A stretch of 64,000 bases of DNA from Shinella pollutisoli. GTDB taxonomy: Bacteria > Pseudomonadota > Alphaproteobacteria > Rhizobiales > Rhizobiaceae. The translations under genes were made by a program, and so were the position numbers. The notes under the pieces were generated by a model. It saw only the letters and a list, made by a program, of their open reading frames with translations, had not been told where the DNA came from and searched no databases. Positions within the stretch are counted from its first letter, which is position 1, and every line of letters starts with the position of its first letter. Of this stretch, positions 1-64,000 are shown piece after piece. The stretch is from positions 62,001-126,000 of the forward strand of contig NZ_JANFDG010000008.1 of the NCBI RefSeq assembly GCF_024609765.1, written 5' to 3'.

Positions 1-1134
<1,134 letters not shown>

Positions 1135-1142
1135 AAATCCGC

Positions 1143-1177
1143 AAGGCCCGCCGGCCGGTTCCGGCGGCGGGCCTTTC
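1143..1177. terminator. bidirectional Rho-independent terminator between argG and the MFS gene
   Basis: A perfect 11-bp stem (AAGGCCCGCCG, 1143-1153, with CGGCGGGCCTT, 1165-1175) encloses an 11-base loop. The right arm ends in T residues for argG and the left arm starts with A residues, which read as U on the other strand. It lies between two convergent stop codons. Confidence 0.8.
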
Positions 1178-2395
1178 TCATTCGCCCGGCTGCGGCGCGA
1201 GCGCCCCGGCGCGCGGCAGCGTCGTGCGGTACCAGGCGTAGCTTGCGACCGACATCAGGCCCATCAGCGGGATGACCGTGCCGAAGGCGATAAGCGGCAC
1301 GCCCATCGCCGCGGCGACGACGCCGGCGAGGAAGCCGGACCCCATCTGCACGAAACCCATCATGGCCGAGGCCGAGCCGGCGATCTCCGGGAACGGCTCC
1401 ATCGCCGCCGTCATCATGTGCGGCATGACGAAGGCGATGCCGAAGGCATAGAGCCCGACCGGACCCATGACGGTGAGGAAGGTCGGCGTGACGAAATGCG
1501 AGGCGAGCGCGATGAGCACGCTGCCCGCCGCGATGAAGCCGAGCCCGGGCGCGACGAGGGCGGCGGGCGAGGCCCGCCTGAGGAGCAGCCGGAAGCCCAC
1601 CGTGCCGGCGAAGAAGAAGCCGGACTGCATCAGCATGCCGACGCCGAACTCGGTCGGCGTCAGCCCGACCCGGTCGATCAGCACGAAGGGCAGGATCGTC
1701 GCCTGGCCGTAGAGCGCGCCGACCGCGCCGGCGATGACCAGCGTGGCGGAGACGAAGCGGGCGCTGCCGAGAAGCCGGCCGTAACCTTTCAGGATCGGCC
1801 CGATGCGGCCCTTGGCCGGATCCGGCACCGTCGTCTCGGCCATGAACACCAGCACGGTGAAGCAGGCGAGAAGCGCGAAGCCCACCATCAGGAAGAAGAT
1901 CGACTGCCAGCCGGAGAGGCCGAGCGCGAGGCCGCCGAGCGTCGGCGAGACGGCGGGGCCGACGGCGAGCATCATGCCGACCATGTTCATGATCCGGGCC
2001 GACTGCGTGCCGGTGAACTGGTCGCGGACGATGGCGCGCGACACCGTCATGCCGACCGAGGCGCCGATGCCCTGCACGAGCCGGCCGGCAAGCAGCCAGC
2101 CGACGGAAGGGGCGAAGGCCGCCATCAGGCTGCCGGCGAGATAGACGGCCATGAAGAGGAGCGTCGTCTTCCGCCGGCCGAGCACGTCGGACATGGTGCC
2201 GGAGACGAGCTGCGCCAGCGCGAAGCCGGCGAAATAGAGCGAGAGCGTCAGCTTGATCGCCGCGTCCGTCGAGGCGAAGGCTTTCACGAGCTCCGGCATG
2301 GCCGGCGTGTAGAGCGCCATGGAGACGGGGCCGAGCGCGACCAGGAAGGCGGCGATGATGCTCGTGCGCCGCTCGCTCATCCGCGGCGCCGTCAT
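1178..2395 (-). CDS. MFS drug-resistance transporter, Bcr/CflA type
   Basis: Inner-membrane proton-driven exporter of 405 residues with about twelve hydrophobic segments. The family is indicated by the N-terminal pattern YTPAMPEL, the loop 2-3 motif A (GTMSDVLGRRKT) and the RAIVRD motif after helix 4, all characteristic of Bcr/CflA multidrug efflux proteins. The substrate cannot be read from sequence. Its ATG overlaps the stop of the upstream MarR gene by four bases (ATGA), so the two form a translationally coupled regulator-pump operon, presumably controlled by that regulator. Confidence 0.9.
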   Translation of the reverse strand: MTAPRMSERRTSIIAAFLVALGPVSMALYTPAMPELVKAFASTDAAIKLTLSLYFAGFALAQLVSGTMSDVLGRRKTTLLFMAVYLAGSLMAAFAPSVGWLLAGRLVQGIGASVGMTVSRAIVRDQFTGTQSARIMNMVGMMLAVGPAVSPTLGGLALGLSGWQSIFFLMVGFALLACFTVLVFMAETTVPDPAKGRIGPILKGYGRLLGSARFVSATLVIAGAVGALYGQATILPFVLIDRVGLTPTEFGVGMLMQSGFFFAGTVGFRLLLRRASPAALVAPGLGFIAAGSVLIALASHFVTPTFLTVMGPVGLYAFGIAFVMPHMMTAAMEPFPEIAGSASAMMGFVQMGSGFLAGVVAAAMGVPLIAFGTVIPLMGLMSVASYAWYRTTLPRAGALAPQPGE

Positions 2396-2877
2396 CGGCC
2401 GGCCTCCTTCGCGAGCGGCAGGGCCTGCTGGTCCTCCTCGATGGCGCGCAGGTTGGCGCGCATGCGCTTCAGGCTCTCGCGCACCAGCTCGCGGTCCTCG
2501 GGCGTGATCCCCGCCGTCACCTGCGTCATCAGCTCGACCTGCTCGACGCGCACGTCGCGGATCAGCGCGTCGGCCGCGGGCGTGGTGAAGATCAGCCGGG
2601 CGCGGCGGTCGGCGGGATCCGGCCGGCGCTCGATGAAGCCGAGGCTCTGCAGCCGGTCGAGATAGGTCGACAGCGTCATCGGCTCGATGCCCATGCGCTG
2701 GGCGATGTCGAGCTGGCGGCTGCCGTCCAGCGCGGCGGCATGGACGAGCGTGCGCGCCTCGCCCGGCGTGATGCCGAGGCCGGCGCCGGCGATGCGGCGC
2801 TCGAAGGCGGCGCGCAGCAGGCGCGCGGCGTCGATGAGGACGAAGCCGAGGGCGTCGGGATCGGGTCGCGGCGTCAT
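2392..2877 (-). CDS. MarR family transcriptional regulator
   Basis: A 161-residue DNA-binding protein with a winged helix-turn-helix. The recognition helix region reads IAQRMGIEPMTLSTYLDRL (about residues 58-76), followed by the wing with the hallmark RRPDPADRRARL. The open frame runs on upstream, but family alignment and the palindrome just upstream place the start at the ATG at 2877 (MTPRPDPD). It is the first gene of a two-gene operon with the MFS pump and probably represses both genes in response to a pump substrate, as is usual for such pairs. That role is inferred. Confidence 0.9.
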   Translation of the reverse strand: MTPRPDPDALGFVLIDAARLLRAAFERRIAGAGLGITPGEARTLVHAAALDGSRQLDIAQRMGIEPMTLSTYLDRLQSLGFIERRPDPADRRARLIFTTPAADALIRDVRVEQVELMTQVTAGITPEDRELVRESLKRMRANLRAIEEDQQALPLAKEAGR

Positions 2878-2893
2878 GGGGTCCTTTCCGGGT

Positions 2894-2918
2894 TTATGAT
2901 AAGCTTCCCTTATTATAA
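2894..2918. promoter_or_regulatory. inverted repeat, candidate MarR operator
   Basis: TTATGATAAG and CTTATTATAA are 10-base arms with one mismatch around a 5-base spacer, 17 bases upstream of the marR start. The right arm, read on the minus strand, contains TATAAT, a perfect -10 hexamer, so a bound regulator would cover the promoter. It is an AT-rich island in GC-rich sequence. The LysE-type gene starts 116 bases to the other side and could share the site. Confidence 0.65.
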
Positions 2919-3033
2919 GCCGCATCGTGCCGCAAGCGCGGCGGCGCATGGCTGCCCTGCGAAAAGCCGATGCCCCCTTGACGAAAACCTGTGGGCCCGC
3001 TTGGAATGCGCGGACGTTTCCGGGGACCTTCGC

Positions 3034-3675
3034 ATGACCGCTTCGATGCTTGCCGGCGCCTTCCTGGCCGCCCTCCTCTATGTGCTGATCCCGGGGCCGG
3101 CCTTCCTCGCCCTGCTCGGCATCGGCGCCGGGCAGGGGCGCAGGGCCGGCGCGCTGTTCCTCGGCGGGCATCTCGCCGGCGACCTGCTCTGGGCGACGCT
3201 CGCCATCGTCGCCATCATCGGCGCGCGCACGATCGGCACGACGGTCTTCGACGTGCTCGGCCTCGTCTGCGGCGCCTATCTCGCCTGGATCGGCTGGTCG
3301 GCGCTGACGGCGAGGAAGCGCAGCGACGGCGGCGCGGTGATGACCGTGGAGCGGCCGCTGCGCCGCGGCCTCGTCTTCGGGCTGACCAATCCCAAGGGCT
3401 ATCCGGTGGCGCTCGCCACCTTCACCGCACTGCTCGCCGGCTCGGCCAACGCGCTCGACTTCGCCGTCCTGCCGATGCTGCTCGGCGTCTCCTTCCTCGG
3501 CTTCCTGATCGCCGACGTCATCCTCGTCACGATCATCGGCGCGGGGCTGGTGCGCCGCTTCTACCGCCGCCATGAGCTCGCGATCGTGCGGCTGTCCGGC
3601 CTGCTCTTCGTCGGCTTCGCCGTGCAGGCCGTCTGGCATGCCGCGCCGGGCCTGCTCGGCTGGCGCCGGGCCTGA
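3034..3675 (+). CDS. LysE/RhtB family amino-acid exporter
   Basis: Inner-membrane translocator of 213 residues with about six hydrophobic segments. The LysE/RhtB signature is visible as LIPGPAFLALLGIGAGQGRRAG near the N terminus and TNPKGYPVALATF in the middle. The family exports amino acids or homoserine lactones; the substrate here is unknown. The start at 3034 is preceded by GGGGA; the longer open frame upstream crosses the divergent marR and its operator and is not coding. It is divergent from marR-MFS. A second LysE paralogue lies at 37106. Confidence 0.88.
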   Translation: MTASMLAGAFLAALLYVLIPGPAFLALLGIGAGQGRRAGALFLGGHLAGDLLWATLAIVAIIGARTIGTTVFDVLGLVCGAYLAWIGWSALTARKRSDGGAVMTVERPLRRGLVFGLTNPKGYPVALATFTALLAGSANALDFAVLPMLLGVSFLGFLIADVILVTIIGAGLVRRFYRRHELAIVRLSGLLFVGFAVQAVWHAAPGLLGWRRA

Positions 3676-3798
3676 ATCCGAGCAACAGAGACGGCCGGCC
3701 TGCGCGCCCTGCATGGCAGGGCTGAGTTTGCCCGCCTTGTCCTTCGCTCCCGAAAGGGGCATGAACGGATCGTTCAAGATGCAAAAGAGAGCAATCCG

Positions 3799-3939
3799 AT
3801 GACCACGCTTCGCAATTCCTTCGCGCTCGGCTTCTTCGGCCGGGCCTTCGCCGTGTTGAGCGCAGCGAGCGCTGCCGCCGCGGCTGCCGAAGGCCGCCGC
3901 CGTCCCTACGGCCGCGAGGAGCATTTTTCGCGCGGCTGA
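3799..3939 (+). CDS. small hypothetical protein, 46 residues
   Basis: The ORF starts with ATG after AAGAGAGC and runs 46 codons to TGA, followed 21 bases later by a perfect terminator, which supports a discrete short transcript. The product has a hydrophobic/alanine-rich first half (residues 8-30, including a run of alanines) and a basic tail with an RRR cluster. It could be a small membrane-associated protein related to short rhizobial proteins of the DUF1127 type, but the DUF1127 core was not recognised. Function unknown. Confidence 0.55.
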   Translation: MTTLRNSFALGFFGRAFAVLSAASAAAAAAEGRRRPYGREEHFSRG

Positions 3940-3960
3940 CGCGCAGATCCGTTCCACGGA

Positions 3961-3998
3961 AAAGGCCCGCCGGTCTCGCGACCGGCGGGCCTTTTCGT
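3961..3998. terminator. bidirectional Rho-independent terminator
   Basis: A perfect 15-bp stem (3961-3975 with 3980-3994) with a TCGC tetraloop, A-rich on the left and T-rich on the right. It serves the small ORF at 3799 and the convergent DUF475 gene, whose stop codon is at 4009. Confidence 0.9.
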
Positions 3999-4008
3999 TT
4001 CGGGTTAA

Positions 4009-5088
4009 TCAGCCGCGCTCGGCGAGTGCCTCCGCCTGCTGTTCGCGGCGGTTGTAGCGGATCGACGACCAGAGCGAGATGCCGATCAGGCCCGCGCCGC
4101 CGAGGCCCGTGATGACCTCCGGGATGTGCACCAGCGTCTGGCAGTACATGATCACCGACAGGATCAGGATCGCGTAGAAGGCGCCGTGCTCCAGGTAGCG
4201 GTATTCGGCAAGCGTCCCCTTGTCGACCAGCATGATCGTCATCGAGCGCACGTACATGGCGCCGATGCCCAGCCCGATGGCGATGACGAAGAGGTTCTGC
4301 GTCAGCGCGAAGGCGCCGATCACGCCGTCGAAGGAGAAGCTCGCGTCGAGCACCTCGAGATAGATGAAGGCGCCGAGGCCGCCCTTGGCCGCCTCCGACA
4401 TCGCCCTCTGCGAGGCGTCGAGCAGGCCGCCGATCACCTCGACGGCGAGGAAGGTCAGGAGGCCGTAGATCGCCGAATAGACGAAGGTGTCCGCCGCCTC
4501 CCCCTCGAGCAGGTTCGAGAAGACGAGGATCAGGATCAGCACGAAGGCGATCTCGATGCCCTTGACCGTCGCCGAGCGCGCCATGTGCTTCTCGATGAAG
4601 ACGATCCAGTGCACGTCCTTCTCGTGGTTGAAGAAGTAGGTGAGGCCGACCATCATCAGGAAGGTGCCGCCGAAGGCGGCGATCGGCAGGTGCGCCTCGT
4701 GCATGATGCGCGCATATTCCGCCGGCTCGCGCGCGGCGAGCAGCAGCGCCTCGAACGGGCCGATGCCGGCCGCGATGACCACGATCAGCAGCGGGAAGAC
4801 GATGCGCATGCCGAAGACGGCGATGACGATGCCCCAGGTCAGGAAGCGGTGCTGCCAGACCGGCGTCATGTCCTTGAGCTTATTGGCGTTGACGATGGCG
4901 TTGTCGAAGGAGAGCGAGATCTCCAAGACCGCGAGCACGGCGCAGATGAAGAAGACGGTCGCCATGCCGGAGAGCGTCCCGGTCGTCTGCCAGCCGAGCC
5001 ACGCGCCGAGCACGAGGCCGACGCCGGTGAAGATGAACGCCCACTTGAGGTAGGAGAGGGTCGATTTTTCCGCGCCCTTGCCGATCAT
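4009..5088 (-). CDS. DUF475 family (TerC-like) integral membrane protein
   Basis: A 359-residue polytopic membrane protein with about nine hydrophobic stretches. Two repeated acidic motifs, EISLSFDNAIVN (about residue 56) and EVLDASFSFDGVIGA (about residue 245), identify the DUF475 family within the TerC/LysE clan. In this clan such acidic intramembrane motifs are associated with divalent-metal (Mn) transport. The name does not imply tellurite resistance. The start is preceded by a good GGAGG and overlaps the stop of a 30-codon upstream ORF. A ~300-nt leader precedes it, which suggests post-transcriptional control. Confidence 0.85.
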   Translation of the reverse strand: MIGKGAEKSTLSYLKWAFIFTGVGLVLGAWLGWQTTGTLSGMATVFFICAVLAVLEISLSFDNAIVNANKLKDMTPVWQHRFLTWGIVIAVFGMRIVFPLLIVVIAAGIGPFEALLLAAREPAEYARIMHEAHLPIAAFGGTFLMMVGLTYFFNHEKDVHWIVFIEKHMARSATVKGIEIAFVLILILVFSNLLEGEAADTFVYSAIYGLLTFLAVEVIGGLLDASQRAMSEAAKGGLGAFIYLEVLDASFSFDGVIGAFALTQNLFVIAIGLGIGAMYVRSMTIMLVDKGTLAEYRYLEHGAFYAILILSVIMYCQTLVHIPEVITGLGGAGLIGISLWSSIRYNRREQQAEALAERG

Positions 5089-5177
5089 GACCGCACCTCC
5101 GCGAGGCGCCTGGAATCGGAAACGGAAGAACGCATGCCAAGGCGGGCATGCGGATGAGGCATGGTGAGGATTTTCAT
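5085..5177 (-). CDS. upstream ORF / possible leader peptide, 30 residues
   Basis: ATG at 5177 to TGA at 5085 encodes 30 residues beginning MKILTMPHPHARLG, basic and rich in H, R, S and M. Its TGA overlaps the ATG of the DUF475 gene (ATGA), and the strong GGAGG for that gene lies inside its last codons. The DNA forms a 7-bp hairpin (5132-5151, GCATGCC/GGCATGC) within the ORF. It may be a leader peptide or coupling ORF. There is no strong ribosome site of its own, so translation is unproven. Confidence 0.4.
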   Translation of the reverse strand: MKILTMPHPHARLGMRSSVSDSRRLAEVRS

Positions 5178-5392
5178 GTGCTTGAATCCGCCGGCTCGAT
5201 TGCTGGCGGTACCGACATCACGAGAGCGCCGTAAAACTCTCGCCAGAGGGGCCCGGCACCAAAGTTGCCCGCAGCGACCGATGTCGAAAAGCTGCGGGGT
5301 AGGTCTCTTTTCCCCGAACTTGGTTTTCGCGTCAAGAGGCCGCGGCAGCGCAGGAAAGCGCCCCGGCCCCTCGCATTGGCCGCTGCAGTTTC
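5089..5392 (-). promoter_or_regulatory. ~300-nt structured leader of the DUF475 gene
   Basis: This is the only stretch of about 350 bases without an annotated main gene on this flank. From the predicted transcription start near 5386 to the DUF475 ATG, the minus-strand RNA contains several GC-rich inverted repeats. One is CGAGAG...CTCTCG around 5221-5243, followed by a hairpin with GCATGCC arms at 5132-5151. A long structured leader before a TerC-clan gene is the usual setting of a Mn-sensing riboswitch, but the canonical yybP-ykoY loop sequence was not found, so the mechanism is open. Confidence 0.45.
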
Positions 5393-5421
5393 TATATTCG
5401 CGGGGCACACCGATTCGTCAA
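5393..5421 (-). promoter_or_regulatory. sigma-70 type promoter for the DUF475 transcript
   Basis: On the minus strand TTGACG (5421-5416), a 17-base spacer and AATATA (5398-5393) form a near-consensus housekeeping promoter. It points away from the M3 peptidase gene, which starts at 5436 on the other strand. Confidence 0.65.
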
Positions 5422-5435
5422 AGGACCCGGACCCC

Positions 5436-7523
5436 ATGACCGCAACGCGCATCGACCCCGCCCTCGTCGACTGGACCGGCCTCAACGGACTGCCGCACTT
5501 CGACCGCGTGCGCGACGAGGCCTTCGCGCAGGCCTTCGACGCCGCGCTCGCCGCGCACGAGGCGGAGATCGAGGCGATCGTGCAGAGCGTCACGACGCCG
5601 ACCTTCGACAACACCGTCACCGCGCTCGAGACGGCGGGCGACACGCTCTCGCGCGTCTCGGCGCTGTTCTGGAGCCGGGCGGGCGCCGACACCAACGACA
5701 CGATCCAGGCGCTGGAGCGCGAGATCGCGCCGAAGATGTCGCGCCACTATTCGAGGATCGGCACGAACCCGGCGCTCTTCGCCCGCATCGACGCGCTCTG
5801 GCAGAACCGCGCCGTCCTCAAGCTCGACCTCGAACAGACCCGCGTGCTGGAACGGCACTGGAAGGGCTTCGTGCGGGCGGGCGCGAAGCTCGCCAAGCCC
5901 GAGCAGGAACGGCTTGCCGAGATCAACGAGACGCTCGCCGGCCTCGGCGCCCGGTTCGGCCAGAACGTGCTCGCCGACGAGAAGGCCTGGTCGCTCCTCC
6001 TCGACGCCGGCGACGACCTCGACGGGCTGCCCGATTTCCTCAAGGACGCGATGGCGGCGGCGGCAGCCGAGCGCGGTGCCGACGGCCGCTACGCCGTCAC
6101 GCTGTCGCGCTCGATCATCGAGCCCTTCCTGACCTTCTCCGCCCGCCGCGACCTGCGCGAGCAGGCGTTCAGGGCCTGGGTGGCGCGCGGCGCGAACGGC
6201 GGGCAGACCGACAACCGCGAGATCGTCAGGCAGACGCTGGCGCTGCGCGCGGAGAAGGCGAAGCTGCTCGGCTACGCGAATTTCGCCGCCTTCAAGCTCG
6301 ACGACACGATGGCGAAGACCCCGGAGGCGGTGAACGGCCTGTTGATGCAGGTCTGGGAGAAGGCCGTCGCCCGCGCCCGCGCCGAGGAGGCGGAGCTTGC
6401 CGCTCTCGTCGCGGAAGAAGGCGGCAACCATGCCGTCATGCCCTGGGACTGGCGCTACTACGCCGAAAGGCTGCGGGCGAAGAAGTTCAGCTTCTCCGAG
6501 GCCGAGCTGAAGCCCTATCTCCAGCTCGAGAACATCATCGCCGCCTGCTTCGACGTCGCCGGACGGCTGTTCGGCATCCGCGCGGTCGAGAAGACGGGCG
6601 TGCCGGTCTATCATCCGGACGTGCGCGTCTTCGAGATCCGCGACGCCGACGACAGGCTGGTGGCGATGTTCCTCGGCGACTATTTCGCGCGGTCCTCCAA
6701 GCGCTCCGGCGCCTGGATGAGCGCCTACCAGAGCCAGCACCGCCTGCCGCTGCCGAACGGGGCGAAGGGGGAGATCCCGATCGTCTACAACGTCTGCAAC
6801 TTCGCCAGGCCGGCGCAAGGCCAGCCCGCACTGCTCTCGCTCGACGACGCGCGCACGCTGTTCCACGAGTTCGGCCACGCGCTGCACGGCATGCTGTCCG
6901 ACGTCACCTATCCTTCCGTCTCCGGCACCGGCGTGGCGCGCGACTTCGTGGAACTGCCCTCGCAGCTCTACGAGCACTGGCTGACCGTGCCGGAGATCCT
7001 CACCCGCTACGCCGTGCACTACCGGACGGGCGAGGCCATGCCGCAGGCGCTGCTCGACAAGGTGCTCGCCGCCCGCACCTTCAATGCCGGCTTCGCCACC
7101 GTCGAGTTCACCGCCTCCGCGCTGGTCGACATGGCCTTCCACACGAACGGCCCCGTAGGGGACCCGATGGCGGTGCAGGCGGAGGTGCTGGAGCGGATCG
7201 GCCTGCCGCAATCCATCGTCATGCGCCACGCCACGCCGCATTTCCAGCACGTCTTTGCCGGCGACGGCTATTCGGCCGGCTACTATTCCTACATGTGGTC
7301 TGAGGTGCTCGACGCCGACGCCTTCTCCGCCTTCACCGAGACGGGCGACGCCTTCGATGCGGACACGGCGCGCCGCCTGAAGGCGCACATCTATTCCGTC
7401 GGCGGCTCGGTCGACCCGGAGGAGGCCTACAAGGCCTTCCGCGGCAAGCTGCCGAGCCCCGAGGCGATGCTCGCCAAGAAGGGCCTTGTCGTGTTCGAGG
7501 AGCTGAGCGGCAGCGACGGCTGA
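5436..7523 (+). CDS. M3 family zinc metallopeptidase (peptidyl-dipeptidase Dcp / oligopeptidase A type)
   Basis: Cytosolic oligopeptidase of 695 residues that degrades short peptides. The thermolysin-like zinc motif HEFGH lies at residues 477-481, in the context LFHEFGHALHGMLS, which is diagnostic of M3. The C-terminal YSAGYYSYMWSEVLDADAF segment supplies the substrate-binding tyrosines. The start at 5436 gives the usual MTATRIDP-like beginning; the open frame further upstream overlaps the promoter of the divergent DUF475 gene. Dcp and OpdA cannot be separated reliably by eye. It is a single-gene unit, followed by a RIME-like repeat. Confidence 0.92.
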   Translation: MTATRIDPALVDWTGLNGLPHFDRVRDEAFAQAFDAALAAHEAEIEAIVQSVTTPTFDNTVTALETAGDTLSRVSALFWSRAGADTNDTIQALEREIAPKMSRHYSRIGTNPALFARIDALWQNRAVLKLDLEQTRVLERHWKGFVRAGAKLAKPEQERLAEINETLAGLGARFGQNVLADEKAWSLLLDAGDDLDGLPDFLKDAMAAAAAERGADGRYAVTLSRSIIEPFLTFSARRDLREQAFRAWVARGANGGQTDNREIVRQTLALRAEKAKLLGYANFAAFKLDDTMAKTPEAVNGLLMQVWEKAVARARAEEAELAALVAEEGGNHAVMPWDWRYYAERLRAKKFSFSEAELKPYLQLENIIAACFDVAGRLFGIRAVEKTGVPVYHPDVRVFEIRDADDRLVAMFLGDYFARSSKRSGAWMSAYQSQHRLPLPNGAKGEIPIVYNVCNFARPAQGQPALLSLDDARTLFHEFGHALHGMLSDVTYPSVSGTGVARDFVELPSQLYEHWLTVPEILTRYAVHYRTGEAMPQALLDKVLAARTFNAGFATVEFTASALVDMAFHTNGPVGDPMAVQAEVLERIGLPQSIVMRHATPHFQHVFAGDGYSAGYYSYMWSEVLDADAFSAFTETGDAFDADTARRLKAHIYSVGGSVDPEEAYKAFRGKLPSPEAMLAKKGLVVFEELSGSDG

Positions 7524-7561
7524 GACGACGATTGCCGATAAAACCATGAGGGTGCGTCGTG

Positions 7562-7677
7562 CCCCCTTCTCCCCGCCGGGGAGAAGGTCGCGGCAACGGG
7601 ATGAGGGGGAGGCCGCAGGCGAAATGCGGTGCGTTCCACCCCCTCCGGGCCACCTTCTCCCCGGCGGGGAGAAGGGA
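7562..7677. repeat. RIME-like rhizobial palindromic repeat, copy 1
   Basis: Two GC-rich hairpins built on CCTTCTCCCC...GGGGAGAAGG are separated by a GGGATGAGGGG segment and spaced by about 60 bases. The same modules recur at 31656 and 42192. This is the architecture of the rhizobial intergenic mosaic element (RIME). Here it fills the gap between the M3 peptidase and typA and may end transcription of the former. Confidence 0.75.
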
Positions 7678-7820
7678 AGCGGCAACGTCGCGTTCCTATG
7701 CCATAGCTGCGTGGCTGAGGCGCCCCCTTTCGCATTTGCGGAAAAACATGTATGAGCGCGCCATTGACGACGGCGCCCTCCCTTTTTGCGCGCGCCCTTG
7801 AACCTCAGAGATAGAACCCA

Positions 7821-9647
7821 ATGTCCATCCGCAACATCGCGATCATCGCGCACGTCGACCATGGCAAGACCACGCTCGTCGACGAACTCCTGAAGCAATC
7901 CGGCTCGTTCCGCGAGAACCAGCGCGTCGCCGAACGCGTGATGGATTCCAACGACATCGAGAAGGAGCGCGGCATCACCATCCTAGCCAAGGCCACTTCG
8001 GTCGAGTGGAAGGGAACCCGCATCAACATCGTCGACACGCCCGGCCACGCCGACTTCGGCGGCGAGGTGGAGCGCATCCTCTCGATGGTGGACGGCGCCA
8101 TCGTGCTGGTCGACTCGTCCGAAGGGCCGATGCCGCAGACCAAGTTCGTCGTCGGCAAGGCGCTCAAGGTCGGACTGAAGCCGATCGTCGCCATCAACAA
8201 GATCGACCGCCCGGACGGCCGCCACGAGGAGGTGCTGAACGAGGTCTTCGACCTCTTCGCCGCGCTGGACGCCACCGACGAGCAGCTCGACTTCCCGATC
8301 CTCTACGGCTCGGGCCGCAACGGCTGGATGAACGTCAACCCGGAAGGCCCGCAGGACGAAGGCATGGCGCCGCTGCTCGACCTCGTTCTGAAGCACGTGC
8401 CGGAGCCGAAGGTCGAGGAAGGCCCGTTCCGCATGATCGGCACGATCCTCGAAGCCAACCCCTTCCTCGGCCGCATCATCACCGGCCGCATCCATTCCGG
8501 CGTCATCAAGCCGAACCAGGCCGTCAAGGTGCTCGGCCAGGACGGCAAGCTGATCGAGCAGGGCCGCATCTCGAAGATCCTCGCCTTCCGCGGCATCGAG
8601 CGCCAGCCGATCGAGGAGGCCCATGCCGGCGACATCGTCGCCATCGCAGGCCTCGCCAGGGGCACCGTCGCCGACACCTTCTGCGACCCGTCCGTCTCAG
8701 AGCCGATGAAGGCGCAGCCGATCGACCCGCCGACCGTCACCATGACCTTCCTCGTCAACGACTCACCGCTCGCCGGCACCGAGGGCGACAAGGTGACGAG
8801 CCGCGTCATCCGCGACCGCCTGTTCAAGGAAGCCGAAGGCAACGTCGCGCTGAAGATCGAGGAATCGGCCGACAAGGACTCCTTCTTCGTCTCCGGCCGC
8901 GGCGAACTGCAGCTCGCCGTCCTGATCGAGACCATGCGCCGCGAGGGCTTCGAGCTCGCCGTGTCGCGTCCGCGCGTCGTCATGCACAAGGACGAGAGCG
9001 GCCAGCTGCTCGAGCCGATCGAGGAAGTGGTGATCGACGTTGACGAGGAGCATTCCGGCATCGTCGTGCAGAAGATGTCGGAGCGCAAGGCCGAGATGGT
9101 GGAGCTTCGCCCCTCCGGCGGCAACCGCGTGCGCCTCGTCTTCTTCGCCCCGACGCGCGGCCTCATCGGCTACCAGTCGGAGCTGCTCACCGACACGCGC
9201 GGCACGGCGATCATGAACCGCCTGTTCCACGACTACCAGCCCTACAAGGGCGAGATCGGCGGGCGCGTCAACGGCGTGCTGCTCTCCAACGAATCCGGCG
9301 AGGCCGTCGCCTATGCGCTGTTCAACCTGGAGGACCGCGGCCCGATGATCATCGAGCCGGGCGAGAAGGTCTACGAGGGCATGATCATCGGCATCCACTC
9401 GCGCGACAACGACCTCGACGTCAACGTGCTCAAGGGCAAGAAGCTCACCAACATCCGCGCCGCCGGCAAGGACGAGGCGGTGAAGCTCACCCCGCCGATC
9501 CGCATGACGCTGGAGCGCGCGCTCTCCTGGATCCAGGACGACGAGCTGGTCGAGGTGACGCCGAAGTCGATCCGCCTGCGCAAGCTCTATCTCGACCCGA
9601 ACGAGCGCAAGCGATTCGAGAAGAGCCGCGCCGCCGGCGCGGCCTGA
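7821..9647 (+). CDS. typA: translational GTPase TypA/BipA
   Basis: Ribosome-associated GTPase of the elongation-factor family, 608 residues, implicated in 50S assembly and in stress or low-temperature growth. The GTP-binding motifs are AHVDHGKT (G1, about residue 10), the G2 region ERGITI, DTPGHADF (G3) and NKID (G4). The order of domains (G, beta-barrel, EF-G-like III/V, BipA-specific C-terminal part) and the length fit TypA. The start follows AGAGATAGAACCC. The gene is monocistronic, with a clear terminator at 9680. Confidence 0.97.
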   Translation: MSIRNIAIIAHVDHGKTTLVDELLKQSGSFRENQRVAERVMDSNDIEKERGITILAKATSVEWKGTRINIVDTPGHADFGGEVERILSMVDGAIVLVDSSEGPMPQTKFVVGKALKVGLKPIVAINKIDRPDGRHEEVLNEVFDLFAALDATDEQLDFPILYGSGRNGWMNVNPEGPQDEGMAPLLDLVLKHVPEPKVEEGPFRMIGTILEANPFLGRIITGRIHSGVIKPNQAVKVLGQDGKLIEQGRISKILAFRGIERQPIEEAHAGDIVAIAGLARGTVADTFCDPSVSEPMKAQPIDPPTVTMTFLVNDSPLAGTEGDKVTSRVIRDRLFKEAEGNVALKIEESADKDSFFVSGRGELQLAVLIETMRREGFELAVSRPRVVMHKDESGQLLEPIEEVVIDVDEEHSGIVVQKMSERKAEMVELRPSGGNRVRLVFFAPTRGLIGYQSELLTDTRGTAIMNRLFHDYQPYKGEIGGRVNGVLLSNESGEAVAYALFNLEDRGPMIIEPGEKVYEGMIIGIHSRDNDLDVNVLKGKKLTNIRAAGKDEAVKLTPPIRMTLERALSWIQDDELVEVTPKSIRLRKLYLDPNERKRFEKSRAAGAA

Positions 9648-9679
9648 GGCGGCACCCGTTCCGGAAAGGGACAATCGCG

Positions 9680-9706
9680 AACCCCGGCCCCGCGCCGGGG
9701 TTTTTC
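9680..9706 (+). terminator. Rho-independent terminator after typA
   Basis: A 9-bp stem AACCCCGGC/GCCGGGGTT with a 5-base loop is followed by a T run (TTTTTC), 32 bases after the typA stop. Confidence 0.88.
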
Positions 9707-9853
9707 ATGTGTACCGTTGTTTTACGGCTTGTGACATTCGTTAAAAAGGCGTTAACTTTTCGCGGTGCTGCGACGAACTTGCCTGTGGGCAAGGGGAGCC
9801 TGCCGGGTCGGCGGGATTCCTGCGGCGCCGGTGGGCGAATAGAAGTCTGTGTT

Positions 9854-10360
9854 ATGAAGACACTGTCGATCGATGTGCGGCGCGCCGAGCCGCAGGACGC
9901 GAGGGCGATCTCCGAGACCCACCGGATCGCCTGGCTGCAGGCCTATGGCGGCCTCATCCCGCACAAGCCGCTTCTCCAGATGGTCGACCGCCGCGACGAG
10001 ACCTGGTGGCGCCGGGCGACGCGCGGACCCGCCACGCTGCTCGTGCTCGACGTCGCCGGCACGATCGCGGGCTATGCCACCCTCGGCCTCAACCGCGCCC
10101 GGGCGCTGCCGCAGGAAGGCGAGGTCTACGAGATCTATCTCCGGCCCGAATACCAGGGCATCGGCCTCGGCCGGCTGCTGTTCGGCGAGGCGCGGCGGCT
10201 CCTGAAGTCGCTCGGCTGCAACGGCCTCATCGTCTGGTGCCTGGAGGACAGCGAGCACGCCGACCGCTTCTTCCGCTCCGCCGGCGGCCTCGACATCGCC
10301 GAGGGCATGGAGAATTTCGGCGACAAGGAACTGACGAAGATCGGCTTCATCTGGACCTGA
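9854..10360 (+). CDS. GNAT family N-acetyltransferase
   Basis: A 168-residue acyl-CoA-dependent acetyltransferase. Acetyl-CoA binding motif A is clear as YQGIGLGRLLFGEA (about residues 99-112), preceded by the beta-4 strand IYLRPE. The start at 9854 gives a normal-length single-domain GNAT; the open frame extends upstream into non-coding sequence. The substrate is unknown. The convergent gene ends seven bases downstream with no hairpin between them. Confidence 0.85.
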   Translation: MKTLSIDVRRAEPQDARAISETHRIAWLQAYGGLIPHKPLLQMVDRRDETWWRRATRGPATLLVLDVAGTIAGYATLGLNRARALPQEGEVYEIYLRPEYQGIGLGRLLFGEARRLLKSLGCNGLIVWCLEDSEHADRFFRSAGGLDIAEGMENFGDKELTKIGFIWT

Positions 10361-10366
10361 CGGGCG

Positions 10367-10978
10367 TTATTCGACGGCCGCCGGCAGCCACCGCGTCGGT
10401 TCGCCGGCGAGCGCGCCGCGCTTGCCGTGCCACTGCGGCTCGTTGAGGCCGCAGGCGAAATCGCCGGCCTCGTCGTCCGCCACCCGCCGCGCCAGAACGT
10501 TCGCATCCGGGTTCGCCAGCGCATCGACATAGCCGACGGCGCAGCTCGTCGGATTTTCCGCCGTCGCCACCGTTGCGACGACGAGGACCTGGCCGTAGCG
10601 CTGGTCGTCCTCGCCCGTCGTCTCCGGATCGGCGACGAACCAGCGCACGATGGTGGCGAAGGCCTTGCCCGCCCCGTCGAGGCGCCATTCGATGCGGGCG
10701 TTGCTGTGGTTGAACGGGCCGAAGCTTTCGAAGGCGTCCTTGAGCCAGGCGTCGCCGATCGGGCCGTAGGCCTGGCTCTGGCGCAGGTCGCTCTCCTTGA
10801 AATAGACCGGCAGGTCGCCGAGACCCGCGCATTTCAGCGTCACGCTCGGCCCCTCGCCCGTCTCCTCGACGGTCTCGCAGGCGTCGAGATCGCGCTCGCT
10901 GTAGGCGCTCTCGTTCGCCGCGGCGGCAGCCCCGGCGAGAAGGGCGGACGAGAAGAGGAGGAGGGCGGTCGGGCGCAT
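10367..10978 (-). CDS. hypothetical secreted protein with two or more cysteine pairs
   Basis: A 203-residue protein with a typical signal peptide ([21 protein letters not shown], cut near residue 20). The mature part carries four cysteines (including DACETVEE and LKCAGLG) and a [10 protein letters not shown] segment, consistent with periplasmic disulphides. No catalytic motif was recognised. It resembles uncharacterised proteins conserved among rhizobia. It is monocistronic and divergent from ppa, so its promoter lies in the 155-base gap before ppa. Confidence 0.7.
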
Positions 10979-11133
10979 CGGTTTCTCCTGTTGTTTACCG
11001 GCAGACGGCGGATCGCCGCGCTCTATTCGCCGGACGGGCGCGATTTCCGGCTTCGGCGAAAGTCATGTTGCACCGCGGCGGGATTCGCATTAGGAAGCCG
11101 CGACCCGAAAACCCGCATCCCGAGGGAGCCTCC

Positions 11134-11667
11134 ATGCGCATCGATGCTATTTCCATCGGCAAGAACCCGCCGGACGACATCAACGTCATCGTCGAGGTCC
11201 CGGTCGGCGGCCATCCGATCAAGTACGAGATGGACAAGGAGGCCGGCGCCCTCGTCGTCGACCGTTTCCTCTACACGCCGATGACCTATCCCGGCAACTA
11301 CGGCTTCGTGCCGCACACGCTGTCGGAAGACGGCGACCCGATCGACGTGCTGATTGCCAACACCCGCCCGCTCGTCCCCGGCTGCGTCATCAACGTGCGG
11401 CCGATCGGCGTAATGGTGATGGAGGACGACGGCGGCAAGGACGAGAAGATCCTCGCCGTGCCGGCGCAGAAGCTGACCCGTCGCTACGACAAGGTCGAGA
11501 ACTACACCGACCTGCCGGAGATCACGCTGAAGCAGATCGAGCACTTCTTCGAGCACTACAAGGACCTGGAGCCCGGCAAGTGGGTGAAGATCGCCGGCTG
11601 GCAGGACGTGAACGTCGCCAAGACGCTGATCGTCGAGGCGATCGAGCGCTACAAGGCGCAGAAGTAG
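11134..11667 (+). CDS. ppa: inorganic pyrophosphatase, family I
   Basis: Soluble Mg-dependent enzyme that hydrolyses pyrophosphate from biosynthetic reactions; 177 residues, the usual bacterial length. The signature DGDPIDVLI and the YPGNYGFVP segment carry the metal-binding aspartates and active-site tyrosine. The start at 11134 is preceded by GAGGGAG. The longer open frame upstream is non-coding. Confidence 0.97.
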
Positions 11668-11679
11668 GCTTTTTTTCTA

Positions 11680-11725
11680 CGCAATTCCGGACGCAAAACC
11701 GCTTCGCACTTTTGCTGGAATTGCT
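11680..11725. repeat. short rhizobial palindromic element between ppa and DUF167 gene
   Basis: Nested inverted repeats: GCAATTCC/GGAATTGC (11681-11688 with 11717-11724) outside and GCAAAA/TTTTGC (11693-11698 with 11710-11715) inside. A related sequence occurs at 49069. It is preceded by a T run after ppa and probably serves as a shared terminator for the convergent genes. Confidence 0.65.
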
Positions 11726-12043
11726 TTAACCCGCAAAGGCCGCTTCCAGCCTCGCAAGGATATCCTCCGGGTCGCCGTCGATCCGGAGGATTTTCTTTCT
11801 CTGGGTGTCGCCGGACAGGAGCGAGACGGCCGACTTCGCGACACCCGCCCGCTTGGCGACCAGCGCGACGAGCGCCTTGTTCGCCCTGCCCTTCTCCGGA
11901 ACCGCGCTGACGCGCGCCTTGAGATAGCTTTCGCCGTCGGCGCCGGTCTCCAGGCCGTCGAAGGCGTCGCGCCCGCCGTTGGGCGTCAGCCGCACGGTCA
12001 GGCGCACGTGGTCGCCGTGGCGCGTGGCGGCGCCGGCCGCCAT
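11726..12043 (-). CDS. DUF167 (YggU-like) protein
   Basis: A 105-residue protein of the small conserved DUF167/YggU family of unknown function. The family core is visible as RLTPNGGRDAF and LKARVSAVPEKGRANKALVALVAK. The ATG overlaps the YggT stop by one base (TGATG), so the two genes are translationally coupled. The frame continues upstream only as a shadow of yggT. DUF167 next to YggT is a common bacterial pairing. Confidence 0.88.
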   Translation of the reverse strand: MAAGAATRHGDHVRLTVRLTPNGGRDAFDGLETGADGESYLKARVSAVPEKGRANKALVALVAKRAGVAKSAVSLLSGDTQRKKILRIDGDPEDILARLEAAFAG

Positions 12044-12336
12044 CAGCCGAGCAGCGCGGGGGCGAGCACAGTGCGCACGATCTGCTCCAGGAAGAACAGG
12101 ATCACCAGGACCACGAGCGGCGACAGGTCGACGCCGCCGAAATTCGGCAGCACGCGGCGGATCGGCCGGTAGATCGGCTCGGTGAGCTGGTAGAGCGAGC
12201 GGCCGATGGTGGCGATCACCTGGTTGTTCGTGTTGATGACGTTGAAGGCGTAGAGCCAGGAGAAGATCGCCGAGGCGATCACCAGGAACCACGCGATGCT
12301 GATGATGAACAACAGGGTGTTGATGACCGCGATCAT
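12043..12336 (-). CDS. YggT family membrane protein
   Basis: A 97-residue protein with two hydrophobic segments, at about residues 3-25 and 68-90. The central SLYQLTEPIYRPIRRVLPNFGGVDLSP is the family signature. YggT proteins are linked to osmotic tolerance, and the chloroplast relatives to cytochrome assembly or division; the role here is unknown. The ATG at 12336 was chosen because GGAGACG lies seven bases upstream; an in-frame ATG ten codons earlier has no such site. It is first in a two-gene operon with DUF167. Confidence 0.87.
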   Translation of the reverse strand: MIAVINTLLFIISIAWFLVIASAIFSWLYAFNVINTNNQVIATIGRSLYQLTEPIYRPIRRVLPNFGGVDLSPLVVLVILFFLEQIVRTVLAPALLG

Positions 12337-12442
12337 TGTCGTCTCCGTTTCCGTGCGTGCTGACATGTAGCCATTGCGGCCGCCGCCAGCAAGGGCAGGC
12401 CCCCGGCGTGCGTCAACATGTTTAACGGGGAAGGCCCGGGAA

Positions 12443-13159
12443 TCAGGCCTCGTGGAAGATGCGGCCGAGGAAGGAGAAGAGCCAGGCGCGCAGCGCCGCG
12501 TCGTGGACGAGGCGGCCGTCGAGATGGTCGCGTCCGACCTGCGCACCCGGCAGCACGAAGCGGTGCGCGCCGCGCACCACCCAGCGGTGCATCATCGCCA
12601 GCGTCAGCTCGCCGTGGAACTGGATGCCCCAGGCGTTGGCGCCGTAGCGGAAGGCCTGGTTCTCGTAGTGGTGGCCGGTGGCGAGCAGGGTCGCGCCCGA
12701 CGGCAGGTCGAAGCCCTCGCGGTGGAACTGGTAGACCATGCCGGGCCAGGGCATGAGCTGGCTGCCGGCCGGCGTCGGGTTCAGCGGATACCAGCCGATC
12801 TCGGCCCAGCCCTCGGCGTGGCCCGCGACCGTGCCGCCGAGCTGCTTCACCAGCATCTGCGCGCCGAGGCAGATGCCGAGGAACGGCCGGTTCTCGGCAA
12901 GCGGCACCGCCAGCCAGTCGATCTCGGCGCAGACGAAGGGTTCCGGGTCGTTGGCGCTCATCGGCCCGCCGAAGACGACGGCGCCGGCATGGTCCGAAAG
13001 CGTCGCCGGCAGCGGGTCGCCGAGCACCGGGCGGCGGATGTCGAGCGGATGGCCCATGGCCTGCAGCATCTGCCCGACCCGGCCGGGGCTCGACGTCTCC
13101 TGGTGCAGGACGACGAGGATGGGGCGCTTGCGGCGGAATTTCTGCGGCACGTCGAGCAT
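12443..13159 (-). CDS. class I glutamine amidotransferase (GMP-synthase-like domain)
   Basis: A 238-residue stand-alone glutaminase-type domain. The nucleophile elbow is GICLGAQM (cysteine near residue 97) and the catalytic histidine-glutamate pair is in IQFHGE. The oxyanion-side pattern FGGPMSAND is typical of the COG0518 group. Stand-alone members include gamma-glutamyl hydrolases and putative detoxifying enzymes; the substrate is not determinable here. It starts three bases after the TerB-like gene and is probably the last gene of the hem operon on this strand. Confidence 0.85.
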   Translation of the reverse strand: MLDVPQKFRRKRPILVVLHQETSSPGRVGQMLQAMGHPLDIRRPVLGDPLPATLSDHAGAVVFGGPMSANDPEPFVCAEIDWLAVPLAENRPFLGICLGAQMLVKQLGGTVAGHAEGWAEIGWYPLNPTPAGSQLMPWPGMVYQFHREGFDLPSGATLLATGHHYENQAFRYGANAWGIQFHGELTLAMMHRWVVRGAHRFVLPGAQVGRDHLDGRLVHDAALRAWLFSFLGRIFHEA

Positions 13160-13162
13160 GGC

Positions 13163-13651
13163 TCAGCCTTCGTCCGGTTCTCCCTGCGCCTCGGCGGCGC
13201 CGGCCCGCCCGGCCGCCTCCTGCCGCTTCATGATGCGCTCGCGCCCGGAGACCCCGAGCAGGTCGGCGATGCGCCAGATCGCGTGGTCCTCCATCTCGCT
13301 GCGCTCGCCGTCGGCATAGACGATCTCCCAGAGCAGCCCGATCAGCGCGATGCGCTGCTCCTCGGAGAGCTGGCGCTTCAATTCGGAGGTGAAGCGGAAG
13401 AAGTCGATCGCCTCGCTCTCGGCGTCGGCGCCCGCGGCGACCAGCGCGTCGAGCTCGGCCTCCTCGAGGCCGTAGAGCGCCTTGAAGCGGCTGCGCAGCG
13501 TCGCCTTCTCGACGTCGAGCACCTTTCCGTCGGCCTCCATGACCTGGATGCAGAGCGCCATGACGGCGACCCGCGGATCGTCGGCGGCGAAGGCGGGCCT
13601 GGCGTCGCCGCTGGTGAGGCTCGCGAGGAACTGCTGCAGGCGTTCGAACAT
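13163..13651 (-). CDS. TerB-like (COG4103) protein
   Basis: A 162-residue, mainly helical protein with the TerB/DjlA N-terminal fold: the repeated pattern VMEADGKVLDVEKATL and IVYADGERSEMEDHAIWRIADLLGV is the acidic metal-binding helix-loop-helix of this family. The charged tail, rich in glutamate and alanine, looks disordered. It lies eight bases downstream of hemY. No other tellurite-resistance genes are near, so that function is not implied. Confidence 0.82.
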   Translation of the reverse strand: MFERLQQFLASLTSGDARPAFAADDPRVAVMALCIQVMEADGKVLDVEKATLRSRFKALYGLEEAELDALVAAGADAESEAIDFFRFTSELKRQLSEEQRIALIGLLWEIVYADGERSEMEDHAIWRIADLLGVSGRERIMKRQEAAGRAGAAEAQGEPDEG

Positions 13652-13659
13652 GGAGGCCC

Positions 13660-15264
13660 TCAGAACAGGCGGAACGTGCCGGAGGCGGCGCGTTTCGCCG
13701 GCTCCCCCTTGACGCCCGGATCGTCGGGCAGGCCGAAGAAGGGCCGCGCCTCTTCCTCATCCTCCTCCGCGGTCTCCGGAACCCTGGCGGGCACGGGCTT
13801 CTCCTTCAGCGCCGCCACGGCCTCCTCCCTGGCCGGAACGTCAACGGCCTCCGGCCCGGCCACGGCCGGCTCGTCCCTGCGGGCTTCCGCCGGCTTCGTC
13901 TCGATGGCGAGCGGCGGCAGCGTGCGGATCGCCTCGTCGACGCTGTTGACCGAGCCCTCCTCCAGCGGCCCCGCGATCGGGCTCACCGGCGTCTTCCACT
14001 CGAAGGCGTCGAGGCGGCCGGTGACGGGCGAGACCACGCGCCATTCGGCCGACGTGATGCCGTCCGCCGTCCAGGCCGGATCGCGCGGCGCCTTCAGCGC
14101 CTGGTTCATCCAGTGGCGGATGCGGCCCTGGTCGCCGGTCTCGGCATCCTCGATGTCGGCGAGCAGCAGGAAGGCGCTTTCGCGCGGGGAAAGCCGCGCG
14201 GAGGCCTCCGCCTTGGCGCGGGCGCGGTCGAAGTCGCGCATCTCCAGCGCGGCCTCGGCGACGACGTAGAGCGCCTCGGCATTGTTCGGCCGCATCGCCT
14301 CCAGCTTCTCCGCCCGCTTCATCCGGTCGGCCGCCGAATCGCCGCTGCGGGCGCGCACGTAGAGTTTTGCGACGTCGGGATGGGCCGTCGCCTTCCAGAG
14401 CCTCTCCAGCAGATGCGCCGCCTTGCGCACGTTGTCCTCGCGCAGCCACGCCTTCGCGGCGATGAGGCCGGCCGGCACGAAATCCTCGACGAGCTTCAGC
14501 GCCTGCGCGGCATCGTCGCGCGCGCCCTTCGGATCGGCATCGAATTTCTCGGCCGCGCGGGCGGTGAGCAGCACCGCCTTGCGGCGGGCATGGGCCTTCT
14601 TCTCCTCCGGCGAGCCGGCGGGGCGGTCGCCGAGCAGCTTCAGCGCCTCGTCCCAGTCGCCGGCCTGCGAACGGTATTCGAGCGTGGCCTCGGCCGCCCA
14701 GGGCAGGCCGGGCGCCGTCTCGGCGGCGCGCTCGGCATATTGGCGCGCCGCCTCGCCGGCGCCGAGCCGGCGGGCCTCCAGATAGAGGCCGCGCAGGCCG
14801 AGCTCGCGGGTCTCCGGATCGTCGACCATGCGCTCGAAGGTCTGCCGCGCCTCGTCGTAGCGGCCCTCGATCATCGCCGCCTGGGCCTCGAGCAGATGGA
14901 TCAGCGGCTCCTGGTCGGCGCGCAGCAGGCCCTTGGTGCGGGCATGCATTTTGCGCGCGGTCGCCGCGTCCCCGGCACCGGCGGCGATCAGCCCGGTCGA
15001 GAGCGCCTGGTAGCCGCGGTCGCGCTTGCGGGCGCGGAAATAGCGCTGCACCGTGTGCGGCGAGGTCAGCACCACGCGGACGATCCACCAGGCAAGCATG
15101 ATCGCCGCGACGAGCGAGACGACGAGGGTCGCGGCGACCATCAGGCTCATGTCGGCGCGCTGGCCCTGCCAGACGACCGACAGTTCGCCGGGCCGGTCGG
15201 CGAGCCAGGCGAAGCCGCCGGCGAGTGCCAGGACGAAGAGCGCGAATACCAGAAGACGAATCAT
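13660..15264 (-). CDS. hemY: HemY-like TPR membrane protein
   Basis: A 534-residue inner-membrane protein (COG3898). Two hydrophobic segments (about residues 2-24 and 40-65) form the HemY N domain, followed by tetratricopeptide-like helical repeats to about residue 400 and an acidic, proline-rich C-terminal tail. It is encoded with heme genes in proteobacteria, but a catalytic role in heme synthesis has not been shown for this type, which is unrelated to the Bacillus HemY oxidase. It lies 16 bases downstream of the Mic60-like gene. Confidence 0.88.
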   Translation of the reverse strand: MIRLLVFALFVLALAGGFAWLADRPGELSVVWQGQRADMSLMVAATLVVSLVAAIMLAWWIVRVVLTSPHTVQRYFRARKRDRGYQALSTGLIAAGAGDAATARKMHARTKGLLRADQEPLIHLLEAQAAMIEGRYDEARQTFERMVDDPETRELGLRGLYLEARRLGAGEAARQYAERAAETAPGLPWAAEATLEYRSQAGDWDEALKLLGDRPAGSPEEKKAHARRKAVLLTARAAEKFDADPKGARDDAAQALKLVEDFVPAGLIAAKAWLREDNVRKAAHLLERLWKATAHPDVAKLYVRARSGDSAADRMKRAEKLEAMRPNNAEALYVVAEAALEMRDFDRARAKAEASARLSPRESAFLLLADIEDAETGDQGRIRHWMNQALKAPRDPAWTADGITSAEWRVVSPVTGRLDAFEWKTPVSPIAGPLEEGSVNSVDEAIRTLPPLAIETKPAEARRDEPAVAGPEAVDVPAREEAVAALKEKPVPARVPETAEEDEEEARPFFGLPDDPGVKGEPAKRAASGTFRLF

Positions 15265-15280
15265 GAAGCCCCTCTTTCCC

Positions 15281-16525
15281 TCAACCCTGGTTGCCGCCGG
15301 CAAGCGCGCCGGAGACGACGCCGCCGATCAACTCCTCGACCGCCACGCGCTGGTCGAGCGCGCGCTTGTAGTCCGCCGCCGCCGCCTGGCCCTTCTCCGG
15401 CAGGGTCTGCCATTCGATCTGCGCGCCCTTGAAGTCGCCGTTCTGCAGCTTGGTTTCGATGCGCGCGACGATCGCCTCCGGCGTGTCGCCCTCGACGCTG
15501 CCGACGGGGCGCACCCGGATTGCCGAGGCCGCGCTCGCCATCAGGCGGTTGAGGATGCCCTGCTCGCCCTCGGGCTGGTGCACGGCGTCGAGGATCCGGT
15601 CGGCGGTCCCGTTGAAATCGTGCACGAGATCGGAGCGCGATGCGACGCCGACGGCGGCATGCTCGCGCAGGCCGGCGATCGCCGGATCGTCGGGGGCGAC
15701 GGAGGCGAGCGCCTCCAGCTCGGCGAGATAGGGGCCGCCGCGGTCGATCGCCGTCTTCAGCGCGCTCGCGGCCACGGCGCGCGCCATCTCGATGTCGCCG
15801 CGCGGCTCCTCCAGCTTCTCCTCGGCGGCGGCGATGCGGCCGGAAAGCTGGCTCTCGGTCGCGCTCACCGCCTCCGTCGTGCGGGCGATCGCCTCGCGCA
15901 GCGCCGCAAGGTCGGTGGAAAGCCGGCCCACCTCGCCTTCGAGCCGCGTGACGGATTCCGGATCGGCCGCGGCCGCCTCGGCGGGCTTTGCCTCCTCCAG
16001 CGCGGCGAGGCGCGCTTCGAGCGGCTGCAGGTCGACGGCGGGCGGGGTGGAGACCTCGGAGACGCGCGTCTTCAGCGCCGCCACCTCGTTGGAAAGCGTC
16101 GCGACCGCGCCGCCGTCGCCGCGCTCGGGCGCGAGCGAGGGAAGATAGCCGCCATATTGCAGGCTGCCGGCGCCGAGAAGCGCGATCAGGCCGCCGAGGA
16201 TGCCGGCGGCGAGCGCACCGGTATTGCCCCTCTGCGGCGGCACGACGGGCTCGGCGCGCGCCGGCTCCGCCTCGCGGGCGACGGGCTCGGGCTCGTCGTT
16301 CGTCCCGGCAGCGGGCTCCGCGTCGGCGCCAGCGGCGACGGTCTCCTCATCTGCCGGCGCCTCCGGCGCGACGTCGGCCTCCGCCTTGTCTTCCACGGCC
16401 AGGCCTTCCGGGACCGCGTCTTCCGGAGACGCGTCCTCCGGGGCGTTCCCGCGGACCGCTTCGAGGTCGATCGTCACCGGCTCCTCGCCGGACGGCTTGC
16501 GACGGGACGGGGTTTCCGGGTCCAT
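15281..16525 (-). CDS. bacterial Mic60/mitofilin homologue (COG4223)
   Basis: A 414-residue inner-membrane protein. An acidic, low-complexity cytoplasmic N-terminal part (residues 1-100) precedes one transmembrane helix (about 103-122, GALAAGILGGLIALLGAG). A coiled-coil stretch (about 140-250) and a C-terminal mitofilin-like helical region follow. Alphaproteobacterial Mic60 is typically encoded between hemD and hemY, as here, and shapes inner-membrane invaginations. The start at 16525 was chosen because the upstream frame is non-coding and the MDPETPSRRK beginning is usual in the order. Identity rests on architecture and context. Confidence 0.82.
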   Translation of the reverse strand: MDPETPSRRKPSGEEPVTIDLEAVRGNAPEDASPEDAVPEGLAVEDKAEADVAPEAPADEETVAAGADAEPAAGTNDEPEPVAREAEPARAEPVVPPQRGNTGALAAGILGGLIALLGAGSLQYGGYLPSLAPERGDGGAVATLSNEVAALKTRVSEVSTPPAVDLQPLEARLAALEEAKPAEAAAADPESVTRLEGEVGRLSTDLAALREAIARTTEAVSATESQLSGRIAAAEEKLEEPRGDIEMARAVAASALKTAIDRGGPYLAELEALASVAPDDPAIAGLREHAAVGVASRSDLVHDFNGTADRILDAVHQPEGEQGILNRLMASAASAIRVRPVGSVEGDTPEAIVARIETKLQNGDFKGAQIEWQTLPEKGQAAAADYKRALDQRVAVEELIGGVVSGALAGGNQG

Positions 16526-16602
16526 GGCGGTCTCCTCGCGATCATGTGCATTGCACACAAGGTAGACAGGGAAGCCGGTCAGGGAAAGACCCTTGCGGCA
16601 AT

Positions 16603-17328
16603 TTACTCCGGCGCGGCCGGGACTTGCAGCAGCGCAAGCAGGCTTTCCTCGTCCGGCGACGCGGCGACCGCCACCCCCGCGGCGAAACGGGCGGGCACGG
16701 CGGCGGCGACGTTGCGGCTCATGCAGAGCATGCGGGCCGCGGGAAAACGCTCCGGCACCAGCGCGAAGAAGCGGGCGGCGGTCTCGCGCGAATAGAGGAT
16801 GACCGCATCGGGCGGCGGGGAAAGAAGCGCCCGCCCGATCTCCGCCGCCGCCGGCACAAGCGGCTCCATGCGGTAGCATTCGACGGTGCGAAACGGCACG
16901 CCCGCCTCCCTCAACCGGCTTTCGAAGCCCGGCGCACGCGGATCGCCGGCGAGATAGAGGAGCGGCCCGGCGGAGAAATCCGGCTTTTCGCGGAGGATGA
17001 GGCCGGCGAGGTCGCGTCCGTCGCCGCCGGCCGTCGCGACGCGGCCGAAGCCCGCCGCCCGCACCGCATCGGCCGAGGCATGGCCGACCGCGTAGACGGG
17101 GATGTCCGCGCGCTGCCGCGCGCCCGGCGGCGCATCGCCGAGCAGGCCGGCCGCCTCGGCGCTGGTGACGGCGATGGCCGAGAACGGTTCGCAGAGCGCC
17201 GCCGCGGCGGCCGCGCGGTCGTGGACGGCGCGCGACAGCGGCAGGAGCACCGGTTCGTGCCCGAGCGCTGCGAGCTTCGCGGCGGTCCTCGCCGCGGCCT
17301 GCTGCGGTCGGGTGACGAGGACGCGCAT
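16603..17328 (-). CDS. hemD: uroporphyrinogen-III synthase
   Basis: Cytosolic enzyme that cyclises hydroxymethylbilane with inversion of ring D; 241 residues. The family is poorly conserved, but the N-terminal VTRPQQAAARTAAKLAALGHEPVLLPL, the central ITSAEAA-like VTSAEAAGLL and the C-terminal ILYSRETAARFFAL are recognisable. The position four bases after hemC and upstream of Mic60/hemY settles the call. Confidence 0.9.
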   Translation of the reverse strand: MRVLVTRPQQAAARTAAKLAALGHEPVLLPLSRAVHDRAAAAAALCEPFSAIAVTSAEAAGLLGDAPPGARQRADIPVYAVGHASADAVRAAGFGRVATAGGDGRDLAGLILREKPDFSAGPLLYLAGDPRAPGFESRLREAGVPFRTVECYRMEPLVPAAAEIGRALLSPPPDAVILYSRETAARFFALVPERFPAARMLCMSRNVAAAVPARFAAGVAVAASPDEESLLALLQVPAAPE

Positions 17329-17332
17329 CGCG

Positions 17333-18262
17333 TCAGGCCCAGCTCTCGAAGAAGCCCGGCCCCGCCTTCTCGCGGATCGCGCGACCGGCCGCCTCGCCGA
17401 GCGCCGCGGCCTCCGCGGCGCGGCCCGTCGTCTCGATCTCGTGACACTGGCTGCCGTCGGGCGTCAGGATCATGCCGCGGAAGCTGAGCTCGCCGCCCGC
17501 CACGGTCGCATGGCCGGCGATCGGCGTGCGGCAGGAGCCGTCGAGGGCGGCGAGGAAGCCGCGCTCGCAGGCGACCGCCGCGCGCGTCGCCGCGTCGTCG
17601 ATGGCGGCAAGCAGGTCGCCGGTGCGGGCGTCGCCGATCCGGCTCTCGATGCAGATCGCGCCCTGCGCCGGCGCCGGCGGGAAGACGGCCGGATCGAGGA
17701 TCTCCGTCGGCACGTCGAGCTTGCCGAGCCGCTTCAGCCCGGCATAGGCGAGCAGCGTCGCGTCCGCCTCGCCGGAGGCGAGCTTGGCGAGCCGCGTGTC
17801 GACCTGGCCGCGGAAGACGATGACGTTGAGGTCGGGCCGCAGCCTGCGGATCAGCGCCTGCCGGCGCAGCGAGGCCGAGCCGACCGTCGCGCCCTCCGGC
17901 AGGTCGAGGAGGCGGGGCACGGCGCGGCCGATGAAGGCGTCGCGCACGTCCTCGCGCGGCAGGAAGGCGGACAGATGCAGGCCGTCCGGCAGCCTCGTCG
18001 GCATGTCCTTCGACGAATGGACGGCGAAGTCGAGATCGCCGGAGGAAAGCTGCGCCTCGATCTCCTCGGTGAACAGGCCCTTGCCGCCGATCAGGGCCAG
18101 CGAACGGTCGGTGATGCGGTCCCCCTTGGTCGAGAGCACGACGACCTCGAACATCTCCTCCGGCAGGCCGTGGGCCGCCATCAGCCGCGCCCGGGTCTCG
18201 TGCGCCTGGGCGAGCGCCAGCGGGCTGCCGCGCGTGCCGATCCTGAAAGGTTTTGTTTGCAT
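17333..18262 (-). CDS. hemC: hydroxymethylbilane synthase (porphobilinogen deaminase)
   Basis: Polymerises four porphobilinogen units in heme synthesis; 309 residues. Seen: [14 protein letters not shown] at the N terminus, VVLSTKGD, the HSSKDMPT substrate loop, [10 protein letters not shown], and the cofactor-attachment cysteine in GSCRTPI. The ATG at 18262 is chosen over the upstream-open frame because it matches the family N terminus and leaves a 73-base divergent promoter region before tsaD. First gene of hemC-hemD-Mic60-hemY-TerB-amidotransferase. Confidence 0.96.
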
Positions 18263-18335
18263 CCGCCTTGATCCGTTGTTACCGGGAGGTGTCGTAACCG
18301 GCTTTACCGCCGTCCGCAATCAACCCGCGTGCTTC
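18263..18335. promoter_or_regulatory. divergent promoter region hemC / tsaD
   Basis: Only 73 bases separate two divergent start codons, so both promoters must lie here or overlap the genes. GTTAC and GTAAC form short inverted arms around 18279-18298. No unambiguous -35/-10 pair was found. The arrangement links heme synthesis and tRNA modification transcription physically. Confidence 0.5.
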
Positions 18336-19430
18336 ATGTCGTCCCATCTCACCATCCTCGGCATCGAAACGAGCTGCGACGAGACGGCCGCCGCCGTCGT
18401 CGCGCGCGATGCCGCAGGCCGGGGCGAGATCCTCGGCGAGGTCGTGCTGAGCCAGCTCGACGAGCACAGCGCCTATGGCGGCGTCGTCCCGGAGATCGCC
18501 GCGCGCGCCCATGTCGAGGCGCTGGACAGCCTGATCGCCGAGGCGCTGGCGCGGGCCGGCCGCACGCTGGAATCCGTCGACGCCATTGCCGCGACCAGCG
18601 GGCCGGGCCTGATCGGCGGGCTGATCGTCGGGCTGATGACCGGCAAGGCGATCGCGCGCGCCACCGGCAAGCCGCTCTACGCCGTCAACCATCTCGAAGG
18701 CCATGCGCTCACCGCCCGGCTGACCGACGGGCTCTCCTTTCCCTACCTGATGCTGCTCGTCTCCGGCGGCCATACCCAGCTGGTGCTGATCAAGGGCGTC
18801 GACGACTACGAGCGCTGGGGCACCACCATCGACGACGCGCTGGGCGAGGCCTTCGACAAGACGGCGAAGCTGCTCGGCCTCTCCTATCCCGGCGGCCCGG
18901 CGGTGGAGCGCATGGCGAAGAATGGCGATCCCAAGCGTTTCGCCTTCCCGCGCCCGCTCGTCGGCGAGGCGCGGCTCGACTTCTCCTTCTCCGGCCTGAA
19001 GACGGCGGTGCGGCAGGCGGCCGAGTCGATCGCGCCCGTCACCGAGCAGGACGTCGCCGACATCTGCGCCTCCTTCCAGCGCGCCGTCTCGCGCACGCTG
19101 AAGGACCGCATCGGCCGCGGGCTCGACCGGTTCCGGTCGCTCCATCCCGGGATCGCGACCCCGGCGCTGGTCGTCGCCGGCGGCGTGGCGGCCAATGCGG
19201 AGCTGCGCGCGACGCTGCAGGCGCTCTGCGACGCGCACCGCTTCCGCTTCGTCGCGCCGCCCCTCAACCTGTGCACGGACAATGCGGCGATGATCGCCTG
19301 GGCGGGGCTGGAGCGGATGGCCGCCGGCCTGCCAGCGGACGACCTTGCCGTCGCGCCGCGCTCGCGCTGGCCGCTCGACCGGCAGGCAGCGACCCTTCTC
19401 GGCTCGGGCAAACGGGGAGCGAAGGCATGA
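18336..19430 (+). CDS. tsaD: tRNA N6-adenosine threonylcarbamoyltransferase
   Basis: Transfers the threonylcarbamoyl group to A37 of ANN-decoding tRNAs (t6A); 364 residues, ASKHA fold. Motifs: [14 protein letters not shown] at the N terminus, the metal ligands in [17 protein letters not shown], and [10 protein letters not shown]. The ATG at 18336 ([16 protein letters not shown]) fits the family; upstream sequence in frame is a shadow of hemC. Its stop overlaps the gpsA start (ATGA). Confidence 0.97.
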
Positions 19431-20413
19431 ACGGCAGGAAAGCGAAGATCGCCGTCGTCGGCGCCGGCGCGTTCGGAACGGCGCTGGCGAACGTCGCGGC
19501 GGCCGGCGGCGGCGACGTCACCCTCATCGGCCGCAACGGCGACGCGATGGCCGAGATGCAGCGCACGCGGCGAAACGAGAAGGCGCTGCCCGGCATCCCG
19601 CTCGCCCCGACGCTCGCCTGCACGGCGGACGTGGAGGCCGTGCGCGACGCCGGCATCGTGCTCTTCGTCATGCCCTCGCAGGCGCAGCGGGAATCGGCCC
19701 GCTTCCTCGCCGAGAGGCTTGCGCCCGACGCGGCCGTGATCGTCTGCGCCAAGGGCATGGAGAAGACGACCGGCCGGCTCCTGACCGACGTGGTGGAGGA
19801 GGAGCTGCCCGGCCACGAGATCGCCGTGCTCTCCGGTCCCGGCTTCGCCGCCGACATCGCCCGCGGGCTGCCGACGGCGATGGTGCTGGCGGCGCGTACG
19901 GCGGGAATCGCCGCACGGCTCGCCCAGGCGCTCTCCGGCCCGACCTTCCGCCTCTATCCCTCCACCGACCGCATCGGCGTGCAGCTCGGCGGCGCGCTCA
20001 AGAACGTGCTCGCCATCGCCTGCGGCATCGTCGAGGGGGCGGGGCTCGGCGATTCGGCCCGCGCGGCGCTGATCTCGCGCGGGCTCGCCGAGCTCGGCCG
20101 CTTCGTCGCCGCCCATGGCGGGGACGCCGCCACCGTCGCCGGCCTCTCCGGCCTCGGCGACCTCGTGCTCACCGCCACCAGCCACCAGTCGCGCAACCTG
20201 CGCTTCGGCATCACGCTCGGCCGCGACGGCACCGCGAACGGATCGGGCGACCTCGTGGAAGGCGCCTTCGCCGCCTCGGTCGCCGCGCGCGTGGCGGCGG
20301 AGAAGGGCATCGACATGCCGATCACCGACGCGGTCGCCCGCATCATCGACGGCACGCTCGACGTGAAGACCGCGATCGGCTGGCTTATGACGCGCCCGAT
20401 CACCCAGGAATGA
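19427..20413 (+). CDS. gpsA: NAD(P)-dependent glycerol-3-phosphate dehydrogenase
   Basis: Makes sn-glycerol 3-phosphate from dihydroxyacetone phosphate for phospholipids; 328 residues. The Rossmann motif [10 protein letters not shown] is near residue 12, CAKGME and the [15 protein letters not shown] segment follow, and the catalytic lysine is in [13 protein letters not shown]. Translationally coupled to tsaD by a 4-base overlap, and 17 bases before the YciI gene. Confidence 0.96.
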
Positions 20414-20430
20414 CAGAAAGGGACCGCACG

Positions 20431-20724
20431 ATGTACTTCGCCTTCCTCTGCGCCGACAAGCCGGGCGCGCTGCAGATCCGCCTCGACACGAGGCCCGAGC
20501 ACCTCGCCTATCTGGACGCGCTCAATGCGGAAGGCCGGCTCGGCTTCGCCGGCCCCTTCCTCGGCGACGACGGCAAGCCGAACGGCAGCCTCGTCGTGGT
20601 GAAGGCCGAGACGATCGAGGAGGCGCGCGCGATCGCCGGAAACGACCCCTATGCCAGGGCCGGCCTCTTCGCCGACGTCCAGGTGAAGCCCTGGAACTGG
20701 GTCTTCAACAAGCCGGAGGCGTGA
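20431..20724 (+). CDS. YciI-like (YCII-related) protein
   Basis: A 97-residue ferredoxin-like-fold protein. The pattern FAFLCADKPGALQIRLDTRPEHLAYLDAL and the DPYARAGLF segment (family DP-Y--AGL) identify YciI. The conserved histidine-aspartate pair of the family is present as RPEHL and NDPY. Function in this lineage unknown. The ATG at 20431 has AGAAAGGGA upstream; an in-frame ATG seven codons earlier overlaps the gpsA end and is less likely. Confidence 0.85.
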   Translation: MYFAFLCADKPGALQIRLDTRPEHLAYLDALNAEGRLGFAGPFLGDDGKPNGSLVVVKAETIEEARAIAGNDPYARAGLFADVQVKPWNWVFNKPEA

Positions 20725-20729
20725 GACCC

Positions 20730-21167
20730 ATGGCCTACTGGCTCTACAAGTCCGAACCCTTCAAGTTCTCCTGGGAGATGCTGAAAGCGCGGGGCGAGGC
20801 CGGCGAACAATGGGACGGCGTGCGCAACTACCAGGCGCGCAACAACATGCGGGCGATGAAGCTCGGCGACCTGGGTTTCTTCTACCACTCCAACGAGGGG
20901 CTGGAGATCGTCGGCATCACCGAGGTCTGCGCGCTCGCGCACCCCGACACCACGGCCGGCGAGGACCCGCGCTGGGACTGCGTCGACATCCGCGCGGTGC
21001 GCGACATGCCGAGGCCGGTCTCGCTGAAGGACGTCAAGGCCAATCCGAAGCTCTCCAACATGTCGCTCGTCACCTCGATGCGGCTCTCCGTGCAGCCGGT
21101 GACGGAGGCGGAATGGCTGGAGGTCTGCCGCATGGGCGGCCTCGACGACCCGCCGAAGAGCCCGTGA
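20730..21167 (+). CDS. EVE domain protein
   Basis: A 145-residue PUA-like protein. The domain signature is MAYWLYKSEP...WDGVRNYQARNNMRAMKLGDLGFFYHS, typical of bacterial EVE proteins and of human THYN1. EVE domains bind modified bases in DNA or RNA. The ATG at 20730 follows GGAGG at a good distance; a GTG three codons earlier is too close to it. It lies downstream of tsaD, gpsA and YciI and overlaps the following methyltransferase by four bases. Confidence 0.9.
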   Translation: MAYWLYKSEPFKFSWEMLKARGEAGEQWDGVRNYQARNNMRAMKLGDLGFFYHSNEGLEIVGITEVCALAHPDTTAGEDPRWDCVDIRAVRDMPRPVSLKDVKANPKLSNMSLVTSMRLSVQPVTEAEWLEVCRMGGLDDPPKSP

Positions 21168-21811
21168 AGACGGATCCCGAGGCCTTCATCCGCGCCAATA
21201 CCGGCGTCGTCGCCCCGCCGCACGTGCCGGAGATCCGCCTGCGGCTCGCCACCGAGGCGCATGAGCTCTGGCTGAAGACCGAGGAGGAGCTGGAGGAGAT
21301 CGGCCTGCCGCCACCCTTCTGGGCCTTCGCCTGGGCCGGCGGCCAGGGGCTCGCCCGCCACGTCCTCGACCATCCGGAGCTCGTTTCCGGGAAATCCGTG
21401 CTCGACGTCGCCAGCGGCTCCGGCCTCGTCGGCATCGCCGCGCGCATGGCCGGCGCCGCGACCGTGCTTTGCGCCGACATCGACCCCTGGAGCGGAACGG
21501 CGATCCGCCTCAATGCCGCGCTGAACGGCGTCGCGCTCGACCACACGGCGGAGGACCTCGTCGGCCGCGACGGGGGCTGGGACGTGGTGCTGGCGGGCGA
21601 CGTCTTCTACGACCGCGCCTTCGCCGATGCGCTCGTGCCGTGGTTCTCCGCGCTCGCCGCGCGGGGTGCGGCGGTGCTCGTCGGCGATCCCGGCCGGGCC
21701 TATTGCCCGCGCGATCGCATGGCGGCGCTCGCCACCTACAGCGTGCCCGTCACGCGCGCGCTGGAGGACAGCGAGGTCAAGCGCACGACCGTCTGGCGCT
21801 TCGTCTCCTGA
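21164..21811 (+). CDS. class I SAM methyltransferase, ETF-beta lysine methyltransferase (METTL20-like) type
   Basis: A 215-residue methyltransferase starting at GTG (GTGA overlap with the EVE gene). The SAM-binding motif I is VLDVASGSGLVGIAA, and AGDVFYD corresponds to the D-x-x-Y post motif of methyltransferase family 16. Alphaproteobacterial members of this group include a lysine methyltransferase acting on the beta subunit of electron transfer flavoprotein. That specificity is a family-based inference; nicotinamide or other protein-lysine targets are possible. Confidence 0.78.
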   Translation: MKTDPEAFIRANTGVVAPPHVPEIRLRLATEAHELWLKTEEELEEIGLPPPFWAFAWAGGQGLARHVLDHPELVSGKSVLDVASGSGLVGIAARMAGAATVLCADIDPWSGTAIRLNAALNGVALDHTAEDLVGRDGGWDVVLAGDVFYDRAFADALVPWFSALAARGAAVLVGDPGRAYCPRDRMAALATYSVPVTRALEDSEVKRTTVWRFVS

Positions 21812-21814
21812 CGC

Positions 21815-22249
21815 TCAGGGACGGACCACGCAGACGCCGGCCTCCCAGGAGCAGCCGTTGCTGCCCGGCACCACCTCGATGACCTTCGCCCGCTGCCTGC
21901 GGCGGTCGAACACGCCGTCGACCCGGCCGGACACGTCGCCGTTGTCGAAATAGAAATAGACGCCGTTGCCCGGATCGCGCCAGGCCGTGACGGCCCCGCC
22001 GTAGAAGTTGCCGCCCTTGTGCCAGTGGTGCCGGCGGTGGCGCTCCGCGTGCCGGCGATCGCCGCGGCGGTCGCGCCGCCAGTCGCGGTCGTCGTGGCGG
22101 TGCCGCTTCCAGGCGGGAACGTGAATGCCGCGGAACTCGGTGACGCCGCGTTCGCCTCCGCCCGCCGCCGCGGGAGCGATGGAACCGAGACAAAGGGCGG
22201 CGACGAGCGCTAGAACTTTGGTCGCATGGGTCGGTGAAAACAGAGTCAT
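21815..22249 (-). CDS. hypothetical exported His/Arg-rich protein
   Basis: A 144-residue protein with a signal peptide (hydrophobic residues 11-30, cut near AAAGGG). A strongly basic His/Arg/Asp-rich segment (about residues 45-80) follows, then a C-terminal part with GNGVYFYFDNGDVSGRVDGV and two cysteines. The basic stretch could bind metal or nucleic acid, but no family was recognised. It converges with the methyltransferase (three bases between stops) and is divergent from the sdh operon. Confidence 0.65.
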   Translation of the reverse strand: MTLFSPTHATKVLALVAALCLGSIAPAAAGGGERGVTEFRGIHVPAWKRHRHDDRDWRRDRRGDRRHAERHRRHHWHKGGNFYGGAVTAWRDPGNGVYFYFDNGDVSGRVDGVFDRRRQRAKVIEVVPGSNGCSWEAGVCVVRP

Positions 22250-22549
22250 TCTGTCCTGCCCTCCGGATGACGCTTAACAAATCCTTAACGTCAATCTGGC
22301 GCAGGGAGCCCTGAAAGTCACGGATTCCGCCCGGATTTCTGCGTTTATCGTTAACCCGTGCGGAGCCGTCCGCGGACCGTCGGCCCTCCCGAAAGGGCTA
22401 ATCGATTAAATTCGTTTTGCACTGCAATGAGGCTTGTGGTTCCGCTTTCCGGTGATTAAACGTCGCAATCACTGCATTGTGCACAACATACTGCAATTCC
22501 GGAGAAAATTCGTCCAGTTTTTGGCTCTCCGGAGTTCCGTGAGGTTCAG
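22250..22549. promoter_or_regulatory. 300-base region upstream of sdhC
   Basis: No gene is seen. The half nearest sdhC is AT-rich and carries a perfect palindrome TAATCGATTA (22399-22408), a second TTGTGCACAA (22477-22486), and three copies of ACTGCAWT (22421, 22471, 22490). A GGCCCTCCC...GAAAGGGC hairpin lies at about 22382-22398. It must contain the sdh promoter and the promoter of the divergent exported protein; no confident -35/-10 pair was assigned. Confidence 0.5.
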
Positions 22550-22942
22550 ATGGCGAATGTCACTCGAAGCCGGCCGCTCTCGCCGCATCTCCAAGTCTAC
22601 AAGCCGATCCCGACGATGGTGATGTCCATCGTGCACCGCATCACCGGGGCCGCGCTCTATTTCGGCACCGTCCTCGTCGCCTGGTGGCTGATCGCCGCCG
22701 CCTCGGGTGCCGCCTATTACGACTGGGTGAGCTGGTTCTTCGGCACGCTCGTCGGCCGCCTGATCCTGTTCGGCTATACCTGGGCGCTGATGCACCACAT
22801 GCTCGGGGGCCTGCGCCACTTCATGTGGGACATGGGCCACGGCTACGAGAAGCATTTTTCCACCAGACTTGCCGTCATCACCCCGGTCGTCTCCGTCGCC
22901 CTGACGGTCGCGATCTGGATCGTCGGCACGCTTGCCCGCTGA
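22550..22942 (+). CDS. sdhC: succinate dehydrogenase cytochrome b556 subunit
   Basis: A 130-residue membrane anchor of complex II with three hydrophobic helices. The family pattern [12 protein letters not shown] is near the N terminus, the quinone-site SIVHR follows, and the heme-ligand histidine lies in [10 protein letters not shown]. First gene of sdhCDA-(ORF)-sdhB, ten bases before sdhD. Confidence 0.96.
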
Positions 22943-22952
22943 GGAGACCCCG

Positions 22953-23333
22953 ATGGACATGCGCACTCCCCTCGGCAAGGTACGCGGCCTCGGCTCGGCG
23001 AAGGACGGCACGGAGCATTTCTGGCGCCAGCGGCTGACGGCCGTCTCCAACGTGCCGCTGCTCCTCTTCTTCGTCGGCTTCCTCGTCTGTCACAGCGGCA
23101 GCTCGCATGCGCAGGTGACGGCGGCGCTCTCGAACCCGATCGTCGCCGTCCTCATGGGCCTCGTCGTCATCTCCGGCCTCTACCACATGAAGCTCGGCAT
23201 GCAGGTGATCATCGAGGACTACGTGCATGCGGAAGGCGTGAAGATCGCGCTCCTCATGCTCAACACCTTCTTCGCGATCCTGGTGGGCGGCCTCTGTCTC
23301 TTCGCCGTCCTCAAAATCGCCTTCGCAGGATAA
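22953..23333 (+). CDS. sdhD: succinate dehydrogenase hydrophobic membrane anchor subunit
   Basis: A 126-residue second membrane anchor. [23 protein letters not shown] is the conserved alphaproteobacterial N terminus. Three hydrophobic helices follow, with the heme/quinone-side [18 protein letters not shown] motif. The ATG at 22953 follows GAGGAGA. Confidence 0.95.
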
Positions 23334-23339
23334 CCCATC

Positions 23340-25181
23340 ATGGCAGCGATCTCCCCTCCGGCGGCCAACGGCAAGGCCTATCAGTACGTGGACCACTCCT
23401 TCGACGTGATCGTCGTCGGCGCCGGCGGCGCGGGGCTGCGCGCCACGCTCGGCATGGCCGAGCAGGGCCTCAAGACGGCCTGCATCACCAAGGTCTTCCC
23501 GACCCGCTCGCACACCGTCGCCGCCCAGGGCGGCATCGCCGCCTCGCTGCAGAACATGACGCCGGACTGCTGGCAGTGGCACCTCTACGACACCGTCAAG
23601 GGCTCCGACTGGCTCGGCGACGTCGACGCCATGCAGTACCTCGCCATGGAGGCGCCGAAGGCCGTCTACGAGCTGGAGCACTACGGCGTGCCCTTCTCGC
23701 GCAACGAGGAGGGCAAGATCTACCAGCGTCCCTTCGGCGGCCACATGCAGAACTACGGCGAAGGGCCGCCGGTGCAGCGCACCTGTGCGGCCGCCGACCG
23801 CACCGGCCACGCCATCCTGCACACGCTCTACGGCCAGTCGCTGAGGAACAACGCCGAGTTCTTCATCGAATATTTCGCGCTCGACCTGATCATGTCGGCC
23901 GACGGCCGCTGCACCGGCGTCGTCGCCTGGAACCTCGACGACGGCACGATCCACCGCTTCGCCGCCAAGATGGTGGTGCTGGCGACCGGCGGCTACGGCC
24001 GCGCCTATTTCTCCGCCACCTCCGCGCATACGTGCACCGGCGACGGCGGCGGCATGATCGCGCGCGCCGGCCTGCCGCTCCAGGACATGGAGTTCGTGCA
24101 GTTCCACCCGACCGGCATCTACGGCGCCGGCTGCCTCATCACCGAGGGCGCGCGCGGCGAGGGCGGCTATCTCGTCAATTCCGAGGGCGAGCGCTTCATG
24201 GAGCGCTATGCGCCGTCGGCCAAGGACCTTGCCTCCCGCGACGTCGTCTCGCGCTGCATGACGCTGGAGATTCGCGAGGGCCGCGGCGTCGGCAGGAACA
24301 AGGACCACATCTACCTGCATCTCGACCATCTCGATCCGGCCGTGCTGCACGAGCGCCTGCCCGGCATCTCCGAGAGCGCCAAGATCTTCGCCGGCGTCGA
24401 CGTCACGCGCGAGCCGATCCCTGTCCTGCCGACGGTGCACTACAACATGGGCGGCATCCCGACCAACTACTGGGGCGAGGTGCTGAACGCGAACGGCGAG
24501 AACCCGGAGCGCCTCGCGCCCGGCCTGATGGCCGTCGGCGAGGCGGGCTGCGCCTCGGTGCACGGCGCCAACCGCCTCGGCTCCAACTCGCTGATCGACC
24601 TCGTCGTCTTCGGCCGCGCCGCGGCGATCCGCGCCGGCCAGGTGATCGACCGCAACGAGGCGGTCCCCGCGCTCGACCTTGCGTCCTGCGAAAAGATCAT
24701 GGATCGCTTCGACAGGCTCCGCCACGCGAACGGCGGCACGCCGACGGCGGTGCTGCGCGACAAGATGCAGCGCACCATGCAGGAGGACGCCGCCGTGTTC
24801 CGCACCCAGGAATCGCTCGAAAGCGGCTGCCGCCGCATGACGGCGATCTGGAAGGAGCTGCCGGACATCAAGGTCACCGACCGCTCGATGATCTGGAACT
24901 CCGACCTCGTCGAGACGCTGGAGCTGGAGAACCTGATGGCGAACGCCATCACCACGGTCTACGGCGCCGAGGCGCGCAAGGAGAGCCGCGGCTCGCATGC
25001 CCGCGAGGACTACGCGACCGGCCCGCTCGGCGGCCGCGACGACGTCAACTGGCGCAAGCACACGCTCGCTTGGGTGAACGAGGCGGGCGACGTGACGCTC
25101 GACTACCGCCCGGTCCACACCGACCTCATCGCCGACGGGATCGATCCCAAGAAGATCGAGCCCAAGGCAAGGGTTTACTGA
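23340..25181 (+). CDS. sdhA: succinate dehydrogenase flavoprotein subunit
   Basis: Catalytic FAD subunit oxidising succinate to fumarate, 613 residues. The dinucleotide fold [12 protein letters not shown] is near residue 29. The FAD-linked histidine is in [10 protein letters not shown], and the active-site region [18 protein letters not shown] is present. It is full length with an ordinary C terminus ([10 protein letters not shown]), so the ORF that follows has not damaged it. Its stop codon is one base from the next ATG. Confidence 0.98.
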
Positions 25182-25182
25182 T

Positions 25183-25692
25183 ATGAAACTTGAGTGGCGC
25201 AACGTCAATATAGAGATTGAATCATCAAGAGGTAATATACCCTCTATAGATGAATTTCTTTATATGAAGGAAAGATATGTTTATGTAATTGAAACACCTA
25301 GAGAGTTACCGATTGGCTACAAGAATGGCACATCGAATGTTTGCTATATCGACTCCTCAGGACGATCAAGTGAACGGAAATCGAGAATAAGCAACCATGC
25401 CCTCGGATGGATATCAAAATTTTTGATACTTACTCCAAGCCTAAAAAGCTTCAAGATTTCCTATTGTTACCCCCGGAGGAAAAATTTTCCTAACGCATAC
25501 AAGGATATCGAAGCTTTTCTAATCAATGAGTTTCACGAGACATTCGGTTCGACTCCATTATTTAATAAGCGGACTGAAAGAGAACTCGGTGACTACGACA
25601 TTGAATTGAATTGCTCCTTCCTTAATAAATCGCGAGCTGAGGCGAAGATCACTGCCTTTGGGCTCGCGGATGATGTGGCGATAGAGGAGTAG
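25183..25692 (+). CDS. AT-rich foreign ORF inside sdhCDAB; possible degenerate GIY-YIG-like protein
   Basis: A 169-residue product not normally found in the sdh operon. By hand count 191 of 480 bases in 25201-25680 are G or C (40%), far below the neighbours; the last 60 bases are richer. AAGGG lies before its ATG, one base follows the sdhA stop, and its last codons contain the GAGGAG that serves sdhB. The residue pattern suggests a GIY-YIG fold: Y32-V-Y34-V-I, then Y55-I56-D57 (YID in place of YIG), R65/R68 and H72, IEAFLINEF with E110, and PLFNK with N128. No known family was recognised with certainty. It could be a nuclease-like gene or an inactive relative acquired by transfer. Confidence 0.75.
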
Positions 25693-25696
25693 AAAC

Positions 25697-26476
25697 ATGG
25701 TTGAACTCGCTCTCCCGAAGAACTCGCAGATCACCGAAGGCAAGGTCTGGCCGAAGCCGGAAGGCGCCGCCAACACGCGGGAACTGCGCATCTACCGCTG
25801 GAACCCGGACGACGGGAAGAACCCCTCGGTCGACACCTTCTACATCGACGTCGACGACTGCGGCCCGATGGTGCTCGACGCGCTGCTCTACATCAAGAAC
25901 AGGATCGACCCGACGCTGACGCTGCGCCGCTCCTGCCGCGAGGGCATCTGCGGCTCCTGCGCCATGAACATCGACGGCACCAACACGCTCGCCTGCACCA
26001 AGGGCATGGACGAGGTGGACGGCACGATCCGCGTCTATCCGCTGCCGCACATGCCAGTGGTGAAGGACCTCGTGCCGGACCTCACCAACTTCTACGCCCA
26101 GCACCGCTCGATCGAGCCCTGGCTCAAGACGGTCTCGCCGACGCCCGCCAAGGAATGGAAGCAGAGCCACGGGGACCGCCTCAAGCTCGACGGCCTCTAC
26201 GAGTGCATCCTGTGCGCCTGCTGCTCGACCTCCTGTCCGAGCTACTGGTGGAACGGCGACCGCTATCTCGGCCCCGCCGTGCTGCTGCAGGCCTACCGCT
26301 GGCTGATCGACAGCCGCGACGAGGCCAAGGGCGAGCGGCTCGACAACCTCGAAGATCCGTTCCGCCTCTACCGTTGCCACACGATCATGAACTGCGCCCA
26401 GGCCTGCCCGAAGGGGCTCAACCCGGCCAAGGCGATCGGCGAGATCAAGAAGATGATGGTCGAGCGCCAGCTCTGA
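25697..26476 (+). CDS. sdhB: succinate dehydrogenase iron-sulfur subunit
   Basis: A 259-residue subunit carrying electrons from FAD to quinone. The [2Fe-2S] cysteines are in [13 protein letters not shown] and the later LAC. The [4Fe-4S]/[3Fe-4S] cysteines are in [16 protein letters not shown] and [11 protein letters not shown]. All ligands are present. The start at 25697 has GAGGAG upstream, located within the foreign ORF, so sdhB translation depends on sequence carried by that insert or left at its right edge. Confidence 0.98.
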
Positions 26477-26510
26477 CCCGACGTGATGGGCATTCACGAA
26501 ACGTGAGGGG

Positions 26511-26540
26511 CGCGGCCGGCAAATCTGGCCGCGTCGTCTT
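26511..26540 (+). terminator. hairpin, weak terminator after sdhB
   Basis: CGCGGCC (26511-26517) and GGCCGCG (26527-26533) pair around a 9-base loop and are followed by TCGTCTT. An imperfect U tract makes this a moderate terminator candidate. A short TCACG-AAA-CGTGA repeat precedes it at 26494-26506. Confidence 0.5.
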
Positions 26541-26621
26541 GATTCGGGTAGACGATTCACGTTAATTCGACAAGAATTGCTGCACGGCAGCAGTATCCGG
26601 CAGGAGATCAGGAGTTTCGGC

Positions 26622-27155
26622 ATGCGGATTGTACATGTGGCGGGCGGATTGATGGTTGCGCTTGCTCTGGCCGGCTGCCAGCGAACCTCGATGAGCGGCA
26701 TCAGTACACAGCAGACCGTGACGCCGCTGGAAGCCCAGCCGATCGGCACCGTCTCCTCCAGCCAGCTTCCCGACCCGACGACCGACACCTCGCAGTTCCC
26801 GGAGAAGCCCGCGACCGACATGGCGGCCGCGACGCCGACGGACGGCGCCGCCGACGCGGCCGCCGCCGGCGCGCTGGACGTGACCAAGGAGTCGATGGTC
26901 GGCAACTGGCGCGTCTCGAACGGCCCCTCCTCCTGCGACATGTTCCTGACGCTCACCAACCTCGGCAGCGGCTCGCGCGGCGGCACCCGCGGCTGCGCCG
27001 GCGAGCTGACGACGATGGGCTCGTGGGAAGTGGCCGGCAAGCAGGTCGTGCTGAAGGACCGCGGCGGCAACCCGATCGCCCGCCTCTACAAGACGGCCGA
27101 CTCGCGCTTCGACGGCTCGACCAATTCGGGCCAGCCCGTCAGCCTCTCGCGCTGA
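26622..27155 (+). CDS. outer-membrane lipoprotein, protease inhibitor Inh/Omp19 family
   Basis: A 177-residue lipoprotein. A lipobox LALAGC places the lipidated cysteine at residue 19. A Ser/Thr/Pro/Ala-rich linker (about 20-85) follows, then a C-terminal Inh-like beta-barrel domain (from about residue 88, [20 protein letters not shown]) with two cysteines (SSCDM and RGCAG). This is the layout of Brucella Omp19, a surface lipoprotein that inhibits proteases. The start at 26622 gives a compact signal peptide; GGAG lies upstream. Confidence 0.88.
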
Positions 27156-27189
27156 TCATTCTTCTCCAGGAAAACGGTAGCCTCCGCCC

Positions 27190-28383
27190 ATGGGCAAGGA
27201 CTGGGACAGGGTCTCGACGTATCCCGACCATGGCGTTTCGGACCGGCTCGAGGCCCTCGTCGCCGGCGGCGAGCTGAAGCCCGACGCCGCGCAGAAGGCG
27301 ATCGCGCTGCGCTTCGACCGGCTGCTCGCCGAGGTCCACGCCCAGCGCCCGGCGCGCAAGTCGAGCGCGCTCGGCTGGCTCTTCGCCTCCCGCAAGCCGG
27401 CGACCGCCAGCGCCCCGCGGGGGCTCTACATCCACGGCGGCGTCGGGCGCGGCAAGACGATGCTGATGGACATGTTCTTCGAGCTCGCACCCGTCCGGCG
27501 CAAGCGCCGCGCCCATTTCCACGAGTTCATGGCCGACGTCCACGAGCGCATCCACAAGCACCGCCAGGCGCTGAAGGCGGGCGAGACGCGGCAGGCCGAT
27601 CCCGTGCCGCCGGTCGCCGCAAGCCTCGTCGAGGAGGCGCGGCTCCTCTGCTTCGACGAGTTCTCCGTGACCGACATCGCCGACGCGATGATCCTGTCGC
27701 GCCTCTTCGGCGAGCTTTTCGCCCGCGGCTGCATTCTCGTGGCGACCTCCAACGTGGAGCCGGACGATCTCTACCGGGACGGGCTCAACCGCGGCCTGTT
27801 CCTGCCCTTCGTGTCCCTGCTGAAGCAGCATGTCGAGATCGTCGCCCTCGATTCCCTCACCGACTACCGGATGGAGAAGGACGCCGGCCTGCCCGTCTTC
27901 CGCCACCCGCTCGGCCCGGAGGCCGACATGGCGATGGACGCCGCCTGGATGCGCGCGACGGCCGGGAGACCGGCGGGTCCGGACACCATCTCCTTCCGCG
28001 GCCGCAGCATTCCCGTGCCGATGGCGGCGGGCCGGGCGGCGCGCTTCTCCTTCGCCGATCTCTGCGAAAAGCCGCTCGGCGCCGCCGACTACCTGGCGAT
28101 CCTCTCGCGCTACGACACGCTCTTCCTCGACCGCATCCCGCCGCTCGGCGCCGACAAGCGCAACGAAACCAAGCGCTTCATCAACCTGGTCGACACGATC
28201 TACGACCAGCGCGCGCGCCTCTTCGCCTCCGCCGCGGCAGGTCCGGAGGCGCTGCTCGTCACCCGCAGGGGCACGGAGGGCTTCGAATTCGACCGAACGG
28301 TGTCGCGGCTGATGGAGATCCGCAGCACGGAATATCTCGCCGACCACCGCGCGCGATATGACGTTCCGACGACGGATCGATGA
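27190..28383 (+). CDS. zapE: AFG1/ZapE family ATPase
   Basis: A 397-residue P-loop ATPase. Walker A is GGVGRGKTMLMD (about residue 80), followed by the family motif RRAHFHEFMADVHERIH. Walker B is LLCFDEFSVTDIADAMIL and sensor I is VATSNVEPDDLYRDGL. In bacteria ZapE acts on the Z-ring; mitochondrial AFG1 helps degrade respiratory subunits. It lies 34 bases after the omp19 gene and directly upstream of the mdh-suc operon, as in many Rhizobiales. Confidence 0.93.
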   Translation: MGKDWDRVSTYPDHGVSDRLEALVAGGELKPDAAQKAIALRFDRLLAEVHAQRPARKSSALGWLFASRKPATASAPRGLYIHGGVGRGKTMLMDMFFELAPVRRKRRAHFHEFMADVHERIHKHRQALKAGETRQADPVPPVAASLVEEARLLCFDEFSVTDIADAMILSRLFGELFARGCILVATSNVEPDDLYRDGLNRGLFLPFVSLLKQHVEIVALDSLTDYRMEKDAGLPVFRHPLGPEADMAMDAAWMRATAGRPAGPDTISFRGRSIPVPMAAGRAARFSFADLCEKPLGAADYLAILSRYDTLFLDRIPPLGADKRNETKRFINLVDTIYDQRARLFASAAAGPEALLVTRRGTEGFEFDRTVSRLMEIRSTEYLADHRARYDVPTTDR

Positions 28384-28389
28384 CGGAAA

Positions 28390-28409
28390 TTCTTACGTTT
28401 ACGTAAGAA
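28390..28409. promoter_or_regulatory. perfect palindrome upstream of mdh, LiuR-like operator
   Basis: TTCTTACGT-TT-ACGTAAGAA is a perfect 9-bp inverted repeat with a 2-base centre, in a locally AT-rich region, 18 bases upstream of a plausible -35. Its core TTACG-TTTA-CGTAA resembles operators of MerR-family LiuR regulators of branched-chain/acyl-CoA catabolism, recalled from comparative genomics. It could also weakly terminate zapE, but no U tract follows on the plus strand. Confidence 0.5.
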
Positions 28410-28426
28410 AAAGTACATCTAACCGA

Positions 28427-28454
28427 TTGAAATACCTCACATCCAAAGTATTGG
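28427..28454 (+). promoter_or_regulatory. candidate promoter of mdh-sucCDAB
   Basis: TTGAAA (28427-28432), a 16-base spacer and TATTGG (28449-28454) lie about 100 bases upstream of mdh, in an AT-rich gap. The -10 is poor, so this is only a candidate. The leader would be about 95 nt. Confidence 0.4.
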
Positions 28455-28458
28455 TTGA

Positions 28459-29520
<1,062 letters not shown>

Positions 29521-29533
29521 TAGGACCTCTCCC

Positions 29534-30730
29534 ATGAACATCCATGAATACCAGGCCAAGGCTCTGCTGAAGAGCTTTGGCGCGCCGGTCGCCGAAGGGG
29601 TGGCCATCTTCTCCGCCGACGAGGCGGAAGCCGCCGCGAAGAAGCTTCCCGGCCCGCTCTACGTGGTCAAGAGCCAGATCCACGCCGGCGGCCGCGGCAA
29701 GGGCAAGTTCAAGGAACTCGGCCCCGAGGCGAAGGGTGGCGTGCGCCTTGCCAAGAGCATCGACGAGGTCGTCGCCAACGCGAAGGAAATGCTCGGCAAC
29801 ACGCTCGTCACCAAGCAGACCGGCCCCGCCGGCAAGCAGGTGAACCGCCTCTACATCGAGGACGGCGCCGACATCGACCGCGAGCTCTACCTGTCGATCC
29901 TCGTCGACCGCTCGGTCGGCCAGGTCGCCTTCGTCGTCTCCACGGAAGGCGGCATGGACATCGAGACCGTCGCCCACGACACGCCGGAGAAGATCGTCAC
30001 CGTCGCGATCGACCCGGAGGCGGGCGTCACCGCCGAGAACCTCAAGGTGCTGACCGAGGCGCTGAAGCTGGACGGCGAGGCGAAGGCCGACGCGGAGAAG
30101 CTCTTCCCGATCCTCTACAAGGCCTTCGTCGAGAAGGACATGAGCCTTCTGGAAGTGAACCCGCTGATCGTCATGAAGAACGGCCGCGTGCGCGTCCTCG
30201 ACGCCAAGGTCTCCTTCGACGGCAACGCGCTGTTCCGCCATGAGGACATCGTGGCCCTGCGCGACACGACCGAGGAGGACGAGAAGGAGATCGAGGCCTC
30301 CAAGTACGACCTCGCCTATGTGGCGCTCGACGGCAACATCGGCTGTATGGTCAACGGCGCCGGCCTTGCCATGGCGACCATGGACATCATCAAGCTCTAC
30401 GGCGCCGAGCCCGCCAACTTCCTCGACGTCGGCGGCGGCGCCAGCAAGGAGAAGGTGACGGCGGCCTTCAAGATCATCACCGCCGACCCGGCCGTGAAGG
30501 GCATCCTCGTCAACATCTTCGGCGGCATCATGAAATGCGACGTCATCGCCGAAGGCGTGCTCGCGGCCGTCAAGGAAGTCGGCCTCAAGGTGCCGCTCGT
30601 CGTGCGCCTCGAAGGCACCAATGTCGAGCTTGGCAAGAAGATCATCAACGAATCGGGCCTCAACGTCATCTCCGCCGATGACCTCGACGACGCCGCCCAG
30701 AAGATCGTCGCCGCCGTGAAGGGAGCCTGA
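29534..30730 (+). CDS. sucC: succinyl-CoA synthetase (ADP-forming) beta subunit
   Basis: A 398-residue ATP-grasp subunit. [22 protein letters not shown] is the conserved N terminus, [11 protein letters not shown] the nucleotide-binding loop, and [15 protein letters not shown] the C-terminal CoA-ligase signature. It works with SucD to make ATP (or GTP) from succinyl-CoA. 13 bases after mdh, five before sucD. Confidence 0.98.
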
Positions 30731-30735
30731 GAACC

Positions 30736-31638
30736 ATGTCGATCCTCGTCAACAAAGACACCAAGGTCCTCGTCCAGGGCCTGACCGGCAAGACCGGCAC
30801 CTTCCACACCGAGCAGGCGCTCGCCTATCACGGCACCAAGATGGTCGGCGGCATCCACCCCTCCAAGGGCGGCACGAACTGGACCGGCTCCAAGGGCGAG
30901 ACCCTGCCGATCTTCGCTTCCGTCGCGGAAGGCAAGGAGAAGACCGGCGCGAATGCCTCGGTCATCTACGTGCCGCCGGCAGGGGCCGCCGCCGCGATCA
31001 TCGAGGCGATCGAGGCGGAGATCCCGCTGATCGTCTGCATCACGGAAGGCATCCCGGTCGCCGACATGGTCAAGGTCAAGGCCAGGCTCGACCGGTCGTC
31101 CTCGCGCCTCATCGGCCCGAACTGCCCCGGCGTGCTGACGCCGAACGAATGCAAGATCGGCATCATGCCGGGCAACATCTTCAAGAAGGGCTCGGTCGGC
31201 GTCCTCTCGCGCTCGGGAACCCTGACCTATGAAGCCGTGTTCCAGACCTCGAACGAGGGCCTCGGCCAGACGACGGCCGTCGGCATCGGCGGCGACCCGG
31301 TCAAGGGCACCGAGTTCATCGATGTCCTGGAAATGTTCCTCGCCGACGACGAGACCCAGTCGATCATCATGATCGGCGAGATCGGCGGCTCGGCCGAAGA
31401 GGAAGCGGCACAGTTCCTCAAGGACGAGGCGAAGCGCGGCCGCAAGAAGCCGATGGTCGGCTTCATCGCCGGCCGCACCGCCCCTCCCGGCCGCACCATG
31501 GGCCACGCAGGCGCCGTGATCTCCGGCGGCAAGGGCGGCGCCGAGGACAAGATCGCGGCGATGGAAGAGGCGGGCATCCGCGTCTCCCCCTCGCCGGCGC
31601 GCCTCGGCAAGACGCTGGTGGAAGTGCTCAAGGGCTGA
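30736..31638 (+). CDS. sucD: succinyl-CoA synthetase alpha subunit
   Basis: A 300-residue CoA-binding subunit. The phosphorylated histidine lies in [17 protein letters not shown], and the CoA-binding N terminus contains [18 protein letters not shown]. Full length. It is followed by a 262-base gap containing a RIME-like repeat before sucA, so sucAB may have reduced read-through or its own promoter. Confidence 0.98.
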
Positions 31639-31655
31639 CCGGCAAAGCACAGGAG

Positions 31656-31771
31656 CCCCCTCGTCCGGCCCCTCGGGCCACCTTCTCCCCGGCGGGGAGA
31701 AGGAGATCGGAGACCTTGGCGAGTGTCACCTCTCCCCTCGGGGAGAAGGTGCCGGCAGGCGGATGAGGGGC
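31656..31771. repeat. RIME-like palindromic repeat, copy 2, between sucD and sucA
   Basis: Begins with CCCCCTCGTCCGGCCC and ends with GGCAGGCGGATGAGGGGC, with inner hairpins CTTCTCCCCGGCGGGGAGAAG and CTCTCCCCTCGGGGAGA. The modules match the copies at 7562 and 42192. It sits inside what is otherwise a continuous TCA operon. Confidence 0.78.
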
Positions 31772-31900
31772 TGACAAGCAGGAAAGGCCGGTTAAGATCA
31801 TCGGCCGATCCGTCTCTACCCGGCCTCGGCCGGGCGGCAAGCCGGGGATAATCCGGTCAACACGATCGTTCGGGAGGCGGGTCCACGCCCGCAAGACACC

Positions 31901-34897
31901 ATGGCACGGCAAGACGCCAACGAGCAATTCCTCGCCACCTCCTTCCTCGACGGGGCGAACGCGGCCTATATCGAGCAGCTCTACGCCAGGTACGAGGCCG
32001 ATCCCGCCTCGGTCGGCGCGGAGTGGCAGGCCTTCTTCAAGTCGCTGGAGGACCAGCCTTCCGATGTGGTGAAGGCCGCCCGGGGCGCCTCCTGGAAGAA
32101 GCCCAACTGGCCGATCGCCGCCAACGGCGAGCTCGTCTCCGCGCTCGACGGCAACTGGGGCGTCGCCGAGCAGGTCATCGAGAAGAAGGTGCGGGCGAAG
32201 GCGGAAGCCGCGGCCGCCCAGACCGGCGCGCCCGTCGACCAGGCGGCCGTCAACCAGGCGGCGCGCGACAGCGTGCGCGCCATCATGATGATCCGCGCCT
32301 ACCGCGCCCGCGGCCACCTGCACGCCAATCTCGACCCGCTCGGCCTCGCCGACCCGGTGGAGGACTACGACGAGCTGTCGCCGAAGAGCTACGGCTTCAC
32401 CGAGGCCGATCTCGACCGCAAGATCTTCATCGACAACGTGCTCGGCCTCGAATACGCGACCGTGCGCGAAATGGTCGACATCCTCACGCGCACCTACTGC
32501 TCGACCATCGGCGTCGAGTTCATGCACATCTCCAACCCCGAGGAGAAGGCCTGGATCCAGGAGCGCATCGAGGGGCCGGACAAGGGTGTCGACTTCACGC
32601 CCGAGGGCAAGAAGGCGATCCTGCAGAAGCTGATCGAGGCGGAAGGCTTCGAGCAGTTCATCGACGTCAAGTACAAGGGCACGAAGCGCTTCGGCCTCGA
32701 CGGCGGCGAGTCGCTGATCCCGGCGCTGGAGCAGATCACCAAGCGCGGCGGCCAGCTCGGCCTCAAGGAGATCGTGCTCGGCATGGCCCACCGCGGCCGC
32801 CTCAATGTGCTGACCAACGTGATGGCCAAGCCTCACCGCGCCGTCTTCCACGAGTTCAAGGGCGGCTCCTACGCGCCGGACGACGTGGAGGGCTCGGGCG
32901 ACGTGAAGTACCACCTCGGCGCCTCCTCGGACCGCGAGTTCGACGGCAACAAGGTGCACCTGTCGCTGACGGCCAACCCCTCGCATCTCGAGATCGTCAA
33001 CCCGGTCGTCATGGGCAAGGCCCGCGCCAAGCAGGACGTGATGGCGACCGTCTTCGAGGGCGACATCATCCCGCTGCGCGAGCGCGTCAAGGTGCTGCCG
33101 CTGCTGCTCCACGGCGACGCCGCCTTCGCCGGCCAGGGCGTCGTGGCCGAGTGCCTCGGCCTTTCCGGCCTGCGCGGCCACCGGGTCGCCGGCACGCTGC
33201 ATTTCATCATCAACAACCAGATCGGCTTCACCACCAATCCGGCCTTCTCGCGCTCGTCGCCCTATCCGTCCGACGTCGCCAAGATGATCGAGGCGCCGAT
33301 CTTCCACGTCAACGGCGACGACCCGGAGGCGGTCGTCTATGCCGCGAAGGTGGCGACCGAGTTCCGGATGAAGTTCCACAAGCCGGTCGTCATCGACATG
33401 TTCTGCTACCGCCGGTTCGGCCACAACGAGGGCGACGAGCCGGCGTTCACGCAGCCGAAGATGTACAAGGCGATCCGCGCCCACAAGACGGTCGTGCAGC
33501 TCTACAGCGAGCGGCTGATCGCCGAGGGCCTGATCACCGAGGGCGAGTTCGAGAAGATGAAGGCCGACTGGCGCGCCAACCTCGAGCAGGAATTCGAGGC
33601 CGGCCAGTCCTACAAGCCGAACAAGGCCGACTGGCTCGACGGCGCCTGGTCCGGGCTTCGCACCGCCGACAACCAGGACGAGCAGCGCCGCGGCAAGACC
33701 TCCGTGCCGATGAAGCAGCTGAAGGAGATCGGCCGCAAGCTCTCCACCATCCCGGAGGGCTTCCACGCCCACCGCACCATCCAGCGCTTCATGGACAACC
33801 GCGCGCAGATGATCGAGACCGGCGAGGGCATCGACTGGGCGATGGCCGAGGCGCTCGCCTTCGGCACGCTCTGCGTCGAGGGCACGAAGATCCGCCTCTC
33901 CGGCCAGGACTGCGAGCGCGGCACCTTCTCGCAGCGCCACACGGTGCTCTACGACCAGGAGACCGAGGAGCGCTACATCCCGCTCGCCAACCTCTCGCCG
34001 ACCCAGGCCCGCTACGAGGTCATCAACTCGATGCTCTCCGAAGAGGCCGTGCTCGGCTTCGAATACGGCTACTCGCTGGCGCGGCCGAACGCGCTGACGC
34101 TGTGGGAAGCGCAGTTCGGCGACTTCGCCAACGGCGCGCAGGTCGTCTTCGACCAGTTCATCTCGTCGGGCGAGCGCAAGTGGCTGCGCATGTCGGGCCT
34201 CGTCTGCCTCCTGCCGCACGGCTACGAGGGCCAGGGACCGGAGCACTCCTCCGCCCGCCTGGAGCGCTGGCTGCAGATGTGCGCCGAGGACAACATGCAG
34301 GTCGCCAACGTCACGACGCCGGCGAACTATTTCCACATCCTGCGCCGCCAGGTGAAGCGCGACTTCCGCAAGCCGCTGATCATGATGACGCCGAAGTCGC
34401 TGCTGCGCCACAAGCGCGCCGTCTCGTCGCTGTCGGAGATGGCGGGCGACACCTCCTTCCACCGCCTGCTCTGGGACGACGCCGAGGTCATCAAGGACGG
34501 CCCGATCAAGCTGCAGAAGGACGCGAAGATCCGCCGCGTCGTCATGTGCACCGGCAAGGTCTACTACGACCTCCTGGAGGAGCGCGAGAAGCGCGGCATC
34601 GACGACATCTACCTCCTGCGCCTGGAACAGCTCTATCCGTTCCCGGCCAAGGCGCTGATCAACGAGCTCTCCCGCTTCCGCAACGCCGAGATGGTCTGGT
34701 GCCAGGAGGAGCCCAAGAACATGGGCGCCTGGGCCTTCATCGATCCCTATCTGGAATGGGTGCTCGCCCATATCGACGCCAAGTACCAGCGCGTGCGCTA
34801 CACCGGCCGCCCGGCCGCGGCGTCGCCCGCGACGGGCCTGATGTCGAAGCACCTCGCGCAGCTCGCAGCCTTCCTCGAGGACGCGCTGGGCGGCTGA
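31901..34897 (+). CDS. sucA: 2-oxoglutarate dehydrogenase E1 component
   Basis: Thiamine-diphosphate decarboxylase of the 2-oxoglutarate dehydrogenase complex, 998 residues. The N-terminal FLDGANAAYIEQLYARYEADP segment is the SucA-specific helix. GMAHRGRLNVL and the NGDDPEAVVYA...INNQIGF region carry the cofactor-binding residues, and the C-terminal transketolase-like part follows. It acts with SucB and Lpd. About 130 bases separate the start from the upstream RIME copy. Confidence 0.98.
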   Translation: MARQDANEQFLATSFLDGANAAYIEQLYARYEADPASVGAEWQAFFKSLEDQPSDVVKAARGASWKKPNWPIAANGELVSALDGNWGVAEQVIEKKVRAKAEAAAAQTGAPVDQAAVNQAARDSVRAIMMIRAYRARGHLHANLDPLGLADPVEDYDELSPKSYGFTEADLDRKIFIDNVLGLEYATVREMVDILTRTYCSTIGVEFMHISNPEEKAWIQERIEGPDKGVDFTPEGKKAILQKLIEAEGFEQFIDVKYKGTKRFGLDGGESLIPALEQITKRGGQLGLKEIVLGMAHRGRLNVLTNVMAKPHRAVFHEFKGGSYAPDDVEGSGDVKYHLGASSDREFDGNKVHLSLTANPSHLEIVNPVVMGKARAKQDVMATVFEGDIIPLRERVKVLPLLLHGDAAFAGQGVVAECLGLSGLRGHRVAGTLHFIINNQIGFTTNPAFSRSSPYPSDVAKMIEAPIFHVNGDDPEAVVYAAKVATEFRMKFHKPVVIDMFCYRRFGHNEGDEPAFTQPKMYKAIRAHKTVVQLYSERLIAEGLITEGEFEKMKADWRANLEQEFEAGQSYKPNKADWLDGAWSGLRTADNQDEQRRGKTSVPMKQLKEIGRKLSTIPEGFHAHRTIQRFMDNRAQMIETGEGIDWAMAEALAFGTLCVEGTKIRLSGQDCERGTFSQRHTVLYDQETEERYIPLANLSPTQARYEVINSMLSEEAVLGFEYGYSLARPNALTLWEAQFGDFANGAQVVFDQFISSGERKWLRMSGLVCLLPHGYEGQGPEHSSARLERWLQMCAEDNMQVANVTTPANYFHILRRQVKRDFRKPLIMMTPKSLLRHKRAVSSLSEMAGDTSFHRLLWDDAEVIKDGPIKLQKDAKIRRVVMCTGKVYYDLLEEREKRGIDDIYLLRLEQLYPFPAKALINELSRFRNAEMVWCQEEPKNMGAWAFIDPYLEWVLAHIDAKYQRVRYTGRPAAASPATGLMSKHLAQLAAFLEDALGG

Positions 34898-34949
34898 GCC
34901 GCCCCGCCCTATGTAACCACGATAAAGAATCACGAACGGAACCTAACTC

Positions 34950-36170
<1,221 letters not shown>

Positions 36171-36182
36171 GAGGAGGCTCCC

Positions 36183-36587
36183 ATGGAGGCGGCATCTTCG
36201 CCCCTTCTCCCGCTTCTCGCATGGAGCGTGCTGCTGCTCGTCCTCCATGTCGGGCTCCAGGGCATGCTCGCCACGAAGGAGCTCGGCGCCGAGTGGAACG
36301 CCGGCCCGCGCGACGACGCGCGCAAGCCGGCCGGCAAGCTCACCGGCCGCGCCGCGCGCGCCTCGGCGAATTTCCGCGAGACCTATCCCGCCTTCGTGGC
36401 GCTTTCGCTGGCGCTGGCGGTTTCGGGCGACCCGTCCGGATGGGGACTTGCCGGCGCATGGTTGTGGTTCGCCGCCAGGCTGGTCTATCTTCCGCTCTAC
36501 CTGGCGGGCATCCCCTATGTCCGGTCGCTCGTCTGGCTCGGCGCGCTCGTCGGTCTGCTGGTCATGGCGGGGGTCCTGATCCTCTAG
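36183..36587 (+). CDS. MAPEG family membrane protein
   Basis: A 134-residue protein with about four hydrophobic segments. The pattern GRAARASANFRETYPAFVALSLAL is the MAPEG signature (R-x-x-x-N-x-x-E). Eukaryotic relatives are glutathione transferases and eicosanoid enzymes; the bacterial role is unknown. It starts 12 bases after sucB with GAGAGGAGG upstream and is co-transcribed with the TCA genes. Confidence 0.87.
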   Translation: MEAASSPLLPLLAWSVLLLVLHVGLQGMLATKELGAEWNAGPRDDARKPAGKLTGRAARASANFRETYPAFVALSLALAVSGDPSGWGLAGAWLWFAARLVYLPLYLAGIPYVRSLVWLGALVGLLVMAGVLIL

Positions 36588-36686
36588 GGCATGTCCGGCG
36601 CACCGGGATGCTCCGGGCTTTTGTTTAACCGCATGATCCGTCGCCGAAACGATAAGGCGGCCGGGCATGCTCCGGGAGACGCAGGC

Positions 36687-37109
36687 ATGGCATTCACCGA
36701 CATCCCTCCGCTCCAGCCGCATATCTGCGTCAGGGGCGGGCTCGAGGCGATCGCCTTCTACGAGCGGGCGTTCGGTGCGGCGAACACGTTCCGCCAGCTC
36801 GCCGAGGACGGCAGGCGCGTCATGCACGCCAATCTTTCCATCTACGGCGGCGAGGTTATGCTGCACGACGAGTTCCCGGAATTCGACATGTCCGTCAGCG
36901 CCCCGCCGACGATCGGCGGCACCGCCGTCGCCGTCAGCGTCAACCTGCCGGAGCCGGCGGCCGTGGACGCGGCCTTCGCGAAGGCGGTCGAGGCGGGCGC
37001 GCAGGGCCTGATGCCGCCCTCCGACACGTTCTGGGGCGCCCGCTACGCCCGCATCGCCGATCCCTTCGGTCACGTCTGGGCCTTCAACGCCCCGCTGGAG
37101 CAGACATGA
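36687..37109 (+). CDS. VOC superfamily protein, PhnB/glyoxalase-like
   Basis: A 140-residue vicinal-oxygen-chelate protein. LQPHICVRGGLEAIAFYERAFGA, HANLSIYGGEVMLHDE and the C-terminal RIADPFGHVWAF are typical of PhnB-like VOC proteins. The histidine-glutamate metal set of true glyoxalase I is not complete, so the reaction is unknown. The ATG at 36687 matches the family N terminus; the upstream frame is non-coding. The stop overlaps the LysE start. Confidence 0.83.
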   Translation: MAFTDIPPLQPHICVRGGLEAIAFYERAFGAANTFRQLAEDGRRVMHANLSIYGGEVMLHDEFPEFDMSVSAPPTIGGTAVAVSVNLPEPAAVDAAFAKAVEAGAQGLMPPSDTFWGARYARIADPFGHVWAFNAPLEQT

Positions 37110-37747
37110 GCAGCTACCTGATCGAACTCGCCTCGCTGATGGCGATCTTCGCCTTCGCCATCGTCTCGCCCGGCGCGGACCTCGCCATGGTCATGCGCCA
37201 GTCGCTCGTGCACGGGCGCCGCGCGGCCGTCGTCACCGCCTTCGGCATCGGCACGGCGCTGATGATGCACGTCACCTACACGATCCTCGGCCTGGGGCTG
37301 ATCATCTCGCAGTCGATCTACCTCTTCAACATCGTCAAATGGTGCGGCGTCGCCTATCTGGTCTATATCGGCGTCAAGGCGCTCAGGGCCGGAAAGTCCG
37401 ACCTGACCGTCGCACCGGCGGAGGCCGGCGAGACGAAGGCCCGCCAGTCGGCGCTCAAGGCCTTCAGCCTCGGCTTCCTCGCCAATGCGCTGAACCCCAA
37501 GGCCGTGTTCTTCTTCCTGTCGATCTTCTCGACGGTGGTCGGCGCCCATACGCCGATCCCGGTCAAGTTCGGCTACGGCCTCGTGATGGCGACCTGCCTC
37601 ATCGCCTGGTTCGTCGGCGTGGCGCTGTTCATGACGACGCCGCGCATGCGGGCGGCCTTCTCGCGCATGAGCCGGTGGATCGACCGGGCGAGCGGCCTCG
37701 TCTTCATCGCGCTCGGCATCAAGCTCGCGACCGAGAAGGCGCACTGA
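37106..37747 (+). CDS. LysE/RhtB family exporter, second copy
   Basis: A 213-residue protein with about six membrane segments. The family motif is IVSPGADLAMVMRQSLVHGRRAAV near the N terminus, and NALNPKAVFFFLSIF is the conserved mid-segment. It overlaps the VOC gene by four bases (ATGA) and precedes a small secreted protein by three bases. Probably exports an amino acid; the substrate is unknown. It differs clearly in sequence from the copy at 3034. Confidence 0.88.
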   Translation: MSSYLIELASLMAIFAFAIVSPGADLAMVMRQSLVHGRRAAVVTAFGIGTALMMHVTYTILGLGLIISQSIYLFNIVKWCGVAYLVYIGVKALRAGKSDLTVAPAEAGETKARQSALKAFSLGFLANALNPKAVFFFLSIFSTVVGAHTPIPVKFGYGLVMATCLIAWFVGVALFMTTPRMRAAFSRMSRWIDRASGLVFIALGIKLATEKAH

Positions 37748-37750
37748 GCC

Positions 37751-38242
37751 ATGCGCGCCCTCATCGTCCTTGCCGCCTCGCTCGCCGCAGGCACGGCCTG
37801 CGCCGCCGAATGCCGGCAGGAGCAGGCGGTCTATGCGGACCGCGACGGCGCCTATGAGCTCGCCTTCGAGCCCGTCGGCTCCGACGCCGCGGCGACGAGC
37901 CATCACTTCAAGCTGACGGTTCTGGCGGGCGGCACCGTCCTCGACGGCATCGTCATGCCCGGCGACGACCCGGCGCGCTCCAACGGCATGATCCTGCACG
38001 ACTGCCCGGAAGGCGACGCGACGGGCGAGGAGATCGCCGCCTGCACCGTCTGGGAAGGCGTGATCTACGCGCTCGACGGCGCGAACGAGGCGGGCCTCCT
38101 GCCCGGGGAGGGCGAAGCGGCCGCCGGTCGCCTGCTTCTTTCCGGCCTCGGCCCGTCGCTGCGCTATTCCCGCCTCTGGGATCAGGGCAAGGCGACCGTC
38201 GTCCCCTGGGACGTCTTCACGCGGAAAGGATGCGACGCATGA
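37751..38242 (+). CDS. hypothetical secreted protein
   Basis: A 163-residue protein with a signal peptide ([20 protein letters not shown], cut near residue 19). Mature cysteines occur in AECRQEQ, HDCPEGD and AACTVWEG and at KGCDA near the C terminus, suggesting two periplasmic disulphides. No family was recognised. It lies between the LysE gene and the SDR with a 4-base overlap to the latter, so it is part of the same operon. Confidence 0.7.
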
Positions 38243-38991
38243 GCGAGGCCCGGGTTCTTCTCGTCACCGGCGGCAGCCGCGGCATCGGCGCGAGCGTCTG
38301 CCGGCTTGCGGGCGCTGCCGGCTGGCAGGTCGCCGTGAACTACGTCTCCAACGCCGCGGCCGCCGAGGCCGTGGTCGACGACATCCGCGCCGGCGGCGGC
38401 TCGGCCGTCACCGTGCAGGGCGACGTCGGCAGCGAGCTCGGCCTCGCCTCGATCTTCTCCGCCGTCGACGGCACCTTCGGCAGGCTCGACGGGCTCGTCA
38501 ACAATGCCGGCATCATCGGCCTGCCGCAGCGGGTGGACGAGATCTCGTCCGAGCGGCTGGAGCGGATGTTCGCCGTCAACGTCATCGGCTCGTTCCGCGC
38601 CGCCCAAGAGGCCGTGCGGCGCATGTCGACGCGCCACGGCGGGCGCGGCGGGGCGATCGTCAACATCTCCTCCATGGCGGCGCTGATCGGCGCGGCCGGC
38701 CAGTATGTCGACTATGCCGCGAGCAAGGGCGCGATCGAGAGCTTCACCGTCGGCCTCGCCCGCGAGGTCGCGGCGGAAGGCGTCCGCGTCAACCTCGTGC
38801 GCCCCGGCATCATCGACACCGACATCCATGCCTCCGGCGGCCTGCCGGACCGGGCGCGCGAGATGGCGGCGTCCATCCCCATGCAGCGCCCCGGCACCGC
38901 CGACGAGGTCGCGGACGCCATCCTCTATCTTCTCTCCGATGCGGCATCCTATGTGACGGGTGCCGCCCTCAACGTCAGCGGCGGCCGCTAG
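38239..38991 (+). CDS. short-chain dehydrogenase/reductase (SDR)
   Basis: A 250-residue classical SDR. The cofactor motif [12 protein letters not shown] is near residue 12, NNAG follows, the catalytic serine is in NISSMAAL, and the catalytic [10 protein letters not shown] carries the Y-x-x-x-K pair. An arginine-poor loop after beta-2 gives no clear NAD/NADP preference. The ATG at 38239 overlaps the previous stop (ATGA) and has GGAAAGGA at the right distance; an ATG three codons earlier lies in the ribosome site. Confidence 0.88.
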
Positions 38992-39014
38992 GCCCCGTCC
39001 AGGAAGGACTTGTC

Positions 39015-40421
39015 ATGGCATATGATCTCATCGTTATCGGTTCCGGCCCCGGCGGCTATGTCTGCGCCATCAAGGCCGCCCAGCTCGGCCTCAAGGTCGC
39101 CGTCGTCGAGAAGCGCGCCACCTATGGCGGCACCTGCCTGAACGTCGGCTGCATCCCCTCCAAGGCGCTGCTGCACGCCTCCGAGACCTACGCCCACGCC
39201 GCCCACGGCATGGAGGCGCTCGGCATCGACGGCGTGAAGCCGACGCTCAATCTCGCGAAGATGATGGGCCACAAGGACGCGACGGTGAAGGCCAATGTCG
39301 ACGGCGTCGCCTTCCTGTTCAAGAAGAACAAGATCGACGCCTTCCGCGGCACCGGCAAGGTGCTCGGCCAGGGCAGGGTCTCCGTCACCGGCGAGGACGG
39401 CGGCGAGCAGGTTCTCGAAACGAAGAACATCGTCATCGCCACCGGCTCCGACGTCGCCGGCATCCCGGGCGTGCCGGTCGAGATCGACGAGAAGGTCGTC
39501 ATCTCCTCCACCGGCGGCATAGCGCTGGAGAAGGTGCCGGGCCATCTGGTCGTCGTCGGCGGCGGCGTCATCGGCCTGGAGCTCGGCTCCGTCTGGAGCC
39601 GGCTGGGCGCCAAGGTCACGGTGGTCGAATATCTCGACACGATCCTCGGCGGCATGGACGGCGAGGTTTCCAAGCAGTTCCAGCGCATGCTCGCCAAGCA
39701 GGGCATGGACTTCAAGCTCGGCGCCAAGGTGACGGGCGTGGAGAAGTCCGGCAAGGGCGCCAGAGTGACCTTCGAGCCGGTCAAGGGCGGCGAGGCCACC
39801 ACCATCGAGGCGGACGTCGTGCTGATCGCCACCGGCCGCAAGCCCTATACCGAGGGCCTCGGCCTTGCGGAAGCGGGCGTCGTGCTCGACGGCCGCGGCC
39901 GCATCGAGATCGACAACCACTTCAAGACGAGTGTCGAGGGCATCTACGCGATCGGCGACGTGGTGCGCGGTCCGATGCTCGCCCACAAGGCGGAGGACGA
40001 GGGCGTGGCCATCGCCGAGATCATCGCCGGCCAGGCCGGCCACGTGAACTACGACGTCATCCCCGGCGTCGTCTATACCCAGCCGGAAGTCGCCTCCGTC
40101 GGCAGGACGGAGGAGGAGCTGAAGGCGGCGGGCGTCGCCTACAAGGTCGGAAAATTCCCCTTCACGGCGAACGGCCGCGCCCGCGCCATGCTCGCCACCG
40201 ACGGCTTCGTCAAGGTGCTCGCCGACAAGGAGACCGACCGCGTGCTCGGCGTCCACATCGTCGGCTTCGGCGCCGGCGAGATGATCCACGAGGCCGCCGT
40301 GCTGATGGAATTCGGCGGCTCGTCGGAGGACCTCGGCCGCACCTGCCACGCGCATCCGACCATGTCGGAAGCCGTCAAGGAAGCGGCACTCGCCACCTTC
40401 GCCAAGCCGATCCACATGTGA
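39015..40421 (+). CDS. lpdA: dihydrolipoyl dehydrogenase (E3)
   Basis: FAD disulphide reductase that reoxidises the lipoyl group of the 2-oxoglutarate dehydrogenase complex; 468 residues. The FAD fold [10 protein letters not shown], the redox pair in [16 protein letters not shown] (C-x4-C), the NAD fold [13 protein letters not shown] and the catalytic CHAHPTMSE histidine are intact. It lies at the end of the mdh-suc operon, 24 bases after the SDR gene. Confidence 0.98.
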
Positions 40422-40477
40422 GCAACAGGGACGCGGCCGCGCGGAAGCCGGCCGCGTCCGACGGCAAGATCCTGTCA

Positions 40478-40516
40478 TTGCCGCGCCTGCTGCGAAAGTG
40501 CTATTGCAATGCAGCA
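40478..40516 (+). promoter_or_regulatory. promoter of the acyl-CoA synthetase with PhaR-like operator
   Basis: TTGCCG (40478-40483), exactly 17 bases, and CTATTG (40501-40506) form a sigma-70-type promoter. TGCAATGCAGCA (40505-40516) overlaps the -10 and the expected start point. It fits the TGCRNYGCASMA pattern recalled for PhaR/AniA repressors of polyhydroxybutyrate metabolism. The match is by eye. Confidence 0.5.
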
Positions 40517-40532
40517 AAACGGAGCGGACGCG

Positions 40533-42188
40533 ATGCTTGTCGAAAAGCCGACCTACGAGGAGCTCTACCGGGATTTCCGCTGGGATATCCCGGCGCGCTT
40601 CAACATCGGCACGGCGGTTTCCGACGCCTGGGCGGCGCGCGAGCCGGAGCGGGTCTGTCTTCAGCATTTCCTGCCCGACGCCCCGCCGCTTGCCATGACC
40701 TACGGTGCGCTGGCCGCCCGGTCCGACGCCTTCGCCCGCGCGCTTGCGGCGAAGGGCGTGAAGCCCGGCGACCGGGTGGCGATCCTGCTGCCGCAGGGCT
40801 TCGAGACGGTGGTCGCGCATGTGGCGATCTACAAGCTCGGCGCCATCGCGCTACCGCTGGCGCTGCTCTTCGGCGCCGACGCGCTCGCCTTCCGCCTGAA
40901 GGATGCCGGCGCGCGCGCCGTCGTGACGAACGCCTTCGGCTGGCAGCGGCTGCAGGCGATCCGCGACGACCTCTCCGATCTCGACCTCGTCGTCGCGACG
41001 GAGCCGGTCGACGACGCAGCCGTCCTGTCCTTCCACGATCTCGTCGCCGGCCATGCCGGACCGTTCGACGCCGTCGACAGCGGACCCGACGACCCGGCGA
41101 TGATGATCTACACCTCCGGCACCACCGGCCCGCCCAAGGGCGCGCTGCACGGACATCGCGTGCTGCTCGGCCACGTGCCGGGCTTCCAGATGCACCACGA
41201 GTTCCTGCCGCAGCCGGGCGACCGCATCTGGACGCCGTCGGACTGGGCCTGGGCGGGCGGCCTGCTCAACGTGCTCCTGCCGGCGCTGCTGCTCGGCGTG
41301 CCGGTCGTCTCCTCGCCGGGGCAGAAGTTCGATCCGGACATGGCCTACCGGATCATGCAGGACATGGACGTGCGCAACGCCTTCATTCCGCCGACGGCGC
41401 TGCGCCTGATGAAGGCGGTGGAGCGCCCGCGCGAGAGATACCGGCTCAACCTGCGCACCATCGGCTCGGCCGGCGAATCGCTCGGCCGCGAGACCTGGGA
41501 ATGGGTGCGCGACACGCTCGGCATCACCATCAACGAGTTCTACGGCCAGACCGAGTGCAACATCGTGCTCGGCTCGATCGGCAAGCTCGGCGTCTCGCGT
41601 CCCGGCCCGATCGGCAAGCCGGTGCCCGGCCACGTGGTGGCGATCATCGACGGCGAGGGCCGCGAGCTGCCGCGGGGCAGCGTCGGCCAGGTGGCCGTCA
41701 GGCGCCCCGATCCGGTGATGTTCCTCGGCTACTGGCGAAACGAGAGGGCGACGGCGGAGAAATTCGTCGGCGACTGGATGACGACCGGCGACCTCGGCCG
41801 CATGGACGCGGAGGGCTACGTCACCTTCTTCGGCCGCGACGACGACGTCATCACCTCCTCCGGCTACCGCATCGGCCCGAGCGAGATCGAGGACTGCCTC
41901 GCCGGCCACCCGGCCGTGCAGCTCGCCGCCGCCATCGGCAAGCCCGACCCGGTCCGCACCGAGATCGTCAAGGCCTATGTGGTGCTGCGCCCGGGCTTTC
42001 CCCCCTCGCCGGCGCTGGCCGCCGAGATCCGCGACTGGGTGAAGTCGCGGCTTTCCATGCACGAATATCCGCGCGAGGTCGCCTTCGTCGACCACCTGCC
42101 GCTCACGACCTCCGGCAAGGTCATCCGCCACCTCTTGCGCAAGCAGGCTGCGGACGAGGGGCAGGAGGATCGCCGCGCGGCAGGCTGA
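40533..42188 (+). CDS. acyl-CoA synthetase (AMP-forming), acetoacetyl/medium-chain type
   Basis: A 551-residue ANL-superfamily ligase. The P-loop-like motif YTSGTTGPPKGALH, the GSAGESLG segment, FYGQTECN and the hinge-region TGDLGRMDAEGY/DDVITSSGYRIGP are all present. The catalytic lysine is in TTSGKVIRHLL. The ATG at 40533 is preferred over one at 40509, because the latter overlaps the predicted transcription start and GGAG lies before 40533. The chain length preferred is not determinable. Confidence 0.88.
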   Translation: MLVEKPTYEELYRDFRWDIPARFNIGTAVSDAWAAREPERVCLQHFLPDAPPLAMTYGALAARSDAFARALAAKGVKPGDRVAILLPQGFETVVAHVAIYKLGAIALPLALLFGADALAFRLKDAGARAVVTNAFGWQRLQAIRDDLSDLDLVVATEPVDDAAVLSFHDLVAGHAGPFDAVDSGPDDPAMMIYTSGTTGPPKGALHGHRVLLGHVPGFQMHHEFLPQPGDRIWTPSDWAWAGGLLNVLLPALLLGVPVVSSPGQKFDPDMAYRIMQDMDVRNAFIPPTALRLMKAVERPRERYRLNLRTIGSAGESLGRETWEWVRDTLGITINEFYGQTECNIVLGSIGKLGVSRPGPIGKPVPGHVVAIIDGEGRELPRGSVGQVAVRRPDPVMFLGYWRNERATAEKFVGDWMTTGDLGRMDAEGYVTFFGRDDDVITSSGYRIGPSEIEDCLAGHPAVQLAAAIGKPDPVRTEIVKAYVVLRPGFPPSPALAAEIRDWVKSRLSMHEYPREVAFVDHLPLTTSGKVIRHLLRKQAADEGQEDRRAAG

Positions 42189-42191
42189 CAA

Positions 42192-42312
42192 GCCCCCCTC
42201 ATCCGCCTGCCGGCACCTTCTCCCCCACGGGGAGAAGGGGAAAAACGAGACGCCGCCATCCCTCCCTTCTCCCCTCGGGGAGAAGGTGGCCCGTAGGACC
42301 GGATGAGGGGCT
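42192..42312. repeat. RIME-like palindromic repeat, copy 3
   Basis: CCCCCCTCATCCGCCTGCCGG, a CTTCTCCCCCACGGGGAGAAG hairpin, CCTTCTCCCCTCGGGGAGAAGG and a terminal GGATGAGGGGC. It fills the convergent gap between the acyl-CoA synthetase and the GNAT/BioF2-like gene. The arms match copies at 7562 and 31656 in either orientation. Confidence 0.8.
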
Positions 42313-42332
42313 TGCCGCGCTTCCCGGAGAAA

Positions 42333-43604
42333 TCAGCGCCGCGCGAGCGAGCGGATGCGGTCGCGCAGCATGCGCGCGACGTTGCGGGTGTTGCGGTAGA
42401 GATGGAGCTGGGCGGCGACCTGGCGCACGTCGCGGTCGCGGTTCTCCAGGAGGCCGATGACGAGCGTGCCCATATCCTCCCGCTCCTCCCAGAAGCGGCT
42501 CATCACCGGATGGTCCGGCACCGCGCAGGAATCGGAGCGGGCGATGTTGGCGTCCTCGAGGTGCCATTCGGTGAGCTCCGCCACCAGCAGCTTGCCCGGC
42601 GAATAGCGCGCGAACTCCTCGTCGTAGGCCGTCTTCCACGTATAGGCCTCGCCGCCCATGATGAAGACCACCATCGAGGCGATGGCGCGGCCGTCGAGGT
42701 CGAGCGTATGGATGCGCACGCCGTCGGTCTCGGCGAGGTTCGTCACCGCCTCGCGGGCGAAGGCGGCGCGGTAGCGGTCGTTGATCATCGCCGTGCGGGC
42801 GCGGCCCTTCCAGCCGCTCGCCTCCAGGAGCAGGAACTCCTCCATGCGCAGCCTTATGTCGGCCGGCTGGCGGGCGACGCTGTAGGTGAGCTCGCCGAGC
42901 TGGTCGAGCTTGCGCCACTGCCGGCGCAGCTCGCGGAAATGCGCCGGCGAGATGGCGCCCTGGAGATAGGCCTGGCCGTCGAGCAGGCTGTCGAGCATCG
43001 GCCGGCGATAGGTGTCCGTCACCGTCAGCGGCAGGTTCCGGCCGATCGCCACGGTGCGCATCAGCTGCGCGAAGGGGCCGCTGAGGCGCAGGTCGGGCAG
43101 GACGAGGACGGCCGGCAGCCGGAGGCTCTGCGACGCCAGCGCCTCCAGCACGTTGTCCAGCGTCTCGGCCGCCTCCTCGGCGTCGACCAGCGGCGTGCCG
43201 AGCGGGCCGAAGGGGTTCGCCCAGGCGCGGATGATGCCGGCGCCGATGGAGAAGCCCGGCTTCTCCACGGAAAAGGGCATCAGGAAGCGGATGCGGCTGC
43301 GCCCACCCGCCTCGTCGCGCAGCACCGAGAGCCGCACCGTGCGGTCCTCCAGGCGCGGCATGGCGGGGGCGAGGAACCGGCCGGAGAAGAAGACGTTCGG
43401 CTCCATCGCCCGGTTGGAGAGGAAATCCAGTTCCTGCTGCAGCTCGTAGCCGGCCGCCGCCGGATAGAGCGCGAGCGAACGGCCCGGCCGGCCGACGGCG
43501 ACGCGGTTTTCCGCCGACGGCTGCGCGTCGGCCGCGGCCTGCGCGAGCGCCGCCTGCGCCCGGCCGGAGGCGATGGCGTAGTCGAAGCCGTGGCTATCGG
43601 TCAT
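42333..43604 (-). CDS. GNAT-like acyltransferase, BioF2/CelD type (surface polysaccharide)
   Basis: A 423-residue protein whose second half is a BioF2-like acetyltransferase domain (Acetyltransf_6). YTWKTAYDEEFARYSPGKLLVAELTEWHLED is the diagnostic segment (family Y-K-x-x-YD-E-x-x-x-YSPG-x-LL). Such proteins occur with polysaccharide or cellulose synthesis genes. It overlaps the flippase gene by 11 bases and is therefore co-transcribed, which supports acylation of an exported glycan. The N-terminal 160 residues have no recognised domain. Confidence 0.8.
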   Translation of the reverse strand: MTDSHGFDYAIASGRAQAALAQAAADAQPSAENRVAVGRPGRSLALYPAAAGYELQQELDFLSNRAMEPNVFFSGRFLAPAMPRLEDRTVRLSVLRDEAGGRSRIRFLMPFSVEKPGFSIGAGIIRAWANPFGPLGTPLVDAEEAAETLDNVLEALASQSLRLPAVLVLPDLRLSGPFAQLMRTVAIGRNLPLTVTDTYRRPMLDSLLDGQAYLQGAISPAHFRELRRQWRKLDQLGELTYSVARQPADIRLRMEEFLLLEASGWKGRARTAMINDRYRAAFAREAVTNLAETDGVRIHTLDLDGRAIASMVVFIMGGEAYTWKTAYDEEFARYSPGKLLVAELTEWHLEDANIARSDSCAVPDHPVMSRFWEEREDMGTLVIGLLENRDRDVRQVAAQLHLYRNTRNVARMLRDRIRSLARR

Positions 43605-45021
43605 GGTGGTCCATCCCGTTGATGCGTGCGGCCTTCAGCGGATTGGCGAAGGCGAAGAGGACGATGGCGAGCTTGCGCCGCACCGCCAGATGCAGGAGCG
43701 TCGCCTCCACCACCATGGCGCCGGCGGTGGCGACGGCCGCCCCGGTGAGCCCGAAGAGCGGGATCAGCGTGACGTTGAAGGCGATGTTGGCGGCGAGCGC
43801 GGCAGCATAGACGAAGGCGCAGAGCGCCTGCTCGCCCGACATGACGAGCAGCACCTCGCCGGGCCCGACGAGCGCCTTGGCGAGGATGCCGGCGAAGAGG
43901 ATCGCCATCAGCCCGTAGCCCGCCGTGAACGCGGGCCCGAAGAGCGACAGCAGGAAATGGCCGAGCGCGAGCACGCCGAGCCCGACGGCGAGCGACGGCC
44001 AGAAGCTCCAGCGCACCGTCTCGCCGGCGAAACGCGCGAGCGCTGCCCGGTCGCCCGACGAGAACAGCGCCGAGAAGCGCGGTGCGGCGGCGGCCTTCAC
44101 CGAGAAGAAGACGAAATGCACGAGCGCCATCGTCTTGGCGGCGGCGAAATAGACCGCCACGCTCTGCGGGTCGAGATAGAGGCCGACGACGATGACGTCG
44201 GAATTGGTGAGCAGGAAGCTGAAGCCCTCGACGAGGAAGATCGGCAGCGCCGCCTTCATCCACAGCGAGAACTCCACCTTGCGGGGGCCGGCGACGTAGC
44301 GCCGGCCGAGGCGGCGGACGATGTTGAAGAACTGCGCGACCGTGGTGAGGTAGGTCGCCGCGAGCGCCGCGACCATTGCCGTCAGCGCCGTGTGCGGCGC
44401 GTCGAGCCCGATGGCGGCGAGCATGAAGGCGAGGATCAGGACGGGGCGGACGATATAGGTCGGGCTCAGCGCCACCAGCGCCCAGCTGTGAGCGCGGGCG
44501 GTGCCCTCCAGCACGTCGCCGAGCGCGATCATCGGCATGCAGAACAGGCCGAGATAGAGCGGCACGATGTAGTAGTGCTGCACGGAGCCGGCGAAGAGCC
44601 AGAGGCCGGCAAGGCCGGCGACGGCCAGCGCCGTCGACGAGAGCAGCGCGAAGATGCGCGCCGTGGAGGTGAGGCCGCGGATCTCCGGATAGGCGCTGCG
44701 CCCCTCGTATTCCGGCAGGAAGCGGATCACCGTCGTGTGGAAGCCGAGGCAGGAGAGGTCGCCGAGGATGACGACGAGCGCCCAGACGAAGACGAAGATG
44801 CCGTATTCGAACTCGCCCATCACGCGCGCGAGCACGATCTGCGAGACGAAGGCGATCGCCGCGCTGACGACGCGGATGGCGAAGGCGACGAGCGCCATGC
44901 GCTGGGCGAGGCTGCGCGGATCGTCGCCGGCGAGGATTACCGCAAGCGCCCGCATGAGCGGGTCCGCCTTGCCGCGCAGGCCGGAGGGCAGCAACTTCTC
45001 CGCCGACTGAATGACCGCCAT
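43594..45021 (-). CDS. polysaccharide flippase, PST/Wzx-like
   Basis: A 475-residue membrane protein with about twelve to fourteen hydrophobic segments. The N-terminal QIVLARVMGEFEYGIFVFVWALV segment (family LAR-LG-xxYG) and the overall profile match the MATE-like oligosaccharide flippases. It would move lipid-linked glycan units across the inner membrane. The ATG at 45021 is taken; GTG and TTG codons just upstream are in frame. The pair with the BioF2-like gene stands alone without glycosyltransferases. Confidence 0.8.
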   Translation of the reverse strand: MAVIQSAEKLLPSGLRGKADPLMRALAVILAGDDPRSLAQRMALVAFAIRVVSAAIAFVSQIVLARVMGEFEYGIFVFVWALVVILGDLSCLGFHTTVIRFLPEYEGRSAYPEIRGLTSTARIFALLSSTALAVAGLAGLWLFAGSVQHYYIVPLYLGLFCMPMIALGDVLEGTARAHSWALVALSPTYIVRPVLILAFMLAAIGLDAPHTALTAMVAALAATYLTTVAQFFNIVRRLGRRYVAGPRKVEFSLWMKAALPIFLVEGFSFLLTNSDVIVVGLYLDPQSVAVYFAAAKTMALVHFVFFSVKAAAAPRFSALFSSGDRAALARFAGETVRWSFWPSLAVGLGVLALGHFLLSLFGPAFTAGYGLMAILFAGILAKALVGPGEVLLVMSGEQALCAFVYAAALAANIAFNVTLIPLFGLTGAAVATAGAMVVEATLLHLAVRRKLAIVLFAFANPLKAARINGMDHHDR

Positions 45022-45176
45022 CAACACTGGAACCCGTACGCAACGCGAGACTGAACGGGACAGTCTTGGCAGATCAGGGTTAACAAAGGATTGGGTCGGG
45101 GCGGCCGCAGATCAATCACATGGAAACGATGAGCCCGCCTCCTGCTCTCGTCTGAAGCCTCGAAGGCGCTTCTTCC

Positions 45177-47894
<2,718 letters not shown>

Positions 47895-48001
47895 CGCGAT
47901 GGTCCTTTCTATCATGGGGCTCCGGGTGCGCGCCAGGACGCGCGAAATGCGCGCAAAGCCGTGAACCGCCCGGAAACTGTTCTGGACGCGGGATTGCGTG
48001 A

Positions 48002-48030
48002 CAGATAAGAGGGGGGTCGAATGATGTCAA
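48002..48030 (-). promoter_or_regulatory. near-consensus promoter of secA
   Basis: On the minus strand TTGACA (48030-48025), a 17-base spacer and TATCTG (48007-48002) make a housekeeping sigma-70 promoter about 110 bases upstream of the secA start. It lies in the divergent gap with the parvulin gene. Confidence 0.75.
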
Positions 48031-48145
48031 CGGCTGACGCGGCTCCAGAACGGCCACATTCCCGTGGTGTTGAGCCGACCGGCACCGGATATCGGCCCGA
48101 TTCCGGGCCTGGATTCCGGCAAGGATTGTGAAAGGTCCCTACACC

Positions 48146-49024
48146 ATGTTCAAGTACACGAAGCTCGCCGCTTTCGCTCTGGTCGCGCTTGCGGCCGCAG
48201 GCGCCGCCGGCGCGGAGGACGCGGCCGACCCGGTCGTGGCCAAGGTCGGCACGATCGAGGTGCGCGAATCGGAGATGAAATACGCCGTCGCCGGCCTCGA
48301 TCCGCAGCTCGCCAACCTGCCCGAAGAGCAGAAGCGCGTCGCCGCCCTTTCCTCGCTGATCGACGTCAAGCTGCTCGCCGCCGACGCCGCGAAGGAAGGC
48401 CTGCAGGACGACGCCGACTTCAAGCAGCGCGTCGCCTTCCTGACCGAGCGCGAGCTGCACAACAGCTTCTTCAAGAAGCACGTCGTCGATTCCGTCACGG
48501 CCGACGAGATCAAGGCCCGCTACGACAAGGAGATCGCCGCGATCAACCCCGAGGACGAGGTGCACGCCCGCCACATCCTCGTCAAGACCGAGGAAGAGGC
48601 CAAGGCCGTCATCGCCGACCTCGATGCCGGCAAGGACTTCGTCGAGATCGCCAAGGAGAAGTCGACCGACCCGAACAAGTCCGAGGGCGGCGACCTCGGC
48701 TACTTCACCAAGGGCCGCATGGTGCCCGAGTTCGAGGCGGCCGCCTTCGCGCTGGAAAAGGGCGCCTATTCCAAGGAGCCGGTGAAGACCCAGTTCGGCT
48801 TCCACGTCATCAAGGTCGAGGACAAGCGCAAGCAGCAGCCCCCGGCGCTGGAACAGGTGGAAGGCCAGGTCCGCCAGCTCGTCATGCGCGACAAGTATCT
48901 CGACCTGCTGGAGAAGGCGAAGGCCGCCTCGCCCATCGAGATCGCCGACCCGGCGCTGAAGACCGCCTACGAGGCGATCAACAAGCCGGAAGGCGAAGAC
49001 GCCGGCTCCGAAGAGCAGCAGTAA
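48146..49024 (+). CDS. parvulin-type peptidyl-prolyl isomerase, exported
   Basis: A 292-residue SurA/PrsA-like chaperone-isomerase. A signal peptide (residues 1-23, [23 protein letters not shown]) precedes an N-terminal helical part. The rotamase domain (about 145-235) has [43 protein letters not shown] and [10 protein letters not shown]. It should act on outer-membrane or exported proteins, next to divergent secA. The start at 48146 gives the signal peptide directly. Confidence 0.93.
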
Positions 49025-49033
49025 CCGACAGCC

Positions 49034-49113
49034 GGCCCGGCGCCCGCCGGGCCCTCCCAGAGCATCCACGCATTTCCGGACGCAAGACCGCCTCGCAGCC
49101 TTGCCGGAAAGGC
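49034..49113. repeat. hairpin after the parvulin gene plus short rhizobial palindromic element
   Basis: GGCCCGG/CCGGGCC pair around 49034-49053 just after the stop codon, without a U tract. From 49069 the sequence CGCATTTCCGGACGCAAGAC begins an element with TTTCCGG/CCGGAAA arms (49073-49079 with 49104-49110), closely related to the element at 11680. Confidence 0.6.
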
Positions 49114-49133
49114 TCCACCTCCAGGAAACGACG

Positions 49134-50369
49134 ATGTCCGGCTCCGTATCCCCGCTCGCCCCGAAGACCTTCGCCGAGATGCCGTCCGTGCGCGGCGTGC
49201 GCATGGCGACCGCCGCCGCCGGCATCAAGTACAAGAACCGCACGGACGTGCTGATGATGGTCTTCGACCGTCCGGCCGCCGCCGCCGGCGTCTTCACCCG
49301 CTCGAAGTGCCCTTCAGCACCCGTCGATTTCTGCCGCGCCAACCTGCCCGGCGGCAGGGCGCGCGCCGTCATCGTCAATTCCGGCAACGCCAACGCGTTC
49401 ACCGGCCGCAGGGGCCGCGAGGCGACGGCGATGACGGCCGAGGCCGCCGCGAAGGCCGTCGGCTGCAGCGAGGGCGAGGTTTTCCTCGCCTCGACGGGCG
49501 TGATCGGCGAGCCGCTCGACGCGACGAAATTCTCCGGCGTGCTCGACCGCCTCGCCGCCGACGCGACGGAGGACTTCTGGTTCGAGGCCGCCAAGGCCAT
49601 CATGACCACCGATACCTATCCGAAGGTCGCGACCCGCACGGCCGAGATCGGCGGCGTTTCCGTCACCATCAACGGCATCGCCAAGGGTGCGGGCATGATC
49701 GCCCCCGACATGGCGACGATGCTCTCCTTCGTCGTCACCGATGCCGACATCCCCGCACCCGTGCTGCAAGCGCTGCTTTCGGCCGGCGTCGAGCCGACCT
49801 TCAATTGCGTGACCGTCGACAGCGACACCTCCACCTCCGATACGCTGATGCTCTTTGCGACCGGCGCCGTCGAGGGCCAGCCGAAGGTCGCGGATGCGGC
49901 CGACCCGGCGCTCGAAGGCTTCCGCGCCGCGCTGAACGACCTCCTGCGCGATCTTGCGCTCCAGGTCGTGCGCGACGGCGAGGGCGCGCGCAAGATGGTG
50001 GAGATCACCGTCGAGAGCGCCGAGGACGACGCGGCGGCCAAGCGCATCGCGCTCTCGATCGCCAACTCGCCGCTGGTCAAGACGGCGGTCGCCGGCGAGG
50101 ACGCCAACTGGGGCCGCATCGTCATGGCCGTCGGCAAGTCGGGCGAGAAGGCCGACCGCGACCGTCTCGCCATCTGGTTCGGCGACGTGCGCGTCGCCGT
50201 CGACGGCGAGCGCGACCCCGCCTATTCGGAAGTGGCGGTGAGCGCGGTGATGAAGCGCGAGGACATCCCGGTCCGCGTCGAGATCGGGCTCGGCAGCGGC
50301 CGGGCGACCGTCTGGACCTGCGACCTCACCAAGGAATATGTCGAGATCAATGGCGACTACCGCAGCTGA
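49134..50369 (+). CDS. argJ: bifunctional ornithine acetyltransferase / N-acetylglutamate synthase
   Basis: A 411-residue self-cleaving enzyme of the cyclic arginine pathway. The autoproteolysis site is in [16 protein letters not shown], with the nucleophile Thr at residue 195, so alpha and beta chains form. [10 protein letters not shown] and the C-terminal [18 protein letters not shown] are family signatures. The start at 49134 follows AGGAAACG. It is followed by a GNAT and mutT in a compact run. Confidence 0.97.
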
Positions 50370-50399
50370 ATGCCCGCTCGCGGCGCGGGGCATCCGTCC

Positions 50400-51161
50400 A
50401 TGAGCGATCTTCCCACGGTCCGCCGGCTGGAGGCGGTCGGCTTCCGCGCCTGGCCGGCCGCCGTCACCCGCTATGACGGAAGCTGGCTCTACCGGCTGAC
50501 GGCCGGCCACCCCTCGCGCCGGCTGAACTCGATCAACCCGCTCGACCCCGGCGACTGCCGCGACATCGACATCCGCCTCGAAAAGGCCGCCAAGCGCTTC
50601 GCCGACTACGGCCGGCCGCTGCTCGTGCGGCAGACGCCGCTCATCCCGCCGCAGCTCGTCGATTTCATGGACGCCGCCGGCTGGGCCGACGTCGGCCACA
50701 CTGAGGTGATGATGGCCGACCTCGCCACGCTGCCGCGCGAGGAGGACGCCGTCGACCGCCTGCCGAGCCGCGACGTCGGCCGCTATGTCGACGCCCGCAT
50801 CCGCGTCGCCGGAGAAGACCCGGCGCTGAAGCCGGGCCTCACCGAGATCGTCAACGCCATCAAGCCCGAGACCGGCCTGTTCATCTTCGAGGAGGCGGGC
50901 TTCGGCCCGACCGCCGTGGTGCTCGCCGTGCAGGACAACGATCTCGCCGGCCTGCTGCAGATGGCCGTGGCGCCCGAACGGCGCGGCCGCGGCATCGGCA
51001 CGGCCCTGCTCCATGCGGCGCTGCGCTGGGCGAAGCTCAAGGGCGCGCGCCGGGCCTGGCTCCAGGTCGAGGCCGACAACGCGCCGGCGCGCGCGCTCTA
51101 CCACCGCGCGGGCTTCCGCGAGACCTACCGCTACAGCTACCGGGGACCCGACGCCACATGA
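50400..51161 (+). CDS. GNAT family N-acetyltransferase
   Basis: A 253-residue protein with an N-terminal half of the type common in rhizobial two-part GNATs (RRLNSINPLDPGD) and a C-terminal catalytic domain. Motif A is APERRGRGIGTALLHAALRWA and the final ALYHRAGFRETYRY strand is typical. The ATG at 50400 is preferred; an in-frame ATG at 50370 immediately follows the argJ stop but lacks a ribosome site. It overlaps mutT by four bases, so the two are coupled. Confidence 0.85.
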   Translation: MSDLPTVRRLEAVGFRAWPAAVTRYDGSWLYRLTAGHPSRRLNSINPLDPGDCRDIDIRLEKAAKRFADYGRPLLVRQTPLIPPQLVDFMDAAGWADVGHTEVMMADLATLPREEDAVDRLPSRDVGRYVDARIRVAGEDPALKPGLTEIVNAIKPETGLFIFEEAGFGPTAVVLAVQDNDLAGLLQMAVAPERRGRGIGTALLHAALRWAKLKGARRAWLQVEADNAPARALYHRAGFRETYRYSYRGPDAT

Positions 51162-51580
51162 CCGAGACCGTCGAAGGCCCCCGGCCGATCCTGCTCGTCG
51201 CCGCCTGCGCGCTTCTCGACGCCGACGGCCGCATCCTGCTCGCCCAGCGCCCCGCCGGCAAGAAGCTCGCCGGCCTCTGGGAATTTCCCGGCGGCAAGGT
51301 CGAGCCCGGCGAGACGCCGGAGGAAACGCTGATCCGCGAGCTCGACGAGGAGCTCGGCATCCGCACGAAAGTGGCCTGCCTAGCGCCGCTCACCTTCGCC
51401 AGCCATTCCTACGACGACTTCCACCTGCTGATGCCGCTCTACGTCTGCCGCCGCTACGAGGGAACGGCGCAGGGGCGCGAGGGCCAGGCGATCAAATGGG
51501 TCCGGCCGAAGGCCTTGCGCGACTATCCCATGCCGCCCGCCGACGAGCCGCTCATCCCCTTCCTGATGGACCTGCTCTGA
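51158..51580 (+). CDS. mutT: 8-oxo-dGTP diphosphatase MutT
   Basis: A 140-residue Nudix hydrolase. The Nudix box is intact from GGKVEPGETP to RELDEELGI (G-x5-E-x7-RE-x-x-EE-x-G). LLAQRPAGKKLAGLWEFPGGK is typical of MutT/CTP-pyrophosphohydrolase-like sanitising enzymes. It removes oxidised nucleotides. Coupled to the GNAT upstream. Confidence 0.92.
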   Translation: MTETVEGPRPILLVAACALLDADGRILLAQRPAGKKLAGLWEFPGGKVEPGETPEETLIRELDEELGIRTKVACLAPLTFASHSYDDFHLLMPLYVCRRYEGTAQGREGQAIKWVRPKALRDYPMPPADEPLIPFLMDLL

Positions 51581-51679
51581 ACGCCGTTTCCCCCGATTTC
51601 GGCCACTCCGTTAAGCAATCGTTTATCATCCTCCGTCAAACATGGGCGTTGAACGTTGCAATGCCTGCGAGACCCTGTG

Positions 51680-51997
51680 ATGCGTGACGAAGACTTCTGG
51701 GAAACCGTTCAGGAGAAGGACTTGACGCCGGCCGGCACAAGCCGGACCGGTGCGCTCAACCTCGCCCTCCTCTTCGGTACCGCGGCGATCGCGCTCGCCC
51801 TGGTGCTGACGCCCGTGCTCTCGTCGAAGACGGACAAGCGCATCATGGCGAACGTGCCGGACGACTTCGACATGATCTCCACGGGCTCGATCCCGCAGGA
51901 GCACGGCAAGCGCTACACCGTGCGCCGCAGCGTCCTGCAGGAGATGCCCGGCGCCGTCTGCATCGTGCGCGGCAACGGCGAGGACAACGGCTGCTGA
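51680..51997 (+). CDS. hypothetical single-pass membrane protein
   Basis: A 105-residue protein. One hydrophobic helix (about residues 26-46, ALNLALLFGTAAIALALVL) is preceded by a short acidic cytoplasmic part, with an exported tail holding DMISTGSIPQ and a C-terminal cysteine pair (AVCIVRG and NGC). No family was recognised; rhizobial homologues seem to exist beside Flp pilins. It lies 45 bases upstream of the pilin gene and may be linked to it. The start at 51680 has no strong ribosome site, so it is less sure. Confidence 0.65.
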   Translation: MRDEDFWETVQEKDLTPAGTSRTGALNLALLFGTAAIALALVLTPVLSSKTDKRIMANVPDDFDMISTGSIPQEHGKRYTVRRSVLQEMPGAVCIVRGNGEDNGC

Positions 51998-52042
51998 ACG
52001 CTTGATAGCCAGGCCGTACGCGGCCGACACGGGAGACGGGGA

Positions 52043-52213
52043 ATGACGCCGAAACTGCTGAAATCGTTCCTTGCCGACCGGACCGGCGCGACCGCGGTGG
52101 AATACGGGCTGCTCGTGTCGCTGATCGCCGTCGGGCTGCTCGCCGGCCTTTCCAACTTCAGCGAGGCGCTGAAGGACATGCTCAACATGATCGCCGGCAA
52201 GGTGGAGCCGTAG
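52043..52213 (+). CDS. Flp family type IVb pilin
   Basis: A 56-residue pilin precursor. A short basic leader (MTPKLLKSFLADRTG) is cut by prepilin peptidase before ATAVEYGLLVSLIAVGLL, where the conserved glutamate-tyrosine pair (E20, Y21) and the hydrophobic stalk follow. This is the canonical Flp signature. GGGAGACGGGGA lies upstream. No tad/cpa secretion genes are in the window, so assembly must use a machine encoded elsewhere. Confidence 0.92.
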   Translation: MTPKLLKSFLADRTGATAVEYGLLVSLIAVGLLAGLSNFSEALKDMLNMIAGKVEP

Positions 52214-52223
52214 GGTCCCGTCC

Positions 52224-53096
52224 TCAGCCGCGGCCGGACGGCGGCTTCAGCGCGTCGGCGAGCCGCATCTTCGCCGAGCCCGGCTTCAAGGGCTTCTGCT
52301 GGCTCTCGTGCGGCGCCCAGCCGGACACGTAGATGATCGAGAAGGTCGCCCGCACCCGTCCGTCCGGATCGGAGAAGCGCTCGGCATAGAGCTCGGCCGC
52401 CCGCATGAGGACGCGGCGCGGAAGCGGCCGCCGGCTGCGCCCGGCCAGCGGGTTGGCCATGCCCATGGCCCTGAGGTCCCGCATCAGCGCAAAGATCGAA
52501 TCGTAGCGGACCGTATAGGTCTCGGTGTCGGCGACCGGCAGCGCGAAGCCGCCGCGCTGGAGGAGCGCGCCGATGTCGCGCACGTCGGGGAAAGGGATGA
52601 CGCGCGGGCTCGCCCCGCCCGTCGCCTCGCTTTCGGCGGCGAGCAGCACCTCGCGCAGCTCCTGCAGCGTGCCGCTGCCCGGGATGGCGGCGAGGAACAG
52701 CCCGTCGGGCGCGAGGGCCCGGCGGATCTGCACGAAGACGCCCGGCGTGTCGTTGGTGAGATGCAGCATCAGCGGCGAGACGACGAGGTTCACCGACTGC
52801 GGCGCGACCGGCACCGTCTCGAGCGGCGCGACCGTCAGCGCCTCGTCCGGCGCCGAGAAGCGCGGATCGCTCTCGACCCGCTCCATCGCGTCGATCTTGC
52901 CCGTCTCCAGCAGCGCACGGGCGACGAGGCCGGTATGGCCGTGCAGCTCGACGGCGCGTGCGAAGCGGCGCTCGATGACGGCAAGGCGCTCGGCGAGCTC
53001 GCGCGCCACCAGCGAAAGCAGGAAGTCCGCCGGCTCGCCGGAAAGCGCCCGGCGCCGGTTGGCGTCGATCAGGGCGTGGTCGAAAAGCGTTTCCAT
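52224..53096 (-). CDS. SAM-dependent methyltransferase, BioC/NDUFAF5-like
   Basis: A 290-residue methyltransferase-fold protein. METLFDHALIDANRRRAL is the start typical of this rhizobial group. The SAM region (VVSPLMLHLTNDTPGVFVQIRRALAPDGLFLAA) and C-terminal VSGWAPHESQQKPLKPGS are characteristic of NDUFAF5-like proteins, which assist complex I assembly in mitochondria. The bacterial function is not established. The ATG at 53096 was chosen over a longer frame. Divergent from comF; converges with the pilin gene. Confidence 0.83.
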   Translation of the reverse strand: METLFDHALIDANRRRALSGEPADFLLSLVARELAERLAVIERRFARAVELHGHTGLVARALLETGKIDAMERVESDPRFSAPDEALTVAPLETVPVAPQSVNLVVSPLMLHLTNDTPGVFVQIRRALAPDGLFLAAIPGSGTLQELREVLLAAESEATGGASPRVIPFPDVRDIGALLQRGGFALPVADTETYTVRYDSIFALMRDLRAMGMANPLAGRSRRPLPRRVLMRAAELYAERFSDPDGRVRATFSIIYVSGWAPHESQQKPLKPGSAKMRLADALKPPSGRG

Positions 53097-53160
53097 CGGG
53101 CGGCATCCTCGCATCGTCACGCCATCGCTTTGGCCGCCGGAAGGGGCTATTGTCAACCGC

Positions 53161-53952
53161 ATGAGCGATGCCGAGGCCGAGCCGCTGCCGTCCGTCCCGC
53201 TCTGGCGGAGCGCCGCGCGCAGGCTCGGGCGGCTCGCCGGGGCGGCGCTCGACGTCGTCTATCCGCCGGCCTGCGCCGGCTGCGGCGTGCTGCTCGCGGA
53301 CACGCCCGGCCTCTGCCCGCGCTGCTGGTCGGCCGTGCCCTTCATCGAGCGGCCCTATTGCGAGGTGCTCGGCACGCCGTTCTCGCACGATCTCGGCCCG
53401 GGCATCCTTAGCGCCGACGCCATCGCCAACCCGCCGCCCTTCGACCGGCTGCGCTCGGCCGCCCTCTACGACGCACATGCCAAAGCGCTCGTCCATGCGC
53501 TGAAATACCGCGACCGCACCGACCTCGCGCCGCTGATGGCGCGCTGGATGGTCCGCGCGGCGGACGGCGCGGTCGAGGCGGCCGATCTCGTGATCCCCGT
53601 GCCGCTCCACCGCCTCCGCCTGCTTGCGCGCAAGTTCAACCAGTCCGCCGAGCTCGCCCGGGCGATCGGCCATGTCGCGGCAAAGCCCGTCCGCTTCGAC
53701 GCCGTCAGGCGCACGCGGCGCACCCGCCGGCAGATCGGCCTCGGTCCGCGCGCCCGCGAGGAGAACGTGCGCGGCGCCTTCACCGTGACCGGGGCGGGCC
53801 GCGAGGCGCTGTTCGGCCGGCGGATCGTGCTCGTCGACGACGTCTACACGACGGGCGCCACCGTCTCGGCCGTCACCCGCGCGCTGAAACGGGCAGGCGC
53901 CGTCGACGTCACGGTTTTGACCTTTGCAAGGGCCCTGCCCGGACCTATATGA
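53161..53952 (+). CDS. ComF family protein (phosphoribosyltransferase-like)
   Basis: A 263-residue protein. An N-terminal zinc ribbon (CAGCGVLL...LCPRC) precedes a type I phosphoribosyltransferase domain, with LIPVPLHRLRLLARKFNQSAELARAIG and the PRPP loop VLVDDVYTTGAT. ComF proteins act in DNA uptake in some bacteria; in this lineage the role is unknown. It is followed, 35 bases on, by grxC. Confidence 0.92.
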   Translation: MSDAEAEPLPSVPLWRSAARRLGRLAGAALDVVYPPACAGCGVLLADTPGLCPRCWSAVPFIERPYCEVLGTPFSHDLGPGILSADAIANPPPFDRLRSAALYDAHAKALVHALKYRDRTDLAPLMARWMVRAADGAVEAADLVIPVPLHRLRLLARKFNQSAELARAIGHVAAKPVRFDAVRRTRRTRRQIGLGPRAREENVRGAFTVTGAGREALFGRRIVLVDDVYTTGATVSAVTRALKRAGAVDVTVLTFARALPGPI

Positions 53953-53987
53953 CAGACAACGGTCTATCCTGTCTTGGAGCGATATTC

Positions 53988-54242
53988 ATGGCTTCGGTCG
54001 TCATCTACACGCGTCAGTTCTGCGGCTACTGCACCGCCGCCAAGCGGCTTCTGGAAGAGAAGGGCGTCACCTACGAGGAGCACGACGCGACCCATGCGCC
54101 GGACCTGCGCGCGGAGATGATGCAGCGCTCCGGCCGCACCACCTTCCCGCAGATCTTCATCGGCGACCGGCATGTCGGCGGCTGCGACGACCTGCACGCG
54201 CTCGACCGCGCGGGCAAGCTCGACCCGCTGCTGGCGGTCTGA
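53988..54242 (+). CDS. grxC: glutaredoxin 3
   Basis: An 84-residue dithiol glutaredoxin with active site CGYC (C12 and C15), a TTFPQIF cis-proline strand and GGCDDLHAL for glutathione binding. The ATG at 53988 gives MASVVIYTRQ; an in-frame ATG at 53949 would add 13 residues that do not align with the family. Confidence 0.95.
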   Translation: MASVVIYTRQFCGYCTAAKRLLEEKGVTYEEHDATHAPDLRAEMMQRSGRTTFPQIFIGDRHVGGCDDLHALDRAGKLDPLLAV

Positions 54243-54253
54243 GGAGGACGGCC

Positions 54254-55111
54254 ATGACGGTGACGATCGCCGCCCTGCAGATGTGCTCCGGCACCGATCC
54301 CGTCCGCAACGCCGAGACGATGCGCCGGCTCGTGCGCGAGGCGGCCGGCAAGGGTGCGCTCTACGTGCAGACGCCGGAAATGACCGGCGCCGTCCAGCGA
54401 AGCCGCGAGGGCCTTCGCGCCATCCTGAAGCCGGAGGCGGACGACCTGATCGTCCGCACCGCCGCCGCGCTTGCCGGCGAGCTCGGCATCTACCTGCATG
54501 TCGGCTCGACGGCGATCGCGCTTGCCGACGGCAAGGTCGCCAACCGCGGCTTCCTCTTCGGTCCCGACGGCGCGCGCATCTGCACCTACGACAAGATCCA
54601 CATGTTCGACGTCGACCTCGACAACGGCGAGAGCTGGCGCGAGAGCGCGGTCTATTCGCCGGGCTCGGTGGCGAAGATGGCGCACCTGCCCTTCGCCCGG
54701 CTCGGCTTCGCCATCTGCTACGACGTCCGCTTTCCCGAGCTCTTCAAGAGCGAGGCGCAGGCCGGTGCCGAGATCATCTCCGTCCCCGCCGCCTTCACCC
54801 GCCAGACCGGCGAGGCGCACTGGGAGACGCTCCTGCGCGCCCGCGCCATCGAGAACGGCGTCTATGTCGTCGCCGCCGCGCAGGCCGGCGTGCACGAGGA
54901 CGGCCGCGAGACCTACGGCCATTCGATGATCGTCGATCCCTGGGGCCGTGTGCTCGCCGCCGCCGGCCCCACGGGCGAGGCCGTGGTGCTCGCCGAGATC
55001 GACGTCTCCGCCGTCAAGGCCGCGCGCGACAGGATCCCGAACCTCAGGAACGGCCGCCCGTTCACCGTCGAGGAGGTGGGCGCGCCCGCGGAGGGAGGTG
55101 TCGCCGCGTGA
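54254..55111 (+). CDS. carbon-nitrogen hydrolase, Nit1/Nit2-like (deaminated glutathione amidase type)
   Basis: A 285-residue nitrilase-superfamily amidase. The catalytic triad is complete: E42 (TPEMTG), K114 (YDKIHMFD) and C155 (ICYDVRFPE). The spacing and the DKIHMFDVDLDNGESWRES pattern resemble Nit1/deaminated glutathione amidases. It begins 11 bases after grxC, with GAGGAGGACGG upstream, and its stop overlaps the next GTG start (GTGA). Repair of glutathione by-products beside a glutaredoxin is plausible but inferred. Confidence 0.9.
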   Translation: MTVTIAALQMCSGTDPVRNAETMRRLVREAAGKGALYVQTPEMTGAVQRSREGLRAILKPEADDLIVRTAAALAGELGIYLHVGSTAIALADGKVANRGFLFGPDGARICTYDKIHMFDVDLDNGESWRESAVYSPGSVAKMAHLPFARLGFAICYDVRFPELFKSEAQAGAEIISVPAAFTRQTGEAHWETLLRARAIENGVYVVAAAQAGVHEDGRETYGHSMIVDPWGRVLAAAGPTGEAVVLAEIDVSAVKAARDRIPNLRNGRPFTVEEVGAPAEGGVAA

Positions 55112-55536
55112 TCCGCTACGAGCTTTCCTGCGACAACGGCCACGATTTCGAGGGCTGGTTCGGTTCCGCCGGCGATTTCGACCGCCAGCAGGAGCGGGGG
55201 CTCGTCTCGTGTCCGTCCTGCGGCTCCATCCATGTCGCCAAGCAGCTGATGGCGCCGTCCGTCTCGACCGCGCGCCGGGAGGAGCGGCGGCAGGAGCTGG
55301 TGATGCAGGCCGGCCGGCGCGAGATGATGAACCGCCTGCGCGAGGTCGTCGCGGCGATCCGCGCCAATGCCGAGGACGTCGGCGACCGTTTTCCGGAAGA
55401 GGCCCGCAAGATCCACTACGGCGAGGCCGAGGAACGCGGCCTGATCGGCCGGGCGACGCCGCACGAGGTGCGCGAGCTGCTGGAGGAAGGCGTCGAGATC
55501 GCGCCGCTCCCCGTCATTCCCGACGACGCGAACTGA
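55108..55536 (+). CDS. DUF1178 family protein
   Basis: A 142-residue protein starting at GTG. The N-terminal zinc-ribbon-like part IRYELSCDNGHDFEGWFGSAGDFDRQ...SCPSCG and the C-terminal EEARKIHYGEAEERGLIGRATPHEVRELLEEG are the DUF1178 signatures. It overlaps the nitrilase by four bases (GTGA) and the DUF3291 gene by one (TGATG). Function unknown, but it follows comF-grxC-nitrilase in this conserved run. Confidence 0.92.
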   Translation: MIRYELSCDNGHDFEGWFGSAGDFDRQQERGLVSCPSCGSIHVAKQLMAPSVSTARREERRQELVMQAGRREMMNRLREVVAAIRANAEDVGDRFPEEARKIHYGEAEERGLIGRATPHEVRELLEEGVEIAPLPVIPDDAN

Positions 55537-56114
55537 TGCGCGGCCATCACCTCGCCGTCTACAATTTCGGCCTCCACGTCGACGACTACGAAAGCCCCCG
55601 CGTCGAAGGTTTCCGCCTGCGCGAGCCGCTGAATTTCGAGGCGGCGCGCCGGGCGGAAGGCTATCTCGGCCGTTCCGGCTATGACGGCGAGCCGGGGCCT
55701 GCAAGCTGGGGCGAGAAGGTCTATCCGCGCTTCATCCGCGGCAGCGGCTTTGACGACGCCCCCTCCTCGCTCTCGCTCTGGACCGGTCTCGAAGCCCTGA
55801 TGGCCTTCACGTACAGCGGCGTGCACGCCGACGCGCTGAAACATGCCCGCAACTGGAACCGGCGCCAGGCCTGGCCGGCGCTCGTGTTCTGGTGGGTCAG
55901 GGAGGGCACGCGGCCCGTCTGGGCCGACGGCGCGGAGCGCCTGGAGCATCTGCACGACAACGGGCCGACGCCGCGCGCCTTCACCTTCAAGGCGCCGTTC
56001 TGTCCCGACGGCGATGCCATCGCCGTCGACCGGGAGAACGTGAAGGCCATGGCCGGCCGCAATGCCGCCGGGCAGGAGGACCTGCTGGCGGCCGCAAGGA
56101 CGCTGAAGGCCTGA
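55536..56114 (+). CDS. DUF3291 family protein
   Basis: A 192-residue protein. HLAVYNFGLHVDDYESPRVEGF at the N terminus and WTGLEALMAFTYSGVHADALKHARNW are the DUF3291 pattern, a dimeric alpha-beta-barrel-like fold related to monooxygenase-like proteins. Here 30 or so residues that differ from the usual members lie between them. The start overlaps the DUF1178 stop (TGATG). It ends with no space before the convergent ubiG stop. Confidence 0.83.
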   Translation: MRGHHLAVYNFGLHVDDYESPRVEGFRLREPLNFEAARRAEGYLGRSGYDGEPGPASWGEKVYPRFIRGSGFDDAPSSLSLWTGLEALMAFTYSGVHADALKHARNWNRRQAWPALVFWWVREGTRPVWADGAERLEHLHDNGPTPRAFTFKAPFCPDGDAIAVDRENVKAMAGRNAAGQEDLLAAARTLKA

Positions 56115-56864
56115 TCAGGCCGCGGCGCGGCGCGCCACCAGCATGTAGTTCACGTCCATGTCCTTCGAGAGGTTCCACTGGTTGGACAGCGGGTTGAAGA
56201 ACACGCCGGTGCGATCCGTCACCGTCAGTCCCGCGGCGAAGAGCGGCTTCTCGACCTCCTCCGGCCGCACCAGCTTCTCGTACTGGTGCGTGCCGCGCGG
56301 CAGCCAGCGCAGCACGTTCTCGGCCGCGAAGATCGCGAGCGCGGCCGCCTTCAGCGTGCGGTTGATCGTCGCCACGAACATCATGCCGCCCGGACGCACC
56401 ATCGACGCGCAGGTGGCGAGGAAGAAGTCGACGTCGGCGACGTGCTCCACCACCTCCATGTTGAGCACGACGTCGAAGGTCTCGCCGGCTGCCGCCAGCG
56501 CCTCCGCCGTCACCGCCCGGTAGTCGACCGCGGCCCCGCTTCCCGCCGCATGCGCCTTGGCGATGCCGATGTTCTTCTCGGACGCGTCCGCTCCCAGGAC
56601 GTCCGCACCCATGCGGGCGAGCGGCTCGGACAGCAGGCCGCCGCCGCAGCCGATGTCGAGCACGCGCAGGCCCTCGAGCGGCCGGTGGGCCTTCGGGTCG
56701 CGGCCGAACTGCGCGGCGACGAGATCGCGGACATAGGCGAGGCGGACCGGATTGAACTTGTGCAGCGGACGGAACTTCCCCGTCGGGTCCCACCATTCCG
56801 CCGCCATCGCGGAGAAGCGGTCGACCTCGGCCTGGTCGATGGTCGTGCGGGCTGCCTCGCTCAT
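56115..56864 (-). CDS. ubiG: ubiquinone biosynthesis O-methyltransferase
   Basis: A 249-residue SAM methyltransferase that performs two O-methylations in ubiquinone synthesis. [29 protein letters not shown] is the UbiG hallmark, and the SAM motif is [26 protein letters not shown]. In many rhizobia a lysC gene is divergent from ubiG; here an unknown membrane protein takes that place. Confidence 0.96.
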
Positions 56865-57047
56865 GGCTCGTCTCCTTCGCGTCCGGTTCCGCCCGTGAAG
56901 TCGGCCTCCGCGGCGCGGATGTCAAGAGGGGCCGAAGCGGACCTCCGGTCGCACCCGCTTGCGGGGGCAGCGCTTGTAGCCTATCTGGGGCATGAGATCG
57001 GCCGTCCCGGGACGGCCGTATCGCCACACGCACGGGCGCGGTTCGGC

Positions 57048-57842
57048 ATGACGGAGCGGAAAGAGGGCAGATCGGGCTTGATTGTCTTCGCGCTGTTCGC
57101 TGTCCTGCTCGCCGGCGCCATCGGCGCGACCGTGCTTCTCGCCAACGACTACCGCAACCTCAACCGCCTCCTCGTCTCCTTCGGCTATCCGCCGCTGGAG
57201 ACGGCGGCCGCACGGCGCGAGCCGCGGCCCTACGAGCTGCGCGGCCCCCGGCTTCCCCGGCCGAAGGGCCTCGTGTCGGAGCGGCTGATCGCGCCGGTCG
57301 CCCTGCCGCACAGCGGGCGGTTCATACGCACGATCCGCAAGGCGCCGGAGGCGCTGTGCGAGGCGCTGCGCAAGGCCGGCTTCGTCAATTCCGGCTGGAA
57401 GGCCGGCAGCTTCGACAGGGAAAGCTGGGAATGCATGTCCTATCGCGAGTTCCCGGGCGAGCGCGAAGGCCCCTGGCCGCCGTCCTCCGCCTTCCTGTCG
57501 ATCAAGGGCAATGCCGAGACGCGGATCTCCTCCTTCCGCATCAAGCTCAACATCGAGGACAGCGCGACGCAGGCGGCGGTGACGGAGGCGGTGATCGCCG
57601 CCATCGACGTCTTCCTCGACGAGGTGCGCTGGGAGGAGGCACCGGAGATCTTCGCCGACATCCGCGCGCTGAAGGAGTTCGACCTCGTGCGCTTCGGCAA
57701 CCGCATCCAGCTCAAGAAGGAATTCAGCGAGACGCCGCGCTACAATTTCCTGATCACGCCGGACCGCAGCCGAAATCGCGGTTCGTACCTTCCCGACTAC
57801 TTCGACCGCAGCCGCTGGCTGCCGCTTCCCGACACGCTGTGA
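57048..57842 (+). CDS. hypothetical single-pass envelope protein
   Basis: A 264-residue protein with one N-terminal hydrophobic helix (about residues 11-32, LIVFALFAVLLAGAIGATVLL) preceded by charged residues, and a large exported domain. Conserved-looking elements include EALCEALRKAGF and FRIKLNIEDSATQAAVTEAVIAAIDVFLDEV. It resembles a rhizobial protein family (possibly DUF6030), but the identification is uncertain. The ATG at 57048 follows a non-coding stretch of 183 bases after divergent ubiG. 55 bases upstream of the nuclease-like gene, so probably one operon. Confidence 0.65.
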   Translation: MTERKEGRSGLIVFALFAVLLAGAIGATVLLANDYRNLNRLLVSFGYPPLETAAARREPRPYELRGPRLPRPKGLVSERLIAPVALPHSGRFIRTIRKAPEALCEALRKAGFVNSGWKAGSFDRESWECMSYREFPGEREGPWPPSSAFLSIKGNAETRISSFRIKLNIEDSATQAAVTEAVIAAIDVFLDEVRWEEAPEIFADIRALKEFDLVRFGNRIQLKKEFSETPRYNFLITPDRSRNRGSYLPDYFDRSRWLPLPDTL

Positions 57843-57897
57843 CTTGATGCCGGCGCCGGGGCCCGCCATGATCGCGACGCGGGACGCGGGAGAGGCG

Positions 57898-58536
57898 ATG
57901 GCAGGACCACGAAAAAAGGGCGCAGGCCGGCGATGCGCGATCGTTGCCGCGGCGGCGCTCGCCGTGCTGCTCGCCGCCGCGGGCGCCATGGCGGACGGCC
58001 TGCCGCCGGGCCTCGTCTCCGATGCGCCGATCTGGACCGAGAAGCCGGTCCGCATCGACCGGAAGAAGCAGACCTACGAGCGCATCGCCGTGGAGCGCCG
58101 CATCATGCCCGCGCGCATCCGCATCACGCCGCGCGTCGCCGTCTTCGACAGCAGCTCGTTTCGCGAGGGCGGGCATCTCTACGTGCTGACGGGGGCCGTC
58201 GCCGTCGATCCCAGGCGGCTCTGCCGGGGCGCGGGCGGCCGCATCGCCGCCTGCGGCCAGCAGGCCCGGCTCTACCTGAAGCGGCTGATCACCAACCGCA
58301 CGCTCGCCTGCGCCGAGGACTACCGGACGGGCGCGCTTTCCTTCGTGACCTGCAGCCTGCAGGACAGGGACATCGCCGAAACGCTCGTCGGGAAGGGTGC
58401 CGCCTGGGCGGCGACGGCGGCGCTCAGGGCGAAGCAGGACGAGGCGATGCGGCGCGGCGACGGCATCTGGACGGACACCGAATGCCGCGCCGCGGGCCGT
58501 TGCCCGCCGGAGCGGCGGCGCCGGGCGCTCCGGTGA
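57898..58536 (+). CDS. exported SNase-like (thermonuclease fold) protein, probably degenerate
   Basis: A 212-residue protein with a signal peptide (MAGPRKKGAGRR then hydrophobic to about residue 32). The C-terminal third has the thermonuclease-like pattern GQQARLYLKRLITNRTLACAEDYRTGALSFVTCSLQDRDIAETLVGKGAAWA and the final GDGIW. The catalytic Arg-Glu-Arg set of SNase is not complete, so activity is doubtful. Four or more cysteines suggest disulphides. ATG 57898 was chosen because GGGAGAGGCG precedes it and it directly yields the signal peptide; the frame is open from 57844. Confidence 0.72.
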   Translation: MAGPRKKGAGRRCAIVAAAALAVLLAAAGAMADGLPPGLVSDAPIWTEKPVRIDRKKQTYERIAVERRIMPARIRITPRVAVFDSSSFREGGHLYVLTGAVAVDPRRLCRGAGGRIAACGQQARLYLKRLITNRTLACAEDYRTGALSFVTCSLQDRDIAETLVGKGAAWAATAALRAKQDEAMRRGDGIWTDTECRAAGRCPPERRRRALR

Positions 58537-59130
58537 TCAGAGCGCGTGCCACAGGCGGGGATTGTCGCCCGACTGGATCTTGACCCAGCTCAGGTCGGTC
58601 TGGCGCCAGGGCTTGATCGCGCCGGTGCGGTTGTCGAGCACGAGGTCGCCCCTCGACGTCTTCACGACGAGCACGGCATGGCCCTCGCCCGCGCCGGTGC
58701 GCACAACGGCGAGACGCAGCGCGCGCGGCGACCAGCCGAGCGCGATCAGCTTGCGCCGCTTGGTCAGCGCGAAATCCTCGCAGTCGCCGCTTGCGACGTC
58801 CGCCTGCCAGAGATCGCGGCCCGTGCCGTCGCCGGCGGCGCGGATCGCGCGGTTGACCGACAGGTTCACCCGGCGCAGCTCGCCCTCGCGCGCCGCATCG
58901 AGCGCGACGACCGGGGCACCGCTGCCGCGCGCGCAATCGGCCGGATTGTCCTTGCAGAACCGGACGAAGGCGAAGGGTGCGAGCGTCGCCTGACGGGCGA
59001 CGATGTAGCGGATGCCTGTATTCGACTGCAGCCCGCGGGCAAAGCCGGCGGGACCGGCCGCCTCGGCCGTCTGGACGCCGAAGAGGAGCGGAAGCGCGGA
59101 CGCGGCCGCAAGAATGACTTTCCTGAGCAT
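58537..59130 (-). CDS. transglutaminase-like cysteine peptidase (BTLCP, C93)
   Basis: A 197-residue exported protein with a signal peptide (residues 1-24). The catalytic cysteine is in SGDCEDFALTKRRKL, the histidine in GEGHAVLVV and the aspartate in LVLDNRTG. This is the bacterial transglutaminase-like cysteine proteinase (DUF920) family, whose characterised members act with cyclic-di-GMP effectors on adhesins (LapG type). Here no LapA/LapD partner is adjacent. Stop codons of this gene and the SNase-like gene are adjacent. Confidence 0.88.
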   Translation of the reverse strand: MLRKVILAAASALPLLFGVQTAEAAGPAGFARGLQSNTGIRYIVARQATLAPFAFVRFCKDNPADCARGSGAPVVALDAAREGELRRVNLSVNRAIRAAGDGTGRDLWQADVASGDCEDFALTKRRKLIALGWSPRALRLAVVRTGAGEGHAVLVVKTSRGDLVLDNRTGAIKPWRQTDLSWVKIQSGDNPRLWHAL

Positions 59131-59375
59131 TTCAATCCCCGTCTCGTATGCCGGCGTCGTCGCCGTGTTCACGATCGCATCCCGGCCTCGCGCCGGTCCC
59201 CGGAAGGGCTTCATGCCGCGACGGTCTGTCCACCGCCGCTCCGACGGCACATCCATACACGCACAGGTTTTTCGGGCCGTTTAAGCCGAAAGGGACAATT
59301 TTAGAGAAATTGCGGATTCCCGCCGGGCACATTGCCTGTTCACTCGCCGCGGCTTCCCGGCTATGAGACGGAACC

Positions 59376-60152
59376 ATGAGATCGCTCCTGCGCCGCATCT
59401 TCCGCCAGCCCGACGCGCCGCAAGCGCCCGTCGCGCGCCGGCGGCGCGTGGAGATTGCGGACGGGCGGCCGATCTATGCGATCGGCGACGTGCACGGCTG
59501 CTTCGAGGCGCTGCTGGCGCTGGAGGATCGGATCGCCGCCGATGCGCGCCGCCTGGCGCTCACGCGTCCGCTCGTCGTCTATCTCGGCGACTATATCGAC
59601 CGCGGGCCGGATTCCCGCGCCGTGCTCAACCACCTGGCGAGAAGCGACCATGCCGACCGCATCGAGCGCGTCGCGCTTTGCGGCAATCACGACGACACGT
59701 TCCTGCGTTTCCTCCGCAGCCCCGGGGACAACATGGGCTGGCTCGATTTCGGCGGGGACGCGACCTTGCGCTCCTACGGGATAGACCCGGCGGCCGTGCT
59801 GAAACGCAGGGCGGGCGACCTCGGCCGCATCCTGCGCGAGGCCGTGCCCGGGCACCATGTCGCGCTGCTGGAGAGCCTGCCCGTCGCGCTCGCCTGCGGC
59901 GACCTGCTCTTCGTGCATGCCGGCATCCGGCCGGGCGTCGCGCTCGAGGACCAGGACGACGAGGACCTGCTGTGGATCCGCGAGCCGTTCCTCAGCGAGG
60001 GGCCGCGCCTGCCGCTCACCGTCGTCCACGGCCACACCGCCGGCAGCGAGCCGGTCTTCGGCCGGGGACGGGTCTGCATCGACACCGGCTGCTACGCCAC
60101 CGGCCGCCTGACAGCGATCCGCATCACGCCGGACGGCTCCGCGCTGCTCTAG
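59376..60152 (+). CDS. metallophosphoesterase (Ser/Thr phosphatase / Ap4A hydrolase-like)
   Basis: A 258-residue calcineurin-like phosphoesterase. The metal-binding motifs are complete: IGDVHGCFEAL, YLGDYIDRGPDSRAVL, LCGNHDDTF, FVHAGIRPG and VVHGHT. This set is shared by PrpA/PrpB phosphatases and by diadenosine tetraphosphatases; the substrate cannot be decided. It is divergent from the BTLCP gene with a 245-base gap, in which no gene is seen. Confidence 0.9.
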   Translation: MRSLLRRIFRQPDAPQAPVARRRRVEIADGRPIYAIGDVHGCFEALLALEDRIAADARRLALTRPLVVYLGDYIDRGPDSRAVLNHLARSDHADRIERVALCGNHDDTFLRFLRSPGDNMGWLDFGGDATLRSYGIDPAAVLKRRAGDLGRILREAVPGHHVALLESLPVALACGDLLFVHAGIRPGVALEDQDDEDLLWIREPFLSEGPRLPLTVVHGHTAGSEPVFGRGRVCIDTGCYATGRLTAIRITPDGSALL

Positions 60153-60205
60153 AGCGTTTCCAGCCAAAACGGCGTCGGCGTCGGATAATGCGGAAAAAAC
60201 AAGAA

Positions 60206-60250
60206 TCTAGAGCTTTTCCGGCGAACCGGATTTCACCGGAAATGCCCTAG
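60206..60250. repeat. short palindromic element between metallophosphoesterase and manC
   Basis: TCTAGAGCTTTTCCGG and CCGGAAATGCCCTAG are arms around a GCGAACCGG-like centre (60214-60221 pairs with 60236-60242). An AGAGCGTTTCCAGCC fragment precedes it at 60150. The GAGCGTTTTC type is common in rhizobial intergenic DNA; here it may terminate the two convergent genes. Confidence 0.55.
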
Positions 60251-61674
60251 CCGCGGCCGAACTCGTCCTCGACGCGGATGATGTCGTCCTCGCCGAGATA
60301 GGAGCCGGTCTGCACCTCGATCAGCTCCAGCAGGATCTTGCCGGGATTGGCGAGGCGGTGCAGCTCGCCCTGCGGGATATAGACGGATTCGTTCTCGCGC
60401 AGCGGGACCGTCTTCTCGCCGATCGTCACCTCCGCCGTGCCGCGCACGACGATCCAGTGCTCGGAGCGGTGGTGGTGCTTCTGCAGCGACAGCCGCTTGC
60501 CCGGCGTCACGAACAGCCGCTTGACCTGGAAGCGCTCGCCGTTCAGCACCGACGTGTAGCCGCCCCAGGGACGATAGGCGGTCGGATGGGTCTCGGTGAG
60601 CTTCGCCGTCCGCGCCTCCGCGGCGAGCAGCTTCACCAGCCTACCGACGTTCTGGCTGTCCTCCAGCCGGCCGACATAGACGGCGTCCTCGCTGGCGATG
60701 ACGGCGACGTCCTCCAGCCCCTGCACGGCGACGTGGATGTCGCGCGACAGCACGAGCGAGTTGCGCGTGTCGAAGAGCGTCGTCGAGCCGTCGGTGACGT
60801 TGCCGGCCTCGTCCCGCCGCCCGGTCTTCCAGACGGAATCCCAGCTGCCGAGATCCGACCAGCCGAAGGAGGACGGCACCACGGCGGCGATCGGCGTCTT
60901 CTCGAAGATCGCGTAGTCGACCGAGATGTCGGGCGCGCGCGCGAAGGCCTCCTCGTCGAGGCGCTCGAAGTCGAGGTCGTGCCGCGCCTTGGCGACAGCG
61001 GCGGCGGCCGCGTCCAGCACCTCCGGCGCATATTGGCGCAGCTCCCGCAGGAAGAGGCCGACGGGCAGCATGAACATGCCGGAATTCCAGAGATAGCCGC
61101 CTTCCGCCAGCATCGCCTCGGCGCGGGCGCGATCGGGCTTCTCCACGAAGCGGCGCACGGCATAGGCGCCGTTGCCGATCCCCTCGCCGGTCTCGATGTA
61201 GCCGTAGCCGGTCGCCGCCTCGTGCGGCGTGATGCCGAAGGTGACGAGCCGGCCCGCGCCGGCCGCCGCCTTCGCCCGCGAGATGCAGTCGAAATAGACG
61301 TCGCCCGCGTCGATCTCGTGGTCGGAGGCGAGCACCTGCATCACCACGTCGGCGCCGTGCAGCCGCTCGATCAGCACCGCCGCCGCCGCAAGCGCCGGGG
61401 CCGTGTTGCGGGCGACGGGCTCGAGCAGGATCGAGGCGAGCGCGATGCCGGTCGTGCGCGCCTGCTCGGCGACGAGGAAGCGGAAGTCGACGTTCGTCAC
61501 GACGACGGGCGCCTCGTAGAGCGCCGTATCCGCCACGCGCTCCAGCGTCTTCTGGAACAGCGTCTTCTCGCCCAGGAACTCGAGGAACTGCTTGGGCGCG
61601 GATGCGCGCGAAAGCGGCCAGAGCCGCGTTCCCTTACCGCCGGCCATGATTACGGGTACGATCTTGCTGGTCAT
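60247..61674 (-). CDS. manC: mannose-1-phosphate guanylyltransferase / mannose-6-phosphate isomerase
   Basis: A 475-residue bifunctional type II enzyme making GDP-mannose for surface polysaccharide. The nucleotidyltransferase motif VIMAGGKGTRLWPLSR is at residue 9 and FVEKPDRARAEAML follows. The C-terminal part is a cupin phosphomannose isomerase (HHRSEHWIVVRGTAEV, YIPQGELHRLANPG). It ends at the palindromic element and stands alone between the metallophosphoesterase and atpC. Confidence 0.95.
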   Translation of the reverse strand: MTSKIVPVIMAGGKGTRLWPLSRASAPKQFLEFLGEKTLFQKTLERVADTALYEAPVVVTNVDFRFLVAEQARTTGIALASILLEPVARNTAPALAAAAVLIERLHGADVVMQVLASDHEIDAGDVYFDCISRAKAAAGAGRLVTFGITPHEAATGYGYIETGEGIGNGAYAVRRFVEKPDRARAEAMLAEGGYLWNSGMFMLPVGLFLRELRQYAPEVLDAAAAAVAKARHDLDFERLDEEAFARAPDISVDYAIFEKTPIAAVVPSSFGWSDLGSWDSVWKTGRRDEAGNVTDGSTTLFDTRNSLVLSRDIHVAVQGLEDVAVIASEDAVYVGRLEDSQNVGRLVKLLAAEARTAKLTETHPTAYRPWGGYTSVLNGERFQVKRLFVTPGKRLSLQKHHHRSEHWIVVRGTAEVTIGEKTVPLRENESVYIPQGELHRLANPGKILLELIEVQTGSYLGEDDIIRVEDEFGRG

Positions 61675-61809
61675 CCTTGCCTTCCCTGACGGCCCTTGCG
61701 CATAGAACCAACAAACGTGCCGGATTGGAACGCTTTTCTCCCCGAAACGGGAGGAGACCTCAAGGCGTGGTTAAGGCAAACGATACGAAGGCAGGCCCGC
61801 GAACGCGAA

Positions 61810-61830
61810 CGGCCCGCCGGGGGCGGGCCG
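61810..61830. terminator. hairpin after atpC
   Basis: CGGCCCGCC (61810-61818), GGG loop and GGCGGGCCG (61822-61830) form a perfect 9-bp stem downstream of atpC on the minus strand. There is no strong U tract, so termination may be factor-assisted. Confidence 0.55.
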
Positions 61831-61859
61831 CTTCGGTCGTCGCGAAGACGCGGAAAGGA

Positions 61860-62267
61860 TCAGGCGGGAACGACGATGCCCTGCAGCGTGGTCAGTTCGG
61901 CGAGGTAGCTTTCCAGGCCGAAGCGCTGCTCGTCGCCGGAGGCCTTCTCCAGCTCGGCGCGCGCGGCGTCGATCCGCCTGGCGATGTCGGCGCTCTTGAA
62001 GTCGTCGACATGGACGGCCGATTCGGCGAGCAGCGTGCAGCCGGTCGGCAGGATGTCCGCGAAGCCGCCGAAGACGACGTAGCGGTCGGTCTTGCCGTCG
62101 GCCGCCTTGACGGTGACGACGCCAGGCTTGATCGTCGTCATGGCCGGCGCATGGTTGGCCATGACGGTCATCTCGCCCTCGCTCGCCGGGATGACGACCT
62201 CGCTGACGCGGCCGGAAACCAGCAATTGCTCAGGGGAAACGAGTTCGAAGTTGAATTCTGTTGCCAT
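61860..62267 (-). CDS. atpC: ATP synthase F1 epsilon subunit
   Basis: A 135-residue central-stalk subunit. FNFELVSPEQLLVSGRVSEVVIPASEGEMTVMANHAPAMTTIKPG is the beta-sandwich domain signature, followed by two C-terminal helices (about residues 90-130). It is the last gene of atpGDC, separated from atpD by 97 bases of heptad repeat. Confidence 0.96.
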   Translation of the reverse strand: MATEFNFELVSPEQLLVSGRVSEVVIPASEGEMTVMANHAPAMTTIKPGVVTVKAADGKTDRYVVFGGFADILPTGCTLLAESAVHVDDFKSADIARRIDAARAELEKASGDEQRFGLESYLAELTTLQGIVVPA

Positions 62268-62275
62268 GACCCATT

Positions 62276-62363
62276 TAGCGAATAGCGAATAGCGAATAGC
62301 GAATGGAATTCCTATTCGGCGTCCGCATGTCCCCTATTCGCTACTCCCTATTCCCTATTCGCT
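62276..62363. repeat. heptad tandem repeat with inverted partner between atpD and atpC
   Basis: Four tandem copies of TAGCGAA (62276-62303) are followed by partial inverse copies CTATTCG (62312-62318), CTATTCGCT (62334-62342), CCTATTC and CTATTCGCT (62355-62363). The two halves can pair as a long stem (AGCGAATAG with CTATTCGCT). It is not CRISPR-like, because the spacers are absent. Confidence 0.8.
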
Positions 62364-62364
62364 G

Positions 62365-63834
<1,470 letters not shown>

Positions 63835-64000
63835 TCAGAGCGCTTCGGCGCCCGAGATGATTTCGATGAGTTCCTTGGTGATCTGAGCCTGGCGCTGACG
63901 GTTGTAGCTCAGCGTCAGCTTGTTGATCATCTCACCGGCATTGCGGGTCGCGTTGTCCATGGCGCTCATCTTGGCACCCATCTCGCCGGCGACGTTCTCG
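63835..64000 (-). CDS. atpG: ATP synthase F1 gamma subunit, 3' end only
   Basis: The last 54 codons are in the window, cut by the edge. The translation ends [22 protein letters not shown]...[21 protein letters not shown], the conserved C-terminal helix of the gamma subunit. Gene order atpG-atpD-atpC on the minus strand is standard. Confidence 0.97.

What the first reader, a model, noticed from the sequence alone, without database searches (positions are those of the whole stretch)
25183..25692. AT-rich, GIY-YIG-like ORF sits between sdhA and sdhB
The sdhCDAB operon is normally continuous. Here a 169-codon ORF of about 40% G+C (hand count 191/480 in 25201-25680) lies one base after the sdhA stop and four bases before the sdhB ATG. 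Its pattern Y32VYVI, Y55-I-D57, R65/R68, H72, E110 and N128 resembles GIY-YIG nucleases with YID replacing YIG. Composition points to recent horizontal gain, while the in-frame compact fit suggests it is expressed with complex II. A nuclease-like gene hidden in a housekeeping operon could be a defence, selfish or regulatory element.
Basis: partly seen in the sequence, partly recalled or inferred. Interest (0 to 1): 0.85.

Follow-up and report, generated by a model that had tools for sequence, protein, structure and literature searches.

The report
Nuclease-like passenger gene between sdhA and sdhB
A foreign, AT-rich gene that looks like a GIY-YIG DNA-cutting enzyme has recently settled between two genes of a core energy-metabolism operon, at a spot where related bacteria carry many different passenger genes, some of them toxin-like.

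Summary
The ORF is real: 25183-25692, 169 codons, 40% G+C against 66% in its flanks, one base after the sdhA stop and four before the sdhB ATG. It is a recent gain: a family profile finds it in 1 of 21 same-genus genomes (its own), and 17 of 18 other same-genus junctions read are an 18-bp gap. Family libraries and PDB sequence searches miss it. Relatives occur on enterobacterial plasmids, in prophage-like contigs and in scattered genomes; they keep the GIY-YIG tyrosines, Arg, Glu and Asn, and a profile links them to a canonical GIY-YIG group. The GIY-YIG call is probably right, though this copy lacks the YIG glycine and a conserved C-terminal motif.

The premise that sdhCDAB is normally continuous fails here: 26 of 106 resolved sdhA|sdhB junctions hold inserts of 200 bp or more, of about 14 kinds. 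sdhC|sdhD and sdhD|sdhA hold none (0 of 61 each; sdhA|sdhB 15 of 61), and the inserts are scattered on a 61-genome tree. Best reading: a horizontally acquired, defence-type nuclease passenger in a fast-turnover slot, probably expressed with complex II. Site-specific homing is disfavoured. Activity is untested.

The parts
23340..25181 (+). sdhA, succinate dehydrogenase flavoprotein subunit
   Evidence: 613-aa ORF; its C-terminus located by tblastn in relatives; gene name by eye
25167..25175 (+). Three silent codon differences at the end of sdhA (GCA AGG GTT; relatives mostly GCG or GCC, CGC, GTC). They create AAGGG (25169-25173), a possible ribosome-binding site for the passenger
   Evidence: comparison of junctions; RBS role inferred
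25183..25692 (+). Passenger ORF, 169 aa, GIY-YIG-like, about 40% G+C
   Evidence: homologues
25282..25284 (+). Y34, aligns with the GIY tyrosine
   Evidence: invariant in A2 and A6
25345..25353 (+). Y55-I56-D57; the YIG motif position, glycine replaced or displaced by a four-residue insertion
   Evidence: Y and I invariant in A6, glycine in 9 of 10 rows, the window being the exception
25384..25398 (+). R68 and H72, catalytic-type Arg and His/Tyr positions
   Evidence: R invariant in A6, H in 9 of 10 rows
25510..25512 (+). E110, metal-binding-type Glu position
   Evidence: invariant in A6
25564..25566 (+). N128, conserved Asn position
   Evidence: invariant in A6
25684..25689 (+). GAGGAG forming the last two codons of the passenger; likely the sdhB ribosome-binding site, as is GAGGAG in the 18-bp gap of relatives
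   Evidence: role inferred
25697..26476 (+). sdhB, succinate dehydrogenase iron-sulfur subunit
   Evidence: 259-aa ORF; 93-97% identical in the same-genus genomes and in G031; gene name by eye

Best explanation
The ORF is a recently acquired single-gene passenger from an uncharacterised GIY-YIG-like nuclease family that occurs on phages, plasmids and islands. It landed in the sdhA|sdhB gap, which in this bacterial family is a fast-turnover slot for compact genes. It is probably transcribed with sdh; the sdhA end seems to supply its ribosome-binding site, and its own last codons that of sdhB. Most likely function: a DNA nuclease acting against incoming DNA (restriction-like but without a partner methylase, so perhaps recognising modified DNA or DNA structure). 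Shown here: foreign composition, absence in kin, family, conserved positions, insert turnover at the slot. Inferred: co-transcription, nuclease activity, defence role. The window copy may be impaired, because the YIG glycine and a C-terminal motif are missing.
For: HGT: 40% G+C in 66% flanks; profile match in 1 of 21 same-genus genomes, its own; 17 of 18 other same-genus junctions read are an 18-bp gap. Family: tblastn E 1e-8 to 5e-8 to five plasmid records; further relatives; Y34, Y55, R68, E110, N128 invariant and H72 in 9 of 10 rows; hhalign of the family against a canonical GIY...YIG group 96.8%, E 2.8e-10. Slot: 26 of 106 resolved junctions with inserts of 200 bp or more; 15 of 61 against 0 of 61 at sdhC|sdhD and 0 of 61 at sdhD|sdhA; 14 changes on the tree, at least 9 forced by well-supported branches, no more clustered than shuffled labels. 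Defence-type company of some relatives: UvrD helicase plus two N6_N4 methylases beside one, NERD nuclease beside another, VapBC about 3.7 kb from a third.
Against: No hit in Pfam, NCBIfam or PADLOC for the window protein, none in the PDB by sequence. AlphaFold models poor (pLDDT 42.5 and 36.5); no GIY-YIG chain in the 50 Foldseek rows shown, all E above 1. Family against two PF20815 members: hhalign 2%; against 30 PF01541 domains only 14%. D57 in place of the YIG glycine; conserved C-terminal P and W missing. PADLOC: best E 0.058 in any of ten family members. The junction sample is the best SdhB matches, not random; no promoter-like or terminator-like site was found, but under one of each was expected by chance, so that says nothing.
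Confidence: 0.5

Rival explanations
1. Free-standing GIY-YIG homing endonuclease: it cleaves uninterrupted sdhA-sdhB alleles and is copied into the gap by repair, like T4 seg genes (intronless homing).
For: GIY-YIG-like, precise intergenic fit, conserved target genes with empty alleles in relatives; T4 free-standing endonuclease genes sit between genes and seven of them use upstream promoters (PMC2988022, passages). Silent changes at the sdhA end could be a co-conversion trace.
Against: Enterobacterial-type copies 79-97% identical in DNA over about 550-895 bp sit in at least eight different neighbourhoods (e.g. L029 and L031: 96.7% over 875 bp, no shared flank within 2 kb), not at one site. 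No relative whose neighbours I read lies at an sdh site. The slot takes non-nuclease genes.
Confidence: 0.1
2. Inactive or decaying passenger: a truncated GIY-YIG relative that landed by illegitimate recombination and persists because it happens to keep sdhB translation intact.
For: Loss or displacement of the YIG glycine and loss of the conserved C-terminal P and W; GC3 rises to 0.69 in the last 16 codons, as if the tail has another origin; one genome of 21 in the genus.
Against: Intact 169-codon frame; Y34, Y55, R68, H72, E110 and N128 all retained although the protein is only about 30% identical to the relatives in A2.
Confidence: 0.3
3. Complex II accessory or regulatory protein that became part of sdh expression (e.g. 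mRNA processing of its own operon).
For: Position and compact fit.
Against: No profile match in the 20 other same-genus genomes; relatives whose neighbours were read are not beside sdh; other genomes carry unrelated genes in the slot.
Confidence: 0.05
4. Type II restriction endonuclease of the Eco29kI kind (GIY-YIG) cut off from its methylase.
For: R-x3-H spacing and E/N positions resemble what I recall for Eco29kI (recalled, no call).
Against: No methylase gene adjacent; among relatives a methylase neighbour was confirmed by Pfam only in G736, though not all neighbours were scanned; no Pfam match.
Confidence: 0.05

Closest known systems
CMoRE (PD-T4-3), single-component GIY-YIG type IV restriction enzyme (PMC12923530; passages read)
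   Same: Single gene with a GIY-YIG-type catalytic core and no partner methylase; a Y-x-Y at the first motif occurs in the window protein (Y32-V-Y34), as in CMoRE's GIYxY
   Different: CMoRE has a separate C-terminal modification-sensing domain; the other nine rows of A6 have G or C at the extra-tyrosine place; no PADLOC match. No CMoRE sequence was compared
T4 free-standing GIY-YIG homing endonucleases SegA-G (PMC2988022; passages read)
   Same: Small GIY-YIG genes between conserved genes, some using upstream promoters
   Different: Segs home; close relatives within this family sit at unrelated sites; cleavage untested
Pfam PF20815 GIY_YIG_2 and PF01541 GIY-YIG
   Same: Distant relatives reach both profiles below the curated cut-off (best 17.5 and 16.3 bits against 22.4 and 22.6); the YIG...R...H columns align with a PF01541 set
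   Different: Window protein and three enterobacterial-type relatives show neither profile at E 1; family against PF20815 members 2%
Canonical GIY-YIG group beside an ATPase-like gene (L018, L027, L028; alignment A9)
   Same: hhalign 96.8%, E 2.8e-10, with matching Y, YIG, R, H, E, N positions
   Different: 147-155 aa, canonical GIY/YIG, beside an SMC/Rad50-like ATPase gene (by eye); the window gene is solitary
In-operon passenger genes in general (horizontally acquired genes inserted into operons)
   Same: Acquired gene placed inside an existing operon
   Different: Here one housekeeping junction holds about 14 kinds, scattered over the tree. The general phenomenon is recalled; the one paper I tried on it was not held

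Membership tests
GIY-YIG nuclease superfamily | First-motif tyrosine (GIY) | tested here: met
   Y34, invariant in 10 of 10 rows of A6
GIY-YIG nuclease superfamily | Second motif YIG | tested here: inconclusive
   Y and I invariant; glycine in 9 of 10 rows, window has D57 with a four-residue insertion
GIY-YIG nuclease superfamily | Catalytic Arg, Glu and Asn positions | tested here: met
   R68, E110, N128 invariant in 10 of 10 rows; H72 position in 9 of 10
GIY-YIG nuclease superfamily | Match to a curated family model | tested here: not met
   No Pfam or NCBIfam hit for the window protein at E 1; relatives only below cut-off
GIY-YIG nuclease superfamily | Profile-level homology | tested here: met
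   A6 against A9 96.8%, E 2.8e-10, though A9 was first found with profiles of this family; A6 against 30 PF01541 domains score 25.0 over 42 columns, 100 column shuffles at most 21.7, probability only 14%; against two PF20815 members 2%
GIY-YIG nuclease superfamily | GIY-YIG fold | tested here: inconclusive
   pLDDT 42.5; strand-strand-helix-strand-helix order is what I recall of the fold, but confidence is too low
GIY-YIG nuclease superfamily | DNA cleavage | not testable with these tools
   needs purified protein
Free-standing homing endonuclease | Intergenic gene with empty alleles in relatives | tested here: met
   18-bp empty gap in 17 of 18 other same-genus junctions
Free-standing homing endonuclease | Close relatives occupy the same (allelic) site | tested here: not met
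   at least eight different neighbourhoods among 11 enterobacterial-type loci 79-97% identical in DNA across the gene; the window's own branch has no close relative to test
Free-standing homing endonuclease | Cleaves the empty allele | not testable with these tools
   needs purified protein
CMoRE / PD-T4-3 | C-terminal modification-sensing domain | tested here: inconclusive
   window protein ends 41 residues after N128, leaving little room; no CMoRE sequence was compared; no PADLOC match
Type II restriction-modification (GIY-YIG enzyme) | Cognate methylase gene adjacent | tested here: not met
   neighbours are sdhA and sdhB
Ancestral sdh operon gene | Present at the junction in relatives | tested here: not met
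   in none of 18 other same-genus junctions read; profile match in 1 of 21 same-genus genomes, its own

The most novel reading that the evidence does not exclude
The sdhA|sdhB gap of this bacterial family is a high-turnover chromosomal slot where defence and toxin-type genes, among others, are entrenched by coupling to an important respiratory subunit: losing the passenger imprecisely would damage sdhB. A GIY-YIG family unrecognised by current libraries is one of the cargoes. That would be a defence-gene location outside islands, prophages and tRNA sites.
Probability: 0.25. Interest if true: 0.75.

Novelty: new variant of a known kind. Interest (0 to 1): 0.5.

Why it matters
Two things could be followed up. 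First, a small GIY-YIG-like family that the Pfam, NCBIfam and PADLOC models used here miss, found on phage-like contigs, plasmids and beside some defence-type genes, is a testable candidate anti-phage nuclease. Second, a housekeeping operon junction that repeatedly gains or loses unrelated genes, some toxin-like, suggests a search rule for hidden accessory and defence genes: look inside otherwise invariant operons, not only in islands. If coupling to sdhB entrenches the passengers, that is a way for a gene to become hard to lose without an antitoxin.

Tried and rejected
Library scans of the window protein (only a PHROG at E 0.29) and a PDB sequence search found nothing usable; PDB profile searches gave one unrelated chaperonin at E 1.2 and nothing. 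A search of 60 relatives with the window protein gave E 0.02 or worse apart from the window itself; those seven matches (L002-L008) were treated as noise. Exact-peptide scans with the window protein alone found no relative in genome or viral contigs; phage records gave none, E. coli genomes none by DNA, a further viral scan with A7 none. Two AlphaFold jobs were poor, so the Foldseek result carries no weight. A first GIY-YIG domain set failed because my motif filter kept 1 of 30; redone from coordinates with 30 of 30. A search for the origin of the ORF tail gave only short matches, best E 0.004. A 12-bp repeat between the sdhA end and sdhB start (25161-25172, 25734-25745) was not interpreted. 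The notebook and tree label 'DUF3052' for the commonest passenger is recalled and NOT confirmed: Pfam gave no match at E 0.01 for the member scanned; I call it the YSGTPL family here. 'VapD' for the Cas2-profile passengers is recalled too.

Sampling limits. The junction loci are the best SdhB matches, not a random draw. Of 116 loci (window, 18 same-genus, 10 same-order, 87 same-family), 8 had no SdhA end in the stretch; 104 gaps were resolved by the script (25 of 200 bp or more), and two it left open had been read (L056, 909 bp; L060, 51 bp), giving 26 of 106; L059 and L156 are left out. The 61 control genomes are the window plus 60 taken down the family ranking; G323, G166, G848 and G838 were skipped, and two of these (G323, G848) carry inserts at sdhA|sdhB. 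Only 10 passenger proteins were scanned with Pfam, 4 without a match at E 0.01; other passenger names, and most neighbour names, are by eye. The junctions downstream of sdhB could be read in 41-42 of 61 genomes. The tree is a quick one with SH-aLRT support only; changes may be gains or losses. Two of twelve methylase/helicase loci (L226, L235) gave no methylase match and were not counted.

Papers. Search listings; passages of PMC12923530, PMC2988022 and PMC9519451; no paper read whole. No held paper has all five terms sdhA, sdhB, 'inserted between', operon, Rhizobium; the rows listed showed none on this slot by title and abstract start, which is a narrow search.

Full report
Observation. The 515 bp between the two genes is 40% G+C against 66% in 300-bp flanks; GC3 is 0.42, against 0.7-1.0 in ten-codon blocks of the adjoining sdhA and sdhB ends. 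No promoter-like or terminator-like site was found in 24900-25900, but shuffles give under one of each, so this is uninformative. The fit is tight at both ends. The last sdhA codons differ silently from relatives (GCA AGG GTT, where most relatives have GCG or GCC, CGC, GTC), which creates AAGGG nine bases before the ORF start. The ORF's last two codons are GAGGAG, the hexamer that precedes sdhB in the 18-bp gap of same-genus relatives. That these are working ribosome-binding sites is inference.

Recent gain. The window's genome holds one copy. A family profile finds a match at E 0.01 in 1 of 21 same-genus genomes, the window's own. Of 18 other same-genus junctions read, 17 have an 18-bp gap; the remaining one (L050, genome G017) carries a different, lipoprotein-like ORF at the same place. 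It is therefore not an old sdh gene.

Family. The window protein matches nothing in Pfam, NCBIfam or PADLOC at E 1, nor the PDB by sequence. tblastn to plasmid records gives five relatives (Duffyella, Pantoea, three Escherichia albertii; E 1e-8 to 5e-8). Two IMG/VR contigs, five named genome contigs (two Serratia, one each of Pseudomonas, Enterobacter, Erwinia) and scattered genomes follow: 6 of 398 genomes drawn from the phylum at E 0.001 and 6 of 397 drawn from the order at E 1e-4, the window's own counted in each. Of those ten other genomes, five gave the diverse members of alignment A6 (L016, L017, L024, L025, L026); three weaker ones form a separate group A9 (L018, L027, L028); L020 reads VYIG with R and H in place but was not aligned; L019 was set aside as probable noise. 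In the ten-sequence A6 the invariant columns include the first-motif tyrosine (window Y34), Y55-I56, R68, E110 and N128; the H72 position is kept in 9 of 10, and the YIG glycine in 9 of 10, the window being the exception with D57 and a four-residue insertion. The window also lacks a C-terminal proline and tryptophan kept in the other 9 rows. Identity to the window is 26-32% where a call gave it.

Is it GIY-YIG? For: diverse relatives read G-V-Y-(V/C)-I ... Y-I-G-x-G ... R-(I/L) ... E ... N; A6 matches the A9 group, which has a textbook GIYFI...YIG, at hhalign 96.8%, E 2.8e-10. Against 30 PF01541 domains the score is 25.0 over 42 columns, with the YIG...R...H stretch aligned, where 100 column shuffles average 11.9 and reach at most 21.7; the probability is only 14%. 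A9 against the same set gives 38% and against two PF20815 members 18%. Distant relatives reach PF20815 and PF01541 below their cut-offs (best 17.5 and 16.3 bits). Against: no curated hit for the window protein or the three enterobacterial-type relatives scanned, A6 against PF20815 members only 2%, and no confident model (pLDDT 42.5 and 36.5); Foldseek on the poor model showed no GIY-YIG chain in its 50 rows. A9 was itself found with profiles of this family, so one search is not fully independent. I put GIY-YIG ancestry at about 0.8 and activity of this copy lower.

Where relatives live. Eleven enterobacterial-type loci compared over 2 kb on each side share DNA over about 550-895 bp at 79-97% identity; beyond it only the two E. 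albertii plasmids, two umuC-linked copies (a 65% block) and one 57-bp stretch agree. L029 and L031 are 96.7% identical over 875 bp in different places. Palindromic repeats of the type tccgct...agcgga lie near both ends of several copies (by eye). Two copies are in prophage-like contigs. Elsewhere the gene lies 3.7 kb from VapBC, next to a DUF4041 protein gene, next to a NERD-domain gene and CRISPR-like genes (NERD confirmed, CRISPR by eye), on a stretch with a relaxase-like gene and integrase (by eye), and in G736 between an N6_N4 methylase gene and a UvrD helicase gene, overlapping the latter by four bases. In that operon the methylase|helicase junction is again variable: of ten loci read (of twelve fetched), three are continuous (2-8 bp), one has 136 bp and six carry longer, different stretches including the GIY-YIG gene. 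So the family is seen as a compact passenger in two unrelated operons.

The slot. Of 116 sdhB loci read (the window, 18 same-genus, 10 same-order, 87 same-family), 8 had no SdhA end in the stretch; of 106 resolved junctions 26, the window's included, hold inserts of 200 bp or more. By content, with Pfam support for six kinds, these are: the GIY-YIG gene (1), a recurrent ~145-aa YSGTPL family without Pfam match in the member scanned (8), PIN/VapBC (3, one scanned), Cas2/VapD-like (3, one scanned), glycosyltransferase 25 (2, one scanned), sulfotransferase (1), FkbM methyltransferase (1), CPCC protein (1), and six unassigned singles (L050, L055, L077, L136, L150, L157). In 61 genomes read over 16 kb (L200 is shorter), inserts of 200 bp or more occur at sdhA|sdhB in 15 of 61, at sdhC|sdhD in 0 of 61, at sdhD|sdhA in 0 of 61, at mdh|sucC in 0 of 42 and at sucC|sucD in 7 of 42; one sucC|sucD insert holds a PIN-like gene (by eye). 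sucD|sucA (15 of 42 at 200 bp or more) is normally a long gap (median 174.5 bp), and six of the nine long sucA|sucB gaps (9 of 41) hold one recurrent ~100-aa ORF, so neither is a clean control. On a SdhA+SdhB tree of the 61 the presence of an insert needs 14 changes, at least 9 forced by well-supported branches, and is no more clustered than shuffled labels (mean 13.4); sister genomes often differ. The changes can be gains or losses. The slot thus turns over near the tips, and the window gene is one recent tenant.

Mechanism. Most likely the gene came in on phage or plasmid DNA, entered the gap by an unknown recombination route (one 12-bp near-repeat and no recombinase gene seen at the junction), is read from the sdh transcript, and makes a small nuclease that acts on foreign DNA. 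Shown: foreign composition, absence in kin, family, conserved positions, slot turnover. Inferred: expression, activity, target. Solitary GIY-YIG defence enzymes exist: CMoRE (PD-T4-3) is a single-gene GIY-YIG enzyme that cuts 5hmC/5ghmC DNA (PMC12923530, passages). No CMoRE sequence was compared and the window protein has little room for a second domain, so it is not filed there. Homing of the T4 seg kind (PMC2988022, passages) is disfavoured by the unrelated sites of near-identical relatives, although the window's own branch has no close relative to test. A decaying, inactive passenger remains a serious rival.

Verdict. The protein belongs to a library-invisible family that is probably GIY-YIG; the more interesting result is that sdhA|sdhB in this bacterial family is a high-turnover passenger slot. 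I found no paper on that in the searches named, which cover only the open library and only the rows listed.

Noticed in passing
L050 (G017, same genus), between sdhA and sdhB: A second same-genus genome has a different 580-bp insert at the same junction: a 187-aa lipoprotein-like ORF, 57% G+C, with no Pfam match at E 0.01.
   Followed up: partly
sucC|sucD junctions in L165, L170, L173, L178, L202, L211, L213: 7 of 42 genomes carry inserts of 322-1076 bp between sucC and sucD, including PIN-like and cupin-like ORFs (by eye), so a second TCA-operon junction behaves like sdhA|sdhB.
   Followed up: partly
L225, L227-L234, L236: The methylase|UvrD-helicase junction of a restriction-like operon is also variable: 2-8 bp in three of ten, 136 bp in one, longer different stretches in six, one of them the GIY-YIG gene.
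   Followed up: partly
L070 (L018), L068, L069: A separate canonical GIY-YIG group (147-155 aa) sits beside an SMC/Rad50-like ATPase gene, in L068 near type I restriction-like genes (by eye); a possible two-gene defence system.
   Followed up: no
L010, L021, L022, L029, L031, about 260 bp upstream and 50 bp or more downstream of the gene: Palindromic repeats (tccgct...agcgga type) lie near the ends of the shared DNA unit in several enterobacterial copies; they could mark or mediate its movement (by eye).
   Followed up: no
window 25161-25172 and 25734-25745: 12-bp near-identical direct repeat between the altered sdhA end and the sdhB start; may be chance.
   Followed up: no
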